A stretch of DNA of 64,000 bases, taken from contig JASHSJ010000030.1 in assembly GCA_030040895.1 (NCBI GenBank), positions 1 to 64,000 of the forward strand, given 5' to 3'. This document shows, one piece after another, positions 1 to 64,000 of the stretch. The notes beneath the pieces are model-generated. The model did no database searches and was not told the origin of the DNA. It saw only the letters and a list, made by a program, of their open reading frames with translations. The position numbers were made by a program, and so were the translations under genes. Source of the stretch: Microcaldota archaeon (GTDB taxonomy: Archaea; Micrarchaeota; Micrarchaeia; Micrarchaeales; Micrarchaeaceae). Positions within the stretch are counted from its first letter, which is position 1, and the number at the start of each line of letters is the position of its first letter.

Positions 1-180
1 CTCAGGCTGCTTAGCAACGCAGGTGCTATACACTGTGAAGATATGAGCACTGAAACTGCTTATGTGAAGCTCGGATGGCTTCTTGGCAACTACAAGGCAG
101 ACAAAGTCAAAGAATTGCTTGTCACGAATCTCGCTGGAGAAATAAACAAGCGCATAACATACGACGAGTTTCTGGTGTGA
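1..180 (+). CDS. gatD: Glutamyl-tRNA(Gln) amidotransferase subunit D, C-terminal fragment (cut by window edge)
   Basis: Frame 1 is open from base 1 to TGA at 178-180: LRLLSNAGAIHCEDMSTETAYVKLGWLLGNYKADKVKELLVTNLAGEINKRITYDEFLV. Asparaginase-like C-terminus directly upstream of gatE. Confidence 0.8.
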   Translation, partial: LRLLSNAGAIHCEDMSTETAYVKLGWLLGNYKADKVKELLVTNLAGEINKRITYDEFLV

Positions 181-182
181 AA

Positions 183-2063
183 ATGGCAAAGGAGAAGAAA
201 GACGATAATGCAAGATACAAGGACATTGGCTTCATGTGCGGCCTAGAGATACACCAGAGACTGGCTACTAAGACAAAACTATTTTGCTCGTGCCCGACCA
301 ACATAGATTCAGCTGGCAGAGATCAGGCAAGGGTTAGCAGATATCAGCGTGCAGTTGCCGGCGAATTGGGCAACATTGACAGATCAGCAGAGTTCGAGGA
401 ATCGAAGAAGAGATTGTTCACGTACCAGATAGATCATAGCAGCTCGTGCCTTGTCGAGATAGATGAAGAGCCACCACATCCAGTCAGCCAAGAGGGGCTT
501 GATCTTGCGCTCTCTTTTGCAAAGGCTATGGGAATGAAGCCTGTTGATGAACTCCAGCCTATGAGAAAGGAAGTAGTTGATGGAAGTAATCCAACCGCAT
601 TTCAAAGGACTGTGATGATTGCAATTGATGGCAAAATAAATGCAGGAGGAGCTGAAATTGAAATACCATCGATATTTTTAGAAGAAGAATCATGTGGAAT
701 AGTCTCGTCAACTGGCAACTCAATCCTGTATGACACATCTAGGCTCGGCATACCGCTCATTGAGATAGACACATTCCCATACATACCGTCGCCCAAGGCG
801 GCCAAGGAGATTGCGCTCTACATTGGAACGATGCTCAGAGTTTCCGGCAAAGTTCAAAGGGGCATAGGCTCGATAAGACAGGATGTAAACGTATCGATAA
901 AGGGAGGCGCTAGAGTTGAGATAAAAGGTCTTCAGGATGTTGACCAAATAGACAAGTTCGTAGAAAATGAGATAACAAGGCAACAGAAGCTCCTGGAGAT
1001 GAAGAACAAGCTCGTATTATGGCATGCATCAGTAGGGGAGCCTGTTGACCTTACTCACGTGCTAAAGGGAACATCGGTGAAGGTGATAGCGCCTTCTTTG
1101 AAAGAAGGCGGAGCCGTTTACGGATTTGCAATGAAAGGCTTTGCCGGAGTTGTAGGAACTGAGGTCAATCCTCAAAGGAGGCTTGGCACTGAGATCAGCG
1201 ACTATGCGAAGATGGCAGGGGTCCATGGAATCATACACAGCGATGAAAACCTGGATGCATATGGATTCAGCACAAAAGAGATCCAAGAACTCAGGAAAGC
1301 GCTCTCTATGACAGAAAAAGACGCTTTTGCACTGGTTGCAGGGCCAAAGGAGATGGCAAAGAAAGCAGCGACGTTTGCTTGTGATAGGGCAAAATATGCA
1401 CTAGCTGGAGTGCCGCTTGAGACAAGAGGAGTTGCAAGCACGGATCTATGCACTACAAGATTTCTTAGGCCTCTTCCCGGAGGCTCTAGGATGTATCCAG
1501 AAACAGATGAAAGGCCTGTAATGATAACAAAAGAACTACTTTCGAGCGCACTTAAGAGTGCACCTGACATGGAAACAGAGAGAAAGAAGCTTGAGAAAGA
1601 CATAGGAAACAAAGAGCTTGTTGATCAACTGCTCGTATCTCCAAGGCTTCCGCTCTACAAGGCGATAATATCAGGAACTGGAGCTGACAGGAACTTCGTT
1701 GCCAACATTATCATACAGAAGTTCACAGAACTTAGAAGAGGAGGCTTCAAGGTGGAATCCATACCTGAGAATAGAATAGTAGCAATATTCACAGAGTATG
1801 CAAATGGTTCTATAACCAAGCAGGCCGTAGAAGAGTTGCTCAAGACCCTTTCCATGAAGGATGAAGAAGTAAAGTCCGCAATAAAGGACAAGAAACTACA
1901 TAGAATAACTGGCCAGCAACTTAAGGATCTCATAACTGAGGTAAGAGGCACTTCTAAAGATTCGAAGAATGTAGATGAAATACGCAGCGCCATAATGGCA
2001 AAGTATAGACTGAGCGTTGATGGAAGCGAACTAAACTCTGCACTCAAGGCCCAGTCTGCCTGA
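183..2063 (+). CDS. gatE: Glutamyl-tRNA(Gln) amidotransferase subunit E
   Basis: GatB/E motifs (CGLEIHQRLATKTKLFCSCP; IEIKGLQDVDQIDKFVENEI). Start set at the internal ATG 183 (MAKEKKDD) rather than ORF-track 75, just after the gatD stop. Confidence 0.93.
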   Translation: MAKEKKDDNARYKDIGFMCGLEIHQRLATKTKLFCSCPTNIDSAGRDQARVSRYQRAVAGELGNIDRSAEFEESKKRLFTYQIDHSSSCLVEIDEEPPHPVSQEGLDLALSFAKAMGMKPVDELQPMRKEVVDGSNPTAFQRTVMIAIDGKINAGGAEIEIPSIFLEEESCGIVSSTGNSILYDTSRLGIPLIEIDTFPYIPSPKAAKEIALYIGTMLRVSGKVQRGIGSIRQDVNVSIKGGARVEIKGLQDVDQIDKFVENEITRQQKLLEMKNKLVLWHASVGEPVDLTHVLKGTSVKVIAPSLKEGGAVYGFAMKGFAGVVGTEVNPQRRLGTEISDYAKMAGVHGIIHSDENLDAYGFSTKEIQELRKALSMTEKDAFALVAGPKEMAKKAATFACDRAKYALAGVPLETRGVASTDLCTTRFLRPLPGGSRMYPETDERPVMITKELLSSALKSAPDMETERKKLEKDIGNKELVDQLLVSPRLPLYKAIISGTGADRNFVANIIIQKFTELRRGGFKVESIPENRIVAIFTEYANGSITKQAVEELLKTLSMKDEEVKSAIKDKKLHRITGQQLKDLITEVRGTSKDSKNVDEIRSAIMAKYRLSVDGSELNSALKAQSA

Positions 2064-2065
2064 TC

Positions 2066-3154
2066 CTACATCATCTTAGCCTCATTTGCTGTTACGATTA
2101 CGTCATCTTCTATCCTGACTCCTCCAAACCCTCTTACGTATATACCAGGCTCATCGCTCACTACCATGCCAGGTTTGAGTTCGCGTTCTTCATTTATAGA
2201 CAATGATGTGCCAACATCATGAACATCTATGCCTATTGGATGCCCTAGGCTGTGTATGAACTTTCCTTCATATCTACCATCATAGGCACTGTCTATGTAT
2301 TCCTCTGCCTTTGCATGAGGAACACTTCCTTGCACGCCAGACCTTATTGAATCAAGAGCAATTCTTTGTGCGTTCTCTACTATTCCGTAGATCTCCATGA
2401 TCCTTTTGTATTTCTCGCTTTTTTTGTCTGGTCTAAATACATAAGTCCTTGTAACATCAGAAGAGTAGTTCTCGAACTTTGCACCGCAGTCTAGCAGCAC
2501 TATGCTGTTTTCCGTAAGCTTAGTCCCATCTGGCATGTGATGTGGCAGTGCAGCATTCTTCCCAAACGCTACTATTGGAGGGAATGAAGATCCATCTCCG
2601 TTGTATTCTCTTATTAAGTATTCCACGTGCGCGGCAAGTTGCTTCTCAGTAATACCTACTTTGAAGAACTTCGGCATTTCAGAAAGAACTTTCTTTATTA
2701 TATGATTGGCCTTCTTCATGAGCTGAAGTTCATATGGTTCCTTTACTGACCTTGCTATATTGAATGACTTTGATGTGTCTATAATATTCCTTGGCTTTGC
2801 GATCCTCTTGATACTAATATATGTGGAATATGGTAGGTAGTTTCCATTTATTCCAACTGTCTTGCCTTTTAACAAGCTAGATAGACGTGACCTCATTTCC
2901 TCGCGGCTCTTGACTGCGATTACATCCATGTGTTTCGGCTTCTGTTCAAGCGCTATGCCTTCTTCCAGCTTGCTGGTTAGCAGAGTTTCATATCCTTTTT
3001 CTATGATAAGAGCAGATCCTTCAAACACGCCACTTGTAAAGCCAGTCATGTAAAGAAAGTTGCTATCTTGATTTGTGCCAGAGTTTATTAATAAAATTCG
3101 CGATGCTGCAGAGCCTCTCATGACCTTGCTTATCCTGTTCCTTATGTCTATCAT
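2066..3154 (-). CDS. M24 family aminopeptidase (Xaa-Pro dipeptidase-like)
   Basis: Metal-binding motifs LLDCGAKFENYSSDVTRTY, HSLGHPIGIDVHD, VSDEPGIYV, RIEDDVIVT. Confidence 0.9.
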   Translation of the reverse strand: MIDIRNRISKVMRGSAASRILLINSGTNQDSNFLYMTGFTSGVFEGSALIIEKGYETLLTSKLEEGIALEQKPKHMDVIAVKSREEMRSRLSSLLKGKTVGINGNYLPYSTYISIKRIAKPRNIIDTSKSFNIARSVKEPYELQLMKKANHIIKKVLSEMPKFFKVGITEKQLAAHVEYLIREYNGDGSSFPPIVAFGKNAALPHHMPDGTKLTENSIVLLDCGAKFENYSSDVTRTYVFRPDKKSEKYKRIMEIYGIVENAQRIALDSIRSGVQGSVPHAKAEEYIDSAYDGRYEGKFIHSLGHPIGIDVHDVGTSLSINEERELKPGMVVSDEPGIYVRGFGGVRIEDDVIVTANEAKMM

Positions 3155-3224
3155 CGCACCACAATCAATTGATAAACAGAAATATCATGAATGCCTTATA
3201 ATGTTTTCTGCGATACCATGATAG

Positions 3225-4328
3225 ATGTCCGCTGCAAGCTTCCTGATGCACATATTTGTTACCCTTATAATAGCGGTAGTTTTCTACTACATACTGATAA
3301 ACATAAACCCAATACCTATCCAGATAGGCAACCAAGTGTATTTGATAGGTGGAAAGGAATCTGCGCTATCTTTGCCTGGACTTCCTGGACAGAATTCTAC
3401 TTTGTTATATCCGACAACCACAATAATGCAGAATTATGTGCCGCAAAACACGATATATGCATATGTGTTAACTCTAATAAACAATAACAGACAGAACGCA
3501 AGCCTGGAGAACGTGAGCTACATTAACATAGGATCAGCGCAGGAACATTCTGACAGTATGCTGGAATATGGATATCTGAGTCACTGGGATATATACGGGC
3601 TGAAGCCCTATATGAGATATACGGTGTTCGGTGGCAACGGCTCAGTTGAAGAGAATGTCGCATATATTTACAATAGCAGCGGGATAAACGTGCTAAATGC
3701 ACTGAAGGAAATGGAATACAGCATGATATACGATGATGAACAATGCTGCAACAACGGTCACAGAGACAATATACTAGATCCAAATCACAACTATGTGAGC
3801 ATAGGAGTAGCATATAACAGGACAACAGTGTACTTAACAGAGGATTTCATAAATCAATACATAACATGGTTCTACAACACTCCATCTTACAATAACGGAA
3901 CGATGGAACTGAAGGGCGCAACTGCAACAAACGAGTCACTCTTCGAGATCCTTGTGACATATGATGATCCAATCCAGCCAATGAGTGTAGCACAGCTCAA
4001 TATGACAAGAGATTACAGCTATGGCAATACGATAGCCGGAGTTGGATATACACTAGGAAACAGCGTAGTACGATATCAGGATCTCGATACAATAAATGCA
4101 TCAACCTACACGACACAAGGCAACAACTTTGATGTAGCCTTTGACATGAGTAGCTTGATACAGCAATATGGACCGGGAGAATACACGATACTAGTTTGGC
4201 TTAATGGAAATGGCCAGACAAACTGCCAACAGAACTGTAACAGTTTTGTGGGTTCAACGTATACTGTATTCATAAACCAGACAGGACAGGCTTATGTCCC
4301 ATCTGTGTACAATGTTTCAGGTGGTTAA
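3225..4328 (+). CDS. Secreted/membrane-anchored CAP (SCP/PR1-like) domain protein
   Basis: N-terminal TM segment; CAP signatures LSHWD, EENVAYIY, GHRDNILDPNHNYVSIGVAY. Confidence 0.75.
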   Translation: MSAASFLMHIFVTLIIAVVFYYILININPIPIQIGNQVYLIGGKESALSLPGLPGQNSTLLYPTTTIMQNYVPQNTIYAYVLTLINNNRQNASLENVSYINIGSAQEHSDSMLEYGYLSHWDIYGLKPYMRYTVFGGNGSVEENVAYIYNSSGINVLNALKEMEYSMIYDDEQCCNNGHRDNILDPNHNYVSIGVAYNRTTVYLTEDFINQYITWFYNTPSYNNGTMELKGATATNESLFEILVTYDDPIQPMSVAQLNMTRDYSYGNTIAGVGYTLGNSVVRYQDLDTINASTYTTQGNNFDVAFDMSSLIQQYGPGEYTILVWLNGNGQTNCQQNCNSFVGSTYTVFINQTGQAYVPSVYNVSGG

Positions 4329-5582
4329 GTGGATAGAGCAGAAATGATAGAAGAGCTCAAGGTCATGCCAAACGTCAAGCGTTCTGACATAGCCTACAGA
4401 CACATGAGAGACCCTAGGCTGCTGCGCTACTATTACAAGATGAAAACCGTTTCTAATCTTAAGGAGCTCGGGCTATCTGGAAGCTCCCCTACCGATTTAT
4501 TCATTGGAAGATATGGATATCCGCACGTGTTTGTAGGGCCGCTGGTGCCACCAGAGTTTGGTGACACATCATTGCTTGGAATGCCAGAACTCTGGCGCGA
4601 CAAAAGCATAGAAGAGATTGTTGGGTTCAGATCAAAGCTGATAAGGGGCATGCATCTCACTCGCGTAGATGCAGTTGAGAAGGGAAGGGTAGAAGAAGGA
4701 ATGAGGGACCTGGCGCTCGCCGAGAATCCCACTGACATAGAAGTGGAGCTGAACAGCAGGCCAGTGGTCAGGATGGAATACATGGATGAAGTGCAACCAT
4801 ACGGACCGTCGGCCAAGATGAAAGGATTCGTGGCGCAGAACATAAAGGCTGACAAGAAGATTGAGAGCAGATATTCCGATACTGACGCTAAGGCTGTCAC
4901 CTCACTCGTCGAGCTCTACGAAAGAAATGTGCCTGTTACAAAGATGCAGAGGGCACTGTCAGCAGGACTGCTCGGCCTTGGGAACAGCAGGAAGTTCGTG
5001 CCGACTCGATGGAGCATAACCGCTGTTGACGATACTCTATCCAAGCACAACCTTGAAGATGTGAAGTACCTAGAGCCAGTTGACGCAATCCATGCCTATT
5101 ACAATGTCGCACTCGACAACAGGTGGCTGATATTCTTCATACCCGGAAGGTGGCAATATGAATCAATAGAGGCGTGGTATCCGAAGACCGTATGGAACCT
5201 GGACGGCACGGAAATAGCAATGTTCTCGTCTTATGAAGGATTCCGTGGAAGGAAGACATACGCGGAAATAGGGGGATGTTATTACGCCGCAAGACTGGCC
5301 GTTTCTGAGAAGATGAAGAAGATAGGCAGGCAGGGCGTAGTACTAATATTAAGAGAGGTGCATGAAGGATACATAATGCCCGTCGGTGTCTGGAACGTCA
5401 GGGAGCATGTGAGAGAAACCCTTGCTGCAGAGCCAACGATCCTCCATAGCACAAAGGAGATGTTTGACCTTGCAAAGCAGCGTCTTGCAATACCGCAGAG
5501 TGTATGGATAAAGAACAGCAGGATATTGAGAGATTGTATCATGCAGCCAAAGATATCGGATTATCTTAAGGATGTGATCTAA
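4329..5582 (+). CDS. Nre-family archaeal DNA repair protein (GTG start)
   Basis: Nre-like sequence (TDLFIGRYGYPHVFVGPLVPP; FVPTRWSITAVDDTLSKHNL); C-terminal PIP-box-like QPKISDYL. Confidence 0.85.
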   Translation: MDRAEMIEELKVMPNVKRSDIAYRHMRDPRLLRYYYKMKTVSNLKELGLSGSSPTDLFIGRYGYPHVFVGPLVPPEFGDTSLLGMPELWRDKSIEEIVGFRSKLIRGMHLTRVDAVEKGRVEEGMRDLALAENPTDIEVELNSRPVVRMEYMDEVQPYGPSAKMKGFVAQNIKADKKIESRYSDTDAKAVTSLVELYERNVPVTKMQRALSAGLLGLGNSRKFVPTRWSITAVDDTLSKHNLEDVKYLEPVDAIHAYYNVALDNRWLIFFIPGRWQYESIEAWYPKTVWNLDGTEIAMFSSYEGFRGRKTYAEIGGCYYAARLAVSEKMKKIGRQGVVLILREVHEGYIMPVGVWNVREHVRETLAAEPTILHSTKEMFDLAKQRLAIPQSVWIKNSRILRDCIMQPKISDYLKDVI

Positions 5583-6742
5583 TGGCGAAAATAGTAGTGC
5601 TCGGAGGATATGGAGAGATGGGAAGGGTCATAGTGACTGACCTTGTGGACACTTTCAGGGGCGAAATAGTACTCGCGGGCAGGAATAAGGAAAAGGCGGA
5701 ATCGTTTGCCATGTCATTAAAAGCAAAAAATGTTACGGCATTTGTTGCAGATGCGGATAATGATGCACAGATGAAGGCGCTGTTGAAGGGCACAAGTGTG
5801 CTGATAAACGCAACGAACTACTATTCAAACATAAAGATCATGAGAAGCGCACTAAAGAACGGCGTTAACTACCTTGATCTCGGCGGGCTCTACTGGCTGA
5901 CCAAGCAGCAGCTTAAACTGCATAATAAGTTCAAGAAGAAGAAAATTGTGGCGATACTGGGTTGCGGATCCACTCCCGGGATAACAAACATCATGGCAGA
6001 ATACGGTGCGAAGAGATTCGACAGCATCAGATCACTAGACATTGCATTTGCTGACAAAGATTACACGCAATACAACCAGCCATTCGTAGTGCCTTATTCC
6101 ATGCAGACCGTTTTCGATGAATTTACTAAGGCACCCCCAATAATGGAGAAGGGAAGGATAATGTTTGAAAAGCCACTGACAAAAATAAGACATATAGACT
6201 TCCCTAAGCCAGTAGGCAGGATTGCCTGCAGGCTCTCGATACATTCTGAAGTTGCAACAATACCAAAGACTTTCCATGAAAAAGGTATTAGAGAATGCGG
6301 CTTCTGGGGAGGATGGGACGAAGATTTCGTAAGAAAGGCGAAGTTCTTGATAGATGCAGGGTTTGCTTCAGAAAAGCCGATGACTCTGGGCAGGAAGGAG
6401 GTAGTGCCGAGGCTCGTTGCTGTCGCCCTCCTCAATAGGTTCATGCCTCCAACAAAGACAAAGATCAATGACATGGAATTCCTGAGAGTAGAGATTAAGG
6501 GCAGAAAGAATGGCAAAGACAAGAAGCTTGTTGTTTATTGCCAGGCATTCACTGAAAAGAGGCACAACATCCCAGCCGGTTCTTGGGACACTGGAGTGCC
6601 GCCATCAATTATAGCACAGGAGATAGCAAAGGGCCAGATCAGCGCAAAAGGCGTTATGGCACCGGAGCGATGCATAAGCCCGAAGCTGTTTTTCAAAGCG
6701 CTAAAAAGAAGGAACATGAAGGTATTTACGCGGTCCCGATAG
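5582..6742 (+). CDS. Saccharopine dehydrogenase-family NAD(P)-binding oxidoreductase
   Basis: VVLGGYGEMGRVIVTDL Rossmann motif; VLINATNYYSN; GCGSTPGITNIMAEYGA. Confidence 0.85.
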   Translation: MAKIVVLGGYGEMGRVIVTDLVDTFRGEIVLAGRNKEKAESFAMSLKAKNVTAFVADADNDAQMKALLKGTSVLINATNYYSNIKIMRSALKNGVNYLDLGGLYWLTKQQLKLHNKFKKKKIVAILGCGSTPGITNIMAEYGAKRFDSIRSLDIAFADKDYTQYNQPFVVPYSMQTVFDEFTKAPPIMEKGRIMFEKPLTKIRHIDFPKPVGRIACRLSIHSEVATIPKTFHEKGIRECGFWGGWDEDFVRKAKFLIDAGFASEKPMTLGRKEVVPRLVAVALLNRFMPPTKTKINDMEFLRVEIKGRKNGKDKKLVVYCQAFTEKRHNIPAGSWDTGVPPSIIAQEIAKGQISAKGVMAPERCISPKLFFKALKRRNMKVFTRSR

Positions 6743-8174
6743 GCTGGCCTGGCGTATTTCCTTTTGGAGCCATCATCTTTGCAGTGCCTGCAAGCTTGAA
6801 CCTTACCGCCTTGAACTTGGAACTTAACGCCTTATCAACTGATGTCTCGAATGCATCGAGCGTGGGCTTCAGCGTCTTCTCCTTCGCATGGGAAAGGCAG
6901 GTGTAGAAGCATTCCTGATTGTCTTCATCAAGGAGAACTCCTCTTGTCATCAGCCAGTACTGGACCTTTGCATAGAGATCAGCATGATAGTTTGACTTGA
7001 GTTCCTTGTAGTTGTATATTATGTCCCTGTTATTGGTTGCTATGTACTGGAACATTGCGGGATGGCCCTGCACAACATTCTGTATCTTGTAATCATCAAG
7101 TATCTTCTCGATTCCCCTCATTAGACGCTTGCCGAATACATTTATCTGCTCATACACTTCTCTGTTCTTTAGGATCGAGAGTGTTGTCTTCGCAGCAGTT
7201 AAGGATAGCGGGTTGCTCGCGTAGGTTCCTCCTTGCGTGACCTTGTTCTTGCCAGGCCCATACATCTCCATGATTTCCTTCTGGCCCACTATCGCTGATA
7301 TTGGGTAGCCGTTGCTCATCGACTTTGCGAACGTGGCAAGATGCGGCTTGACTCCGAAGAACTCTTGGGCCCCGCCTCTGCTGACTCTGAATCCCGTCTT
7401 CACTTCATCAAATATGAGCAGCACATCGTATCTATCGCACAATTCCCTGAGATGCTTCAGATATCCTGGCTTGGGCATTATTGCAGCCGCATTCCCCATG
7501 ATCGGCTCAGTTATTATTGCGGCTATTTTCTTATGATGTTCCTTTACTGTCTTCTCTATTGACTGAAAATTGTTCCACGTCTCTACCATAACGTATTTGT
7601 CCATGCCCGATGGCATTCCGAGCGATTGCTGGTATGGCCTTTCCTTTGTATCGTATGGAGGGCTCGTAGACCATAAGAGATAATCGTGACCTCCGTGATA
7701 ATGCCCTTCGAACTTTAGTATTACATCCTTGCCTGTGTATGCCCTTGCTACCCTTATCGCGTGCATGGTCGCCTCCGTTCCGGTCACTGAGAACCTTACC
7801 ATCTCTGCGCACGGGACCATGTCTATTATCTGCTTCGACACATCGAGTTCCAGTTCATTGTCAAGTGCGAATATAGTGCCTTTCCTTGCTGCCTTGCTTA
7901 TCTGCGTGGTAACCTGCGGATACCCGTGGCCCAAGATTATCGGTCCGAACCCAAGCCTATAGTCTATGTACCTGTTCCCATCAACGTCCCATATGTGTGA
8001 TCCGTGTGCCCTCTTGGCAAATATGGTGCATGGAGTGTATATCGGGCAGAAATAAGCTGTCTGCCATAGTCTGGCGTTGGATGAAACTCCACCTGGCATG
8101 ACCTTGAGTGCGCTGGAGAAGAGCTCCATCGACTTCTTTATCTTTAGCTTTTCCTTCTTGACTCGTTTTCCCAT
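6726..8174 (-). CDS. Class III aminotransferase (glutamate-1-semialdehyde aminomutase-like)
   Basis: MPGGVSSNAR; SGTEA-like VTGTEATMHAIRVARAYTGKD; LLIFDEVKTGFR; TFAKSMSNGYPISAIVG (PLP lysine). Confidence 0.85.
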   Translation of the reverse strand: MGKRVKKEKLKIKKSMELFSSALKVMPGGVSSNARLWQTAYFCPIYTPCTIFAKRAHGSHIWDVDGNRYIDYRLGFGPIILGHGYPQVTTQISKAARKGTIFALDNELELDVSKQIIDMVPCAEMVRFSVTGTEATMHAIRVARAYTGKDVILKFEGHYHGGHDYLLWSTSPPYDTKERPYQQSLGMPSGMDKYVMVETWNNFQSIEKTVKEHHKKIAAIITEPIMGNAAAIMPKPGYLKHLRELCDRYDVLLIFDEVKTGFRVSRGGAQEFFGVKPHLATFAKSMSNGYPISAIVGQKEIMEMYGPGKNKVTQGGTYASNPLSLTAAKTTLSILKNREVYEQINVFGKRLMRGIEKILDDYKIQNVVQGHPAMFQYIATNNRDIIYNYKELKSNYHADLYAKVQYWLMTRGVLLDEDNQECFYTCLSHAKEKTLKPTLDAFETSVDKALSSKFKAVRFKLAGTAKMMAPKGNTPGQPIGTA

Positions 8175-8178
8175 GCAT

Positions 8179-9540
8179 TCATCCTATTACTATTGATTTA
8201 GTGTTCGTGAATTCCAGCAGGCCGTATCTTGACAGTTCTCTGCCTATGCCTGATTCTTTGACTCCTCCGAATGGTATCCTTGAATCTGCCCTTACTGTGT
8301 CATTCACAAAAACCATCCCGGACTCTATTTCTCTTGCAACCCTCTCCCCGCGTTCTTTGTCTTTCGTCCATACAGTTGCGCCTAGTCCGTACATGGTCTT
8401 GTTTGCCACCTTTATGGCCTCCTTTTCGTTCTTCACCACGATCACAGAAGCAACAGGTCCAAATATTTCCTCCTTTGCAACTATGCTTGCCTTAACGTTT
8501 GTCAATACTGTTGGCTCGTAGAAGTAGCCCTTCATTTGTGCTCTCTTCCCTCCACACATTACCTTTGCCCCCTTAGAAACAAGCTCGCTCACCTGTCTCT
8601 CGATTATCTCTAATTGTTGCTTGCTCGCAAGGGCTCCTACTTGTGAGCTAGGATCCATTGTATCTCCAATCTTCTGGGATTTCATGAGTTCAACAAATCT
8701 CCTTGTGAAATCATCGGCAACGCTCTTCACCACTATGAACCTCTTTGAGCATATGCAGCTCTGTCCAGTATTAGCCATTCTTCCCCTCACCGCCCCTTCG
8801 CAAGTCAGATCGAGATCCGCGTCTTCGAGCACTATGAATGGATCGCTGCCACCAAGTTCGAGAACGAATTTCTTGAGGCTCTTTCCTGCATTTGTTGCAA
8901 GCGCCTTGCCTGCGCCCACGCTACCAGTCAGCGATGCGCCTGCTATATACTTGCTTTTAACCAGATACTTGACGGCGTCATGATCTGTTATTATTGATCT
9001 GAATATGTTATCTGGAAATCCGGCGCGCTTGAACGACTGCTCTGCCGCCATTGAGCACATCGGCACCACATTTGAGTGTCGAAGCACTATAGTATTGCCG
9101 GCTATTATTGTTGGTATCGCAAAGCGCATTATCTGCGTGAATGGGAAGTTCCAGGGCATGATTCCCAATATAGTACCAATCGGTTGGTGTGCAACAAACG
9201 TTCTCTTCCCATCGAAATCGACGGGCTCATCTGCAAGCCATGCTTCTGCATTGGCGGCATATGTGTCTGCCATCCTGGCGCATCTTTCAAGCTCGAACTT
9301 TGCCTGCGTTATGGGCTTACCCATTTCAGTAGTTATAAGCCTGCCATATTCATCCGCACTCTGCCGGAAAACCACTGAGAGTTTCTTCATAAAGTTTATT
9401 CTCTCCGATAGGCCAGTTTGGCTCCATGCCGGAAATGCCTCATTGACGCTCTTGGCTATGGCCAACACTTCGTCCTTTGACATGGTCTCAAACTCTTTGT
9501 TGACCTCTTCTGTTGCCGGGTTTATCGACTGTATCTTCAT
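8179..9540 (-). CDS. Aldehyde dehydrogenase, succinate-semialdehyde dehydrogenase-like
   Basis: IMPWNFPFTQIMRFAIPTIIAGN; FVLELGGSDPFIV; NTGQSCICSKRFIV catalytic Cys. Confidence 0.88.
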   Translation of the reverse strand: MKIQSINPATEEVNKEFETMSKDEVLAIAKSVNEAFPAWSQTGLSERINFMKKLSVVFRQSADEYGRLITTEMGKPITQAKFELERCARMADTYAANAEAWLADEPVDFDGKRTFVAHQPIGTILGIMPWNFPFTQIMRFAIPTIIAGNTIVLRHSNVVPMCSMAAEQSFKRAGFPDNIFRSIITDHDAVKYLVKSKYIAGASLTGSVGAGKALATNAGKSLKKFVLELGGSDPFIVLEDADLDLTCEGAVRGRMANTGQSCICSKRFIVVKSVADDFTRRFVELMKSQKIGDTMDPSSQVGALASKQQLEIIERQVSELVSKGAKVMCGGKRAQMKGYFYEPTVLTNVKASIVAKEEIFGPVASVIVVKNEKEAIKVANKTMYGLGATVWTKDKERGERVAREIESGMVFVNDTVRADSRIPFGGVKESGIGRELSRYGLLEFTNTKSIVIG

Positions 9541-11036
9541 TTCTTGTCACCGTACACGACGTAATACCACGGCTTTCTTGCAAGCCCTGTCTGGTCTATG
9601 TAAATATGCTTTGCCTGGCTGTACTCCTCAAGCGAATACATTGACAGGTCTTTTCCAAAGCCGCTCTGCTTGTATCCTCCGTGCGGCATCTCAGATACAA
9701 GTATTCCGTGCTCGTTTATCCAGACTTCTCCGAATTTCAGCCTGCCTGCCACGTTCATGGCCTTTGTTATGTCGCTTCCCCATACCGAGGCTGCGAGACC
9801 GTATATGGTATCATTTGCTTTATCAACAACCTCATCTACAGTCCTGTACTTCATGACAGAAAGAACCGGCCCGAATATCTCCTGCTGACATATCTTCATC
9901 TTCTGCTCAACTCCGGTGAATATTGTCGGTTCATAGTAGAATCCCTTTTTCATCTGCTTCGGCCTCTTGCCTCCGTGCACAAGCTTTGCCCCCTCGCTTA
10001 TGCCGGACTTTACATAATCCTCCGTTCTCTGCCTTTGTTTCTCTGAAACAAGAGGGCCCATGTCGGTGCTTTCCTTCATTGGATCGCCTATCCTTATCTT
10101 TGATGCTTTTGACACCAGCATCTTCACGAACTTGTCGTGCATGCCCTCATGAACATAAATCCTTGTTGCTGCCGTACAGTCCTGAGCGGTGTTCCAGAAC
10201 GCGCTGACTATTGCACCTTCCGTTGCGGCATCGATCGATGCATCGGGGAGAACGACGAACGGTGCCTTTCCTCCAAGCTCCAGATGCACTTTCTTTATGT
10301 TGTTTGACGCAAGCTGCATTATTTTCTTGCCAGTTGAAACGTCTCCCGTAAGCGCTATCATGTCGACCTTGCTACTGCTGGCAAGTTCTGCCCCAACTGT
10401 GTCGCCAGGCCCGGTCACGACATTAAGAACTCCCTTTGGAAGCACTTTTTCCGTCAGTTTTGCAAACTCAAGCAACGTGAGCGGCGTGTAGCTTGCCGGC
10501 TTTAGTACAATGCTGTTGCCCGCTGCAAGCGCAGGCGCAATCTTCCATATTGCAATGTACAGCGGATAGTTCCAGGGAACTATGGCACCAACGACGCCGA
10601 TCGGCTCCCTCTTGATAATACTAATGCCCATTCCGGAATAGTTCATTGCAGCCTTGCCCTCCATGTTCCTTATCGCGCCGGCGAAGAAACGCAGGTTGTC
10701 TATAATGAATGGCATGTCGCTATCGCGGGAATACTTTATTGTCTTGCCCACGTTCTTTGATTCCAGTTGCGCCAACATCAATGAATTATTTTCTACTATT
10801 TCTGCCATTTTCCAGAGTGCGGCTGATCTTTCAGCAGGAGTTTTGTTGGCCCATTCGCCTTTATCGAAAGAATCCCTGGCAGAATCTATTGCTGATCTGA
10901 CATCCTCCCTTGTGCCCATTGGTACTCTAGCTATAGTCTGCTCGGTTGCGGGATTTATTACATTAAAAGTCTCCCTTGAGCTAGAGCTTGCCCACTTTCC
11001 GCCTATGAACATGTGGTAGTCTTCGGGCATCTTCAC
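9537..11036 (-). CDS. Aldehyde dehydrogenase, gamma-aminobutyraldehyde/betaine-aldehyde dehydrogenase-like
   Basis: VPWNYPLYIAIWKIAPALAAGN; LELGGKAPFVV; NTAQDCTAATRIYVHE. ATGA-type overlap with the next gene. Confidence 0.88.
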   Translation of the reverse strand: MKMPEDYHMFIGGKWASSSSRETFNVINPATEQTIARVPMGTREDVRSAIDSARDSFDKGEWANKTPAERSAALWKMAEIVENNSLMLAQLESKNVGKTIKYSRDSDMPFIIDNLRFFAGAIRNMEGKAAMNYSGMGISIIKREPIGVVGAIVPWNYPLYIAIWKIAPALAAGNSIVLKPASYTPLTLLEFAKLTEKVLPKGVLNVVTGPGDTVGAELASSSKVDMIALTGDVSTGKKIMQLASNNIKKVHLELGGKAPFVVLPDASIDAATEGAIVSAFWNTAQDCTAATRIYVHEGMHDKFVKMLVSKASKIRIGDPMKESTDMGPLVSEKQRQRTEDYVKSGISEGAKLVHGGKRPKQMKKGFYYEPTIFTGVEQKMKICQQEIFGPVLSVMKYRTVDEVVDKANDTIYGLAASVWGSDITKAMNVAGRLKFGEVWINEHGILVSEMPHGGYKQSGFGKDLSMYSLEEYSQAKHIYIDQTGLARKPWYYVVYGDKK

Positions 11037-11077
11037 CCCGAATACCCACTGCTCATGTTGTTTATTAATATCTTTCC

Positions 11078-12988
11078 TTATTTGTAATCCTTTGTGCGGA
11101 TAAAAACAGTATCCTCAGTTATCTTATCGCCTCCTTCCCGTATTACGCTACTGAATGCCCCTACTCTGGAATTCAGGTGTTTCAGTTTTTGCTCTACTTG
11201 ATCTTCATCCATATAAGTAAAGAGCAGGTCCTTTGCCGCTATGCGCGCTACATCCGGTGCCTGCTTTAGGTATATCTTATTCTGGCATAGTCTCCTTATG
11301 CCTTGGTCAATGTCATTTATGTTGTGCGCCATCAGGATCAGTCCTATGCCTTGCTTTCTGAAGTCCTGTATCCGCAGTCTTATATCTTGGACTGCGGCAG
11401 AGTAGCTATCCTTGAAAAGAATTTGTGACTCTTCAATGCATATCAAAAGCTTCAATTTCGACTCTGCATCCATGGATAGGGAACTTGCTATTGAGTATAC
11501 CTGATTCAGGACTAGTGCGCTTAGATACGGCTTTGAACTATTGCTAACTAGCGACATGTCAAAAACCACGCCGTTCTTCACGGCCTCTGCCATATCAATG
11601 CCATCTGAAGCCGAATATTCTGGCACGGCTATTATTTTCCTTAAGTTCTCCAGGGCAGACCTTATATTCTCACCGTGCTTCGTGTATCTTACCGATCCTC
11701 TGGACTCCTTCGCATGAAATTCTATTATCGAGCGCTCTATCGCGTTATACGCATCGGCTGGGCTTGGAGGCTTGTCCGAATCATATACTTTCTTAAAGGC
11801 GTTGAGTATGCACTTTTCCATTGGCGACCTGTATGGGCCTGAGTTCGACGCCGATGCTATTAGCATTGAAAGGTCTTCTGCGAATTTCGATCGGCTTGCT
11901 GGCATGGGGCAATTGAAAAAATTTATAGGCGTAGCGCCGTCGCATAGTCTAACCAGCTTCAAGCCATGCGAACCTGCAAATTCGGCCCATTCACTCGTGG
12001 GGGATATTACTACTATCATCGGCTTGTCTTTCAACAACGCATCTATTATTGCCATGCACTCTTTTGTTTTGCCTGAGCCTGGAAGCCCAGATATTATGAA
12101 ACCGAGATTCAATACGCTGGGATCGATAAACACCGCCCTGTCAGTTTCAGATACTCCATCATCCAGGTAGGTTCCTACCTCTACCCCATGCACATATCCA
12201 GGAATGTGGGTCTTTGCAGAATAGCTCAGATTTATACCCCCATGTGGATTGAGCAACCTTGCCGCGAAATCCCTGCCAGCCACAACAGATCCAAATAGTT
12301 CTGGTGCATCAATTGGGAAGCGTTTTGCCGTTATCTCGCATTTTGACATTATTGCCACCCTGGCGTTAAGATAATCGAAGATTTTCGCTGTATCATCTCC
12401 TTCTATGGCAAACGCTATCTTGTAGCACATCCCGTTTCTGGCGATTGACCTATTTATCGAGTCCAAAATTGATTTCATTAGGAGAATATCGCTGGATTCA
12501 TCAAAATTTTCGGTATGGTAAGAGCCAAATGACTGTTTTCCAAGCATTCCAGAATTAAGCGAAAGCGTCTCCCCAGTCTTCTTGCTGGATAACGACCTTT
12601 CCATGCTGCTTCTTTCAGCACTTATCTTATCTCCCGAGACTGGATTGAATATAACCGATAACGACCCAGTATCGTTCACAAATGTGTTTTCAAGGAATGG
12701 TGTTTCCTCATCAGAGACCCTGTATCCGGTAGCTATGGTAAAACGGCGTTGTACTTTAAATGAATCTTCTATGCCCTCCATCTTGAATCCAGGGAGCGCC
12801 TTTTCAAGCTCGTTAATAACTTTATCTGGAGTAGCTGACGAAATTCCAAGCGCGCATGTGCCAGTATCAAAAAAATATGTTATAGAAAAACGCGCCTTGC
12901 CCAATGAATCCAGAATTATTTCTTTGTCTAGCCCTTTGTAAGGAATTTTTGTTATTCTGCTGAATAAAACAGGCTCCGAGTCCTTCAT
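11078..12988 (-). CDS. VirB4/HerA-like AAA+ ATPase (candidate T4SS/DNA-transfer motor)
   Basis: Walker A GLPGSGKTKE; Walker B-like LKLLICIEESQILF; RKQGIGLILMAHNINDID; INFFNCPMP region typical of VirB4/TraC/HerA ATPases. Confidence 0.75.
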   Translation of the reverse strand: MKDSEPVLFSRITKIPYKGLDKEIILDSLGKARFSITYFFDTGTCALGISSATPDKVINELEKALPGFKMEGIEDSFKVQRRFTIATGYRVSDEETPFLENTFVNDTGSLSVIFNPVSGDKISAERSSMERSLSSKKTGETLSLNSGMLGKQSFGSYHTENFDESSDILLMKSILDSINRSIARNGMCYKIAFAIEGDDTAKIFDYLNARVAIMSKCEITAKRFPIDAPELFGSVVAGRDFAARLLNPHGGINLSYSAKTHIPGYVHGVEVGTYLDDGVSETDRAVFIDPSVLNLGFIISGLPGSGKTKECMAIIDALLKDKPMIVVISPTSEWAEFAGSHGLKLVRLCDGATPINFFNCPMPASRSKFAEDLSMLIASASNSGPYRSPMEKCILNAFKKVYDSDKPPSPADAYNAIERSIIEFHAKESRGSVRYTKHGENIRSALENLRKIIAVPEYSASDGIDMAEAVKNGVVFDMSLVSNSSKPYLSALVLNQVYSIASSLSMDAESKLKLLICIEESQILFKDSYSAAVQDIRLRIQDFRKQGIGLILMAHNINDIDQGIRRLCQNKIYLKQAPDVARIAAKDLLFTYMDEDQVEQKLKHLNSRVGAFSSVIREGGDKITEDTVFIRTKDYK

Positions 12989-13269
12989 ATTAACACCGTC
13001 AACATGGCGGAGATCAGCAAAGACGCCGCTATTCTCATCTTCGTGGCCGAGTCAAGGCGCAGAGGCATTGGCCTTGAGGATATGAAAAGGGCTGCAACGA
13101 CGCTGGCTATAATCAAAAGCCTGGCCACAGACCACTGTGCAAAGTATACAACTGACAGGAACGTGTATATGATATATGAGAAAATGAGCATCGAGGAGAA
13201 AAGAAGCGCCAAAACCGTGAGTCTTTCTGTGAATGCGCCCTTGAGCTTGTAGGATATTATCATGCCCAT
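12985..13269 (-). CDS. Small polytopic membrane protein (94 aa; VirB3-sized), upstream of the VirB4-like ATPase
   Basis: Start moved to ATG 13269 (MGMIISYKLKGAF), which overlaps the upstream stop (TAATG). Stop overlaps the ATPase start (ATGA). About three hydrophobic segments. Confidence 0.6.
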   Translation of the reverse strand: MGMIISYKLKGAFTERLTVLALLFSSMLIFSYIIYTFLSVVYFAQWSVARLLIIASVVAALFISSRPMPLRLDSATKMRIAASLLISAMLTVLI

Positions 13270-13466
13270 TAACTGATCACCAAAATAACAAAACATATAG
13301 CACAAAGGATTGTGCCGCAACTAAGCATATTGTATCCAATGTGCTCAAAGCCAGATTCTGCTCTAACCTTTGATGCTACAAGTATGGCAGACCCTGCACT
13401 CAGTGAGAGCCCTGCCATCCACGATACAATGGCCAGAAGATACCTGTATATCTCAGCAAACATCAA
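13269..13466 (-). CDS. 65-aa two-TM protein, VirB2/CedA1 pilin-like topology
   Basis: Two hydrophobic helices (YLLAIVSWMAGLSLSAGSAILVA / IGYNMLSCGTILCAICFVILVIS) separated by a short charged loop SKVRAESGFEH; embedded in an overlapping operon. Confidence 0.6.
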   Translation of the reverse strand: MMFAEIYRYLLAIVSWMAGLSLSAGSAILVASKVRAESGFEHIGYNMLSCGTILCAICFVILVIS

Positions 13467-14100
13467 GCAAATCGACCATTCTGCATGTTTTTAGGTATAG
13501 TAGCATGGAGTTTCCGGAGTATGGGAGATAGGGCAGCTTTTCGAGCATGCGCCTTTCGCTCGCGCTACAGCTCGTGACGGATGCCCTTTCGTTTGTCCAT
13601 CTTGGAACCCCGCCAAGTTGGTTAATCAAATTTTGCGCAGAAATTAGGCCTTGCTGCCCGCTTCCTATTTCCCCTGTGCCAGTAAAAATGGCATTCTCAT
13701 ATAGCCGCATTGCCGAAATGGATGTCCTGAGGTTAGGGCCATTTAGCACTTGTGCAGCTTTATTGCTACAAGCAGTGAAACCGCCACATATGTTTCTGAT
13801 TTCTTCCTGCAGTCCAAATGGCAGGCCGTGTGCCTCTGGTATAAATTCCCGTATTTCTTCCGGTAGTAGGGGCAGCATTTTAACGATTTTCACCTTGTCC
13901 TTCCTTGATGCAGCATCTGCCAAAGTTGCCCTGATTAAATTCTCATTATAATTTACTATCCTAACTGATGATTTGCAATCAAGTCGGAGCTTTTTCTTGC
14001 CTGAGAACCACGCGGAGATAAACCTAAACCCCACAAATATGGCCAAGCCTAAGAATATGTAGGACATATTTCCAAATCCATAGTCATTCACGGCTGGCAC
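13453..14100 (-). CDS. Hypothetical protein with N-terminal TM anchor, T4SS-like operon
   Basis: MSYIFLGLAIFVGFRFISAWFSGKKK TM anchor then soluble domain; overlaps both neighbours. Confidence 0.6.
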   Translation of the reverse strand: MPAVNDYGFGNMSYIFLGLAIFVGFRFISAWFSGKKKLRLDCKSSVRIVNYNENLIRATLADAASRKDKVKIVKMLPLLPEEIREFIPEAHGLPFGLQEEIRNICGGFTACSNKAAQVLNGPNLRTSISAMRLYENAIFTGTGEIGSGQQGLISAQNLINQLGGVPRWTNERASVTSCSASERRMLEKLPYLPYSGNSMLLYLKTCRMVDLLDVC

Positions 14101-14764
14101 CCTTACCGTACATAAAAATAACTTTGCTTTTCAGTTCTTTCTCCACACCAATCTTGTCACACATATCAGAGATTCTCTGCGCTTCTATTTTGGATTCCGA
14201 CATTTTACCGGAGATTGTAGAAATAAGTTCTGTTAAAATAAGCTTGTCACTTAGAAGCGCAGCGTTCTTATTCTCGACAGAAAGAAAAAAATGTGATAAT
14301 GCCACGTTCACCCGCGACAGTGCATCTATTCTTGCGCACATTTCGTCGGTCATTGGGCTTAATTTTGATGACGCATATGAACTGGCCTCCTGCGCAGCCA
14401 CCAAAACTTCTGTTACCTTAGCAAAGAGGGCATCCGGCTCTATGCTATAGGAATCCCCTATATACCCTAAAACGGAAAGAAGCCTTATCATGAACCTTAT
14501 CTTTTCCAAGTTTCCATGCGAGTTTGCGTATTCCACAAGTATTCTGTCCAGATAGAAATGCATTCTTGCTTCTTCCTTCTCACCTTTGCCCTCCCGATGC
14601 AAAACAAGCACAACATCCATATAATTTTGGGTTGCAGTGGAAAGAGGAAGTCGTGATAATTTCTCGTGTATGCTTTTGATATCCTTCTTTGCAGTTGCGC
14701 TGATCCAAATCCTGGAGATAGGTACGTCACCTTGCTGGCTATTAGTCTTTAACACTAAATACAC
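14084..14764 (-). CDS. Hypothetical soluble alpha-helical protein, first gene of T4SS-like operon (GTG start)
   Basis: Helical-looking sequence; AT-rich promoter-like region immediately upstream; 17-nt overlap with next gene. Confidence 0.55.
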   Translation of the reverse strand: MYLVLKTNSQQGDVPISRIWISATAKKDIKSIHEKLSRLPLSTATQNYMDVVLVLHREGKGEKEEARMHFYLDRILVEYANSHGNLEKIRFMIRLLSVLGYIGDSYSIEPDALFAKVTEVLVAAQEASSYASSKLSPMTDEMCARIDALSRVNVALSHFFLSVENKNAALLSDKLILTELISTISGKMSESKIEAQRISDMCDKIGVEKELKSKVIFMYGKGASRE

Positions 14765-14782
14765 TTACTTTTACTTTAGTAT

Positions 14783-14852
14783 ATTTATTTATAGTTAAAT
14801 AAAATATTTAAACTTATCTTCGACGAAAATGGCAGTCGAAATGCTTATAAAT
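14783..14852. promoter_or_regulatory. Divergent promoter region with TATA-like elements and an inverted repeat
   Basis: TATA-like ctataaataaata (minus strand, about 14783-14795) and cttataaatta (plus strand, about 14843-14852); TTCGAC-N10-GTCGAA at 14819-14840. Confidence 0.5.
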
Positions 14853-14878
14853 TAACAAGACGATAACCTAGCGGGGGA

Positions 14879-15904
14879 ATGGCGGCAATAAAGAAATGTC
14901 TTATTACGGGAGGTACCTCGGGGCTGGGGGCCAGACTGGCAGCCAGGCTGGGCGAGCGTGGCTATGAAGTGAGGATAATACTCTCTGGAAGGCCATCAAC
15001 CAGCCCAAAAGCGCATCCAATGCCACACGGGGCGCTCGTCTATATAGCGGACCTTACTGGGGGGCCCAACGTCACAAAAATCCTTGAGGAAGCGTGTAGG
15101 GGGGTAGATGCAGTATTTCACGTTGCTGGGATCACTAATCTAAAAGGTGACCTGCCGGAGAAGGATTTCATGAAAGTAAATGTTGAGGGCACGGATGCGC
15201 TGCTCAAGGCCTGCACCGCCGTCAATGGCGAGGAGAGGGACATAAGGTTCATGTACGTGAGCAGCATATCGGTCTACGGGAACAAGAGGAAGGGCGAGGT
15301 TCTGACAGAGCAATCGATGCCGCGACCCGAAACTCCATATGGCAAGAGCAAGCTAATGGCAGAGCAGCACATCAAGAGGTACACTGAGCTCCACAAGAAC
15401 ATACGATACACCATATTTAGGGTAGCAAACATGTACGGGCCCTCGTATGAGAAGCAGTTCCACAGAAGCTGGAAGCTCCAGATGCAGCAGAAGATGGTCT
15501 ATGTTGGCGATGGCGGCAATCACCAAACCCTCGTGCACGTCGACGACGTCATAGACTGCATGATGCTGGCACTGACGAGCCCCTATGCAATATATCAAAC
15601 CTACAACGTTTCTGACGGAGAGGCGTATACGATGAGGCAGCTTCTTGAGAAAGGTGCCACATTCCTCGGAGTGGACCCGCCAAAGAAGAAACTCCATCCT
15701 TTCATAGCAACATTCGGTGCAAGAACCAGGGGGATAATGCAGGCTGAGCTTGATTACATGACCGGAGACAGAGTCATAAGCATAAAGAAGGCAAAAGATG
15801 AGCTCGGCTTTGCCCCAAAGCGCAGCACAGACAAAGAAGGCAAGGAGATGGTGGAGGACTTTCTCAAAGAATACAACAAAAGTTCAGGCCCCAGCAAGGT
15901 ATAA
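14879..15904 (+). CDS. NAD-dependent epimerase/dehydratase (extended SDR)
   Basis: LITGGTSGLGARLAARLGERGYEV; DAVFHVAG; YGKSKLMAEQ. Confidence 0.88.
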   Translation: MAAIKKCLITGGTSGLGARLAARLGERGYEVRIILSGRPSTSPKAHPMPHGALVYIADLTGGPNVTKILEEACRGVDAVFHVAGITNLKGDLPEKDFMKVNVEGTDALLKACTAVNGEERDIRFMYVSSISVYGNKRKGEVLTEQSMPRPETPYGKSKLMAEQHIKRYTELHKNIRYTIFRVANMYGPSYEKQFHRSWKLQMQQKMVYVGDGGNHQTLVHVDDVIDCMMLALTSPYAIYQTYNVSDGEAYTMRQLLEKGATFLGVDPPKKKLHPFIATFGARTRGIMQAELDYMTGDRVISIKKAKDELGFAPKRSTDKEGKEMVEDFLKEYNKSSGPSKV

Positions 15905-15938
15905 ATATCTAGATAAATAGAGTTGCAGCTGTGGTAAA

Positions 15939-16736
15939 ATGGCAGCTGCTTCAAGGCCATCTTCGTACACGTTTACGGACCCCATAAAATCGAATGATAG
16001 GTACTCTGATGAGGTAAGGAACAGATTAATGCTCAGGCCTGGCGACAAGGTATTTGCGGAATCTGGTATCAGGCTGCGAGGAACCACATACGCCATAGTT
16101 TCTGAGGGCCAAGGTGGAATAGAACTGGTCGCAACACAGGTAAATGCGCAATTCAGGCAGCAACCAGGGCGCTCCGTATGGGAATTTTTCACAGACCGAC
16201 AACACGGCAGGATATCCGCTTATCCAGAACACTATTTTGAAGAGAGCCTGAAATCTGGATGTGAACCGACTTTCACGCACGGAGCAACATACCTCTTGCC
16301 AATAGATGAACGGCCTACTAAACACTTACTCGGTGGACGCAGTTATGTAACAAGAGTGGGGACCGGGCCTACGATCCGGGCGAATGGAGCAATCTCCACC
16401 AGTACTGGCGCTGTCACCTTTTACGAGGGCGCCACGCTGTACGCTGAGTCAGCCACGTTCGTGCCGATAGACACAACAAACTTGCACATTACTTTGGATG
16501 CAAGAACTGCAAATTACTGGGGGGAAAGGTGGCTGCCCATGTCAATACTTAGGCCTGATGGCACCCTAACAGATGTACGTGCTAAGGCGTGGGATTTCCC
16601 GAGCAGGCAGAAAGCACAGATCGCATTCAGCTTTGGCTCAGGAAAGGGCCTGCGCGGCGAGGAGGGGGCTGGCGTCATAGATGTGGTTAAAAGGCCGAAA
16701 ATAGAGCTTAGAATGCCGAAAAGCCTTACGTGCTGA
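15939..16736 (+). CDS. Hypothetical protein, 265 aa
   Basis: Long ORF between epimerase and psmA; no family recognised; looks beta-rich. Confidence 0.6.
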   Translation: MAAASRPSSYTFTDPIKSNDRYSDEVRNRLMLRPGDKVFAESGIRLRGTTYAIVSEGQGGIELVATQVNAQFRQQPGRSVWEFFTDRQHGRISAYPEHYFEESLKSGCEPTFTHGATYLLPIDERPTKHLLGGRSYVTRVGTGPTIRANGAISTSTGAVTFYEGATLYAESATFVPIDTTNLHITLDARTANYWGERWLPMSILRPDGTLTDVRAKAWDFPSRQKAQIAFSFGSGKGLRGEEGAGVIDVVKRPKIELRMPKSLTC

Positions 16737-16878
16737 TTTTGGCAATAGCATAGCAGGCCCCGTATGGAAAGGGATTTAAATATGCTATAAAGAATAGGTA
16801 ATAGACTCCTTCTTAGGCGTTAAAAGCGCTAGCGCAGGGAAGATGCGCGGAGTTTTCTCATGTTTAAATGGTGTAGCT

Positions 16879-17574
16879 ATGTATCCAAACATACAAGCGT
16901 ATGACAGGGGGGTTATGTTCAGCCCGGACGGAAGGCTGTTTCAGGTAGACTATGCAAGGGAAGCCGTAAGGAAAGGTGCGACTTCGGTCGGACTAGTTTC
17001 AGATGAAGCAACAATACTCATAGCCCACAAGAACATAGCAGAGCCTCTGGCGATACCAAACACCATGCAGAAGATATTCAAGATAGACGCGAACATCGGA
17101 GCCACGTACAGCGGGCTTGTATCAGATGGCATGCACCTTGTCAACATGATGAGGCATAAGACGCAGTCGCACAGGATGGTATATGATGAAACTGAGTCTG
17201 TTGATACGCTCGCCTGGGAAATGGCGGATGAGATGCAGGCGGTAACGCAGTATGGAGGCCTGAGGCCTTACGCGGTTTCGCTGCTGGTGGGAGGCATGGA
17301 CGGAGTACCAAAATTATTTGAAATTGATGCTGCACCGTCATTCCTTGGATACAAGGCAGACGCAATAGGCGCCGGAAGGCAGGCGGCCCAGGAGATCCTC
17401 GTGCGCGAGTACAAGGATGGAATGAAGTTCGACGATGCCATACATCTTGGTATTGGAGTTATAAGGAAGGTAGCAGATCAGAAGATAAACGAGAAGAATC
17501 TCGACATAGGTTATATTTCTAAAAAGGAGGGTTTCAAGCTTCTTTCCGAAGAAGAAATTGCGAAACTGCTCTGA
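16879..17574 (+). CDS. psmA: Proteasome alpha subunit
   Basis: YDRGVMFSPDGRLFQVDYAREAVRKGATSVGL. Start reset to the ATG at 16879 (MYPNIQAYDRG). Confidence 0.95.
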   Translation: MYPNIQAYDRGVMFSPDGRLFQVDYAREAVRKGATSVGLVSDEATILIAHKNIAEPLAIPNTMQKIFKIDANIGATYSGLVSDGMHLVNMMRHKTQSHRMVYDETESVDTLAWEMADEMQAVTQYGGLRPYAVSLLVGGMDGVPKLFEIDAAPSFLGYKADAIGAGRQAAQEILVREYKDGMKFDDAIHLGIGVIRKVADQKINEKNLDIGYISKKEGFKLLSEEEIAKLL

Positions 17575-17592
17575 TGCTTCTTTTGTGTTGTG

Positions 17593-18276
17593 ATGTCCAA
17601 GACGGTCATAGTGAAGTACAGTCATGCTGGGGAGTTATTCGAGATACTTGTAGACTCTGACATGGCATATGAATATATCACCGGCAAGAGGAGCGATCCT
17701 CTCAGCGTGATGGAGGCAGAGGACATATTCAAGGATGCAAGGAAGGGAGAACGGCAGAGCGAGGACAGGATAAGGAAGGCATTTGGTACGACAGAGCTCT
17801 CAAAAGTTGCCGACATAATGCTGAAGAAGGGAGATGTGCCAATAACAACCGAGCAGAGGGCAAAGCTTGCGGAGGACAAGAGGAAACAGATAATAGACAT
17901 AATCGCAAGGAACTCGATAGATCCTAGGACGAACGCACCGAATCCGCCACTCAGGATAGAAAACGCGATGAAGGAAGCGAAGGTATCGATTGACCCGTTC
18001 AAGAACGTGACGGAGCAGGTAGAAACAATCGTAGATAAACTTAGAGTCGTCCTGCCGCTCAAGTTCACAACGGTTAGGATTGAGGTAATAGTTCCGGCGG
18101 AGTTCGCAAACCGTTGCTATGGAATGCTGAAGCAGTACGGGCTGAAGTCAGAGGAATGGCAATCTAACGGCAGCCTAAAGACAACTGTTGAGATGCCGGC
18201 TGGAATCCAGAATGAATTCTTTGACAAGATAAACAAGGCGACGCAAGGGCGGGCAATCACAAAATTCGTAAACTGA
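17593..18276 (+). CDS. Ribosome maturation protein SBDS homolog
   Basis: [57 protein letters not shown]. Confidence 0.93.
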
Positions 18277-18281
18277 TATTC

Positions 18282-18887
18282 ATGAGAAACATAGTTATGC
18301 CTGGTGACATTGTCGCACAAATGCCGATGCAGCTGGAAAACGCATACGTGGATGAAGGAAAAACATACTCGAAGATACTGGGCATGTACGAAGAAGGAGC
18401 CAAGCTGATAATACCGCTCGAGGGGGCGTGGAACCCCAGGATCGACGACCTTGTTGTCGGCGTAGTTGTGAGCGCAAAGAACTTCGTATACGAAGTTGAC
18501 TTATCGTCCTTCATGAGAAGCATACTCATCGGGGGCAAGTTCGACACGAGGACCTACAAGCCGGGAGAGGTAATAGAAGCAATAGTGAAGGACGTGGAAG
18601 ACAGGAGGACAATAATACTTGACAGGCCGCGCACGCTTTATGGCGGATCGCTCCTCAACGTAAAGGCGGTAAAGATTCCAAGGATCATCGGAAAGAACGA
18701 CACCATGATAGGCCAGATAGCAAACGCAACGAAATGCACCATAGTGGTGGGCAAGAACGGAAACATTTGGCTTAAGGGAGGCGATATTGCGCTCGCAACA
18801 TATGCGATAAAGAAGGTAGAAAACGAGGCGCATACATCAGGACTCACTGAAAAGATCAAGGTCATGTTGGAAAATAGTAGCAAGTGA
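18282..18887 (+). CDS. rrp4: Exosome complex RNA-binding protein Rrp4
   Basis: S1 plus KH architecture; VMPGDIVAQ; IGKNDTMIGQIANATKCTIVVGKNGNIWLKG; located in exosome operon. Confidence 0.92.
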   Translation: MRNIVMPGDIVAQMPMQLENAYVDEGKTYSKILGMYEEGAKLIIPLEGAWNPRIDDLVVGVVVSAKNFVYEVDLSSFMRSILIGGKFDTRTYKPGEVIEAIVKDVEDRRTIILDRPRTLYGGSLLNVKAVKIPRIIGKNDTMIGQIANATKCTIVVGKNGNIWLKGGDIALATYAIKKVENEAHTSGLTEKIKVMLENSSK

Positions 18888-18891
18888 TTCA

Positions 18892-19647
18892 ATGGCAAGC
18901 AAAGCAAACAAGCCAGAGCTGATAGTAAACGGCAAGAGGCTTGACGGAAGGGACTTCGGAGATCTAAGATCTTTGACGATAGAGGCATCGGTTCTCAGGA
19001 ACGCTGATGGGTCTGCTTATCTGGAATGGGGCAACAACAAGGTCCTCGCAGCGGTATTTGGACCGAGGGAGGCAACTCCAAAGCACATGCAGGATCCAGC
19101 AAAGGCAATAGTGAAGTGCAGATACGCCATGGCTCCTTTCTCGAGCATAGGGGAGCATGGAAGGACGGGGCCAAACAGGAGGGCCATGGAGATATCGAAA
19201 GTAACGCAGGAAGCATTCGAGAACACAATAATGCTGACTGACTTCCCAGGAAGCGAGATCGACATATTCATAGAGATTCTTCAGAGTGATGGTGGAACAA
19301 GAGCAGCTGGGATAACAGCCGCATCAGTTGCACTGGCCAGTGCTGGAATCCATATGAAAGATCTCATATATGCGGTATCTGTTGGCAAGATCGGAGAACA
19401 TCTTGTTCTAGATCTCAATATGATCGAAGACAATTATTCTGACAGCGACATGCCGATGGCTTTCTCACCAAAAGATGAGAAGGTGTTGCTGCTGCAGATG
19501 GACGGAGACTTTTCAAAGGAAGAGGTAGCAAGGGCCATGAGAATGGGACTTGACGCTGGAAAGGTTATAAGCAAGGTGCAGAAAGATGCACTGCTGGCAG
19601 TTTATAGCAAGGCAGCTGCCGGCCAGAAACAGGAAAATGGTGCTTGA
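18892..19647 (+). CDS. rrp41: Exosome complex exonuclease Rrp41
   Basis: RLDGRDFGDLRSLTIEASVLRNADGSAYLEWGNNKVLAAVFGPRE; RNase PH fold. Confidence 0.95.
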   Translation: MASKANKPELIVNGKRLDGRDFGDLRSLTIEASVLRNADGSAYLEWGNNKVLAAVFGPREATPKHMQDPAKAIVKCRYAMAPFSSIGEHGRTGPNRRAMEISKVTQEAFENTIMLTDFPGSEIDIFIEILQSDGGTRAAGITAASVALASAGIHMKDLIYAVSVGKIGEHLVLDLNMIEDNYSDSDMPMAFSPKDEKVLLLQMDGDFSKEEVARAMRMGLDAGKVISKVQKDALLAVYSKAAAGQKQENGA

Positions 19648-19648
19648 A

Positions 19649-20431
19649 ATGGGAGCAATAGACATAGTAAAAGGACACTACATAAGGGAGCTAGCAGGCA
19701 AGGGAGTGAGAGAAGACGGACGAGGCCTTCTTGATTTCAGGAATTTAGTGATAAAGCCAAACGTTCTTGAGAACACTGAAGGATCAGCGCAGGTTGATCT
19801 TGGAGGAACGAGAGTTCTTTGTGGAGTTAAGCTGCAGGTAGAATCTCCTATGGATGATACTCCAGATCAGGGAAACTTGATCGTTAACTCTGAACTCCTA
19901 CCGCTCGCACATGCAGACTTTGAAGTAGGACCTCCAAGGCCTGAGGCAATAGAGTTGGCAAGAGTAGTTGACAGAGGAATAAGAGCAGCGAATTGCGTAA
20001 ACCTAACCGGACTTTTCATAGAAGCCGAGAAGGCGTGGAGTGTGTTCGTAGATCTTTATGTGCTGAACTATGATGGAAACCTCTTTGATGCGAGCTCAAC
20101 AGCTGCAATGGCTGCGCTAATGCACACTAAGGTTCCAAAGTATGAGAATGGAAAGGCCATATATTCAGAGAAGAAGAACGCCCTAAAGCTTGACAGCACT
20201 GTTGTGTCAACCACATTCGCAAAACTCGACAATACTCTGATGCTGGATCCAAGCATAAATGAGGAAATAGAATCCGATACAAGGGTCACTATAGCGAACG
20301 ATGGCAAAGTTGTCAGGGCAATGCAGAAAGGCAAGAGCGGAAGCTTCTCCACACAGGAAATAGAAACATTAGTAGATGTATCGCTAGGAAAGTATGGTGA
20401 AATAAGCAAGAAGCTTGAGCATACAAGATGA
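19649..20431 (+). CDS. rrp42: Exosome complex component Rrp42
   Basis: REDGRGLLDFRNLVIKPNVLENTEGSAQVDLGGTRVLCGVK. Start reset to ATG 19649, right after the rrp41 stop. Confidence 0.94.
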   Translation: MGAIDIVKGHYIRELAGKGVREDGRGLLDFRNLVIKPNVLENTEGSAQVDLGGTRVLCGVKLQVESPMDDTPDQGNLIVNSELLPLAHADFEVGPPRPEAIELARVVDRGIRAANCVNLTGLFIEAEKAWSVFVDLYVLNYDGNLFDASSTAAMAALMHTKVPKYENGKAIYSEKKNALKLDSTVVSTTFAKLDNTLMLDPSINEEIESDTRVTIANDGKVVRAMQKGKSGSFSTQEIETLVDVSLGKYGEISKKLEHTR

Positions 20432-20435
20432 TGCC

Positions 20436-20675
20436 ATGGTTAATGCAAGCGTAAGATATGGAGCAAGTATAAGGAAAAGGCAGAAGGTAGTTGGCGCGAA
20501 GAAGAGCGCGCTCTACAAGTGCGAAGCGTGCGGCAGGATGACTGTCAAGAGGATCGGCACTAGCATATGGAAGTGCAAGCACTGCAACGCGACCTATGCC
20601 GGAGGGGCCTATTCAATGACAACGCCCGAGGGAGAAGTAGCAAGAAGAATCATAGAAGGAATAAAGAAGCAGTAA
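20436..20675 (+). CDS. rpl37ae: Ribosomal protein L37Ae
   Basis: YGASIRKRQKVV...KCEACGRMTVKRIGTSIWKCKHCNATYAGGAY zinc ribbon. Confidence 0.93.
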   Translation: MVNASVRYGASIRKRQKVVGAKKSALYKCEACGRMTVKRIGTSIWKCKHCNATYAGGAYSMTTPEGEVARRIIEGIKKQ

Positions 20676-20684
20676 TGATTTGTT

Positions 20685-21047
20685 ATGCCAAAGATATCTT
20701 TCAGTCCAATAGAAGAGCTCGTAATACACGAATACGTTAGCATTGAGCTTGACGATTTGCTAAGGGAGAGGGTAACTCCAGCGGGCAGCGTGCCGCTGTA
20801 TTGGTGCGACGGACTCCTATTCAGTTTCAGCTCACTCCCATGGACAAAGGATACCATCAAGGACTATATGACTGGTAAGATACACTGGGCTGAAACTCAC
20901 TATACTGTAATGGAGAAGTACAAGCCAGTGCTTGAGTTGAAAGACGAAAACTACCAGGCGCAGGTGAAGGTCAGGGTCATAGACACATCTAGATCGGCGT
21001 TGCACAAAGAATTTGTGAAATGGATAAAGGCAAGGAAAAACTTTTAA
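20685..21047 (+). CDS. Hypothetical protein, 120 aa, between rpl37ae and rpo12
   Basis: MPKISFSPIEELVIHEYVSIELDDLLRE; co-oriented with a 10-nt gap; no family recognised. Confidence 0.65.
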   Translation: MPKISFSPIEELVIHEYVSIELDDLLRERVTPAGSVPLYWCDGLLFSFSSLPWTKDTIKDYMTGKIHWAETHYTVMEKYKPVLELKDENYQAQVKVRVIDTSRSALHKEFVKWIKARKNF

Positions 21048-21066
21048 TGATTAAAAAAGAAGTGAT

Positions 21067-21201
21067 ATGATGGGATACGTTTGTGCTAAATGCGGGAAAA
21101 AGATAAAGACTCTTGACAAGTTCGCGAGATGCGCATTCTGCGGAAACAGGATTCTTGTCAAGGAAAGGCCAAATGTGGCAAAGGAAGTAAGCACTGATTG
21201 A
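21067..21201 (+). CDS. rpo12: DNA-directed RNA polymerase subunit Rpo12 (RpoP), 44 aa; absent from ORF track
   Basis: Direct translation: MMGYVCAKCGKKIKTLDKFARCAFCGNRILVKERPNVAKEVSTD*; CxxC...CxxC ribbon and RILVKERP signature. Confidence 0.9.
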   Translation: MMGYVCAKCGKKIKTLDKFARCAFCGNRILVKERPNVAKEVSTD

Positions 21202-21206
21202 ACTTG

Positions 21207-21461
21207 CTATTTTCCGACCAGTGGGCCGGCCGTGACTATTATAGTTTCGGCAACGCTTTTTACTCTTTCATACTTTATGCTGCTCTTCTTCAGCATCGCA
21301 GCTGTGTTCTGGGCCCTTATGAGCTCTTCCATCTTTGTCAGGAGCAGGCTTGAGACATTGCCGCTGTCGAAGTCAAGAATGACATCTTCTACCATCCCTA
21401 CCATCTGTCCGGAATTAGTTATTATCTTCTTGCCGTAGAGCTCTGATACCAGTATCGCCAT
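21207..21461 (-). CDS. PRC-barrel domain protein
   Basis: VSELYGKKIITNSGQMVGMVEDVILDFDSGNVSSLLL. Confidence 0.85.
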   Translation of the reverse strand: MAILVSELYGKKIITNSGQMVGMVEDVILDFDSGNVSSLLLTKMEELIRAQNTAAMLKKSSIKYERVKSVAETIIVTAGPLVGK

Positions 21462-21465
21462 GATT

Positions 21466-22020
21466 TCACCTTATGCACACAATCCTTTTGGATGCAAATA
21501 TTCTTATTATGTACTCCTTCAGCTCTTTCCTGAAAGCCTCTTTGTCGGCTTGCATCTGGCGCTGTTCCGGACCCTTGAAAAGGTCGATGTTGCCAGAAAC
21601 AAGATGATCCAGATATTCGTCTGTCAGGTAGTAGCTCCGCTTTCCGCACTTGTTGCACTTGTACACCGGCATTACAGGTATATTGGTGATTTTGCCTTCC
21701 TTGCGCTCCACTTCCAGCAAAAGTCCGGTTTCATTGCAAGAAGGGCAATTCTTGCTGAGCGCAACTTCATGCATATCATCATGACCTTCTATTGCGATCC
21801 TCTCAGAGTCAACAAAGTCACTGACGCACTTGTCTATTACTGAAATGCTGTTTAGGCATTCGAAGAAGTCGCGCCTGACTATTGCTCCCTCTCCATTGAA
21901 TATAGTATGCATGACACCGTTCGAGATTGGCTCCCACATTGCTACTCTGGTGCCTGAGCTTTGGCTGTAGTCTATCCTGACTGCCCCATCTTTTCCTCTA
22001 GAAAGCCTGCTCGGCCCCAT
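21466..22020 (-). CDS. Zinc-ribbon protein of unknown function
   Basis: CPSCNETGLLLEVERKEGKITNIPVMPVYKCNKCGKRSYYLTDEY. Confidence 0.65.
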   Translation of the reverse strand: MGPSRLSRGKDGAVRIDYSQSSGTRVAMWEPISNGVMHTIFNGEGAIVRRDFFECLNSISVIDKCVSDFVDSERIAIEGHDDMHEVALSKNCPSCNETGLLLEVERKEGKITNIPVMPVYKCNKCGKRSYYLTDEYLDHLVSGNIDLFKGPEQRQMQADKEAFRKELKEYIIRIFASKRIVCIR

Positions 22021-22239
22021 CTATCCACCAAATTTCAATCTGTAAGTGTCTATGTCTTCCTCCTCCACAGTATCCCTTCTCTCCTTCTTCGCACGCTTCA
22101 CGGCGAACCTTGCAATCATGGTTGCCTTCTTTTCCAGCATCTTGGCTATGGCATCGGCAGCGTCGTCGCTTATCTTGACCTTTGCCTTTGCCTGCACTAT
22201 CTTCTTTATCGTTGCATTTGATATTTTCACGTTCAGCAC
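22021..22239 (-). CDS. Archaeal histone (GTG start)
   Basis: KISDDAADAIAKMLEKKATMIARFAVKRAKKERRDTVEEEDIDTYRLKFGG histone fold. Confidence 0.85.
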   Translation of the reverse strand: MLNVKISNATIKKIVQAKAKVKISDDAADAIAKMLEKKATMIARFAVKRAKKERRDTVEEEDIDTYRLKFGG

Positions 22240-22389
22240 TCAAGATCGTCTTCACAGCATAAGCTCAGTGTAGTGCACTATCATCATTAATATGTAATAG
22301 TTTTCAAATAATAAAAATGTTGCTTTTGCAGGACTTTTACCTATTTCGCAAAATAATCCTGATAATATTTTTAAGCATTAGCGCATAAT

Positions 22390-22560
22390 ATGATTGGGGA
22401 CAAAATGGGAAATCAAAAAGTAATTGCACCTCCTTCTGCAAAAAACCACATTCCTGGGAGGAGACCAAGACTTGAGGAAAGCCTATTAGCAGATGAAGAG
22501 CCGGCTACCAAGACTGAACGCGAATTTGTTATGCGCTTTGCAGTTCAGAAGAGGCCCTAG
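22390..22560 (+). CDS. Possible small basic protein (56 aa from ATG 22390, 51 aa from ATG 22405)
   Basis: Open frame MIGDKMGNQKVIAPPSAKNHIPGRRPRLEESLLADEEPATKTEREFVMRFAVQKRP*; AT-rich TATA-like aatatttttaa upstream. Confidence 0.35.
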   Translation: MIGDKMGNQKVIAPPSAKNHIPGRRPRLEESLLADEEPATKTEREFVMRFAVQKRP

Positions 22561-22604
22561 ATACCTTATATCTTGTACTCAAGGCCTCGGACTGATAACT
22601 GGCT

Positions 22605-22679
22605 TCAGAGCTCTCCTACCCTTCTCTTCTGCGCTCGCTTCAAGCGTTTCCGCCTCTTTTTCTTCCACTTCCAGCGCAT
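22605..22679 (-). CDS. rpl41e: Probable ribosomal protein L41e (24 aa); absent from ORF track
   Basis: Reverse-strand translation MRWKWKKKRRKRLKRAQKRRVGEL*; matches the MRxKWxKKRxRRLKR pattern of L41e. Confidence 0.62.
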   Translation of the reverse strand: MRWKWKKKRRKRLKRAQKRRVGEL

Positions 22680-22791
22680 TCTTCCCTTCTTCTTCCACTT
22701 CCTTGGTATGCTTCCCAAATATTACACCGAAACTTTAGTTATTCGCAACGAGGATTTATAAGCTTGCACATTATATTTTACTTGCGATAGA

Positions 22792-23844
22792 ATGGCTGCG
22801 TTGAGGGCACTGCTAATAGTTGTCATAGCGATCGCTATAGTGTTTGCGCTCTACTACTTCACCGTGGCAGGAAAGTCGACAAATACCGCCCATGCTTCAA
22901 CAATAACAGTGTCTCCCAAGTCAACGAGCAGCTCGTCAACCAGCACTGTCGGGATACAGTATGGGCCTTGCAACAACTTCGAGCTCTTTACGACCAATCT
23001 CAGCAACACTGTTACTACGGAATGCTATTGGGGAGGAGGACCAGTTGGCATATGGGTCAGCGGCGGGATAACCGGCAAGGAGACTGCCACTATAACCGGA
23101 GTAAGCGACAACATCGTATACGTTAACCAGACTTCAGCGTACCCGTGCGTGACTTACTTCACTAACCTCACTCTTCCAAACCAATATTACACGGTATCAT
23201 TGACCACCGGGGCGCATACAAGCAGCGGGCTTGAGACAACACAATGTTACTACGCGTACGTTGGGATAAACCAAACCCTATCGCCGCCCGCACAGGTATA
23301 TCAGCAGGTCTACAACGGAGGCTTTTCTGATGGAAAATACACTGGATGGACGGTAAATGACACTGGCTTTGGGACAAAGCCGCTCAACATAACATACGCT
23401 GATACTGCAAACGTGAACTGCTACCTATCGGCGCCTTGGCGCAACTACAATGGAACGTATTTTGCCACTACGTTCAACTGCGGCCTCAGCAACGCACCCG
23501 GCAATATAACATCATCGCCGTTCTATGCGAGGCTGCCCTTCCTGAACTTCCAGATAATAAGCCCGGATGACAAGCTCGACTACATACAGGTACTCTACAA
23601 TGGCACTCCTTACATAACCGCTTGGTACAACACCTACAATGTCACCATTTCCGCTAATTCGGCATCACTGTTCCAGAACGCCAGCATTCCGCTGGTAAAT
23701 GTAATCAACAAACCGATACAGATAAGGGTGGTTGCCAGAACCCTGGCACAGCAGAGATTCATCGCTGTTGGCGATTTCAGGATCTCAAGTGTACCGGTCC
23801 AGAGCGTGCAGCCGTCGAACATAACGTTCGCCCCTGGCTCGTGA
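22792..23844 (+). CDS. Secreted or membrane-anchored Ser/Thr/Asn-rich surface protein
   Basis: N-terminal TM ALRALLIVVIAIAIVFALYYF, S/T-rich linker, many NxS/T sequons. Confidence 0.7.
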   Translation: MAALRALLIVVIAIAIVFALYYFTVAGKSTNTAHASTITVSPKSTSSSSTSTVGIQYGPCNNFELFTTNLSNTVTTECYWGGGPVGIWVSGGITGKETATITGVSDNIVYVNQTSAYPCVTYFTNLTLPNQYYTVSLTTGAHTSSGLETTQCYYAYVGINQTLSPPAQVYQQVYNGGFSDGKYTGWTVNDTGFGTKPLNITYADTANVNCYLSAPWRNYNGTYFATTFNCGLSNAPGNITSSPFYARLPFLNFQIISPDDKLDYIQVLYNGTPYITAWYNTYNVTISANSASLFQNASIPLVNVINKPIQIRVVARTLAQQRFIAVGDFRISSVPVQSVQPSNITFAPGS

Positions 23845-24363
23845 TCAGGGCTTCTGCTCCTTGGCCTTTTCCGCGAGCTTCCTGCCTATCTCTGCCCTTT
23901 GCTCGAGGTTGCGCTTTACCTGCTCAAGGTCCTCAGGCTTCATTATCTTCTCCAATATGTACCTTGAATAGTCAACAGCTATCTGTGACATGTCCATGAG
24001 CATTGACTGCAGTTCGCTGGGCTTGAGCCTGATCTCCTTCTCGGGCCTGAGCACCTCTATGCCCGCCGGAGCGTACTTGAAAATAGTATTTATCAGGTAT
24101 TGAAGATTCTCAAACAGGACAGTTACGACGCCGCTGGTCGTATACACCCCATGACTTTCTACGGGTTCCTCGATTGATCCGTACACGTAAACAACTCCCT
24201 TCTCCTTCATTAGCCTCTCGTTGATGAGATCCAGCATCAGGGGCTGCAGCTTCTCCTTCTCCTTTTCCTGCATGTCAAAATACATCCTTATTAGCATGCC
24301 TCCTTTCGATATCTTCTCTTCCGTGAGTTTTTCCACATCGTTCTTTGCCATTGTACCACTCAT
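23845..24363 (-). CDS. Hypothetical protein overlapping hisS
   Basis: ATGA overlap with hisS; charged helical protein, no clear family. Confidence 0.65.
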   Translation of the reverse strand: MSGTMAKNDVEKLTEEKISKGGMLIRMYFDMQEKEKEKLQPLMLDLINERLMKEKGVVYVYGSIEEPVESHGVYTTSGVVTVLFENLQYLINTIFKYAPAGIEVLRPEKEIRLKPSELQSMLMDMSQIAVDYSRYILEKIMKPEDLEQVKRNLEQRAEIGRKLAEKAKEQKP

Positions 24364-25643
24364 CTGTTTCTCTGGACTATTGTTACAGCGTCTTCTGGGG
24401 TAAGAAGGTTTTCGGTTCCATCGACAAGGTTCTTCAGCTTCAGCTTTCCCTCCTTTTCCTCACCATCGCCGATTATTGCGGCATACTTGAACCTCATTGA
24501 GTTTGCATACGAGAGCTGGTTTGATATGTTCCTGTCGCTGACATTTATGTCTATCGCTATTCCGCTCTCTCTCAGCTGGTTTGCTATCTTGAGCGCGTAT
24601 GCGTAGTTGCTTGGCTTCACCCACGCAACGAAAACCGGGGCGTACGTGTACCTATCGGATTTCGTATATCCCATTATTGCAAGAAGCCTGTCTATGCCTA
24701 TCGAGCATCCGACCGCCGGAAGCGGCCTGTTGCCCATCATGCCTATCAGATTGTCATATCTTCCTCCTCCCCCGATTGAATCTTTTGCAACATCCCCCTC
24801 TCCGACTATCTTGAACTCCACTACCATATCGGTATAGTAGTCAAAGCCCCTGGCAAGAGAGAAGTCAAGAATAACATCCCCTTTTATGCTGTACAGGGAC
24901 AGCAGAGAAATGAGTTCGTTCATCTCTGATTGCGGGGCCTTGTCGTCCAGATATCTTTCTACGTGCTGGAGTTTTTCTGTGTTGGACCCGCCCAGGCTTA
25001 CTAGCTCGTCCACTTTTGCAACCGCATCGTTGCCAATGCCGAGGCCCCTCAGCTGCTCGAGAACTCCGTCCCTTCCTATCTTCTCCAGCTTGTCTATCGC
25101 CCTGAGCACTGGCATGATCAGCTCCTGCTTTATCCCTATCTTTGCAAAGAAAGCGTTCATGAACTTCCTGTTGTTGAGCAGCACCCTGTACTTTATTCCC
25201 ATAATATCGAAGAATGTTGCCGCTGTTGCTATGACCTCGGCGTCTGACGCTGGGCTCCTGGTTCCCACTATGTCAACATCGGCCTGTGTGAACTCCCAAT
25301 ACCTTCCTTTCTGCGGCTCCTCCCTCCTCCAGCACTTGCCTATGTAGTACCTCTTGAAAGGAAGCGGTATTTCTTGGTGCATGCTGATATATCTTGCCAA
25401 TGACATTGTATGGTCATACCTAAGGCCAAGATCGTCGTTCTTCAGCTCGAAAATCAGCTTTGTATCCTCCCCTATGCCCCCCTTTGACTTGAGCAGAGCC
25501 ATCTTCTCGAAGTTTGGAGTGTCTATTGATATGAAGCCGAACTGCTGGAATATGACCTCAAGCTTCTTTAGCACTTCGTTCTTGAAAAGGGCCTCGTTGG
25601 GCAGCAGGTCTCTAACTCCTCTAGGAAATGGGATATCTGCCAT
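24360..25643 (-). CDS. hisS: Histidyl-tRNA synthetase
   Basis: PRGVRDLLPNEA; YRLRYDHT-like LGLRYDHTMSLARY; GRYWEFTQADVDIVG; GGGGRYDNLIGMMG. Confidence 0.95.
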   Translation of the reverse strand: MADIPFPRGVRDLLPNEALFKNEVLKKLEVIFQQFGFISIDTPNFEKMALLKSKGGIGEDTKLIFELKNDDLGLRYDHTMSLARYISMHQEIPLPFKRYYIGKCWRREEPQKGRYWEFTQADVDIVGTRSPASDAEVIATAATFFDIMGIKYRVLLNNRKFMNAFFAKIGIKQELIMPVLRAIDKLEKIGRDGVLEQLRGLGIGNDAVAKVDELVSLGGSNTEKLQHVERYLDDKAPQSEMNELISLLSLYSIKGDVILDFSLARGFDYYTDMVVEFKIVGEGDVAKDSIGGGGRYDNLIGMMGNRPLPAVGCSIGIDRLLAIMGYTKSDRYTYAPVFVAWVKPSNYAYALKIANQLRESGIAIDINVSDRNISNQLSYANSMRFKYAAIIGDGEEKEGKLKLKNLVDGTENLLTPEDAVTIVQRNR

Positions 25644-25659
25644 TTTACCATCACTGCGA

Positions 25660-25989
25660 TCAGAGGTTCTTATCTATCCACTTCTTGAGCGTGTCCTTTG
25701 GAACTGCGCCGACGTTCATCGCCTTAGTCTTGCCGTTCACTATGAGCAGCGCAGTTGGTATGCTCATTATGTTGTATCTTCTTGCTATGCCCTCATTAGC
25801 GTCAGCATCCACCTTCACGAACTTGACCTTGCCCTCATATTCCTTTGAAACCTCCTCGATTATGGGAGAAAAGATTCTGCACGGCCCGCACCAGGTCGCC
25901 CATATGTCAACGAGCACCGGCATCTTCGACTTTATTACCTCCTCTTCAAAAGAAGCTTCATTCACATCTGATACTGCCATTGATATCAC
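25660..25989 (-). CDS. Thioredoxin
   Basis: MPVLVDIWATWCGPCRIFSPIIEEVSKEYEGKVKFVKVDADAN; IMSIPTALL. Confidence 0.95.
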   Translation of the reverse strand: MISMAVSDVNEASFEEEVIKSKMPVLVDIWATWCGPCRIFSPIIEEVSKEYEGKVKFVKVDADANEGIARRYNIMSIPTALLIVNGKTKAMNVGAVPKDTLKKWIDKNL

Positions 25990-26030
25990 TATTGTTTTCC
26001 TGTTTCTGTCCTTTTATTACTTTTGCTTTC

Positions 26031-27494
26031 CTACTTGGCTATCTTTTCAAGAATTGGATACGTTTCAAAGAGCCTTTCCTGCTGCAACTGCTGATACAGC
26101 ATGTATATTATGCCAACCGTAAGAAGGATTCCCATGCCCGATCCTATGGCTCCGGTGAGCGTGGCTAGCGCTGCCAGCAACCCAACGAATATGCTGCCAA
26201 GCGTGGCAACAGTAGGTATGTACTTGTTTAGCACGCTTTCTATTATTCTTGGATCTCTCCTGAACCCGGGTATCTGCCAGCCCATGTCACCGAGCTGCTC
26301 CGCCATGTTCTTAGGGCTCTGCCCCGTCATCTCTATCCAGAACTTGCCGAATATGACGCACAATATGACAAGAATTATGGTATATATTATCACGTGAATC
26401 CATTCCGGGACAAGAATAATGCCGCCCCATGGAAGATACAGCGATGAAGTCTGCGTGGCAAGATAGCTAAAGTAAGTTGAATATCCTCCTATCCCGTATG
26501 GCGCTGGATACGGATTGGGAAACTGCGGAGATATTAGATATATCAGGCCTCCGGTGAGCTCCTGGGTTGTCCCTGATGTAGTTGCTACCGGGGTATACAG
26601 CGCTATGAACCTGGCCAGGTTTGCGAACTGCCCACCCACTCCTGCAAGGAACCTGAACCAGACCGTAAAGCTGAGCTCAAGCGACGATGCGAGTATGACT
26701 GGGAGCACGCTGACGTAAAGGAATGGAATCGGAAGCCTCCCCCCTATGCCCCTGAGCTGCTCAAACGCCAGGGGAAGCTCCACCTTTGTCTCATAGGCAT
26801 ATATGCTTACGAGGAACACAAGAACCGCAAAGAACAGCGGCCCGAATGCGAGCAGTGCGCTTGCGAGCGCTGCAGATCCTCCTGCCTGTATTGCAGATAC
26901 GGCGCCGGGTATGAGTATTTCTATTGTGCCGGCGACTATCGAATAGGAGACTCCGCTGGCTATGAATATGTTTATCCCCGACATTATGCCGTACTTTGTC
27001 ATTATCTCGTCAAGGAATATTATCGTTATGGCTCCGATCGCCATCTGCAGGGCCACTATCCCGAAAAACGATGGGCTTGCCAGCGGCACGAATCCAGTGG
27101 CCACGTATATGACCGATTCCACTATAGCAATGCCCATCGCCGCAAGCTTCTGAAGCGTCTGGTATCTTGCTTTCTGCACCATGTCAGTCATGTCCATGTT
27201 GATAAGGCCAGCTCCCGATACCAGCTGCAGCAGTATGCTGGCCAGCACTATTGGCCCTATTCCAACGGTTATCAGGCTGCCTATCTTCCCTGCGAACACT
27301 ATGCTGATCAGCTGTAGCACTGGCTGGGACAGCGCCGTGGAGCTAACTCCAACCGCAACAGTGCTGTACAGTACGAAATATACGACAAGGATTCCGGCCG
27401 TCCAGTACATCTTCTCCCTGAGCGAGAGCTGGTTCTTGGGCGGAGCTATCGTCGGTATGAATGGGCTTATCTTATCTATGAACTCTAGTGCCAT
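26031..27494 (-). CDS. secY: Preprotein translocase subunit SecY
   Basis: Multi-TM; IGPIVLASILLQLVSGAGLI; FRRDPRIIESVLNKYIPTVATLGS. Confidence 0.93.
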   Translation of the reverse strand: MALEFIDKISPFIPTIAPPKNQLSLREKMYWTAGILVVYFVLYSTVAVGVSSTALSQPVLQLISIVFAGKIGSLITVGIGPIVLASILLQLVSGAGLINMDMTDMVQKARYQTLQKLAAMGIAIVESVIYVATGFVPLASPSFFGIVALQMAIGAITIIFLDEIMTKYGIMSGINIFIASGVSYSIVAGTIEILIPGAVSAIQAGGSAALASALLAFGPLFFAVLVFLVSIYAYETKVELPLAFEQLRGIGGRLPIPFLYVSVLPVILASSLELSFTVWFRFLAGVGGQFANLARFIALYTPVATTSGTTQELTGGLIYLISPQFPNPYPAPYGIGGYSTYFSYLATQTSSLYLPWGGIILVPEWIHVIIYTIILVILCVIFGKFWIEMTGQSPKNMAEQLGDMGWQIPGFRRDPRIIESVLNKYIPTVATLGSIFVGLLAALATLTGAIGSGMGILLTVGIIYMLYQQLQQERLFETYPILEKIAK

Positions 27495-27498
27495 GCTG

Positions 27499-28638
27499 CT
27501 ACCTGTTTGCGATCTTTACTGCCTCCTTTATGTCAGCCGTATAAGTTCCGGCGCTTCCGGTTGTCTGGGATGCTGAGAGTTCCCCCACGCCTGCCTTTGA
27601 GAAAATGCCATAATAGAATGAGAGCGCGATATTGACAAACTCTGTCCTCGAAAGCACCATATCAAATCTTATCCTGAAACGCAGGGGCTTGGCGCTTACA
27701 AGCTTTGGAATGCCAAAGCCTAACGACATTCCTATGCCGAGCGCCCGCTCATACAACGGCTGCAGATTACCTTTTCTTGGTTGCTCATTAAATAGCTTTG
27801 CGCCTGCGCTGTATCCTATGAAATAGACTATCTTGCCGACTTCTTCGTTGTAGCTCCGGTCAAGCAGCGGCGTCCATGCAAGGGACAGGTAGTCCCGAGA
27901 AACTCCGCGCTGTCCCGAGGGATGGACCTGCATTTCCGCCGAATGCTCGACGAGCACTCCGGCAAACTTGTCCAGCGTGTCTATTCTCGGCGTGCTGCTC
28001 GCCGCCTGCGCCCTGTTGTAATCATAGGCAAACCAGCAATGCTCTGCTCCGTTGCTGGTGCATGTGATTTCGTACACCGGCGCCAGCTTGTTCGTTATCC
28101 CGCTTATGTATCCTGATATTATGCCGGATTCGAACGCGTGCGCGTTTATCGAGAGATTGGTTGCGCTCTTATTGAACATCTTTACCTCGGGCCTGTCCGC
28201 GAATGCCGAATATGTTAGATGGCTGTATCCCGCCGACTCCATGAACGACACAAGATCCGGTATGGGCTCTTCGGGAAGAGTGTAACGTTTTATCTGGTAG
28301 TTCTGCCTGTACAGCATCCTCCCAAGATAAACGCCGAAGTTGTAGCGGATATTTTCCATCTCGCTGCTCATGCTTGATACCGCGGAGCACATGAGTATGG
28401 CATCGTACGGGACCATGTCCTTTTCATTTGGAGCCTTCCTTGCCGATATCCTTCTCAGCATGCTCTCTTCATAAGCGGCTATCTGCTGCTCTCCGACAGG
28501 CTCAGCCTGAGGGAGCGGGTTGAATATTACGGGCTTGCGCCTGGGCTTGGCCTTGAGCTTTGCCCTCGCCTTGACTGTAATGTGCTTGGCCCCGGCTCCC
28601 CCGACCTTCTTAGCATTGGCCATAGGATTAGATATCAC
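27499..28638 (-). CDS. V4R-domain protein with basic N-terminal extension
   Basis: INAHAFESGIISGYISGITNKLAPVYEITCTSNGAEHCWFAYDY resembles the V4R ligand-binding signature; a second, diverged copy may follow. Confidence 0.6.
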   Translation of the reverse strand: MISNPMANAKKVGGAGAKHITVKARAKLKAKPRRKPVIFNPLPQAEPVGEQQIAAYEESMLRRISARKAPNEKDMVPYDAILMCSAVSSMSSEMENIRYNFGVYLGRMLYRQNYQIKRYTLPEEPIPDLVSFMESAGYSHLTYSAFADRPEVKMFNKSATNLSINAHAFESGIISGYISGITNKLAPVYEITCTSNGAEHCWFAYDYNRAQAASSTPRIDTLDKFAGVLVEHSAEMQVHPSGQRGVSRDYLSLAWTPLLDRSYNEEVGKIVYFIGYSAGAKLFNEQPRKGNLQPLYERALGIGMSLGFGIPKLVSAKPLRFRIRFDMVLSRTEFVNIALSFYYGIFSKAGVGELSASQTTGSAGTYTADIKEAVKIANR

Positions 28639-28663
28639 TCTAAAAGGTTTTAAACTCTAGGTT

Positions 28664-29188
28664 TCATCTGGAGTGCCTGCTTACTGCCTTCTTTTTCAGC
28701 ATGCAGCCGGGGTTTGAGAGCTTGTCAAGATAATACACTGATATGACAATGTTGACGGCCGACATAACTTCGAATATAAGGATTTCGTACGCTGATATGA
28801 AATTTATCAGCGACGTTATCGCTATGGAATTTATGCCTATTGCCGTAAGCCCGAACAGCAGTGGAGCGGTGCAGTTGCAGCCGCCGATTATGGTGCCCAG
28901 CACTGCAGTCGCGGTCCCAACTGAAGTTGAGGAGTACTTGGCTTCGTTGTTTATGCTATTGCCTACTGCGTATATGCCTATGGTCATGGCAATCGATGAA
29001 GTAAAAAGTAGCAAATAGATCAAGTACGGGGGAAGGACAACGATTACTGCACCGTGCTCCTGGATTCCGATCAGGAAGTTGAAGACATAGTAGTAGATGA
29101 CCAGTGCGGCGACGTTGATGAAGATGTACTTTGGCCCGTATATGCGCTTGAGACTGCTTGCAATCCTTCTTGCTGATATCATATGCAC
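28664..29188 (-). CDS. Polytopic membrane protein with GCNC motif
   Basis: About 5 hydrophobic segments; conserved-looking GTIIGGCNCTAPLLFGL; 3-nt gap to DUF929 gene. Confidence 0.65.
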   Translation of the reverse strand: MHMISARRIASSLKRIYGPKYIFINVAALVIYYYVFNFLIGIQEHGAVIVVLPPYLIYLLLFTSSIAMTIGIYAVGNSINNEAKYSSTSVGTATAVLGTIIGGCNCTAPLLFGLTAIGINSIAITSLINFISAYEILIFEVMSAVNIVISVYYLDKLSNPGCMLKKKAVSRHSR

Positions 29189-29191
29189 ATC

Positions 29192-30184
29192 TCAATCAAA
29201 ACCATAGGCATGTTCAAGCGCCTCTATGGCAGGAAGGCTGCACACCGGAGCTGAATTCCCGATTGACGGGCACAGTTCTGCTATGTATACATCAGCAGCA
29301 GCGTATTCGCCCCATGCAAACTGGTCGTTGAAGCTTGCCAGCTGGTTGAAGACATCTTGGTGGGTCATGTTGGTGAGTGGGAGGGTTCCGGCCGTAGTCG
29401 GAGTGCTATTGCCGAATACCTCTGCATCGGCGCCAACATTCAGGTATGTGCCCCAGTAGGTGAATGGAGTGCCCTGATACTCGCCCGTAGAGTTCATGAA
29501 CTCTATTGCAGAGGCGTATGTCGCATTGGGGGCAAGCGGCACGAAGTATGGCAGCGACTGCATCTCAAAGCCACCCTTTATTGGAGAATCGTATTCTATG
29601 GAGTAGAAGTTTATCAAGTCACTGTGATACTGGTTTCCGAACGTAGCGCCGGAACTTGTGGTGTAGTTGTTTATGTTCCAGTAAAGAGTCGGCACGTCTC
29701 CGTCCCCGAACGAGCTATATCCCGTGTAGAGTGCGCTGAAGTTGCCGAATCTGGAGAGAGCCAGTGCCATTGCCCACCTGTTCTCACCGCAGAATATGCA
29801 GGATATTGCACCCATGTATATTACGCTTGGTTTTCCGTTCACCATTATTGGCGCGTAGTTCAGGGTATTTGATATGCCGCTGCCCACAGTATCGGTAAGC
29901 GTCCCGTTGAGGAGCCGCGCTCCGGCGGTCTCAAAGTATGCGTTCGGCGCGTTGTTTATCACGCTTAGCTGGGACGGAGTTAGCGGGTTGTCTATTCCCG
30001 CCAGGGTCTGCCCAAGAGGCGGACCGTATATTGCAACCCGTATTACCGGATATTCCAGATACAAGACTATCCCGACAACAGCGAGTATCAGGATTGTGTT
30101 TATGCCCAGCAGTATATTGAACCTTCTGCGCAGGCCCTCTATGTCCTTATTTTTTCTTACGACTGCCATTAAATCATTCGCCAA
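29192..30184 (-). CDS. DUF929 family membrane-anchored thioredoxin-like protein
   Basis: N-terminal TM; KPSVIYMGAISCIFCGENRWAMALALSRFGNFS (CxxC after a thioredoxin-like strand). Confidence 0.78.
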   Translation of the reverse strand: MANDLMAVVRKNKDIEGLRRRFNILLGINTILILAVVGIVLYLEYPVIRVAIYGPPLGQTLAGIDNPLTPSQLSVINNAPNAYFETAGARLLNGTLTDTVGSGISNTLNYAPIMVNGKPSVIYMGAISCIFCGENRWAMALALSRFGNFSALYTGYSSFGDGDVPTLYWNINNYTTSSGATFGNQYHSDLINFYSIEYDSPIKGGFEMQSLPYFVPLAPNATYASAIEFMNSTGEYQGTPFTYWGTYLNVGADAEVFGNSTPTTAGTLPLTNMTHQDVFNQLASFNDQFAWGEYAAADVYIAELCPSIGNSAPVCSLPAIEALEHAYGFD

Positions 30185-30266
30185 TAAACTGGCGAGAGGA
30201 GTTTTACATCTATAAGATGTGCGCAGATGTATTTATTATTATCTCTTCATCAATCTAGAGGTTGTT

Positions 30267-31100
30267 ATGCCAGAGAAGTCGATGCTTTTGCAGATCGCAA
30301 AGGACATTACGCACAGAACCGCACAGAAAGTAGACCTGGCAGATGCACATTGCCACCTTGACTTGATCAGCGATACCAAAATCATCCATGATGCCATAGA
30401 GGCAGGCGTTTCAACAATCATAACCGATGGCATAAACATTGCAACGAACAGAAAGGCGCTGAAGCTTGCGGACTGGAAGCACATATTTCCTGCGCTCGGC
30501 ATGGATCCAGAGACCGCTCTGGCAATAAAAGAGCACGATCTCGAGAAGGAGATATCTGAAACAGAAGAATTGATCAGGGCCAATGCAAACAACATAGTGG
30601 CAATAGGAGAGATAGGGCTGGACTACATGAAAGCATGGGAGGAGAAGAAGATAGCAAGGCAGAAAACAGTTTTCGGCAGGATGCTTGACCTGGCGCTGGA
30701 ACTCAATCTGCCAGTCAGCGTGCATTCAAGAAATTCCATGAATGATGTAATTGAAATATTGCACAAGAAAGGGCTCAAGAAAGTTCAGTTGCACTATTTT
30801 GAAGGAGATTCTGATCAAGCAAAGAAGGCGGTTGAACTAGGCTACATGATATCAATACCTCCCGCGCTCACAACGAAGAGAAAGGTAGTGATAAAATACA
30901 CCGACATAAGCAATCTTATGGCAGAGAGCGATTCTCCAGTTGTAGGAAAGAGTCCTAAGGAAGTGGATATATCGGTGCAGATGGTTGCAAACATAAAAGA
31001 GATTCCGTTCGACAGGGCGGCAGAGGCACTAACATTAAATACGAAGAGGTTCTTTAATATTCATCCGAAGCCGCAAGGCCCTGGATCCATCAGATCATGA
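30267..31100 (+). CDS. TatD-family metal-dependent hydrolase
   Basis: DAHCHLD; IGEIGLDY; PVSVHSRN. Start reset to the ATG at 30267. Confidence 0.9.
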   Translation: MPEKSMLLQIAKDITHRTAQKVDLADAHCHLDLISDTKIIHDAIEAGVSTIITDGINIATNRKALKLADWKHIFPALGMDPETALAIKEHDLEKEISETEELIRANANNIVAIGEIGLDYMKAWEEKKIARQKTVFGRMLDLALELNLPVSVHSRNSMNDVIEILHKKGLKKVQLHYFEGDSDQAKKAVELGYMISIPPALTTKRKVVIKYTDISNLMAESDSPVVGKSPKEVDISVQMVANIKEIPFDRAAEALTLNTKRFFNIHPKPQGPGSIRS

Positions 31101-31101
31101 T

Positions 31102-31176
31102 GGGCTCGTAGCTCAGCTTGGATAGAGCGACAGCCTTCTAAGCTGAAGGTCGCGGGTTCAAATCCCGCCGAGCCCG
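31102..31176 (+). tRNA. tRNA-Arg (anticodon TCT)
   Basis: Acceptor gggctcg/cgagccc, D-arm agctcag, anticodon loop cTTCTaa between cagc/gctg, T-arm gcgggttcaaatcccgc. Confidence 0.93.
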
Positions 31177-31214
31177 TTCAAAGTGAATGGTGTTTGAAGA
31201 AAAGCATGCGTAGA

Positions 31215-31709
31215 TTAGTTTGTCTGTTCACCTTGCGCATTGTCTGCTTCATCCTGCTTTGAGCCCTCCCTGCTCTGCCTTCCGCCCCTCTTTGCCTGCT
31301 TGTCGGTCTTAGCGTTTGCAAACTGTATAGAAAGATCTTCATCTGCTGTGCTGTCCATCCACGCCTTTATGTAAGTTGCAATATTCCTGAATGGCTTGCT
31401 GTATCTGTCTGTGAGCATATAGGCAGTTCCTTCGTGCTTTAGGAGGCCAATCTGTACGGCGTAGTCAAGATACCTCTTTGCAGTAGCTACTGGAACTGCT
31501 GCAGGAATCTCCTTTAATCTGAGCTGGCCCTTCTTCTTGACTTCGAGCAGAAGCAATGAGAATCTATATGCCTCAGTCTCATTGTCGTAGAATATCTTGG
31601 CTATCTCCTTGACTTTTACGTCCTTGAGCTTGTCCTTCAGCGGAGCATCCTCAAACTCCCAATACTTGATGCCCATCTTATCACGTGACTGGCCGATATT
31701 ATTGCTCAC
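31215..31709 (-). CDS. Winged-helix-like protein upstream-coupled to DRG GTPase
   Basis: KKKGQLRLKEIPAAVPVATAKRYLDYAVQIGLLKHEGTAYMLTDR resembles wHTH; ATGA overlap with DRG gene. Confidence 0.55.
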   Translation of the reverse strand: MSNNIGQSRDKMGIKYWEFEDAPLKDKLKDVKVKEIAKIFYDNETEAYRFSLLLLEVKKKGQLRLKEIPAAVPVATAKRYLDYAVQIGLLKHEGTAYMLTDRYSKPFRNIATYIKAWMDSTADEDLSIQFANAKTDKQAKRGGRQSREGSKQDEADNAQGEQTN

Positions 31710-32809
31710 TTGTTTTTAATAAATGTTATGGTATCGCCCTCCTGCAGTACATGGGCTATGCCTACCCTCTGATTTGAAAACCTTGCACTCGGGCCTGTTA
31801 TGTATGCGCACTTTAGCTCATCTACTATCTCAGTATGGAATTTCTTTGCCGCAACTCCCACAGTTGCCCCCTTCTTTAGTATCATGGGATGGCCTTCCTC
31901 GCCGATTCTCGGCTTTAGATATATCGTTATTATGCCGAGTCCCTCATATATCGCTGCCTTGAGCTGCGGAATGTTGATTCCTTCAGTCGCACTTATTGGT
32001 ATTGTCTTCATGCCATACTTCTTTGTGAACTCGTTCGCCACTTTCTGGTAATCGCCCCTTGTGTCCACCTTGTTGAGGACGACAATTGCCCTCATGTAGT
32101 GGATATCTCCGGTCACTATGTCAATGAATGTGTCTTCGTCGACCTTGTCCCATACTGAAACATCAGCATTGTGTATCCCAAGGCCTATGAGTATTGTCTC
32201 TATGTCCTGGCCAGGCAATCCAGACTTGTTCACTTCTATCTTTATTCCTCCAATCAGGCGCTCGCTTATCTGCAGCGATGGCTTCTTCTCGTTCAGCCTT
32301 ATCTTGAGCTGCTTGAACTCGTTTAGAAGTTTGTCGAACTGCTCCATGTTATTTATGTCTATTACAAAAACAATCAGATCTGCGGGCTTGAGTGCTGCCA
32401 TTACTATTCTGCCGCCGCCCACACCAAGATGCGCATCTTCTATGAGCCCGGGCATGTCGAATATCTGTACGTGGGCTTCCTTGTATATCATCGTTCCTGG
32501 TATTATCGTTGTGGTAGTGAATGCATACTGCGCAGTCTTGGACCTTGTGTTTGCTATGGCATTGATGAGCGATGACTTTCCGGCGCTTGGGAAACCCACC
32601 AGGGCAACTGTCGCATCTCCAGTCTTCTTCACAAAGAATCCTTCTCCGTGAACCTTCCTGCTCGCGACTACTATGTCGCGCTTTATCTTTGCTACCTTAG
32701 CCCTGAGGATCCTTATGTGCTTGTTTGTCTTCTTGTTGTCCTTAGTCTTGGATACCTCTTCAGTTAGCTCTTCGAGTTTTTGTTCAAGTGCTGCTTTCTT
32801 ATCTGGCAA
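31706..32809 (-). CDS. DRG/Obg-family GTP-binding protein
   Basis: VALVGFPSAGKSSLINAIANTRS; FDMPGLIEDAHLGVGGG; VLNKVD; TGS domain at C-terminus. Confidence 0.93.
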   Translation of the reverse strand: MPDKKAALEQKLEELTEEVSKTKDNKKTNKHIRILRAKVAKIKRDIVVASRKVHGEGFFVKKTGDATVALVGFPSAGKSSLINAIANTRSKTAQYAFTTTTIIPGTMIYKEAHVQIFDMPGLIEDAHLGVGGGRIVMAALKPADLIVFVIDINNMEQFDKLLNEFKQLKIRLNEKKPSLQISERLIGGIKIEVNKSGLPGQDIETILIGLGIHNADVSVWDKVDEDTFIDIVTGDIHYMRAIVVLNKVDTRGDYQKVANEFTKKYGMKTIPISATEGINIPQLKAAIYEGLGIITIYLKPRIGEEGHPMILKKGATVGVAAKKFHTEIVDELKCAYITGPSARFSNQRVGIAHVLQEGDTITFIKNK

Positions 32810-32813
32810 AATA

Positions 32814-33212
32814 TCACATGTTGATGTTGAAGAAACCGGGCATTCCGCGGAATGGGACTGGTTCTATTCTCTCGGTTTTTGATATTATATAACCGTACTT
32901 CGGCATAGCTGTGCCCCAGCCCTCTGACTCTAGTTCCTTCTTTGTAGCAAGGTGTAGATTGGCATCCGCCGCGAAATCCTCGAAAGTATCGTATCTCTTT
33001 ACTGCATTTATGAACGCCTTTCCTATTACCATGCCAGTTGGTAGAGAATCAAATCCGAAATCTTTTAGTATATCCGGACTTGTGCCGCTCTTGCAGGCAT
33101 AAACGTAGAACCAGCCCCTGTGACTTGTGTTCTTGTTCCTGGTCTCTATCTTCTTCTTTCCCGAAATCAAAAGCTCTGCCCAAGGTTGGCTGAGCGCTAA
33201 GGCTTTCATCAT
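32814..33212 (-). CDS. ASCH domain protein
   Basis: ALSQPWAELLISGKKKIETRNKNTSHRGWFYVYA. Confidence 0.85.
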   Translation of the reverse strand: MMKALALSQPWAELLISGKKKIETRNKNTSHRGWFYVYACKSGTSPDILKDFGFDSLPTGMVIGKAFINAVKRYDTFEDFAADANLHLATKKELESEGWGTAMPKYGYIISKTERIEPVPFRGMPGFFNINM

Positions 33213-33220
33213 TATTACCC

Positions 33221-33607
33221 TTACGTGTGGATCCTGTATGTCCTAGACGCATAGCTTGCGTATTTGTATATGTATAGGCACAGGCTGAAAAAGAATGCAA
33301 TCTCGAATATTCCTGATACCAGCTCTGCCTTGTTCAATAACACTAGGATTACGGATATCATTATCAGGAACACAGGTATGAGCACAGGGTGGGTTGGCGC
33401 ATCTTCGACTATCCTTCCGGGCTTGGTTTCCTCAATGCTCCTTGAGGGGAACATTAGGAACCCGAACGTGAAAAGCAATATGCTGAAATCCAGCAGCACA
33501 TCGTAGCGGTCCAGCGCTATTGAAATAACCGCGGCTACTACTATGAGAAGCTGCACGACCAGCCAGAACTTGCCCTCCATCGGTATTTTGTGTTGTCTTT
33601 GCATCAT
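33221..33607 (-). CDS. Small multi-TM membrane protein
   Basis: Four hydrophobic segments; co-oriented with srp54. Confidence 0.6.
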   Translation of the reverse strand: MMQRQHKIPMEGKFWLVVQLLIVVAAVISIALDRYDVLLDFSILLFTFGFLMFPSRSIEETKPGRIVEDAPTHPVLIPVFLIMISVILVLLNKAELVSGIFEIAFFFSLCLYIYKYASYASRTYRIHT

Positions 33608-33608
33608 A

Positions 33609-34913
33609 TCACATCATCTTTCCGAATCTCTTCTTGAAGTTTCTGTCATTCTTCATTGTATCGAACATCTTCTTCATCTTGTTGAACTCTGATATCATCG
33701 AATGCACGTCCTTTTCTGATGTTCCGCTGCCTTTTGCTATCCTCCTTATCCTGTCCGGATTGTGTAGCAGCTTCGCATTCTTCCTCTCTGCCACTGTCAT
33801 AGAGCTTATTATTGTCTTATATTTGTTTAGTTTCTCCTCCCCCTGCTCTATCATTTCCTTTGGCACATCGGGAGCGCCCAGCATTCCAAACACGTTCTTT
33901 AGAGGCCCCATCTTGTTTATGGCCTTTAGCTGGCTGTAGAAGGTATCGAAGTTTAGTTCCTCTGCCTGCACTTCCTCCTGGGTAAGGTTTGCCTCCTTGA
34001 CCGCATCCTGGACATGTGATACAAGAGAAGCTATATCTGGTATTCCGAGCAGTCTTCCAATGAACTTGTCGGCATCATATTGCTCAAGGCTGTTTAGCTT
34101 CTCGCCAATTCCTATGAACATGACTGGCGCCTTTGCCGCATTTGCCGCGCTCAGTGCGCCACCCCCCTTCCCAGATCCGTCCATCTTTGTTACAAGAACC
34201 CCTGATATCTTCACCGCATTATTGAACTCCCTGGCCTGTGCGCCCGCCACCTGGCCTATGTCGGCGCTTATGACCAGTATTTTTTCATCTGGATTGAACG
34301 AATCTGAGACTGACTTCAGTTCTTTTATCAGTGCCCCATCGAGCGCGTTCCTGCCACTCGTATCGCAGATAACCACTTGCTTGTCCTTCAATGCCTTGAG
34401 GCCCTCCCTTGCTATCTTTCCTGCATCCTTCTCCCCTTTCATTCCAAAGAAAGCGATGTTTGCTGTCTTTGACAGCGTTTCAAGCTGCTCATATGCTGCA
34501 GGCCTTGACACATCGCAGCATATTACTCCGGCGCTTAGTCCCCTGTCCTGATAGAACTTGGCCAGCTTTGCTGCGCTTGTTGTCTTTCCAGATCCGTACA
34601 GTCCTAGTAACAATATCTTTTGTTTCTGGAGCTTGGGCGTATATGTTGCGCCCATGAGTTTGACAAGCTCATCGTAGATGATATTGGTTATATAATCAGT
34701 CGGGGCCAGTCCTGGGGGTGGCTTGCTCCCCAGCGCCTTCTCTTCTATTTCCTTTGTGAAGTTGAGAACCAGCTGTACCTCTACGTCTGCGCTCAGCAGG
34801 GTCTTCTGGAGATCCTTGTTGAACTCCTTGATGGTCTTTGCATCTATAATGGTAGACCGCGTCAGCTTTGCTATGGCCTGCCGCAATCCTTCTCCCAAGT
34901 CCATAGGAATCAA
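33609..34913 (-). CDS. srp54: Signal recognition particle GTPase SRP54 (likely start at the internal ATG encoding MDLGEGLRQ)
   Basis: LLGLYGSGKTTSAAKLAKF; DTSGRNALD; methionine-rich M domain. Confidence 0.94.
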   Translation of the reverse strand: MIPMDLGEGLRQAIAKLTRSTIIDAKTIKEFNKDLQKTLLSADVEVQLVLNFTKEIEEKALGSKPPPGLAPTDYITNIIYDELVKLMGATYTPKLQKQKILLLGLYGSGKTTSAAKLAKFYQDRGLSAGVICCDVSRPAAYEQLETLSKTANIAFFGMKGEKDAGKIAREGLKALKDKQVVICDTSGRNALDGALIKELKSVSDSFNPDEKILVISADIGQVAGAQAREFNNAVKISGVLVTKMDGSGKGGGALSAANAAKAPVMFIGIGEKLNSLEQYDADKFIGRLLGIPDIASLVSHVQDAVKEANLTQEEVQAEELNFDTFYSQLKAINKMGPLKNVFGMLGAPDVPKEMIEQGEEKLNKYKTIISSMTVAERKNAKLLHNPDRIRRIAKGSGTSEKDVHSMISEFNKMKKMFDTMKNDRNFKKRFGKMM

Positions 34914-34976
34914 TAATGAGATGAATTCCTTTTGATATTTACCTTTTTATTTATGCCTATATAAATGGTCATTATG

Positions 34977-36110
34977 AAGATGATTATAACGCAGGCGAAC
35001 CTCACTTTGATAGGAGGAGCGGAGCGGACGCTGCTAAAGATTGCAAAGCATTACAAAGCCAAGATCTACACTGCTGAATATGATCCAAGGGGCGTATTTC
35101 CAGGATACGCCGACCTTGACGTTGAAGTGGTGAAGAAGGGCATGATAAGCAGCGTACTTCCATATGGAAGGGCCATGCAAGGGCTCCACTATGGGCTCTC
35201 TTTCTATGGCTTAAAGCTGGATGACTATGATGTCATAAACGCGCACATAGCGCCATCGCACTGGATCAGGAACAAGAACGAAAGAGTGCTGTGGTACTGC
35301 CATACTCCTCTCCGCGAGGTCTGGGACCTCTACAAATATAGGATGCAGATGAAGCCATTGCACCAGAGAATAATACACGGCGCAGGAGCAAGAGTCATAC
35401 GCACCATAGATAGAAAGGTTGTCAATGACATAGAGTTCATATTCACAAACAGCAAATATACAAGGCAAAGGGTCATTGAGTACTTCGGCAGGACTGATGC
35501 ACAGACACTTGATAGTGCGCTAGAATATGAAAATTATAAATACAGGGGAGACGAGAAGTTTTTCTTCTATCCTGGAAGATTTTCTCCAAACAAGCAGCAG
35601 CTGTTTGCAATTGAAGCATTCAGGATATTCAGGAGAATGGCGAAGAATGACAAATACAAACTCGTACTTGCCGGCGCGGTGTCAAGAGATTCGGCATACC
35701 AGTCTTATTACGATGAAGTTCTGGAAGCCGCCAGGGCCGCAGGAAACGTGAAGGTTCTAACAAACATAAGCGATGAGGCACTGAGAAAGCTATACGGAAC
35801 GTGCACTGCTGCCCTTTATCCGCCACTCCATGAGGACTATGGGCTCATACCGTTGGAGGCCATGGCAAGCGGCAAGCCGATAATATCGCTTGATGAAGGC
35901 GGACCTCGCGAGACCATAGAAAACGGCAGAACGGGATTTTTGGTTAGAACGCCGAGGGAGATGGCTGATAAGATGCTCTGGACTGCACAGAATCCATCTC
36001 TGGCCAGAAGGATGGGCAAGGCGGGCGTAGAACGCGTCAAGAAGCGCTACAGCTACGAGAAGTTCTTCGAGGTGTATGACAAAAAGGTCAGGCAGGTGGC
36101 CAAGTCCTGA
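34977..36110 (+). CDS. GT4-type glycosyltransferase
   Basis: FFYPGRFSPNKQQLFAIEAFRIF; LYPPLHEDYGLIPLEAMASGKPIISLDEGGPRETI. Confidence 0.9.
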   Translation, partial: KMIITQANLTLIGGAERTLLKIAKHYKAKIYTAEYDPRGVFPGYADLDVEVVKKGMISSVLPYGRAMQGLHYGLSFYGLKLDDYDVINAHIAPSHWIRNKNERVLWYCHTPLREVWDLYKYRMQMKPLHQRIIHGAGARVIRTIDRKVVNDIEFIFTNSKYTRQRVIEYFGRTDAQTLDSALEYENYKYRGDEKFFFYPGRFSPNKQQLFAIEAFRIFRRMAKNDKYKLVLAGAVSRDSAYQSYYDEVLEAARAAGNVKVLTNISDEALRKLYGTCTAALYPPLHEDYGLIPLEAMASGKPIISLDEGGPRETIENGRTGFLVRTPREMADKMLWTAQNPSLARRMGKAGVERVKKRYSYEKFFEVYDKKVRQVAKS

Positions 36111-36114
36111 TTGA

Positions 36115-36480
36115 TCAGATCTCTTCCTCTTCTTCCTGCTTTTCCGGCTTCTTCTGCTTCGTTTCCGGAGGCCTCATCTCTATCGCGTATTTTGATATGA
36201 CCTTGGCGGCATGATCCAGAGCCCTCCTTATGTTTGCTTCAGTATTTGTCCCTGTGCAGATCATCTTGCCGTTCTTGAAGAGTATTATTTTGGCTTTTGG
36301 CTCGGTTATCTTGAATATCGCACCGGGAAACTGCTCCGGCTCGTAGTCAACGGCCTTCACCTCCTTCGAAAGCGCGTATAGGTCTATTATCGCATGAAGG
36401 TCTGCGCTAACCACTATGTTCTGTATCTTTATCACCGGCATCGGTATGTTGTTGCTACTTCCCCTGCCCGTCTTTGCCAT
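36115..36480 (-). CDS. tbp: TATA-box binding protein with a single TBP repeat
   Basis: IKIQNIVVSADLHAIIDLYALSKEVKAVDYEPEQFPGAIFKITEPKAKIILFKNGKMICTGTNTEANIRRALDHAAKVISKYAIE, then acidic tail EKQEEEEEI; only one repeat. Confidence 0.85.
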   Translation of the reverse strand: MAKTGRGSSNNIPMPVIKIQNIVVSADLHAIIDLYALSKEVKAVDYEPEQFPGAIFKITEPKAKIILFKNGKMICTGTNTEANIRRALDHAAKVISKYAIEMRPPETKQKKPEKQEEEEEI

Positions 36481-36613
36481 AAAATCCAGCCTAATCCCTT
36501 GTACTTCCTATTAACTTATTTGGGAGCAAATAAAAGGCTATAGGAAAGGGCCTTTACTGTAAAAGCTTTATAAAATGGGGTTCCTCAAGTCTATAGCCCT
36601 ATCGAGTGAACAG

Positions 36614-37303
36614 ATGGACACAGAAAAATATACCCATTACTTAAAGGTGATGGCGGCTTCGCCAGTTGGCACCACCAAAAGGATAGCGAAGATATTGGCC
36701 GGAGCCGCAGACTTCGCCACCATAAGCGAGACCTTCATGAAGCAGGAGTATTTCTGGCTGGCAAGCCATATTATGCCATCCACGACCCTGATAGACATAG
36801 GGGCTAACATAGGGGATACTGCAATATATTTCGCGCAGTTCGCAAATATCAAGAAAGTAGTGGCGTACGAACCTATGCCGAATCTGTATGTGACGGCAAA
36901 GAGGAACATAGATATGGTGCCGTTCAAGGCAAAGATAAGCCTAAAGAACGCGGCTATAGGAACAACGGACGTAAAAAGGCTGCCGAGGGACGAGGGCAGC
37001 CACGTCAGCTCATACTCTGGCAGGAAGGACTCATTGAACGGAAGACTGGTGGAGTCAAGATCCCTTGAAAACGAGATCAGAGGCTTAAGAAACGTTGCGA
37101 TAAAGTGTGACTGCGAAGGCTCTGAATACAGTATATTCACTGAAAAGGTTAATCTTGCAAACGTCTATGCTGTGCAGATGGAATATCACAGCGGCGCCGC
37201 CCGCCTTGCAAAGGTTTTCAGAAAGAAGGGTTTTTCTGTAACATACAAAGATACCTTCAGGAAAGGAATAGGATATTTATATGCCATAAGGCCTTCCAAA
37301 TAG
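36614..37303 (+). CDS. FkbM-family methyltransferase
   Basis: TLIDIGANIGDTAIYFAQ; VVAYEPMPNLYVTAKRNI. Start moved to ATG 36614 because a TATA-like box overlaps the ORF-track start. Confidence 0.82.
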   Translation: MDTEKYTHYLKVMAASPVGTTKRIAKILAGAADFATISETFMKQEYFWLASHIMPSTTLIDIGANIGDTAIYFAQFANIKKVVAYEPMPNLYVTAKRNIDMVPFKAKISLKNAAIGTTDVKRLPRDEGSHVSSYSGRKDSLNGRLVESRSLENEIRGLRNVAIKCDCEGSEYSIFTEKVNLANVYAVQMEYHSGAARLAKVFRKKGFSVTYKDTFRKGIGYLYAIRPSK

Positions 37304-37333
37304 AATTTTAATCCTGAGCTAGAAAATAGATCT

Positions 37334-38440
37334 ATGAAAGAGGGAGTGGCGATAGTCGGAGCAGGCGTTGTAGGCCTTTCTCTTGCCAAGGAGCTTGCAA
37401 AGACCGGAATAAACGTGGACGTTTACGACTCAAAGGGGGACGTAAAGCAGGGGGCTGCCAAGGCATCTGGCATATTCTCCGTGGAAGGGCTTGCAAGGAC
37501 AGGTATCCAGTACAAGGGAGCGGTTGTCAATGCGCTTGATGGCGCCAAGATACACGCAGGCGGAGAGCTCTTCTCCGTATCCTCAAGAAGCACCAAGGCG
37601 TATGTTCTTGACAGGGGGATATTCGCCGAGATATGCGCTGATGAGGCAGCCAGGGCGGGGGCCAGCATTGTGCTTGGAGACAGAGTCACAAGGGAACGCG
37701 TTTTGGAGCTCAAAAAAGACTACAGAGTGGTAGTCGGAGCAGATGGGGCAGTATCTACAGTTGCAAGCGCATGCGGTTTCCCGCCAGTGAACGAGTATGT
37801 GCTCACTTACAAGGCCGAATACGAAGACGCAGTAATAGAAGATGCGCACAAAGTTGAATTGTTCTTCTCAAAGGGACTGACAACCAGGTTCTTCGGGTGG
37901 ACAGTCCCATACTCCGGTAGCAAGTTGGAAGTGGGAATAGGGATAAGCAACAGGAAAGGGGCCAGCAGTTACACCGCTTTCAGGAGGCTACTCACCAATC
38001 CTGACATAAAGTCTATGCTGAAAGGGGCCAAGATGTCAGCAGGATATGCGAGCATAATACCTATAGACGCAAGAAAGAAAACGGTAATCGGGAATTCGCT
38101 GCTGGTCGGAGACGCGGCTGGCCAGGTAAAGGCAACCACGGGCGGTGGCATAATATTCGGCGTTTCGTGTGCAGGGATAGCCGCAAAATGCATAAAGAAG
38201 TACATAGACAACGGGATCGGCTTGGGGGCCTATGAGGAAGAATGGCGCAAGGCGTTCGGCCTTGACCTAAGGCTTCACAAGATGCTGCATTCATACTATT
38301 CTGCGCTTGGAGAGAAGCGCTTCAAGCTCATGATGAAAAGCGCAAAACTCATGGGCTTTGAGAACTTCCTCGGCGCTTATGGCGACATGGACAGGCCGAG
38401 CCTCATCCTCAAGAGAATACTTTTCAGAGGATCAATCTGA
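37334..38440 (+). CDS. Geranylgeranyl reductase-family flavoprotein
   Basis: VAIVGAGVVGLSLAKELAKTGINVDVYDSK; VVGADGAVSTVASACG; LLVGDAAGQVKATTGGGIIFGV. Confidence 0.88.
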   Translation: MKEGVAIVGAGVVGLSLAKELAKTGINVDVYDSKGDVKQGAAKASGIFSVEGLARTGIQYKGAVVNALDGAKIHAGGELFSVSSRSTKAYVLDRGIFAEICADEAARAGASIVLGDRVTRERVLELKKDYRVVVGADGAVSTVASACGFPPVNEYVLTYKAEYEDAVIEDAHKVELFFSKGLTTRFFGWTVPYSGSKLEVGIGISNRKGASSYTAFRRLLTNPDIKSMLKGAKMSAGYASIIPIDARKKTVIGNSLLVGDAAGQVKATTGGGIIFGVSCAGIAAKCIKKYIDNGIGLGAYEEEWRKAFGLDLRLHKMLHSYYSALGEKRFKLMMKSAKLMGFENFLGAYGDMDRPSLILKRILFRGSI

Positions 38441-39832
38441 TCACATCGCAATCAGGGTATTGCTCGCCGTAGAGACTGCCGATATCAATGGCCCTGGATA
38501 TAGTCCAATTGCCACTACTGCTATCAGACATATTATCACGACAATTCCGATCGAAGTGCCCATCTTCAACGGCGTCTTTTCTATCCCGGAATACATGGAT
38601 ATGATTACCTTCGCGTAATAGTAGACGGATATGATGCTGTTTATCACACCAATCGCCGCCAGCCAAACCAGGTTTGCGCTTATTGCGCTAGAGAACAGCA
38701 AAAACTTTCCTATAAATCCTATGAATGGAGGTATGCCTATCAGTGACAGCATAAATACTGTAAGACAGAGCGCAGCCCACCGGTTCCTGGAAGCCAGTCC
38801 GCGATATTCCTGTATGCTTCTTACATTGTTAGATTCAAGCCACAAGATTATGGCAAACGCGCCTATTATCATGAACGCATGCGCAAACAGGTAGAACATG
38901 CTGGACTCAACGCCTAGCTGCGACGCAGCGGCTATCCCGATCGCTATGTAGCCAGCCTGTGATATTGATGAATATGCGAAAAGCCTCTTGACTTCGTTCT
39001 GCACCAGCGCAACTATGTTCCCGAAGAACATAGTTATGACTGCGAGTGCCTGTATCATGACCGAGAATATTGGTGAAAGATGCAGGAGCAGCACGAAAAG
39101 GATTTCGAGCATGGCGACGAACGCGACCTTCTTGTTAACTCCGGAAAGAAGCGCCGTTATGTTCGCCGGTGCGCCCTGATAAACGTCGGGTATCCACATA
39201 TTGAATGGAAATAACGCCGCATCGAACGATATTCCTGCTATGAAAAGCAGCAAGGACAGCATCACGAGATAGCTGCCCGCTATTCCGGGGTTTGCTATAT
39301 AGCCCATGAGGGACAGCGCGGGATCATATGGATATATCAGAATGACCGCGAATACGAGCATAGATACTGAAACCGCTGACATTATGAATAACTTCACGGC
39401 CGGCTCGACAAAGTTCTTGCCGTTTATTATTATCATAAAAGCGGTCGGTAGCACGGTCAGCTCTATCCCGAGCACTATCGTGACTATGGAGTTTGCCATA
39501 GCCACGACCAGTGCGCCAACCACCACGAACGAGAACAGCAACGAGAAGCTCGGATAGTCTGATGATCTATCGTATGATAGCAGGTTGATGAGCAATAAGG
39601 TGAACGAGAAGAGGAGAACGAACAGCATGGAGAATGGGTTTATGAGCAGCGCACCAAGTACCGAGTATGAATCTTGCAGATAGAGTGCGCATGCAGAAAC
39701 GGCCGCGAGCGCCACGAGTATCAGGCTGCTGGCCGCTAGCTGGATCGTTTTCTTCCTGTGGAAAACCCCCCCTATCGAAGAGAAGACCAGAAGGCTCATC
39801 AGGGCCACGATCGCGTATCCGATATCAGGCAT
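38441..39832 (-). CDS. nuoN: NADH dehydrogenase-like subunit N
   Basis: Proton-translocating antiporter-like subunit; FDAALFPFNMWIPDVYQGAPANITALLSGVNKKVAF. Confidence 0.9.
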   Translation of the reverse strand: MPDIGYAIVALMSLLVFSSIGGVFHRKKTIQLAASSLILVALAAVSACALYLQDSYSVLGALLINPFSMLFVLLFSFTLLLINLLSYDRSSDYPSFSLLFSFVVVGALVVAMANSIVTIVLGIELTVLPTAFMIIINGKNFVEPAVKLFIMSAVSVSMLVFAVILIYPYDPALSLMGYIANPGIAGSYLVMLSLLLFIAGISFDAALFPFNMWIPDVYQGAPANITALLSGVNKKVAFVAMLEILFVLLLHLSPIFSVMIQALAVITMFFGNIVALVQNEVKRLFAYSSISQAGYIAIGIAAASQLGVESSMFYLFAHAFMIIGAFAIILWLESNNVRSIQEYRGLASRNRWAALCLTVFMLSLIGIPPFIGFIGKFLLFSSAISANLVWLAAIGVINSIISVYYYAKVIISMYSGIEKTPLKMGTSIGIVVIICLIAVVAIGLYPGPLISAVSTASNTLIAM

Positions 39833-39838
39833 TAGTTA

Positions 39839-41254
39839 TCACACATTGAACAGGTTTGTAACGATGAACGGAAGCATTCCGAACAGAAATATGAAGAATA
39901 TCAGTATTGCCATGCCAGCCTTCTGGCTGAACCCTATGTACTCCTGGACCGGGAGCTTCTCTTTTGTTGATAATATTGATTTGTTTGCAACATAGTAAAG
40001 GAACGCGCCAATGAGTATTATTGCAATAATTGAAACTGCGCCATAAACGGAAAAAGCCGTTACAGCGCCTATGAATATCATTATGTCGCCGACAAACGTT
40101 GCTGTAAGCGGAACTCCGGTTGTTGCAAATATGCCCGTGATAAATGAATAAGCGCTGGATACTGATCCGGAGACTACGCCCCTTAGCGACCTTATGTCGC
40201 GCTCCTGGTAAGTGTGCTTCACTGAACCCGCGACAAGGAAGAGCAAGGATATTGCAAATCCGTGCGCAAGCATTGCGTATGCCGCCCCATAAATCCCGTA
40301 CGGATTTGCGCTTGATATTCCAACAAGTATTATGCTCATCTCTACTATCGTTGTATACGCTATGATCCTCTTGATGTCGTGTTCCGACATGAGCACGAAT
40401 GATATGTAGATGGCTGATAGGGTTGCCAGTGCCATTATGTATATCGAATATGTGCTTGATATTGGCAACATTTGGAAAACGAGTATCATGCCATAGCCTC
40501 CGAACTTTGTAAGGATTCCTGAAAGCACCATGGATCCTTGGGTTGATGCCTCAGTATGAGCGTCTGGCAGCCAAAGATGGAGCGGAAATGCCGGCATGTT
40601 TATCAGAAAGGCTATGAAAAGAAGCGCAAATATGAGGATCTGGACGTGCTGAGGGATGGATGATGCGCCTGCAATTATTGTAGATATGTCAAATGAGTGT
40701 ATAGGCGTATAGAAATAGATCAGAAGTATTGCAAAGAGCAGGAGTGAACTCGCAAATATTTCATATATTATGAACTTGATCGCCGCCCTTCTCCTGTTTG
40801 CGGATCCGAGCAGGTATATCATGAAGAACAATGTGATAACCCCTACGTCCCAGAATATGAAGAATATGAAGAGGTTTGAAGAGCAGAAAAGCCCTATCGC
40901 GGATATCTCAAACAGCAAGAGCAATGATGTGGCCGTATGCTCGCTCGATTTCTCCGGGTTTCCGGAATATATTGCCACAAATGCCACTATGGACGCCATG
41001 ACTGTCAGGGCAAGCGATATCGGAGTGAACTGCAGCGTGAACGATATGCCGAACTGGCTTATGTAATTGAAGTACTGCTCAGGGGCTGGAACAGCGCCAG
41101 ACAGAAACGAGCTGACGAGCGCGGAAACTGCAACAAGCATGGCAGCGGCGGAGAAGAGTGAACCAACGGCCCTTGAGCGCCTGGGCAGTGCAATTGCTGC
41201 GAGAAGCCCGGCAAAGAGCAGAAGCATTATTGCGCCTATGAATGGGAACATCAT
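39839..41254 (-). CDS. nuoM: NADH dehydrogenase-like subunit M
   Basis: FLINMPAFPLHLWLPDAHTEASTQGSMVLSGILTKFGGYG. Confidence 0.92.
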   Translation of the reverse strand: MMFPFIGAIMLLLFAGLLAAIALPRRSRAVGSLFSAAAMLVAVSALVSSFLSGAVPAPEQYFNYISQFGISFTLQFTPISLALTVMASIVAFVAIYSGNPEKSSEHTATSLLLLFEISAIGLFCSSNLFIFFIFWDVGVITLFFMIYLLGSANRRRAAIKFIIYEIFASSLLLFAILLIYFYTPIHSFDISTIIAGASSIPQHVQILIFALLFIAFLINMPAFPLHLWLPDAHTEASTQGSMVLSGILTKFGGYGMILVFQMLPISSTYSIYIMALATLSAIYISFVLMSEHDIKRIIAYTTIVEMSIILVGISSANPYGIYGAAYAMLAHGFAISLLFLVAGSVKHTYQERDIRSLRGVVSGSVSSAYSFITGIFATTGVPLTATFVGDIMIFIGAVTAFSVYGAVSIIAIILIGAFLYYVANKSILSTKEKLPVQEYIGFSQKAGMAILIFFIFLFGMLPFIVTNLFNV

Positions 41255-43038
41255 ATCACGACATATAAAACCGCGGCAGCCAGCACCAATACGCCTATGA
41301 CAAAGCCGATCACATAGTTATTTGTCTGGCCGTTTATCAGCGGCTTTGCGAGCTTTCCGGAATTTATTATGTTATATGAAAGCCGGTAGGTGGTGTAATC
41401 AAAATCAGAATCAAGCATTCCCATGATCTTGCCAACGTGCAGGAACATGCTGCATATTGCGAGATAGATCCCATTAGTTATGGCGTTGTTGTTGAGCGCT
41501 GCAAATATGTGCGAATTGTTCATCGAAAGGTAGAACCTGTTGCCCTTCACGTATACCAGATAGGCGATTATCAGCCCCGCAGCCGCAACCGCGTTTACCA
41601 CCAGCGCCTCGGTCGTGTTGGTACTCTGCAATACTAATGCATCCAATACGCCAGAATGAGGAAGCGCGAATACGATAGCTGCGAACAGGACGAGTACGGC
41701 GAGCACTATCGCGGGGATGATCATCGTGAGGGGCACGCTGTTCGCGCCGGCCCCTATTTCGTGCTGTGGATTCTTTCTCATCGGCAGGAACAGCCAGCGG
41801 AATATGTATACGCTTGTGCCAAGCTCGGCAAGCACTAATATCGCATATACAGCCACGTTTGAAGATACAGCTGATCCAACGGCGTATTTCCCGAAGAAAC
41901 CGCTCAGCGGGAAGAACCCGGCTATTGATAGGGTTCCTATCAACGCAGTTATGAATACCACCTTGCTCTGTCCGGTGTTGAATATCTTGAATATGTCTTC
42001 TTCGCCCTTGTTTGCCTTGATTATCGATCCTGCGCTCATGAAAAGCAGGGCCTTATAGAAGGCCTGTACGAAAAACAGTGCGAGGGCAGCATACACCTGC
42101 CCGAAGGCAAGCGGTATGAGCATTAGCCCGAGATCCTCTATCGTCGAATATGCGAGTATTTTCTTTATGTGCCTGGAAACCAGCGCATTCGTCACTCCGA
42201 TTATCACGCTCGCCATCCCGACTACGAGTATCAAGTACAGGAGGTAGGTCGTGTTGAACAGGGGCAGCATCAATATCACCAGGAACACTCCAGCCTTGAC
42301 CATGGTGGACGAGTGCAGGAAGGCAGAGACAGGAGTGGGGCCTTCCATGGCATCGGATAGCCATTCATGGAAAGGAAACTGTGCAGATTTTGTGAACGCG
42401 GCTATAAGCATAAGAATGCCGGCCAAGAACAACACGCCGGTTCCTGCGCCAGCAACAGGATACTGGAAGCCGCCCTGCGCTGTTGCCAGTATCACAACAG
42501 CAAGCAGCAGTGCGACGTCCCCGATTATTATCGTGGTTATTGCCTTCCTTGCGGCCGTTGGCGCGTGCTCCCTGTCGTACCAGAAGCCTATGAGAAGGTA
42601 GCTCGTTATACCGAGCATTTCCCAGGCTATGAGAAGCGTTATAAGGCTGGTAGACATTGCGAAAAGCATCATCGATGCCGCGAATACACACATCTCGAAA
42701 TAGTATCGCGGCTGCTCGCTCGGAACGTCCATGAACCCTATCGAATAGAGGAATATCAACGGCGTTATTATCGCAACTATGATGAGGAGTAGCAACTGGT
42801 ACGTGCTGGCAGTAGAAACCGACACTATGAATTGGTAGCTGCCTAAGTTGAACCAGTCGAATGATGCGGTGGCGCTCGGGTTGTACACGGTGATGTAGGC
42901 GACAATGGCAAGTGATGCGAGGCTGGCCAACAGCGCTATGTACTTGACTGGCTCGGGGTTGTTACGGAGCAGCAGGGCAAGCACGGCGGCGGCGAGTAAT
43001 GGGACAACAACTAGAATAGGCAGCATATCATTCACCAT
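41251..43038 (-). CDS. nuoL: NADH dehydrogenase-like subunit L
   Basis: WEMLGITSYLLIGFWYDREHAPTAARKAITT; QFPFHEWLSDAMEGPTPVSAFLHSSTMVKAG. Confidence 0.93.
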   Translation of the reverse strand: MVNDMLPILVVVPLLAAAVLALLLRNNPEPVKYIALLASLASLAIVAYITVYNPSATASFDWFNLGSYQFIVSVSTASTYQLLLLIIVAIITPLIFLYSIGFMDVPSEQPRYYFEMCVFAASMMLFAMSTSLITLLIAWEMLGITSYLLIGFWYDREHAPTAARKAITTIIIGDVALLLAVVILATAQGGFQYPVAGAGTGVLFLAGILMLIAAFTKSAQFPFHEWLSDAMEGPTPVSAFLHSSTMVKAGVFLVILMLPLFNTTYLLYLILVVGMASVIIGVTNALVSRHIKKILAYSTIEDLGLMLIPLAFGQVYAALALFFVQAFYKALLFMSAGSIIKANKGEEDIFKIFNTGQSKVVFITALIGTLSIAGFFPLSGFFGKYAVGSAVSSNVAVYAILVLAELGTSVYIFRWLFLPMRKNPQHEIGAGANSVPLTMIIPAIVLAVLVLFAAIVFALPHSGVLDALVLQSTNTTEALVVNAVAAAGLIIAYLVYVKGNRFYLSMNNSHIFAALNNNAITNGIYLAICSMFLHVGKIMGMLDSDFDYTTYRLSYNIINSGKLAKPLINGQTNNYVIGFVIGVLVLAAAVLYVVI

Positions 43039-43330
43039 ACTTTGAGAGCTTTGACACGTCCAGGCTCAGTTCAAACTTTGCCATGTATCTGTAGAAAGCA
43101 ACAAGTGCAATGGCCTCTGCTGCGGCTATCGTCCAGACGAGGAACAGCGGCAGCATGATTCCGCCTCCAACGTTAAAGAAGAAGAACACAACACCAAGCA
43201 ATGATGCGGAAACAAGTATCACTTCAACCGACAGTATCATTATGAGGAAGTGCCTGCTTGCGGCTATCCCCGCCACTCCTATCGCAAAGAGCGCGAAACT
43301 CACCAGTATGAAATATATCTCTAGTATCAT
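43028..43330 (-). CDS. nuoK: NADH dehydrogenase-like subunit K
   Basis: MILEIYFILVSFALFAIGVAGIAASRHFLIMILSVEVILVSASLL; start reset to the internal ATG at 43330. Confidence 0.88.
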   Translation of the reverse strand: MILEIYFILVSFALFAIGVAGIAASRHFLIMILSVEVILVSASLLGVVFFFFNVGGGIMLPLFLVWTIAAAEAIALVAFYRYMAKFELSLDVSKLSKYGE

Positions 43331-43803
43331 TTTGCCGCACCTATCCTCCTTAGTATGAGCACGGCCCCAAAGCACACGCCAAACATCGTGAGAGCCATTA
43401 TGTAGAATATGGGAGTGGATCCCTCGAACTGCTGCGCTATGCTTGCGCTGTTGAACTGGCTCTGCGCCATGCCTGTGAAGTTCATGGTCGTGAGCGGATA
43501 CGCTATTACAGCGAACAGCAGTATGCTCATCGCGGAGAGGATTGCCACCCTGCTGTAGCTGAATTTTGAATACTGCATTGATGCGGCCCCGACAAACAGG
43601 AACGTGGACACTCCCCCTATCATCACGAATATCTGTATGGCTGCAAGCAGCGTCTGCCCCATGAACAGGAATATCAATGAGTTCAGGAGGAAGATCATGG
43701 ACAACGAGAGCACTATGTGCAACACATCCTTGAGCAGGAACATCAGGACGGCAGCAATGACAGTAATTAGAGAAACCAGTATGAACGCCTCAAATACTAC
43801 CAT
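43327..43803 (-). CDS. nuoJ: NADH dehydrogenase-like subunit J
   Basis: Multi-TM protein in NuoJ position; VGGVSTFLFVGAASMQ. Confidence 0.85.
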   Translation of the reverse strand: MVVFEAFILVSLITVIAAVLMFLLKDVLHIVLSLSMIFLLNSLIFLFMGQTLLAAIQIFVMIGGVSTFLFVGAASMQYSKFSYSRVAILSAMSILLFAVIAYPLTTMNFTGMAQSQFNSASIAQQFEGSTPIFYIMALTMFGVCFGAVLILRRIGAAK

Positions 43804-43819
43804 CTTACCACAGCGGCCC

Positions 43820-44200
43820 TTACTTCAGCTCCTCGGGCCTCTTTATCAGATCCCTCCTGTCATATACCTCAAAATCTGTGCTCTTTGAAAGTACCAAACA
43901 ATCCGTGGGGCATACTTCCTCGCAAAGCGCGCAGAAAAGGCACCTCTCCAGATTGATCTCAGGAAACAGCTTTGTTCCAGCGGGCTTGAACGCGGTATCC
44001 GCCTCGCCTTCGACCATGACTATCGTCTGGTTTGGACAGATCCTCGCGCATGCCGCGCAGTTTATGCAAGTCCTCATGTCGAGCTTGTGTATGCCCCTGT
44101 AGTTATCAGTGAGCTCTTCCTTGTGCTCGGGAAATTCGAGCGTGAAGGGTTCCTTGAACGCCTGCTTGACAACCTTTTCAACAGGTCCGAAAGCCATCAT
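43820..44200 (-). CDS. nuoI: NADH dehydrogenase-like subunit I (2x 4Fe-4S)
   Basis: CINCAACARICP and CLFCALCEEVCP; start approximate (44200 or 44197). Confidence 0.92.
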   Translation of the reverse strand: MMAFGPVEKVVKQAFKEPFTLEFPEHKEELTDNYRGIHKLDMRTCINCAACARICPNQTIVMVEGEADTAFKPAGTKLFPEINLERCLFCALCEEVCPTDCLVLSKSTDFEVYDRRDLIKRPEELK

Positions 44201-44204
44201 ATCA

Positions 44205-45260
44205 CTAGTACACAAATAGAACGAATGTAAGTAATAAATTAACTACTGAAAGCGGCATTAGGTATGACCATCCAAGCCTGAGGAGCCTGTCTATCCTCAT
44301 GCGGACGGTTGTTGCTCTTATTGCTATCACGAACAGCGTTATCAGTACCACCTTGAGAAAGAGCCAGAATATGCCCGGGAGGAACGATGGGCCCAGCCAG
44401 CCTCCGAAGAACAGTATGCTTATGAGGAGAGCACCAACAAGGACCCTCACATAGTCAAGAAACAGCACGAGTCCATAGTACGGAGCGCTGACATCGGTGA
44501 GCCAACCTGCTATGAGCTCACTGTCTGCTTCTCTCAGGTCGAACGGAGGCCTGTCGAGCTCTCCCAGCATGCACACGAAGAATGCAACAAGGCCAAGCGG
44601 CATGAGTATGAAATACCAGATATGCGACTGCGCATTGACTATATTGTAGAAGTCATAGCTGTTTGCCAGCAATGCGACGGCCGCTATGACCATCAGTATC
44701 GGTATCTCGTAGCTGAGCATCATGACTACGGACCTCTGCGCAGCTATAGACCCGAATTTATTGCCGCTGGTCCAGCCAGCCAAGAACACTATTATCGGAG
44801 TCAGTGAGAGCAGCACGAATACCAGGATCAGGCCTATGCTGGTGTCAAGGCCGACAAAGGTCGGTGACAGGGGTATTATAGTGAGCATAAGCACGAAGAG
44901 CGACAGCATCGCCGGTATGCATGTCTCGAATATTATTGCGTTTGCATCGCTGGGCGTTATGTGCTCCTTTGAAATCAGCTTGACAAGGTCTGCGAGATTC
45001 TGCAGGAAGCCCCATGGGCCAACGTATGTCGGGCCGTGCCTGGACTGGAACCTTGCCATCAGCTTCCTCTCTATCCACCCGAATACGTATGAAAATATAG
45101 AGAATATTACTGACAGCACCACCAGGTAGACTACGATTGATACAAGCAGCGACAGCGCGCTCAGATACGGGACGTTGCCCAGCGCTCCAGCGATATATCC
45201 TTCTACGGCGCCGTATAATGATGCGACATACGGGGATGTTATGCTTATTTGACCACCCAA
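44205..45260 (-). CDS. nuoH: NADH dehydrogenase-like subunit H
   Basis: ERKLMARFQSRHGPTYVGPWGFLQNLADLVKLISKE; LDRPPFDLREADSELIAGW. Confidence 0.94.
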   Translation of the reverse strand: MGGQISITSPYVASLYGAVEGYIAGALGNVPYLSALSLLVSIVVYLVVLSVIFSIFSYVFGWIERKLMARFQSRHGPTYVGPWGFLQNLADLVKLISKEHITPSDANAIIFETCIPAMLSLFVLMLTIIPLSPTFVGLDTSIGLILVFVLLSLTPIIVFLAGWTSGNKFGSIAAQRSVVMMLSYEIPILMVIAAVALLANSYDFYNIVNAQSHIWYFILMPLGLVAFFVCMLGELDRPPFDLREADSELIAGWLTDVSAPYYGLVLFLDYVRVLVGALLISILFFGGWLGPSFLPGIFWLFLKVVLITLFVIAIRATTVRMRIDRLLRLGWSYLMPLSVVNLLLTFVLFVY

Positions 45261-45307
45261 TGATAATAGTATAAAAGATTTAAATAAGAAAGGTAGATGG
45301 TAGTGAC

Positions 45308-45583
45308 ATGAAGCTTGAGGAGCTTAGCGAGGCTGCCAGGACAGCAATAAAGTCTGGCAGCATGAAGATGAGGCTGAAGCGCGCTGGCATGTTCCAGGTG
45401 CAGACGTTTACCATAAGAAGGGTGAGGCTGGGAAACGACGAGTTCGTCGAGCTGTTCCTGGGAAAGGTAGTGGACATTGGAGAGCTTACAAGGCTTGCAA
45501 ACGAGGCAGGATTGCCAATAGAGGCAGAGAACGGAAGGGCTTTTCCCAGTGGAAGGGGAGCCGTGGACTACGCCGGCCTGTGA
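45308..45583 (+). CDS. Hypothetical protein, 91 aa
   Basis: Isolated ORF diverging from nuoH; MKLEELSEAARTAIKSGSMKMRLKRAGMFQVQTFTIRRVRLGNDEFVELFLGK. Confidence 0.6.
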   Translation: MKLEELSEAARTAIKSGSMKMRLKRAGMFQVQTFTIRRVRLGNDEFVELFLGKVVDIGELTRLANEAGLPIEAENGRAFPSGRGAVDYAGL

Positions 45584-47311
45584 TCAGGTAGTCTGCTGGA
45601 AGCTCGTTATGTTGGTGGTTCCCAAAACCAGCTTCGTTGCCCCGTTTATGCTGTAGTTAAGAAGCAGATAGTACGGCGTATAGTAGCTGAAAGTATTCTG
45701 TATGTAGTATGCATTGCACGTGGTGTTAACATCCAGTGACTTTCCGGCCGCGATGGTCATATTGACAGTATAGTTTTGCTCTGAACCTGTCTGATAGCAT
45801 GATATCTGATTGAGTTGTATTGGCTTGCCCAGATAGTTGGTGATGTTGAAGGTTGCGAGCTTTGTGGTCAGGTTGAATGCGGCCACGCTGCATCCAATTG
45901 ACAGATTGGAGAGCGTGCAGCTGCTGCGATAGAGCGAATGCCAGACGTACGGGGTTCCGCTTATGTTCAGATACTGCAGGAGCGCACCTGAGCTCGAATA
46001 TGATGAAAGTACCTCGGACGAGTTGCCGAGTGAATACAGGCTCACTATATAGTTGCTGGTTATCAGCGTGGAGTTCAGCATCGCGAACGCAGAGCCGAAC
46101 GTGCCGTTCCTTGGTATGCTGACAGTTGCGCACATGACCGATGAATTGCGTATGTCGTATGTTAGTCCTGTGCACGTCAGATTATAGGTGCTGGAATACA
46201 CGTCATATCCTTTTGGCTTCTCCCTCACCGCGCTAGCGAATATTATCTTGTAGTCTGGCTGCACGAACAGGTTCATGGCCCCTACCGAGCCATTTGAATA
46301 CAGCAGTGCAGAGCCGAGATTCGTGGAATTCACGTAGTGGAAAGCGCTCTGGTATGTTGCGACATTGGAGTCTTTCTCAAGGGCAGCTGTCAGTGTGCTG
46401 TTTATGGCTGGCGTGTACGTTGACTGCATGATAGTAGCGCAATTGCGCGATGCATTCGTGCTCTGGTATTCGATGATCTTCGACCATCCGTTGCCATAGT
46501 AATAGCACATGGTTGTGCTGTTGCTGAGCTGCGCAAAAGTTACGGTATTGTTTGCAATGCTGCGGTTCTGCACGCTTATGCCAAAGCTCCTTACTATTGT
46601 GCTTATTGTGGATGGTCCATACTCTCCCTGGAGCCAGAGCACATATGCCGATGATGAATCGTTATAGCCCACGAACGCCCCGTTCGCTATGCTGGTGTAG
46701 TTCGTTAGGTCGCTCAGCATCTGGACGATTATTCTCTGGTCATTGCCGGTGAGCCTGTTGAATATCGAGAGATTGTAGTTTGTTGACAGAAATGCGGCTG
46801 TCTGTATTCCGCTAGGCTCCAGCGCAAAACTCTGCACAGTACTAACTCCCGTATTTGGTATGCTCTCATAGAGTCCCGGATTCGGGCTCTCCGGATTTAG
46901 CACTGAAACGCTAACCTGCGAATGCGCTGACTGCCTGTTCTGGATGTTTAGCAGGCTTGCCGGATCTGCCACCATGTCGAACGAATAGTTGCCCGGCGCG
47001 GTATATGTGTATGTTGCGTTGATTAGCGCAGACTGGCCAGCCCCTACCGAAACGGAGTATGTGTCAAGCTCCGTGTTGTTCAGGTACAGCACAACCGTCA
47101 TGTTGCGTATGTTGGTGTGCCCGGTGTTGGTCAGGTTGGCCTGCACAACCTGGGTTTCAAGCGGGTAGGTGCTGGAATAGGGATTAAGGTTCCTCATGCC
47201 TATCGTCACTGAATAAACGTTTGGCGTCTGCAGGTATATGTAAGCGAAAACTCCGAGGGCCACGACTATGGCGACTATCGCGTATATTATCAAAGTGTTC
47301 CTGCTTACCAA
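45584..47311 (-). CDS. Large membrane-anchored extracellular protein
   Basis: N-terminal TM; Ser/Thr/Asn-rich with CARDB-like TNTGHTNIRNMTVVLYLNNTELDTYSVSVGAGQSALINATYTY. Confidence 0.7.
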   Translation of the reverse strand: MVSRNTLIIYAIVAIVVALGVFAYIYLQTPNVYSVTIGMRNLNPYSSTYPLETQVVQANLTNTGHTNIRNMTVVLYLNNTELDTYSVSVGAGQSALINATYTYTAPGNYSFDMVADPASLLNIQNRQSAHSQVSVSVLNPESPNPGLYESIPNTGVSTVQSFALEPSGIQTAAFLSTNYNLSIFNRLTGNDQRIIVQMLSDLTNYTSIANGAFVGYNDSSSAYVLWLQGEYGPSTISTIVRSFGISVQNRSIANNTVTFAQLSNSTTMCYYYGNGWSKIIEYQSTNASRNCATIMQSTYTPAINSTLTAALEKDSNVATYQSAFHYVNSTNLGSALLYSNGSVGAMNLFVQPDYKIIFASAVREKPKGYDVYSSTYNLTCTGLTYDIRNSSVMCATVSIPRNGTFGSAFAMLNSTLITSNYIVSLYSLGNSSEVLSSYSSSGALLQYLNISGTPYVWHSLYRSSCTLSNLSIGCSVAAFNLTTKLATFNITNYLGKPIQLNQISCYQTGSEQNYTVNMTIAAGKSLDVNTTCNAYYIQNTFSYYTPYYLLLNYSINGATKLVLGTTNITSFQQTT

Positions 47312-47328
47312 TATCCCACAGTTTTACT

Positions 47329-47790
47329 TCACTTGTTCCTTAATTCTTTCATAGCAGCTATTAACTTTTCCTTTATTGGGGCTATCTCCATGCTGAAATA
47401 ATGGTTGACCCATTCTTCTTCATCGTATTCCCGGCCCACCTGCGGATGAACAAGATAGTATTTTCCCTTTGAATGGTCGACTATCTTCGCCTTGCTGAGC
47501 TGGAGCAGATGGTATCTGAGGGTTTTCTCGTTCATCGGGTCGCCCCACGCGCTGTTTATGTATTCAAGGATCTCTTCCACGTTCGGGTCCTTTTTCTGGT
47601 TGAACTGGAAGTGCAGCATGGAGTCCAGCACCGCGAGCGCGCTGAGCCTCGATTCACCGGGGTTTATGACGCCGAGCGAAAGCGCCAGCCATCTTATCAG
47701 AGATCTCCTTGTCTCCGCCACTTCCTTCGTAAATCTAAGATTCCTTATTGTTACTTCGTGCTCTATGAGGTCTGCTTCGTTGAGTTCCAT
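47329..47790 (-). CDS. Winged-helix transcriptional regulator-like protein
   Basis: NEKTLRYHLLQLSKAKIVDHSKGKYYLVHP. Confidence 0.6.
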   Translation of the reverse strand: MELNEADLIEHEVTIRNLRFTKEVAETRRSLIRWLALSLGVINPGESRLSALAVLDSMLHFQFNQKKDPNVEEILEYINSAWGDPMNEKTLRYHLLQLSKAKIVDHSKGKYYLVHPQVGREYDEEEWVNHYFSMEIAPIKEKLIAAMKELRNK

Positions 47791-47904
47791 CTATGCACCA
47801 AGATTCCTGAATCATTTCCGGACTGTAGGCGTGATACCCTTATTATTCATATTCTATAAACATGTTTTTTATATTTTATGCTGCAATCTTAGTGAGGTGC
47901 AGGA

Positions 47905-48270
47905 ATGGCCGATGCCGAGATAAGGGTTGAATTCGCGCCAAACAGGCTCAGGGCGTTCAGGAACAACGACACAATGGCGACTGTCAATGTCAAGAACAAC
48001 AGCAAGAACACGTACTGGTGCGAATGCGATATAACGGTGTCCTCGCCTCTTTCCCTTTCTCAGGATTCGCAGCTTGACGTTGGAAGGCAGCGCATAGGAA
48101 TAATAGGGCCCGGAGAGACATCCGGCAAGAGGATCAGGCTCTACACAAGGCCAAACAACTACCCCGACAACTACAAGTTCGAGATAAGGGCCTTCCTGTA
48201 CGACAAGGATGGGGCCATAGCTGAAAGAATCGAGAGCAGGGCCTCGATCATGTGCGTAAACGAACAATAA
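47905..48270 (+). CDS. Small beta-sandwich (CARDB-like) protein without signal peptide
   Basis: TMATVNVKNNSKNTYWCECDITVSSPLSLSQDSQLDVGRQRIGIIGPGETSGKRIRLY. Confidence 0.6.
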   Translation: MADAEIRVEFAPNRLRAFRNNDTMATVNVKNNSKNTYWCECDITVSSPLSLSQDSQLDVGRQRIGIIGPGETSGKRIRLYTRPNNYPDNYKFEIRAFLYDKDGAIAERIESRASIMCVNEQ

Positions 48271-48283
48271 CAATAACCTGTTT

Positions 48284-50332
48284 CTAGATTACCAGATGTA
48301 ACAGCACTGGCACGGAATACATTACCACGGAGGACGCTATCAGCAACGAGACCATGTTTATGACCTTGATCAACGGATTGAGGCCAGGTCCAGAAGTATC
48401 TTTGAACGGATCTCCAACTGTATCTCCAACCACTGCTGCCTTGTGGGTGTCGCTGCCCTTTCCTCCGAAATGTCCTTCTTCTACGTACTTCTTTGCATTG
48501 TCCCAGGCAGCTCCGCCAGTTGTCATCATGAGCGCTAGAACCAGTCCGGATATTATCGCTCCTGCTAGCAGTCCCCCAAGAGCAAGCGGCCCAAGTATGA
48601 AGCCAACGAGTATCGGTGCCCCTACTCCAAGCAGTGCCGGCGCTGCCAGCGATGATATTGCCACTCTTGTTGTTATGTCAACCGCCTTGGCATAGTCTGG
48701 CTCTGCTGTGCCCTTCATTAGCCCCTTTATGGTCGAGAATTGTCGCCTTACCTCTTCCACTATCTTTGACGCTGCGCTACCTACCGCGCGCATAGTTATT
48801 GCAGAGAAAACGTACGGTATCATGGCCCCTATGAATAATCCTGCCATGACATATGGATCCAGTATGTCAAGAGTGGTGATGCCAGCAGCGTTGGCAAACG
48901 CTGCGAACAGCGAGAGCGCAGCTAGCGCTGCCGCGCCGATAGCGAATCCTTTTGTCACTGCCTTCGTCGTGTTTCCGACTGCATCAAGAGGATCAGTTAT
49001 ATCTCTGACCTTCTTCGTCATGCCAGACATCTCAGCAATTCCTCCTGCATTATCCGTTATTGGTCCATAGCTGTCAACAGAAACTATTACTCCTGTCAAC
49101 GATAGCATTGCCATAGATGCAAGGGCTATTCCATAAAGCCCTCCTGTTGCAAACGATACGAGAACTGCTGCCACTATCACGATTATTGGATACATCGTTG
49201 CCCTCATGCCATTCGCCACCCCGTATATTATATTGGTGGCTGCTCCTGACTTCGATGCGACCGCGATCTCCTGTACTGCCTTTGTATCTTTGTTTGTGTA
49301 ATGTCCTGTTATCTCTGCAAGCAGTATTGCCACAACAACGCCTGCCAGTAGTGCTGGGAAGTATTGAAGTGCTCCTGCTCTAAGTGTGACAAGGAAGAAT
49401 CCAATCACTGCAAGAACTGCCGATACTCTTATCGTTGTGTTAAGGGAACTCCATATCTTGTCCTTCTTGTCAGTGCCAATGAAAAGAGTTCCGAGTATGC
49501 TGGCCACTATTGCAACTCCTCCGATTTCAAGTGGAAGCCATAGTGCGATTGCACTTGTAGGCATAGTATAGTAAGCAAGAAGCATTGCTGCAAGAACAGT
49601 TATGACATATGATTCGTAGAGGTCTGCTGCCATTCCGGCGCAGTCTCCAACGTTGTCTCCAACATTGTCTGCTATAACTGCCGGGTTCCTTGGATCGTCT
49701 TCTGGTATTCCCATCTCCGCCTTGCCGACCAGGTCAGCACCCACGTCCGCGCCCTTTGTGTATATTCCTCCTCCTACTCTTGCAAATAGGCTCACAAGGC
49801 TTGCGCCAAATCCAAAGCCAATCAAGCTTATCGGGTTCTGATATATTTCAAATGCGATTAGGAAGAACAGGAGAGCAAGTCCTACTACGCTCATTCCGGT
49901 TACCACTCCTCCTCTGAACGCAACATTAAGCGCATTCTTCAATCCCTTCTCAGCCGCCTTTGCCGTCCTTAGGTTTCCTCTCACTGATATCTGCATGCCA
50001 ACGTATCCGGCCAGTGCGGATCCAACAGCGCCTATAACAAATGCCACAGGTGTTGCCGCCGGCAGAACTCCAAGATATGCCGCTATTGAGAATATTATTA
50101 CTAGGATCACGCCAAATATTGCAACTGTTGTGTACTGCCTCTTTAGGAATGCATTTGCTCCCTGCTGTATTGCAGCTGCTACTTTGTTCATCTTTTCAGT
50201 TCCCTTTGGCTGGTCGAGAACGAACTTTGCGCTCCACGCTGCGTACAACAATGCCAGTATTGCCGCTCCAAAGGGGAGCAAAAATCTTAGGCTAGAAGGC
50301 ATCGCTGCCTGTAGCAATAACGATATATCCAT
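48284..50332 (-). CDS. hppA: Membrane-bound proton-translocating pyrophosphatase
   Basis: YTKGADVGADLVGKAEMGIPEDDPRNPAVIADNVGDNVGDCAGMAADLYES; GGAAWDNAKKYVE; start reset to MDISLLLQ. Confidence 0.95.
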   Translation of the reverse strand: MDISLLLQAAMPSSLRFLLPFGAAILALLYAAWSAKFVLDQPKGTEKMNKVAAAIQQGANAFLKRQYTTVAIFGVILVIIFSIAAYLGVLPAATPVAFVIGAVGSALAGYVGMQISVRGNLRTAKAAEKGLKNALNVAFRGGVVTGMSVVGLALLFFLIAFEIYQNPISLIGFGFGASLVSLFARVGGGIYTKGADVGADLVGKAEMGIPEDDPRNPAVIADNVGDNVGDCAGMAADLYESYVITVLAAMLLAYYTMPTSAIALWLPLEIGGVAIVASILGTLFIGTDKKDKIWSSLNTTIRVSAVLAVIGFFLVTLRAGALQYFPALLAGVVVAILLAEITGHYTNKDTKAVQEIAVASKSGAATNIIYGVANGMRATMYPIIVIVAAVLVSFATGGLYGIALASMAMLSLTGVIVSVDSYGPITDNAGGIAEMSGMTKKVRDITDPLDAVGNTTKAVTKGFAIGAAALAALSLFAAFANAAGITTLDILDPYVMAGLFIGAMIPYVFSAITMRAVGSAASKIVEEVRRQFSTIKGLMKGTAEPDYAKAVDITTRVAISSLAAPALLGVGAPILVGFILGPLALGGLLAGAIISGLVLALMMTTGGAAWDNAKKYVEEGHFGGKGSDTHKAAVVGDTVGDPFKDTSGPGLNPLIKVINMVSLLIASSVVMYSVPVLLHLVI

Positions 50333-50417
50333 CTGTATCCCCAAAATATAGTTTGGACAGAGTCCAATAAGCCTATAATTCAATAATATTGTTTAAATAT
50401 TTTACTTTACCAGTTTC

Positions 50418-50735
50418 TCACTTCAGCCTGCCCTGCTCCCTCAGCTTTGATATGTCGAGCATGCTGTACCTCCATACTATGTCCCCTCTTTCGTCTGTTT
50501 GCACTACCCACGGCCTGACTATGACGGCGTCGTTCTCCTTTATCCAGAACTGCCTCCTGAGCCTACCTGGTATTATGCAAAGCCTTTCTTTCTCGTCCAT
50601 GCACCTGACCACGAACTTTGTTGCGCCAACCAGCTTGACCACGCTGCCTATGACCTCTCCTGGACCTGGAAGCTTCAGCCTATACTCCACTGGAGCCCCC
50701 CTCCTCATGTCATGGTCTCGGTTAGGTCTTGGCAT
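50418..50735 (-). CDS. Translation initiation factor aIF1A
   Basis: GEVIGSVVKLVGATKFVVRCMDEKERLCIIPGRLRRQFWIKENDAVIVRPW. Confidence 0.92.
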   Translation of the reverse strand: MPRPNRDHDMRRGAPVEYRLKLPGPGEVIGSVVKLVGATKFVVRCMDEKERLCIIPGRLRRQFWIKENDAVIVRPWVVQTDERGDIVWRYSMLDISKLREQGRLK

Positions 50736-50747
50736 TTATTCACATTT

Positions 50748-51173
50748 TTAGTAGCTCTTTATCCCGTATCTGGATCCGCACGCCTCGCATATGAACATGA
50801 ACATGCCACGTCCTGCGACTTCTAGCCTTGAATCCGGCTTCTTGCACTCCTTGCATATTACATACGTATCGAAGTACTTCTTGATCCTCGGCGTTAGTTC
50901 TTCCTGCTTGAACTTCCCGTTTATGACAAGGCCGGAACTTTCCATGTTTGCGGGAACTGCCAGCTCTCTGCTAAGGTATCTTGCTATCTCATCCTGATTC
51001 CTTCTCGCCTTATCGGCTATCTGGGCCACGTTCCTTATTATCGTCTTGTTTCCCTGCGATATTGAATCAACAACCGGTATCTTGAAATCAGACACTTCTG
51101 CGGCCAGCTTCGGCATCTTCTCGAACGCCCTGTCCAGCATCTTCATGTATTCATTGTCTTCCAAAGTAGTCAC
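50748..51173 (-). CDS. Translation initiation factor aIF2 beta subunit
   Basis: NVAQIADKARRNQDEIARYLSRELAVPANMESSGLVINGKF; C-terminal CxxC...CxxC ribbon. Confidence 0.93.
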   Translation of the reverse strand: MTTLEDNEYMKMLDRAFEKMPKLAAEVSDFKIPVVDSISQGNKTIIRNVAQIADKARRNQDEIARYLSRELAVPANMESSGLVINGKFKQEELTPRIKKYFDTYVICKECKKPDSRLEVAGRGMFMFICEACGSRYGIKSY

Positions 51174-51218
51174 TCGATTTGCTATATTGTAATGGGATTT
51201 TAGGTATAAGAACCTGCG

Positions 51219-51704
51219 CTATGGCATGCGCCACGGAACGCTTGACATCTTGAGAACGTATCTGATCCTTTCAGAATTGGGCTCTATGCCAAGGCTCTTG
51301 ACTACTTTGCTTATGTTATCCTCGCTGGCCTGCTTGCCGTTTGCTATAAGATAATAGAAGGCGTAGACGTAGATAAGATGGCTCTCTATCTTCACTGACA
51401 TCAGCGCGCTTATGTAGCGCTCATCCGGCTCTATGCCTATTGATTTCACTATGCGCTTGACATTATCTGAATCTATTTCCCTTCCCGCGAAGCTCAGGAA
51501 TCCTGCTGCGTAGAGATACGGCATTATGCTCTCGTCTATCCTGCCCTTGACCTTGCTGCTGCCCATCGCGCGCACGAACTCGTTGGCCACTATCTGGGCT
51601 GATGTCTGGGCAACCGCATTTATTATGACCTTAAGAGTGCTGTACCTTATTTCCTCCCCAATGTTGTACTCTCCTATTGGGGTATCTTTTGCTTCGTCGG
51701 CCAT
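51219..51704 (-). CDS. Protein with two tandem ribosomal stalk P1/L12-type N-terminal domains
   Basis: Repeats MPYLYAAGFLSFAGREIDSDNVKRIVKSIGIEPDERYISALMSV and LIYVYAFYYLIANGKQASEDNISKVVKSLGIEPNSERIRYVLKMS. Confidence 0.65.
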   Translation of the reverse strand: MADEAKDTPIGEYNIGEEIRYSTLKVIINAVAQTSAQIVANEFVRAMGSSKVKGRIDESIMPYLYAAGFLSFAGREIDSDNVKRIVKSIGIEPDERYISALMSVKIESHLIYVYAFYYLIANGKQASEDNISKVVKSLGIEPNSERIRYVLKMSSVPWRMP

Positions 51705-51748
51705 TCCCGCACCGATGAATATTCTGTGCGCTGATTATTAAATGTTTA

Positions 51749-52045
51749 TTACCGCTGGGGGAATATCTTATCTATCGCGTCATAGTCATCCGAAGATGCC
51801 GATACTCTCCTTTGTTTGCCGCACTTTGTGCACCTGTGGATTATTATGATTTTTGTCCTGCTCCGCTCCACGCCAATTGGTTCCATCATGCCCCCGCAGC
51901 TTTCCTTTCTGTCGCCTGGATTTACATCAACGTGCATGCTCCAAAGGCATACAGAACAATGATTTGTGTAGCCGCTGCCTGCCATGATCGCGCCGCAGTG
52001 TGCGCACCTGAAATCTTCCTTCCTTTTCGAGAACAGCTTCGCCAT
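51749..52045 (-). CDS. RNHCP-domain zinc-binding protein
   Basis: FRCAHCGAIMAGSGYTNHCSVCLWSMHVDVNPGDRKESCGGMMEPIG. Confidence 0.85.
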   Translation of the reverse strand: MAKLFSKRKEDFRCAHCGAIMAGSGYTNHCSVCLWSMHVDVNPGDRKESCGGMMEPIGVERSRTKIIIIHRCTKCGKQRRVSASSDDYDAIDKIFPQR

Positions 52046-52107
52046 CGAATCCTTGCACTAGCCTTTTATATGTTCTTTATTTATTGTAACTTAAACCTGC
52101 TGGTATA

Positions 52108-53367
52108 ATGAAATATACTAGATCTCAGCAGTCGCTAGAGTATTTATCCACCTACATCTGGGCAGTATTGATCATATCAGTGGTCTTGGTATCGTTGTAC
52201 GCGCTTGGAATTCTAAATCCGCAGGGGATAACGCCCAAGGCCCTTCCCGGATCCTGCAGCGTGCAGAAGATAAGCAGCCAGGGATCCGTGAAGAGCGCAC
52301 TGACGGGCTTGTGTAATGGAGCCCTCCCTGAATTCGTGACAGTCTTTGACGGACCGTCATCTGTTACTATCCCCAATGCGGTGACCGCGTCGAAATCCGG
52401 GCAGGCAACCATAACAGGCTGGATATATTTCACCAGTTTCACATCGTCGCAAGCGCAGATACTGCTCACAAATCCGGGCTGCAGCGGGGCGTGCGGGGTT
52501 TCGCTTGCTGTTACAAATACCTTAAAACTCGGGCAGTCTGGCGGAAGCTCGATTAGCTGCTTCACGCCCCAGCTGAATATGTGGTATTACATAGCAATAA
52601 ACATCTCGAACAGCAACAACGCAATACTCTACGTGAATGGAACAAAATGGTGCACCCTGCCCGCAGCATTCCCGCCTGCAAACGGGCTGCTGCTTGGAAG
52701 ACCCTCGGCAGGCACGAACAGCATGCAGGGCTATATGTCAAATTTCCAGTTCTACAATACATCGCTCCCTCTTGCAGACATACAGATAATGTACGACAGC
52801 GGGCTGGGAGGAGTCCCGATAGATCTCAACAATCTTGTGGGCTGGTGGCCGCTCAATGGGAACTATACTGACTACAGCGGCAACGGCAACAACGGCCAGC
52901 AGGCTTCAGCCACGCAACTGAGCGGATACCCGTACGCGCAGCCCGGCTACATAAAAATAGTTGGATCTCCAGTGATACAGTCATCGTTGTCATCATCGAC
53001 ACTTACATCGCAGTCCACCACGCTGATATCACTATCGAGCAGCACCACCACTGTGCCGAACGCGTGCGGTGCGAACGGCGGATGCTTGTACGGAACCTGC
53101 GGCAGCGGCGGGGCATGTGAGATCATAAATCCAAATACCGGAAACAGCTGCGGTGTTCAATACGGATGCCTATACACAGTGTCATCAAGCACTTCAACCG
53201 GGCTGACTTCTGCTTCGACTACCATATGGTGCGGGACCATAATAGCGCCCGGATGTACTGAAGAGGGCAACGGGCAATGCCAAACTCCGGGTGATACGTG
53301 TGTAGAATCGGGAGAATGCACCCATCTCGGCAGCCCTGGCCCGAATTACGTATGTGAGCCCTCGTGA
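52108..53367 (+). CDS. LamG/concanavalin-like surface protein with pilin-like N-terminus
   Basis: N-term RSQQSLEYLSTYIWAVLIISVVLVSLYALGIL; LamG-like WYYIAINISNSNNAILYVNGTKW...LLLGRPS...MQGYMSNFQFYNTSL. Confidence 0.75.
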   Translation: MKYTRSQQSLEYLSTYIWAVLIISVVLVSLYALGILNPQGITPKALPGSCSVQKISSQGSVKSALTGLCNGALPEFVTVFDGPSSVTIPNAVTASKSGQATITGWIYFTSFTSSQAQILLTNPGCSGACGVSLAVTNTLKLGQSGGSSISCFTPQLNMWYYIAINISNSNNAILYVNGTKWCTLPAAFPPANGLLLGRPSAGTNSMQGYMSNFQFYNTSLPLADIQIMYDSGLGGVPIDLNNLVGWWPLNGNYTDYSGNGNNGQQASATQLSGYPYAQPGYIKIVGSPVIQSSLSSSTLTSQSTTLISLSSSTTTVPNACGANGGCLYGTCGSGGACEIINPNTGNSCGVQYGCLYTVSSSTSTGLTSASTTIWCGTIIAPGCTEEGNGQCQTPGDTCVESGECTHLGSPGPNYVCEPS

Positions 53368-53390
53368 GCAAAGCGATATGCTCATAACCT

Positions 53391-53398
53391 ATTTATAT
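53391..53398 (+). promoter_or_regulatory. TATA-box-like element upstream of SRP RNA
   Basis: atttatat, about 22-25 nt upstream of the inferred RNA 5' end. Confidence 0.6.
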
Positions 53399-53415
53399 GC
53401 AGAAAACCAATGCGT

Positions 53416-53678
53416 AGCGGCAGATAGGCTGGGAGCTAAGGGTTCCCTATCCGCAAATCCCTTTGGGCGGGCCAATGCTGATTGAGTCCCATGTGCGCGC
53501 TTCAAGCCTGCACGGAGGCGTAGACGCCTTGCCCTGGGCGGTAGTAGTATCTGCGAACCGGGCCAGGCCGGAAGGAGCAACCCTAAGCATGTATGATCTA
53601 TGCTCTCAGGATACAGGGCCGAGCCAATGCGCGGATCACTTGCTGCGCGAACCGGGGGCAGCATCAGCTTCTGCCACG
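53416..53678 (+). ncRNA. ffs: Signal recognition particle (7S) RNA; ends approximate
   Basis: SRP helix-8 signature gggccaggccggaaggagcaaccc (about 53560-53583); terminal pairing ggcaga (53419-53424) with tctgcc (53670-53675); upstream TATA box. Confidence 0.85.
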
Positions 53679-53691
53679 TGATTCTGTGATA

Positions 53692-54711
53692 GTGAATGAC
53701 ATTGTTTATGGAAAACACGATATAGAAGAAAAGGTATTGATAGAACTCATAGAGTCAAATGCATTCCAAAGGCTGAGGGACATAGCACAGCAGGGAGTGC
53801 CAAAGGAATACATACTGCCAACACAAGCAGCATTTTCAAGATACGACCATTCCATGGGCACCATGCTCTTGCTAAAGAGACTCGGTGCAGGACTAGAAGA
53901 GCAGGTTGCAGGACTTTTGCACGATGTATCTCATACTGCTTTCTCGCATTTGATTGACTACGTATTTGGCGGCGGCAATAAGGAGAACTACCAGGATCTG
54001 ATACATCACGAATTCTTTGGCAAAGGAACAGAATTGTCAAAAATCCTTAGCGAGAATGGATTTAACCCTGAAAGAATTTCAAATCTAGAGTCTTACGGAC
54101 TCCTCGAGCAAGAACAGCCTGAACTCTGTGCCGATAGAGTAGATTATACGATGAGATACTGGGTAACTATGAAAGAATCAGGTTTCGCGAAGAATACGTT
54201 AGAAGCACTCGCAGTAAGGGATGGAAAAATAGTTCTCAGGAGCAAAGATGCTGCACATGAATTCGCATTTAGGCATACGGTATGGCAACCCGAATGGAAG
54301 GGATGGGGAGGAACACAGTTTGACATGAGAATTAGATGGTATCTGTTTGGTGAAGCTCTTCGTATTGCGATAGATAAAGGAACGATAACGCAGCAGGACT
54401 TCATGAATACAGATTCGTATGTATTAGAAAGAGTAAAAAGAATGAAGGATCAGAAGATAGAGAAAATTTTTGGAATTTTGAAGAAACCAATAAAGTTCAA
54501 GATTGCTGAAGACGAACCGAGGCTTGTGCTATATTCAAAGTTCAGATATGTTGATCCATTGTTTATGGAAGATGGAAAACTCAAAAGACTTACTGAGGTT
54601 GACAAGGGCTTCAAGAACAATATAGAAGACCACAGAAAATTGAACAAACTTGGTATCAGGCTTGATGGCATAGAAGGCATTGACATACCAATAAATAACA
54701 ATGACTCTTAA
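53692..54711 (+). CDS. HD-domain phosphohydrolase
   Basis: FQRLRDIAQQG...RYDHSMGTMLLLKRLG...VAGLLHDVSHTAFSHLIDY. GTG start chosen at 53692 because the ORF-track start lies inside the SRP RNA. Confidence 0.88.
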   Translation: MNDIVYGKHDIEEKVLIELIESNAFQRLRDIAQQGVPKEYILPTQAAFSRYDHSMGTMLLLKRLGAGLEEQVAGLLHDVSHTAFSHLIDYVFGGGNKENYQDLIHHEFFGKGTELSKILSENGFNPERISNLESYGLLEQEQPELCADRVDYTMRYWVTMKESGFAKNTLEALAVRDGKIVLRSKDAAHEFAFRHTVWQPEWKGWGGTQFDMRIRWYLFGEALRIAIDKGTITQQDFMNTDSYVLERVKRMKDQKIEKIFGILKKPIKFKIAEDEPRLVLYSKFRYVDPLFMEDGKLKRLTEVDKGFKNNIEDHRKLNKLGIRLDGIEGIDIPINNNDS

Positions 54712-54721
54712 TCTTCCTCAT

Positions 54722-54807
54722 GCCGGGTTCGCCTAGTGGTAGGGCGGCAGCCTGCTAAGCTGTTTGGCTGGAAACGGCCTTCACGAGTTCGAATCTCGTA
54801 CCCGGCG
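54722..54807 (+). tRNA. tRNA-Ser (anticodon GCT)
   Basis: Acceptor gccgggt/acccggc; anticodon loop cTGCTaa in gcagc/gctgt arm; long variable arm; T-arm cgagttcgaatctcg. Confidence 0.92.
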
Positions 54808-54874
54808 CCTACGAATTTCAAATCCTTAATCAAAAGAAATAAATACCAATTCCTCTTCAGTTCTCAGGGATTTT

Positions 54875-55585
54875 ATGGAAAGAATCGGAACCGTCCACAG
54901 TGTAATGAGATACCCTGTAAAGGGCATGAAGGGAGAAGAGATGGCAAGCACGCATGTTGGCCAAAGCGGCATACCTCTTGACAGAGCTTATTTCTTTGCA
55001 AAGCCAGGAGCAACTGGAAGCCCAAGTTCTTCATCTGTTAATATAAGGGACTTTCCTGGAATTGTGCTTTTCGAGCCCGTCCACGTAGGCAACGCCCTAA
55101 TGGTGAGGACACCTGGGGGCGGAGTTTTGCCGCTCAAGAGCGAAGAGCTCAGCGCAATGATAGAGGCAGGAATGCGAGATAAACCAACTGGCAGAGTGCA
55201 ACTAAGATGGTCAGAAACCGGACATCATGATTCATCTCCTGTTTCAATATTCAGTATGCAAACGCTTACCGCATTCCGCGATAGAGTTTATGAGCCGCTG
55301 CCAAATCATCACAGGTTTAGGGCAAATCTGTATGTTAGCTTGCCGAAGAGAAGCCCGTTCTATGAACATGAACTTGTGGGCAGCACTGTTGCAGTTGGCG
55401 GGGCTGTGCTACGCGTTACCAAGAAAAACATAAGATGCAAAGTGATCAACGTTAATCCTGATCATGGAAAAAGGGACCTTGAGCTAATGCCATACCTGCG
55501 CTGCAGCGGCGGTGCTGCTGGAATATATGCAAACGTTGTAACAGAAGGGCAGGTCAAGCCAGGCGACGCCGTGTCATTGCTCTAA
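54875..55585 (+). CDS. MOSC domain protein
   Basis: VMRYPVKGMKGEEM N-terminal MOSC barrel; RFRANLYV; RCKVINVNPDHG. Confidence 0.85.
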   Translation: MERIGTVHSVMRYPVKGMKGEEMASTHVGQSGIPLDRAYFFAKPGATGSPSSSSVNIRDFPGIVLFEPVHVGNALMVRTPGGGVLPLKSEELSAMIEAGMRDKPTGRVQLRWSETGHHDSSPVSIFSMQTLTAFRDRVYEPLPNHHRFRANLYVSLPKRSPFYEHELVGSTVAVGGAVLRVTKKNIRCKVINVNPDHGKRDLELMPYLRCSGGAAGIYANVVTEGQVKPGDAVSLL

Positions 55586-55595
55586 AATCCTGCAC

Positions 55596-56072
55596 TCAGG
55601 AAGGAATAACCTTTATCTCATGGCGCACTATGTTCTTCTGCTCCTTGTCAAAGTAAAAGTCAGCGTTGAACCTTTCCTTCTTTAGTGCGTGTGGCATCCA
55701 GTATTCGTCATCCTTCCACATGTCCTCCATTGGAAGATTGCTGATCGGGAACCACCGAAGCTCACCGCCGTCGTCGCTGTTCTCAAGAAGGCTGCCGGAG
55801 AAATCGCTTGTCGAGAAAAGATGGACAGCAAAATCAACCTCCTGCTTGCCGAAGTTGTGGAAATTGAGGACTCCGTGATAGAAAAGGCCTTGCACTTCTA
55901 GCCCTGTCTCTTCAAGCGTCTCCCTCTTCGCATTGCCTTCTGGAGTTTCCCCCTCGTCCATCTTGCCTCCCACGCTGTTCCACCTGCCCTTGCTTATGCC
56001 CCTTGAAGCCTTCTTTAGAAGCATTCGCTTGTCCTTGTCGATTATCACAACAAGGGTAGCCCAGGTTACCAT
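55596..56072 (-). CDS. NUDIX hydrolase
   Basis: Nudix box GGKMDEGETPEGNAKRETLEETGLEV. Confidence 0.93.
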   Translation of the reverse strand: MVTWATLVVIIDKDKRMLLKKASRGISKGRWNSVGGKMDEGETPEGNAKRETLEETGLEVQGLFYHGVLNFHNFGKQEVDFAVHLFSTSDFSGSLLENSDDGGELRWFPISNLPMEDMWKDDEYWMPHALKKERFNADFYFDKEQKNIVRHEIKVIPS

Positions 56073-56076
56073 GATA

Positions 56077-56634
56077 TCACTTATTGCTTGAAAAACCTAC
56101 AATTGCGTCCAATGCCTGTGGAAGCTGGAGCACTCCTGCTTCGGTATTTAAATGGCCCTTGCTTTCTATTATAAGCTTTGCGCCCAGTTTCTCCTTGAAT
56201 GTCATGCCATGTTGCACTGGAACATATTCGTCGTTGTCAGAGTTTATCGCGACAAACCTGGTACAGTGACTTTTTACTTTTTGCCAGTCTACCGGATGAT
56301 CCAGGAAGTTCCTTATGTCATCATATCCCAAGTCGCTTGAAAAGCCAGCAACAAGAACTGCCCCTCCTATCTTATCTCCGACTTTGAGCGTTTCCAGATA
56401 TCTCAGTATAGTTATGCAGCCCAGGCTGTGGCCTATAAGATACGTGTTCTGGTCTGGCTTTCCTATAATTTTTGAAATGTAGGGTACCCATTCTGCTTCC
56501 TTTGGATGCATGGCATTCGGCATCTGGGGCACTTCTACCCTGAAGCCTGCCTTGGCCAGCTCCACCTTAAGCCATGGAAACCAGCTTTCGTTTGGGTTTC
56601 CTTCCCACCCGTGGACTATGAACACCCTGTTCAT
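56077..56634 (-). CDS. RBBP9/YdeN-type alpha/beta serine hydrolase
   Basis: VFIVHGWEGNPNESWFPWL; YLIGHSLGCITILRYLE; SKGHLNTEAG. Confidence 0.88.
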   Translation of the reverse strand: MNRVFIVHGWEGNPNESWFPWLKVELAKAGFRVEVPQMPNAMHPKEAEWVPYISKIIGKPDQNTYLIGHSLGCITILRYLETLKVGDKIGGAVLVAGFSSDLGYDDIRNFLDHPVDWQKVKSHCTRFVAINSDNDEYVPVQHGMTFKEKLGAKLIIESKGHLNTEAGVLQLPQALDAIVGFSSNK

Positions 56635-56653
56635 GGAAGCATCAATGCTTTTT

Positions 56654-57934
56654 CTAGTACCATCCCCTTGCCTTCATGGCTCTTGCCACCCTGTCGACCG
56701 CTATGACGTACGCAGCCATCCTTGGGCTTATCTTCCTGCCCTTTGCGGCGTAGTCCTTCTGCGTTGCAATTGTTGCGTTGAACGACCTTGTCATTATCCT
56801 GTCAAGCTCTGTGTAGAATCGCTCTGTGTCCCAGTAATAGTTGTTAGTGTTCTGGACCCACTCAAAGTAGCTTCCGATCACTCCTCCGCTGTTGACAAGG
56901 AAATCTGGAAGATCTACTATTCCCTTCTTGAAAAGTATGTCTGTTGCCTCCGGAGTTACTGGCCCATTTGCCAGCTCTAGAAGGAGCTTGCACTTTACCT
57001 TGTCCGCATTGTCCTGCCTGACCTGGTTCTCTATCGCAGCTGGTATCAGTATGTCAACCGGCAGCTCCAGTAGCTTCTCGTTGGATATCTTCTGCGCATT
57101 CTTGCTCTGGTATCCTTGCACGCTTCCGGTCTTAGCCTTTGCAGCCTCTAGCTTGTCAAGGTCAAGGCCATCCGGATCGTATATTCCTCCTTCAGAGTCA
57201 CTTATGGCCACCACCTTGGCCCCTAGTATCTTCTTTGACAGCGTATATGCATACTTTCCTGCATTACCAAACCCTTGGACAGCTATTGTAGATTTCTTTG
57301 GGTCCATCTTCATCATCTTGGCTGCTTCTCTAAGCACGTACATGCCTCCCATCGCAGTGCTGTCCATCCTTCCTGCAGATCCCCAGACTTCTACCGGCTT
57401 CCCGGTTATCATGCCAAATGAATTATGCCCTACTATCGTGGCATATTCATCCATCATCCATGCCATGATCTGCGGCGTTGTGTATACGTCGGGGGCTGGG
57501 ACGTCCTTGTCCGGCCCTACGAACTCCGCGATTGCCCTTATGTAAGCTCTGGATAGCCTCTCCAGCTCTCCAGTGCTCATTTTCTTAGTGTCACATATTA
57601 TTCCTCCCTTGCCTCCTCCGAACGGTATGTCGGCAAGCGAGCACTTCCATGTCATCCAGGCTGACAGTGCCTTTACTGTGTCAAGTGTCTCTTCTGGATG
57701 AAATCTTATGCCGCCTTTTGCCGGCCCTCTCGCGTCGTTGTACTGGACCCTGAATCCAGTGAACGTCTCAACGTTTCCCTTGTCCATCCTCACCGGTATG
57801 TTTACTACCAACGTTCTCTTCGGCTCCCTTAATATCGCGTGAGCCTGCTTGTCTAGCTTCATTATCTCTGCAGCCTTGTCCAGCTGCTCCTGTGCTATCT
57901 TGAAAGGATTGAGCTCCTCCTTGCCTTTTGCCAT
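56654..57934 (-). CDS. gdhA: Glutamate dehydrogenase
   Basis: [42 protein letters not shown]; start reset to MAKGKEELN. Confidence 0.95.
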
Positions 57935-58092
57935 TTTAGTCACCCAAAAACAGAACAATATTGAAATCCTATAATCTCACAAAATATATATTCCTGATTA
58001 TGCGGGGCTTGATGCCTACTACGTTTTTTGCAGATTTCATAGTGGGTTTAAATACTTATCTTTTGTATTATAGCCTTGTGAAAGGTGTACAA

Positions 58093-58650
58093 ATGGCAGC
58101 CTCTATGATGAGGGCGCAGAGCGCTCTTGAGTACCTTATGACATATGGATGGGCCATTCTGATAATCGGAGTAGTCCTTGGCGCGTTGTTCTCGCTCAAC
58201 ATATTCAATGCCGGCGGCTTGGTAACTGCTTGCATAACAATACCAGGATACGAGTGCCAGCAGCCAATACTGAACACCGGAGGGCTTCTGACATTCACGC
58301 TAGGACAGAGCACAGGAACCACATTCTACAATGCACAGATGGCTTGCGCATCAACGTCCAATACCCTTGGCCTTCCAAGCAACGTCATGGCATTTAACTC
58401 CCTATCCGCCACTGGAGCCCCGTACAACAGCCTGATATACGGAAACACGATATACTCTGGAACTACTGTGCCGATATCAAGCTGGCCGTGCTACTCTGGG
58501 GGACTTCCGCCAACTGGCACTTCGCCTATAGGAACTGTGTACAGCGGTTACATATGGCTGAACTACACTCTCAACTCGTCACCGCCGTCAAACACAAACA
58601 ACCCGTACTACTCGGTTAAAATTGCTACGCTGGCAGTCAAGGTAAGCTGA
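58093..58650 (+). CDS. Archaeal pilin-like secreted protein
   Basis: MAASMMRAQSALEYLMTYGWAILIIGVVLGALFSL; start reset, since TATA-like gtttaaatactta (about 58045) precedes ATG 58093. Confidence 0.75.
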   Translation: MAASMMRAQSALEYLMTYGWAILIIGVVLGALFSLNIFNAGGLVTACITIPGYECQQPILNTGGLLTFTLGQSTGTTFYNAQMACASTSNTLGLPSNVMAFNSLSATGAPYNSLIYGNTIYSGTTVPISSWPCYSGGLPPTGTSPIGTVYSGYIWLNYTLNSSPPSNTNNPYYSVKIATLAVKVS

Positions 58651-59577
58651 TCACAATCGCTTACTTATTTGCTGCTCCACCTTCATCTGCAGGAGTTCCA
58701 TCAGCTCATTTGCACTTAGGATGGGGGCTCTGGTCCTGGTCGCATCGTCTATCGCTATCCTAGGACATGCGGTATTGACGAATGCGTCAAATTCTAGCAT
58801 ATTGTCAAGAGACGTGAAGTCAAATGTGTTGGCTACCAGTATGGCGGCGTTTAGTCCTGCTTTCTCTATTTTTGCCTTTATTATGCAGCCAAGATTCATG
58901 TTGTGCTGGCCGTTCTTCGTGCTGACAAGAATCCCGAAGTTCTTCGCCCTGAGCGATGAAAGTATCTTGCCTCTCGACTTCTTCTTGTAAGTGTCCCTCA
59001 GCCCGTCTATCTGCTTGATCGTGTTCTGGAACGGCTCGATTACGAAGAAAGGCTTGGTTGTAGCTAGCACAGCGCCAAGCGGGTGGAACAGCCCGCCGCC
59101 GAAGTACACGTGCGCATCAACGTCCCTGTCAACCGTCGATGCACTGCCTATGTCGCATCCGAGTATCTGCCCGCGTTCCTTTGCAAATCCATAAGGCTTT
59201 CCGAGCACAACTGTCTTGCCTTTCTTCTCATAGAACTCTGTTATCTGCTTTAGCTGATGGATGTGCTGCACAGTGGTCATTATCGATATCCTTTGATACG
59301 GCCCAAGTACATCTAATGAATTATCAAGAAGAGTAAGCGGTGCGTCTATTGCGTATGGCACATACTCGACATCAAAGTCGACCTTATGAAATTCGTTGTG
59401 GCCGAAATGGACTATCTTGTCTGCCTTGACAGATCTTGCTTCGTCTATTGCGAGGTCGCATGCGCCGAATGTTGGAGAAGCAGATACTATGACTTCGTGG
59501 CCCTCGCTCTCGTATCTCTTTGCTTGTTCGAGGGCCTTCTGCTTTAGCCCTTCAGGAAATTGGAGGAGGATCCGCAT
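58651..59577 (-). CDS. dph2: Diphthamide biosynthesis enzyme Dph2 homolog
   Basis: LLQFPEGLKQKALEQAKRYE; SASPTFGACDLAIDEA; GCDIGSASTVDRDVDAHVYFGGGLFHPLGA. Confidence 0.9.
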   Translation of the reverse strand: MRILLQFPEGLKQKALEQAKRYESEGHEVIVSASPTFGACDLAIDEARSVKADKIVHFGHNEFHKVDFDVEYVPYAIDAPLTLLDNSLDVLGPYQRISIMTTVQHIHQLKQITEFYEKKGKTVVLGKPYGFAKERGQILGCDIGSASTVDRDVDAHVYFGGGLFHPLGAVLATTKPFFVIEPFQNTIKQIDGLRDTYKKKSRGKILSSLRAKNFGILVSTKNGQHNMNLGCIIKAKIEKAGLNAAILVANTFDFTSLDNMLEFDAFVNTACPRIAIDDATRTRAPILSANELMELLQMKVEQQISKRL

Positions 59578-59590
59578 TCAATCAGCATTA

Positions 59591-60106
59591 TCATGAATGG
59601 ACTTTGTAAGTGCCGGACAACTTAGCCGCCGCCTTCTTGAGCGCGCTTGCGGCTGCTTCCCTGTTTGCGCTTTTGGTCATAACCATGAAGACTGGCTGGT
59701 GTGACCTCAACCTTGCAGCAACAGATACTGGACGGCCAAATGCCAGGCTCATGCCCCTTGATACCCTGTCCGCTCCGGCCCCTGCTGCCATCTTGTGCTC
59801 CCTTATTACGTTATGAGGATAAACCAGAAGTTTTAGATAATATTCTGTCGGTATGTTGAGCTCAAGGTATTTGTGGGCGACCAGCCTTGCCGCCTCGAGT
59901 GCGTTAGATCTAAGCTGTATTGGCTGCTCAGTGTTAAGAGTGACCCTGGCATCGTATTCTGGCTTGATCTTGCCCATGTCGAATATCTGTATGCTGGTAT
60001 GGGGGAGCGCCCTTATGTAATTCTTCCTTGGTTTGCTCTGCGAATATCTAGCCCAGGCTTGGGAATTTGGGCTTCTGCACGTCCTTCCTGGCCTTAATCT
60101 TGCCAT
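59591..60106 (-). CDS. rpl10e: Ribosomal protein L10e (L16 family)
   Basis: MARLRPGRTCRSPNSQAWARYSQSKPRKNYIRALP; GADRVSRGMSLAFGRPVSVAARL. Confidence 0.92.
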   Translation of the reverse strand: MARLRPGRTCRSPNSQAWARYSQSKPRKNYIRALPHTSIQIFDMGKIKPEYDARVTLNTEQPIQLRSNALEAARLVAHKYLELNIPTEYYLKLLVYPHNVIREHKMAAGAGADRVSRGMSLAFGRPVSVAARLRSHQPVFMVMTKSANREAAASALKKAAAKLSGTYKVHS

Positions 60107-60180
60107 AAACATTCCTTCCTGTCTTTGAAACAAAGAACAAGCGAATTATACTCTGTAATACAGATATAAAAACCTTGCAA

Positions 60181-60735
60181 TCATAGCTTGGCTGCAAGAT
60201 CAGTAAGCCCCTGCAGCATCCTCCTCATCTGGTCCATGGTTCTTTCATCGGCTACCCTTCCCTCTTTTATCTTCTCTGGGGCATTCGCAATGCATACCTC
60301 GGGTTTTGGGAGCAGCATTATGTCAAGATCCATCAGGATCTGAAGCATGTGCGCATATGCGCGAACCCCTCCGAACCTCCCGTCAGATGAGCTGATTATT
60401 GCGCCTGGCTTTCCTGCGAATGGATTGTCGGATGGCCTCGTTGCCCAGTCAATGGCATTCTTCAAGTATCCGGGAACCGAATGATTATATTCTGGGGTTA
60501 TTACCAGCAATGCGTCTGCCTCCTTTATCCTCTTCTTGAATTCCCTGACTCTCTCTGGAAATGTATCCGGCCCTTCAAGGTCCTGATTGAATGCCGGTAT
60601 CCCTTCTAGGCTGAATATTTCTAGCGTGGCATTGGTTGGAAGGAGTTCCTTTGCACTCTCCAGTATCATAGTGCTGTATCCTCCTTTCCTCAGGCTTGCG
60701 CCAAATCCAAGTATTTTTATCTTCTCCATGCTCAC
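60181..60735 (-). CDS. NADPH-dependent FMN reductase
   Basis: GFGASLRKGGYSTMILESA; ADALLVITPEYNHSVPGYLKNAIDW. Confidence 0.92.
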   Translation of the reverse strand: MSMEKIKILGFGASLRKGGYSTMILESAKELLPTNATLEIFSLEGIPAFNQDLEGPDTFPERVREFKKRIKEADALLVITPEYNHSVPGYLKNAIDWATRPSDNPFAGKPGAIISSSDGRFGGVRAYAHMLQILMDLDIMLLPKPEVCIANAPEKIKEGRVADERTMDQMRRMLQGLTDLAAKL

Positions 60736-60736
60736 T

Positions 60737-61264
60737 TCACTTTATTCCATAAAGCTTCTTTATCTTGTCTACTTTTGGCCTGGTCACGAACATGCAATAA
60801 GGCTGGAGTGGATTCTTCTTGAAATAATCTTTGTGATAATCCTCAGCTGGATAGAACCTGTCAAGCTTCTTGACTTCCGTCACTATCGGCTTCGAGAACT
60901 TCTTCTGCACCTCTTTGATTACTGCATCTGCCATTTTCTTCTGGGGATCGCTTTCATATAATATTATCGATCTGTACTGCGTTCCCACGTCATTATCCTG
61001 CCTGTTGACTGTCGTAGGGTCATGCATGTCAAAAAACACATGAAGTATCTTGTCAAGCGTTATTATTGACGGATCGTATTCTATCTGCAGCACTTCTGCA
61101 TGTCCTGTTTCTCCTGTGCAAACGTCATCATAACTTGGATTCTTGGCTGTGCCTCCTGCATATCCCGGCATAGTCTTGACCACTCCCTTGAACATTGAGA
61201 AAACAGCTTCTGTGCACCAGAAGCATCCGCCGCCGAGCACTATCTTTTCGGTTTTGCCAGCCAT
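60737..61264 (-). CDS. msrA: Peptide methionine sulfoxide reductase MsrA
   Basis: VLGGGCFWCTEAVFSMFKGVVKTMPGYAGG; FFDMHDPTTVNRQDNDVGTQYRSIIL. Confidence 0.96.
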   Translation of the reverse strand: MAGKTEKIVLGGGCFWCTEAVFSMFKGVVKTMPGYAGGTAKNPSYDDVCTGETGHAEVLQIEYDPSIITLDKILHVFFDMHDPTTVNRQDNDVGTQYRSIILYESDPQKKMADAVIKEVQKKFSKPIVTEVKKLDRFYPAEDYHKDYFKKNPLQPYCMFVTRPKVDKIKKLYGIK

Positions 61265-61379
61265 AGAACCACTATATCATGGATATTTGATTATAAAAGC
61301 GTTATCGCAAATGCATCTGGTCGAGATAAAAAGGTTTATAGTTTTATAATGACCTGCATTTTTATAGTAAGGTGCGACC

Positions 61380-62429
61380 TTGGGAGAAGACCTAGTTGAA
61401 AGTGCGCTCGGAACACAGCAGAAGAGCGATGATGAGCTTTTTCAGGCTAAGATAGCAGTATGCGGATGCGGAGGGGCAGGCAGCAACACAATGCAAAGGC
61501 TTGCAAAGAGCGGAATAAGGGGCGCAGGACTTATTGCAGTTAACACTGATGCCAATCATCTCAGGACTCTTGATACATCAATAAACAGGATATTGATTGG
61601 AGGAGCATTGACAAGAGGACTGGGGGCCGGAGGCTTTCCTGAGATAGGGGCAAAGGCAGCGCAGTTCTCAAGGGCAGAGATAGAAAATGCGGTAAGGGAC
61701 ACGAACCTGCTGTTCGTCACCGCTGGAATGGGAGGAGGAACGGGCACGGGATCTGCACCTATTGTTGCCAACATAGCAAAGACCGGAGGATCAATGGTAA
61801 TAGGAATAGTGACATTTCCATTCTCGCTTGAAAGAGTGAGACTCAAGACAGCGCAGGCTGGAATAGAAGAACTCAGGAAGTACGTAGACACACTTGTAGT
61901 GATTGACAACCAGAGGCTAGTGGAGCTGTATCCAAACCTTGCAATGGAACAAGCATTCAAGGTTGCGGATGAGGTAACGTCAAGGGCTGTCAGGGGCATA
62001 ACGGAGGCCATAAACACCCCAAGCCTGATAAACCTTGACTTTGCTGATGTCAAGTCTATCATGAGCGGAGGAGGCCTCGCATTCATAAGCGTTGGAGAAG
62101 GAAGGGGCAACAACAAGGTAGAGGATGCGGTAAAGGACACTCTAAGGAACAAGCTGCTTGACGTTGATTACGAGGGCGCTAACTCTGTTCTCGTGCACAT
62201 AACCGGAGGGGATGACCTGACACTCGGAGAAGCCAATGAGATAGGCGGCAAGATAACGGAACTGACTGTCCCGAATGCAAACGTGATATGGGGTGCAAGA
62301 ATAGACCCGACATACAATGGAAGGGTATCTGTTATAGCAATATTCACTGGAATAAAAGGAAACGAAAATATATACGGAATGAAGAAGGATGAGAATCAGC
62401 AGGGAGTGTCGGGGCTCTATCAGCTCTAA
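61380..62429 (+). CDS. ftsZ: Cell division protein FtsZ (TTG start)
   Basis: GCGGAGSNTMQRL; TAGMGGGTGTGSAPIVANIA; NLDFADVKSIM; in-frame TAA four codons upstream of TTG. Confidence 0.95.
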   Translation: MGEDLVESALGTQQKSDDELFQAKIAVCGCGGAGSNTMQRLAKSGIRGAGLIAVNTDANHLRTLDTSINRILIGGALTRGLGAGGFPEIGAKAAQFSRAEIENAVRDTNLLFVTAGMGGGTGTGSAPIVANIAKTGGSMVIGIVTFPFSLERVRLKTAQAGIEELRKYVDTLVVIDNQRLVELYPNLAMEQAFKVADEVTSRAVRGITEAINTPSLINLDFADVKSIMSGGGLAFISVGEGRGNNKVEDAVKDTLRNKLLDVDYEGANSVLVHITGGDDLTLGEANEIGGKITELTVPNANVIWGARIDPTYNGRVSVIAIFTGIKGNENIYGMKKDENQQGVSGLYQL

Positions 62430-62440
62430 AAGATCCCGTA

Positions 62441-63259
62441 TTATCTTCTCCTTGTCCTCCTGCGTGTTGCCCTTCCTCTGCCAATTTGCTGCCTGAGCTT
62501 TCTGTTCTCCGCTTCTAATCTAGCCAACCTGCTCCGCTCCGCAGATCCACGCTGCCTTGTGCCAGTGCGACGTCCGCTGCGTGCTGGCCTCTTCTGTGCT
62601 TGCCGCTTCCCGGCTGGGGCTGGCTTCTGCTTCTTTGCATATGGCTTCCTGCCCTTGAGTAGATAGTATGCGATTATCGCGATTATGACAACAACAAGTG
62701 CACCTATCACTATGTATGTGGTAGTTCCGCCCAGGCTGCCGAGCGAGAAGCCCTCAGAAACTATCGTTGTCGTAGTTGACGGGACTGCAACTATTGAGAA
62801 TATCTTCGCAACCCCTCCTTCTATGTTGGCTCCACCCGGGTTGCTGGAATTCGATACTGTTACGGCAGACAGTATTCCTTCCCAGCTGGCAAAGTTCGGG
62901 GTATCGTTGAGCGGCATGGTTACGGTAACGTTGACTATCTTGCTGCCCCCCGGAGGGACAACAACGACTGACTGCGAAACGCTATATGTTGGCAATGGCT
63001 GGTTCGCGGTGCTCGCATTTGAAGTCAGTTGCAAAGAGGGCGGCGGCGTTATGCTTACTGTTATGGTATTAGAGCCGAAATTCAGTATTGTCCACTGCAG
63101 CGTCTCGTTGTGGCCTACCTGCACCGAAAAATCAAGATGGCCTGCCACTTCTCCTATCTGCGAATATGATAAAGGAACTATAACCATGATTGCTAGGAAC
63201 AGAATCGCTGGAAGGAGCAAGCTTAACCTGGACTTCATGCCATTATCATGTGCTTGCAA
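62441..63259 (-). CDS. Single-pass surface protein with long Arg/Lys-rich cytoplasmic tail
   Basis: Signal/TM at N-term, beta-rich ectodomain, TM TTYIVIGALVVVIIAIIAYYLL, then about 75 aa strongly basic tail. Confidence 0.72.
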   Translation of the reverse strand: MQAHDNGMKSRLSLLLPAILFLAIMVIVPLSYSQIGEVAGHLDFSVQVGHNETLQWTILNFGSNTITVSITPPPSLQLTSNASTANQPLPTYSVSQSVVVVPPGGSKIVNVTVTMPLNDTPNFASWEGILSAVTVSNSSNPGGANIEGGVAKIFSIVAVPSTTTTIVSEGFSLGSLGGTTTYIVIGALVVVIIAIIAYYLLKGRKPYAKKQKPAPAGKRQAQKRPARSGRRTGTRQRGSAERSRLARLEAENRKLRQQIGRGRATRRRTRRR

Positions 63260-63269
63260 GGGATCCCCA

Positions 63270-64000
63270 TTAGCACGAATTCTCTATCGCTATGTTCTGA
63301 GTGTATATGCCAGCCAGCGTGCCTCCTGGAATCTGAAGACCAAAGTATATGTTGTTGCTTACTGCGGTTCCTGTGTTGCCTGCGATCGTTATGTCGGTAA
63401 CAGTTCCGGGGCTTTGCAGTAGCCCATTGCCGGCAAAGCTGCCAAGCGATGTCGGGTTCCAGTCAGTATTCGTTACAAAGAAGTTGGCGGTTCCTGAATT
63501 TACCACCCAGTTAGATCCATAGACTATGATATTCGTAGTCGAGCTGCCCAGGTTAGTGTCAACCACCAGGTTTGCGGTGTCAACATTGCTGCCCGGTGCT
63601 ATCCCGGTGGTTCCGCTGAACGTTATGGCGGTGTTGCTGAGCAGCGTGCCGCACGAGCCTGCTATGTTGGCCGTGAATACTAGCGTCTTTACTATCGAGT
63701 TTGTCAGCGGGCTTGGGCATGAATTGTATATTACTACATTCTGCGTGTATATTCCTGCGCCGGTGTCCAATGGCACCGCGCTCAGGCCAAAGAATATGTC
63801 GTTGCTTGCGCCGATGTTAACAGATATTTTTGTATCTGTGTTGCTGGTTGTAAGGGCATTTCCTGCCGCAGAGCTCAATGATGTCGGGTTCCAGAGCGTT
63901 TGTCCTGCCAACATAGTGTTTGCCGGGTTGCTCGCCTGGTACCAGATCCCGTTTGCCGATATTATAAGGTTGCCGTTCAGGTTTCCGTTGGTATTTGTAT
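63270..64000 (-). CDS. Repeat-containing surface protein (partial; open through window edge)
   Basis: Frame stays open from 63914 to 64000 on minus strand (NLNGNLIISANGIWYQASNPANT...); repeats WNPTSLSSAAGNAL / WNPTSLGSFAGNGL and GIYTQNVVIYNSC / GIYTQNIAIENSC. Confidence 0.75.
   Translation of the reverse strand, partial: TNTNGNLNGNLIISANGIWYQASNPANTMLAGQTLWNPTSLSSAAGNALTTSNTDTKISVNIGASNDIFFGLSAVPLDTGAGIYTQNVVIYNSCPSPLTNSIVKTLVFTANIAGSCGTLLSNTAITFSGTTGIAPGSNVDTANLVVDTNLGSSTTNIIVYGSNWVVNSGTANFFVTNTDWNPTSLGSFAGNGLLQSPGTVTDITIAGNTGTAVSNNIYFGLQIPGGTLAGIYTQNIAIENSC

Follow-up and report, generated by a model that had tools for sequence, protein, structure and literature searches.

The five overlapping genes described here lie in a window of 64,000 nucleotides from the 0.76-Mb genome of a Candidatus Micrarchaeota archaeon, a tiny and probably host-dependent organism. 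We consider it likely that they form the rear module, here split off, of a T4SS-derived envelope translocation apparatus of Micrarchaeota. This apparatus would comprise nine chromosomal genes, lack a relaxase and be of the kind represented by the Ced and Ted systems. A sequence-only reading had taken the block for a complete, minimal T4SS/Ced-like apparatus. Its general idea holds up, but the roles that it gave to the parts do not, nor does the completeness of the block, which is one half only of a set that numbers nine genes in relatives. The literature that could be searched contained no description of the system for this phylum. The genes of the block are:

11078-12988, minus strand: predicted VirB4-type ATPase, 636 aa
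12985-13269, minus strand: membrane protein, 94 aa from the inner ATG (111 aa from the upstream TTG)
13269-13466, minus strand: membrane protein, 65 aa
13453-14100, minus strand: TM-anchored protein, 215 aa
14084-14764, minus strand: coiled-coil protein, 226 aa

All five reading frames are present where they had been proposed, with overlaps of 17 nt, 14 nt, TAATG and ATGA, and the block is flanked by ordinary chromosomal genes. They are real genes rather than chance reading frames, because the ATPase has orthologs, the adjoining genes have homologs, the small frames are conserved and substitutions are biased toward third codon positions. Orthologs of the ATPase occur in 78 of 119 relatives (E < 1e-70) and in 111 of the 303 genomes of the phylum; throughout one order of Micrarchaeota, all but a few genomes with the gene have it just once. 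Homologs of the 215-aa protein adjoin it in 31 loci, and those of the 226-aa protein are found beside it in 26 loci (relatives and window) as well as in a second T4SS-like cluster. The sequence-only reading had made its case depend on conservation of the small genes next to the ATPase. Judged by position, a 56-82-aa, 2-TM counterpart of the 65-aa protein lies just upstream of the ATPase in 29 of 41 loci, and an 87-138-aa, 2-3-TM counterpart of the 94-aa protein in 33 of 41. Substitutions in the small frames of close pairs fall mainly in third positions (13/8/32 and 35/14/54 at positions 1/2/3).

The ATPase is best interpreted as a second VirB4-type (VirB4/HerA class) ATPase of the system. Its Walker A (GLPGSGKT) and Walker B (ICIEES) motifs are as previously noted, and residues G301, P303, G304, G306, K307 and E520 are invariant among 33 orthologs. 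The AF2 model (pLDDT 87.4) combines an alpha/beta N-terminal domain with a RecA motor. In Foldseek searches its top matches are to TrwK/VirB4 of R388 over the full length, N-terminal domain included, with HerA structures scoring nearly as well (E 1.3e-13 vs 1.7e-14). Profile comparison relates it to the VirB4 of CD1110 (hhalign 94.9%, E 4.4e-8) and to the other VirB4 of the same system (97.3%, E 1.8e-11). NCBIfam VirB4 models gave sub-threshold matches only and PHROGs no informative match; no phage relative was found, and plasmid relatives were weak only. Most orthologs (~740 aa) carry a C-terminal beta domain of ~100 aa that the 636-aa window protein lacks.

The front module of this genome consists of four genes on contig C6, separate from the five-gene block, in the order VirB2-like pilin, VirB6-like channel, 2-TM protein (the TrsC/TrsD or VirB4 N-terminal position) and VirB4-type ATPase. 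The pilin-like protein has 3 TM segments and a signal-peptide-like start, and its matches to the Pfam TrbC/T4SS_pilin models, with E values of 1e-5 to 6e-4, fall narrowly short of the curated cut-offs. The VirB6-like protein, with 6-7 TM segments, has no sequence match in Pfam or PDB; it is conserved in 84 of 119 relatives and occupies the expected place in the order. Directly before the VirB4 gene comes the 2-TM protein, which also has a soluble part. Its assignment as TrsD/VirB4-N rests on position and topology, the best hhalign match to TrsD (13.9%) being that of its paralog in the second cluster. Comparison of this separate VirB4-N protein with the N-terminal domain of the window ATPase gave no match, and homology between the two was rejected. 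A search of 267 genomes of the phylum for a VirB4N-VirB4 fusion met the two as distinct reading frames almost throughout; two long frames were seen, each with an internal stop. The first motor (L082:8664-9770) scores above curated cut-offs for AAA_10 and P-loop_TraG and is clearly akin to Gram-positive TrsE/VirB4 (hhalign 99.2%, E 1.9e-19); 229 of its 261 best plasmid matches lie on predicted conjugative plasmids. In relatives the front-module VirB4 was assigned by position, because an iterated VirB4 HMM drifted to the window ATPase.

That the two halves belong together is indicated by their arrangement elsewhere. In 22 of 41 ortholog loci the rear five genes come immediately behind the front four, and the ATPase tree implies about five changes of linkage between the halves. 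Among 119 relatives both halves are present in 74, neither in 31 and only one in 14 (Fisher p = 1e-15, a value inflated by shared ancestry). The pattern persists in genomes at least 90% complete, with both halves in 37, neither in 11 and one in 3 (p = 1.9e-8, likewise inflated).

This arrangement bears on the two small membrane proteins, which the sequence-only reading had cast as a VirB2 pilin and a VirB3. The 65-aa protein, with 2 TM segments and no evident signal peptide, does not match the system's VirB2-like family (hhalign 2.8%, E 0.016), and a pilin-like gene is encoded in the front module; the pilin assignment is unsupported and was rejected. The 94-aa protein has 3 TM segments and a conserved N-terminal (F/L/I)Y motif. 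It has no hhalign match to TrsC/PrgI, and the TrsC/TrsD position is filled by the 2-TM protein that precedes the front-module VirB4. The 226-aa protein is soluble, with an N-terminal alpha/beta domain, a long coiled-coil helix and C-terminal helices, and some of its relatives have a winged-helix-like end. A fold search with its model (pLDDT 82.7) yielded no confident match (best E 0.055; ZipA- and TBP-like folds at E 0.1-0.3). The protein is a homolog of the one that L083:16572-17324 encodes, next after VirB4 in the second cluster (hhalign 94.1%, E 1.3e-7, 208 columns). The 215-aa protein, which matches nothing in Pfam or NCBIfam, has one N-terminal TM segment and a mainly cytoplasmic domain; its relatives range from 142 to 341 aa, some with an extra extracellular segment between two TMs.

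The earlier remark that relaxase and coupling protein are missing is borne out. A search for relaxases of the PF03432 family, in which the positive control was detected, found none in 120 genomes. VirD4 (PF02534) gave no match in the window's genome and two marginal, unconvincing ones in 60 relatives; one marginal match (G026 C28) sits at the front-module VirB4 position. ComEC (PF03772), a candidate DNA-uptake partner, is absent from 60 relatives, and no VirB8 equivalent was identified in the system.

How such an apparatus would be assembled, and what it would carry in which direction, we infer. From the front module would come the VirB2-like pilin, the VirB6-like channel, the first VirB4-type motor and the TM-anchored protein at the TrsD (VirB4 N-terminal) position. 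The rear module would contribute the second VirB4-type motor, a soluble protein with a coiled coil, an adaptor anchored in the membrane and the two small membrane proteins. One could envision both motors docking on the VirB6-like channel beneath a VirB2-like filament, their hydrolysis of ATP driving cargo through the channel. The second motor might replace the missing VirD4. Alternatively, it might pair with the first, a pairing also supposed for CedB and CedD, both VirB4-like ATPases of a single import system (PMC11868833). The probable function of the apparatus is to transport DNA or other molecules through the cell surface. DNA, imported or exchanged as in Ced/Ted, would be the leading candidate, at slightly less than an even chance; molecules exchanged with the host cell come next and seem rather unlikely.

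The same rather low likelihood attaches to the view that the machine is a host-interaction T4SS exchanging proteins or nutrients with a host archaeon and moving no DNA. Its appeal lies in the relaxase-less chromosomal T4SS of Patescibacteria, which is essential for epibiotic growth (PMC12102498) and for which such an exchange has been proposed, and in the larger, paralogous second cluster of this genome. That cluster encodes six proteins like VirB6 and five segments like VirB2. Large extracellular regions are fused to four of these segments, which suggests a role in attachment. However, no effector-like gene is consistently linked to the nine-gene system in 41 loci, where the commonest flanking family, a housekeeping-type gene, appears in 12. 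Moreover, of 51 relatives with a completeness of 90% or more, 11 have neither its ATPase nor its VirB6, so that the lifestyle does not depend on this copy.

Two further explanations strike us as far less probable. One would make the ATPase a HerA-type DNA-processing or defence enzyme, its small neighbors being either membrane proteins that have nothing to do with it or parts of a defence module. Weak Pfam matches to DUF87/HerA_C point that way, as do a best PDB sequence match to SIR2-HerA and a match to PADLOC mads_8 (E 8e-12). Against this, the structure search ranks TrwK/VirB4 first over the full length, and not the non-secretory HerA kinship that would have undone the sequence-only reading; the modelled N-terminal domain is alpha/beta, with no all-beta HAS barrel in its DSSP assignment; in 22 loci the ATPase gene has the VirB2/VirB6/VirB4 set as its neighbor, and the two tend to occur in the same genomes; a separate HerA-like ATPase is present on contig C13; and no NurA, methylase, SIR2, Mre11 or Rad50 partner was noticed in 41 loci, whose neighbors were annotated unsystematically. 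The other, equally hard to credit, would have the genes be a degraded or integrated conjugative element and no resident chromosomal machine. T4SS genes are usually mobile, and the split operon and shortened ATPase C-terminus could mean decay. Yet the genes are intact and those of relatives show the third-position bias, the 120 genomes lack PF03432 relaxases, the flanks are ordinary, the ATPase tree separates the two families, and the near-constant single copy across one order is not what a mobile element would suggest. A resident nine-gene apparatus is the reading that we prefer.

These properties inspire comparison with known systems. Ced of Sulfolobales (CedA, A1, A2, B, D and E) and Ted of Thermoproteales (PMC9905601, PMC11868833) are likewise archaeal, chromosomal and relaxase-less, with a VirB2/VirB6/VirB4-like set, a likeness of gene content and topology only. 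They share small 2-TM proteins and components that may sit at distant loci (PMC9905601, PMC11868833), and the two VirB4-like ATPases of Ced parallel the two motors here (PMC11868833). In contrast, a separate protein with TM segments takes the TrsD position next to the first motor of Micrarchaeota, no Ced equivalent is stated for the 226-aa coiled-coil protein or the 215-aa anchored one, and the system, from another archaeal group, is a candidate importer only. The Patescibacteria (CPR) T4SS is of the MPF_FATA class, with TrsD, PrgI/VirB3, VirB6, VirB4 and VirB2 arrays (PMC12102498). It resembles the present system in its ultrasmall, host-dependent cells, its chromosomal location, the lack of a relaxase, arrayed VirB2-like pilins and a VirB4 N-terminal-like protein adjoining VirB4 (PMC12102498). 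It differs in possessing VirD4 homologs, for which Micrarchaeota offer nothing convincing, whereas the archaeal system has divergent sequences, a second VirB4-type ATPase and a five-gene rear module. With the Gram-positive pGO1/Trs T4SS (CagC-TrsC-TrsD-TrsE/VirB4) Micrarchaeota share the homologous VirB4 motor (the 99.2% match above) and the order pilin, 2-TM/TrsD, VirB4; unlike it, they show no relaxase match and no lytic transglycosylase, place the VirB6-like channel directly after the pilin and have the rear module in addition. Nanohaloarchaea, also DPANN archaea with paired VirB4-family ATPases, make giant VirB4/TraG-domain surface proteins for which a part in host interaction has been proposed (PMC10266531); there the ATPase domain lies inside a giant Ig-repeat protein, whereas in Micrarchaeota motors and extracellular domains are separate.

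It is tempting to speculate, at somewhat under even likelihood, that Micrarchaeota maintain two paralogous, chromosomally fixed T4SS-derived machines, one lean with two motors and one larger. Together they would form a class of archaeal T4SS not described before, characterized by paired motors and a conserved coiled-coil protein, with which these host-dependent archaea would exchange DNA or trade with their hosts. For the question of how DPANN archaea pass material to and from hosts or kin, the system offers named, testable components. It would extend the idea of conjugation machinery domesticated in archaea, as in Ced/Ted, and has a parallel in Patescibacteria, whose host-dependent growth requires a T4SS. 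Its two-motor design, in which no convincing VirD4 appears, bears on how a T4SS can function without coupling proteins.

The five minus-strand genes of the window (11078-14764), initially read as a candidate minimal T4SS/Ced-like system, do belong to a machinery that is real, conserved and T4SS-derived; however, they constitute half of it, as four more genes precede them on the same strand in 22 of 41 loci. The ORFs, their overlaps and the Walker motifs match the sequence-only reading exactly. The genome concerned, from a member of Candidatus Micrarchaeota, measures 0.76 Mb (92% complete), and the window opens an 83-kb contig. Orthologs of the ATPase, usually single in a genome, occur in 78 of 119 relatives (33-50% identity), in two families of one order; across the whole phylum set, 111 of 303 genomes carry it, all from these families bar three genomes from a third. 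Recognisable homologs of the 226-aa and 215-aa proteins adjoin the ATPase in most loci. Because of their rapid divergence, the 65-aa and 94-aa proteins escape profile detection in some loci. By position and topology, the small ORFs are conserved beside the ATPase: a 2-TM ORF of 56-82 aa takes the place of the former in 29/41 loci, and in 33/41 the latter has a counterpart of 87-138 aa (60 aa in one clipped case) with 2-3 TMs. Third-codon-position bias shows both to be genes. An Nre-like gene, putatively for archaeal DNA repair from its sequence, lies near the ATPase in 12 of 41 loci (e.g., L031:4919-6172 and L049:4934-6208), in several of them directly downstream and convergent.

The genes preceding the five are, in order:

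front gene 1, same strand: about 130 aa, three hydrophobic segments, similar to Pfam TrbC/T4SS_pilin (E 1e-5 to 6e-5 in the clearest cases)
front gene 2, same strand: 6-7-TM protein of about 345 aa
front gene 3, same strand: protein of about 250 aa, two TMs at the N-terminus
front gene 4, same strand: ATPase of 360-460 aa, above the AAA_10, P-loop_TraG and TrwB cut-offs in relatives

In the window's genome these genes lie in unchanged order on another contig, C6. The halves are apart in 13 of the 41 loci; 6, running into contig ends, are assigned to neither state. Mapped on the ATPase tree of the 41 loci, linkage state requires five changes, at least four of them forced by well-supported branches. 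In several separations, those of the window and of genome G089 among them, the break falls precisely at the junction of the first VirB4 with the 226-aa gene; elsewhere the reduction extends to the rear module, of which genus g28 has nothing but the ATPase. There (L063, L064 and L067), neither the 226/215-aa nor the small membrane genes accompany the ATPase, and a VirB6-like gene lies elsewhere in the same genomes. The ATPase and the VirB6-like gene of front and rear combined (system A) co-occur in 74 genomes, against 4 with the ATPase only, 10 with VirB6 only and 31 with neither (Fisher p = 1e-15); for genomes at least 90% complete the counts are 37, 1, 2 and 11 (p = 1.9e-8), relatedness inflating both p values. 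Since co-occurrence has survived repeated separation, functional linkage of the two halves is the simplest reading.

The front-module ATPase is a VirB4, matching the TrsE/VirB4 family of Gram-positive plasmids (hhalign 99.2%, E 1.9e-19); its plasmid matches are mostly predicted conjugative plasmids. Those plasmids have the operon order CagC pilin, 2-TM TrsC, TrsD, VirB4, which the front module shares provided that the 250-aa protein is taken for TrsC plus TrsD. This reading is weak by sequence (hhalign 13.9%); TrsD has been described as bearing a remote likeness to the VirB4 N-terminus (PMC12102498). The window ATPase (11078..12988, minus strand) is, on its predicted structure, a second VirB4-type motor. 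Its AF2 model (pLDDT 87.4) finds R388 TrwK/VirB4 as best match over the whole protein (E 1.7e-14), with HerA close behind; Thermoanaerobacter VirB4 gives TM 0.63-0.66 by target length, and the model's DSSP string indicates an alpha/beta N-terminal domain. The protein lacks the C-terminal domain of about 100 aa found in most orthologs, and an aldehyde dehydrogenase gene starts some 40 bp past its stop (11078). Relative G010, from the same genus, is likewise shortened, which makes an assembly error improbable.

The 226-aa protein is modelled as soluble, alpha/beta with coiled-coil (AF2, pLDDT 82.7); a search with the model found no known fold match. Its homology to the gene that follows VirB4 in a second, larger paralogous cluster (contig C2) marks it as part of the shared core, not an accessory. 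The 65-aa protein shows no similarity to the system's pilin, and its reading as a VirB2-type pilin is unsupported. Besides VirB4, the 226-aa homolog and two VirB4N-like proteins, the second cluster contains:

L083:5172-12584: six VirB6-like polytopic proteins in tandem, 378-503 aa
L174:1959-10083 and L083:2201-2608: five tandem genes with a VirB2-like two-helix pilin segment

These segments resemble the system A pilin family (hhalign 90.9%, E 1.1e-6). One stands alone (135 aa); four lie inside proteins of 250, 479, 681 and 1284 aa with extensive extracellular portions, in one case partly Ig-like, and these four proteins are possibly pilin-adhesin fusions. More than one VirB6-like match per genome is common among relatives in the phylum. 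VirB4N-like proteins are present in 267 of 303 phylum genomes, so nearly all of the phylum has a T4SS-like core.

Full-text literature on Micrarchaeota or Micrarchaeum with VirB4, T4SS or conjugation yielded incidental papers only; subscription papers and preprints lay outside this scope, and a prior description is possible. A 2025 T4SS review, whose archaeal section deals with plasmids including pNOB8 and pT33-3, leaves DPANN unmentioned (PMC12857230).

Gene content, order, conservation, co-occurrence and the VirB4 relationship are direct observations. The assembly inferred from them has a VirB6-like channel, a VirB2-like filament and two motors. No PF03432 relaxase, no ComEC and no convincing VirD4 were found, which makes Ced/Ted the closest working model; the sequence-only reading, too, had seen no relaxase or coupling protein. 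There, VirB4-like ATPases import DNA via a VirB6/CedA channel (PMC9905601, PMC11868833), and Ced, like the present system, has two such motors, CedB and CedD. It is also worth considering that the apparatus might serve exchange with a host, after the Patescibacteria T4SS, which is required in host-dependent growth (PMC12102498); we regard this as rather unlikely. Both system A markers are missing in 11 of 51 good genomes (≥90% complete). System A is thus dispensable, and DNA exchange is a somewhat better fit than an obligatory host interface; that the cargo is DNA has, in our estimate, slightly less than an even chance.

Follow-up and report, generated by a model that had tools for sequence, protein, structure and literature searches.

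The window, a 64,000-nucleotide stretch of DNA from a member of the phylum Micrarchaeota, encodes on its minus strand a single-lobe TATA-binding protein (TBP) of 121 amino acids with an ATG start, here termed TBP-A (36115..36480). The lobe comprises strand S1 with the DNA-contact residues Asn21 and Val23, the stirrup YEPEQFPG (residues 46–53) with Phe51, the motif FKNGK (residues 68–72) with the second intercalating residue Phe68, and H2 at about residues 80–99. Both phenylalanine positions are therefore present, as an earlier note on this DNA had observed. An acidic, E-rich tail follows at about residues 101–121 (window 36115–36180); the earlier note took it to be typical of archaeal TBPs, and it proves to be particular to this genome, the tails of other A proteins being short or basic.

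On the 3′ side, TBP-A converges with a group 1 glycosyltransferase gene (34965..36110, plus strand), beyond which lies SRP54 (33609..34913, minus strand). The 5′ side is occupied by a divergent gene for an FkbM-type methyltransferase (36614..37303, plus strand; longest open reading frame from 36575), followed by an FAD-dependent oxidoreductase of the geranylgeranyl-reductase-like/lycopene-cyclase family (37334..38440, plus strand). The oxidoreductase is linked to the A locus in all 21 loci read in the window's family (f1), the glycosyltransferase in 17 and SRP54 in 13. The adjacent segment 38441–41254 contains genes whose predicted products resemble membrane subunits of an NADH-dehydrogenase-type complex.

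The Pfam TBP profile PF00352 matches TBP-A at 86 bits (curated cut-off 22.9; E 1.6e-24) over positions 2–85 of 85 and in a single occurrence, giving one complete lobe, in agreement with the single repeat described in the earlier note. Both lobes of solved archaeal TBPs match the protein (best match 1mp9, E 4e-37), and the NCBIfam TBP profile (PRK00394 models) is matched over one half only (positions 93–182 of 183; 84 bits against a cut-off of 255). TBP-A thus lacks the two tandem lobes per chain, scoring above the NCBIfam cut-offs, of a canonical bipartite TBP. It has the intercalating Phe pair, the S1 Asn and the S5 Thr that mark the DNA face of the TBP domain family, with N21, F51, F68 and T76 conserved at 96–100% among A proteins, and as a stand-alone one-lobe protein of an archaeon it agrees with the single-lobe archaeal TBPs reported earlier. 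Single-chain AlphaFold monomer models were weak (mean pLDDT of 43 and 54), and with these models Foldseek matched TBP only at E 1e-3.

The glycosyltransferase stop at 36110 and the FkbM gene on the other side leave no room for a second lobe, so that there is no hidden repeat, in agreement with the earlier note. A frameshift, a truncated gene call or an assembly gap or deletion in a normal TBP has next to no chance of being the explanation: the draft state of the assembly (763,789 bp in 34 contigs, 92% complete) is all that speaks for it, the locus is closed by flanking genes on both sides, and nearly all relatives, single-contig genomes included, carry the same single-lobe gene, which also excludes chance.

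A second single-lobe gene and its distribution

The genome contains exactly two TBP matches, the window gene and a second single-lobe gene, TBP-B, on another contig (contig 16; G000:C16:5109-5354), where it adjoins the genes for ribosomal protein L21e and DUF655. The genome-wide search for a full-length TBP suggested by the earlier note therefore found no two-lobe TBP and a second half in its place; neither a two-lobe essential copy nor an assembly deletion, the two circumstances that the note itself had set against its reading, applies here. TFB is encoded by one ordinary gene with two cyclin repeats, and the two single lobes are the only TBP-type basal initiation factors beside it.

The distribution of these genes was surveyed in 60 relatives, among them members of f1 and of its sister family (f2), and in a wider sample of the phylum. 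Among the 60 relatives, nearly all f1 genomes have two single lobes, and f2 genomes have one or two. In the phylum sample, two or more TBP matches are present in 69 of the 83 listed f1 genomes and in 30 of the 32 f1 genomes that are at least 90% complete. The genes read fall into two clades, one containing the window gene (A) and the other the contig 16 gene (B). Each of the 22 f1 genomes for which the two loci were examined has both, including the single-contig genomes G020 and G021; B is present in every f2 genome read, accompanied by A in the six f2 genomes read at the second locus. As A and B occur together in these f1 genomes and in part of f2, they are an anciently diverged pair whose split predates that of the two families, and some of f2 later lost A.

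Single-lobe TBP genes are spread across the sampled Micrarchaeota. The nearly complete genome G082 (family f11; L189, L190, L191) has three of them at distant loci, two of which lie away from L21e and DUF655. A canonical two-lobe TBP in G022 (G022:C43, L003 1207-1761) was considered as a counter-example and set aside: its lobes group with those of canonical archaeal TBPs, G022 also has A and B, and the contig probably stems from contamination, for which a host archaeon may be the source.

The B genes of f1 and f2, the single-lobe genes of other families and all two-lobe genes read mostly adjoin a divergent L21e gene, DUF655 or both. This common neighbourhood makes them positional orthologues. 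B is the gene at the ancestral locus, and A is a transposed copy in a different neighbourhood.

A proposed two-chain saddle

Residues of the DNA face and the stirrup (N21, V23, Y46–G53, F51, F68, G71, K72, T76 and G77) are nearly invariant in both A and B, which indicates that both are working lobes. In known TBP structures a lone lobe cannot form the saddle, and an intermolecular saddle follows. TFB is bound by the stirrup in canonical archaeal TBP. The best explanation of the whole, to which we assign a probability of roughly 0.6, is that TBP-A is one half of a two-gene TBP, that the saddle is made of two chains, A with B in this organism, and that promoter polarity is provided by TFB and the BRE.

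Two chains, rather than two repeats of a single chain, would thus make up the saddle by which the TATA box is bound and bent. In this genome it would most likely be an A:B heterodimer joined across the central S1 strands, and in relatives with only one gene a B:B homodimer. With a stirrup kept in both halves, a two-chain saddle would offer two equivalent sites for TFB, and direction would come from TFB at the BRE, the determinant of promoter direction in ordinary archaea (PMC7289017). A symmetric saddle would then pose no fatal problem. We infer dimerisation, the preference for a heterodimer and the source of polarity. The earlier note had proposed a symmetric homodimer; its two-chain saddle remains the natural reading, all DNA-contact and stirrup residues being kept, and the plain homodimer is not supported. 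An A:B heterodimer is the more likely form here because two diverged half-TBPs are encoded in this genome and in every relative read at both loci; a homodimer would be expected only in genomes that have B by itself. A is in principle dispensable, since B alone suffices in many f2 genomes.

A pattern in S1 is suggestive of how the lobes might pair. At residues 17 and 20, B-only genomes have F (31/31) and E (31/31), and single-lobe families have F (96%) and E (100%); where A exists, the B protein of f1 has Y (27/27) and V or E, and A has I and Q, all of these being counts over related sequences in which kinship is ignored. In canonical TBP the lobes join where their S1 strands meet, so the two positions look like a pairing interface, which may have been kept for self-pairing where B is alone and relaxed once a partner existed.

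Upstream of the tRNA genes, at about −28 to −40, an A + B, a B-only and a two-lobe genome each have a TATA-like box, indicating that half-TBP genomes use ordinary TATA promoters. Promoter symmetry, as a guide to homodimer versus heterodimer, was assessed on tRNA promoters, the regions upstream of called genes being too noisy; in leave-one-out comparisons with 29–30 tRNA promoters per genome, a palindromic motif performed better, equally well or slightly worse.

Many f2 genomes work on B alone, so B:B must be viable, and in both proteins the DNA face and the TFB stirrup are intact while other positions differ consistently; G009 and G013 have a second B gene. A and B could accordingly be separate TBPs that form A:A and B:B homodimers with alternative promoter specificities, as do the multiple TBPs of haloarchaea. 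We regard this as possible but unlikely, given that A was never found without B among the genomes read, that both genes are kept in nearly all f1 genomes although these measure 0.6–1.2 Mb, and that the homodimer-consensus residues are changed in the B protein of f1.

It is more doubtful that A serves as a decoy or regulator, capping or poisoning B as an unpaired lobe, with B:B as the only real TBP. Its absence from part of f2, its non-ancestral locus and its greater divergence (about 40% identity to canonical C lobes) would suit such a role; a decoy would not need both Phe residues, the S1 Asn and Val, the S5 Thr and the stirrup, which are kept at 96–100% in 83 A sequences.

Two-lobe TBPs and the history of the lobe

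Two-lobe TBPs occur in the Micrarchaeota families f3, f6, f7, f12 and f20. Their N and C lobes are 61–75% identical to each other (48% in f12), compared with 42–56% in three canonical archaeal TBPs. In most of these proteins each lobe is 63–77% identical to a Micrarchaeota single lobe and 41–52% identical to any canonical lobe; the f12 lobes are ambiguous (53–54% and 49–51%, respectively). Ala54 and Asn70, two residues that hardly vary across Micrarchaeota lobes and that none of the eight canonical lobes in the comparison has, are present in both lobes. They also have in common with the single lobes the Micrarchaeota-wide motifs FPGAI and FKNG, where canonical archaeal TBP has FPG[LIV] and [xS]SG.

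The lobe tree against repeats 1 and 2 that the earlier note proposed was built from an alignment of 85 columns with few canonical taxa, and cannot be rooted. Constraining the N and C lobes each to group with their canonical counterpart was rejected by the AU test (p 0.0036 with LG+G4; 0.0038, 0.0073 and 0.0003 with three other models), as was the same constraint on each two-lobe group alone (p 0.006–0.025), these single-group versions being rejected only in part by the more conservative SH test. Because canonical N/C orthology is rejected, the Micrarchaeota two-lobe TBPs look, from their sequences, like secondary re-duplications, in one or more events; one joint origin of both two-lobe groups was not rejected (p 0.20–0.28). 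Ongoing gene conversion as the cause of the likeness between lobes has left little sign, since in core f6 proteins the N–N (83%) and C–C (82%) identities between species exceed the N–C identities within (74%) and between (72%) proteins. For f3, f6 and f20 together, there is a slight within-protein N–C excess (70.6 versus 65.7).

Rooted with Pyrococcus and Sulfolobus, the RpoB tree places the two-lobe families in two clades nested among single-lobe lineages, f12 + f7 (support 95) and f3 + f6 + f20 (support 100), and the basal clade of the sampled Micrarchaeota is single-lobe. Under equal-weight parsimony on this tree, a single-lobe ancestor requires three changes (one loss and two re-duplications) and repeated losses require five.

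Two loci show further variation. In G136 (f6; L207 2866-3297), a single-lobe TBP occupies the L21e/DUF655 locus, whereas the other f6 members read are two-lobe. In G059 (G059:C39, L020, minus strand, last about 410 bases), an in-frame tandem of two B-type lobes is cut off by the contig end; the lobes are spaced 103 codons apart and nearly identical in DNA. This is possibly a very recent re-joining or re-duplication, or else an assembly effect.

The single-lobe basal clade, together with the compatibility of the lobe data with one group of all Micrarchaeota lobes apart from canonical N and C (AU p 0.58–0.77), might be taken to mean that single-lobe TBP survives as a relic from the time before the ancient internal duplication. 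The unrooted lobe tree also accommodates single lobes placed with canonical N (p 0.37–0.50) or canonical C (p 0.19–0.25), the relic would require Micrarchaeota at the root, and the two-lobe TBP of other archaea and of eukaryotes makes secondary loss more economical; we therefore consider a relic improbable. Of the two origins offered by the earlier note, a pre-duplication ancestor is allowed by the sequences and secondary reduction is the simpler reading.

We favour by a small measure a history in which the ancestor of Micrarchaeota had a dimeric TBP with one lobe per chain, the two-lobe form was rebuilt in f3/f6/f20 and in f7/f12, perhaps also in G059, and the Micrarchaeales came to depend on an obligate A:B pair. 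The ancestral single-lobe TBP would have resided at the L21e/DUF655 locus and have arisen most simply through loss of one lobe. In the order Micrarchaeales, the TBP of this locus would have been duplicated to a new locus, giving rise to A, and in other families a two-lobe TBP would have been rebuilt in place by tandem duplication. If this is true, the founding duplication of TBP has been replayed in nature more than once.

Relation to known TBPs and significance

TBP-A belongs to the same fold family as the canonical archaeal TBPs of Sulfolobus acidocaldarius (1mp9), Methanocaldococcus jannaschii (2z8u) and Pyrococcus woesei (1pcz/1ais), and has the same DNA-contact and stirrup residues. It differs in having one lobe per chain instead of two, with two genes in f1. 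The single-lobe archaeal TBP as a kind is already known: Ravarani et al. 2020 mention such proteins and refer to an earlier study (PMC7221094). Theirs are very probably the same kind of protein as TBP-A. In the passages concerned the single-lobe form is no more than mentioned, and neither an A/B pair nor positional orthology with two-lobe forms nor re-duplication was found. Paired A and B genes, a common locus for single-lobe and two-lobe forms, and re-duplication were likewise not found in the literature searched, which was covered in part. The study that lies behind the mention is reportedly that of Brindefalk et al. 2013 (NAR 41:2832), a paper to which PMC4132731 refers.

Other atypical users of the fold include the poxviral initiation factors VETF-l and VITF-3 (PMC12917281), in which lobe number and arrangement are also changed; unlike TBP-A, each is a large single chain that contains two or three lobes. 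The N-terminal TBP-like domain of RNase HIII is likewise one TBP lobe that serves to bind nucleic acid, but it is fused to a nuclease, and the match is weak (TIGR00716, 24.7 bits against a cut-off of 161, with a two-lobe relative as query).

The usual view of TBP is of an obligate two-lobe protein, with asymmetric lobes that stem from one ancient duplication. Within Micrarchaeota, the number of lobes per TBP chain has changed repeatedly. Annotation can also be corrected: a TBP of about 105–120 amino acids in these genomes is complete, not a fragment. Archaea whose basal transcription would run on half-TBPs, as a homodimer, as A:B or re-joined, would allow the value of lobe asymmetry to be tested on living proteins. 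How promoter polarity arises when both TFB stirrups are equivalent, and by what steps the duplication took place, would become open to testing in the same organisms.
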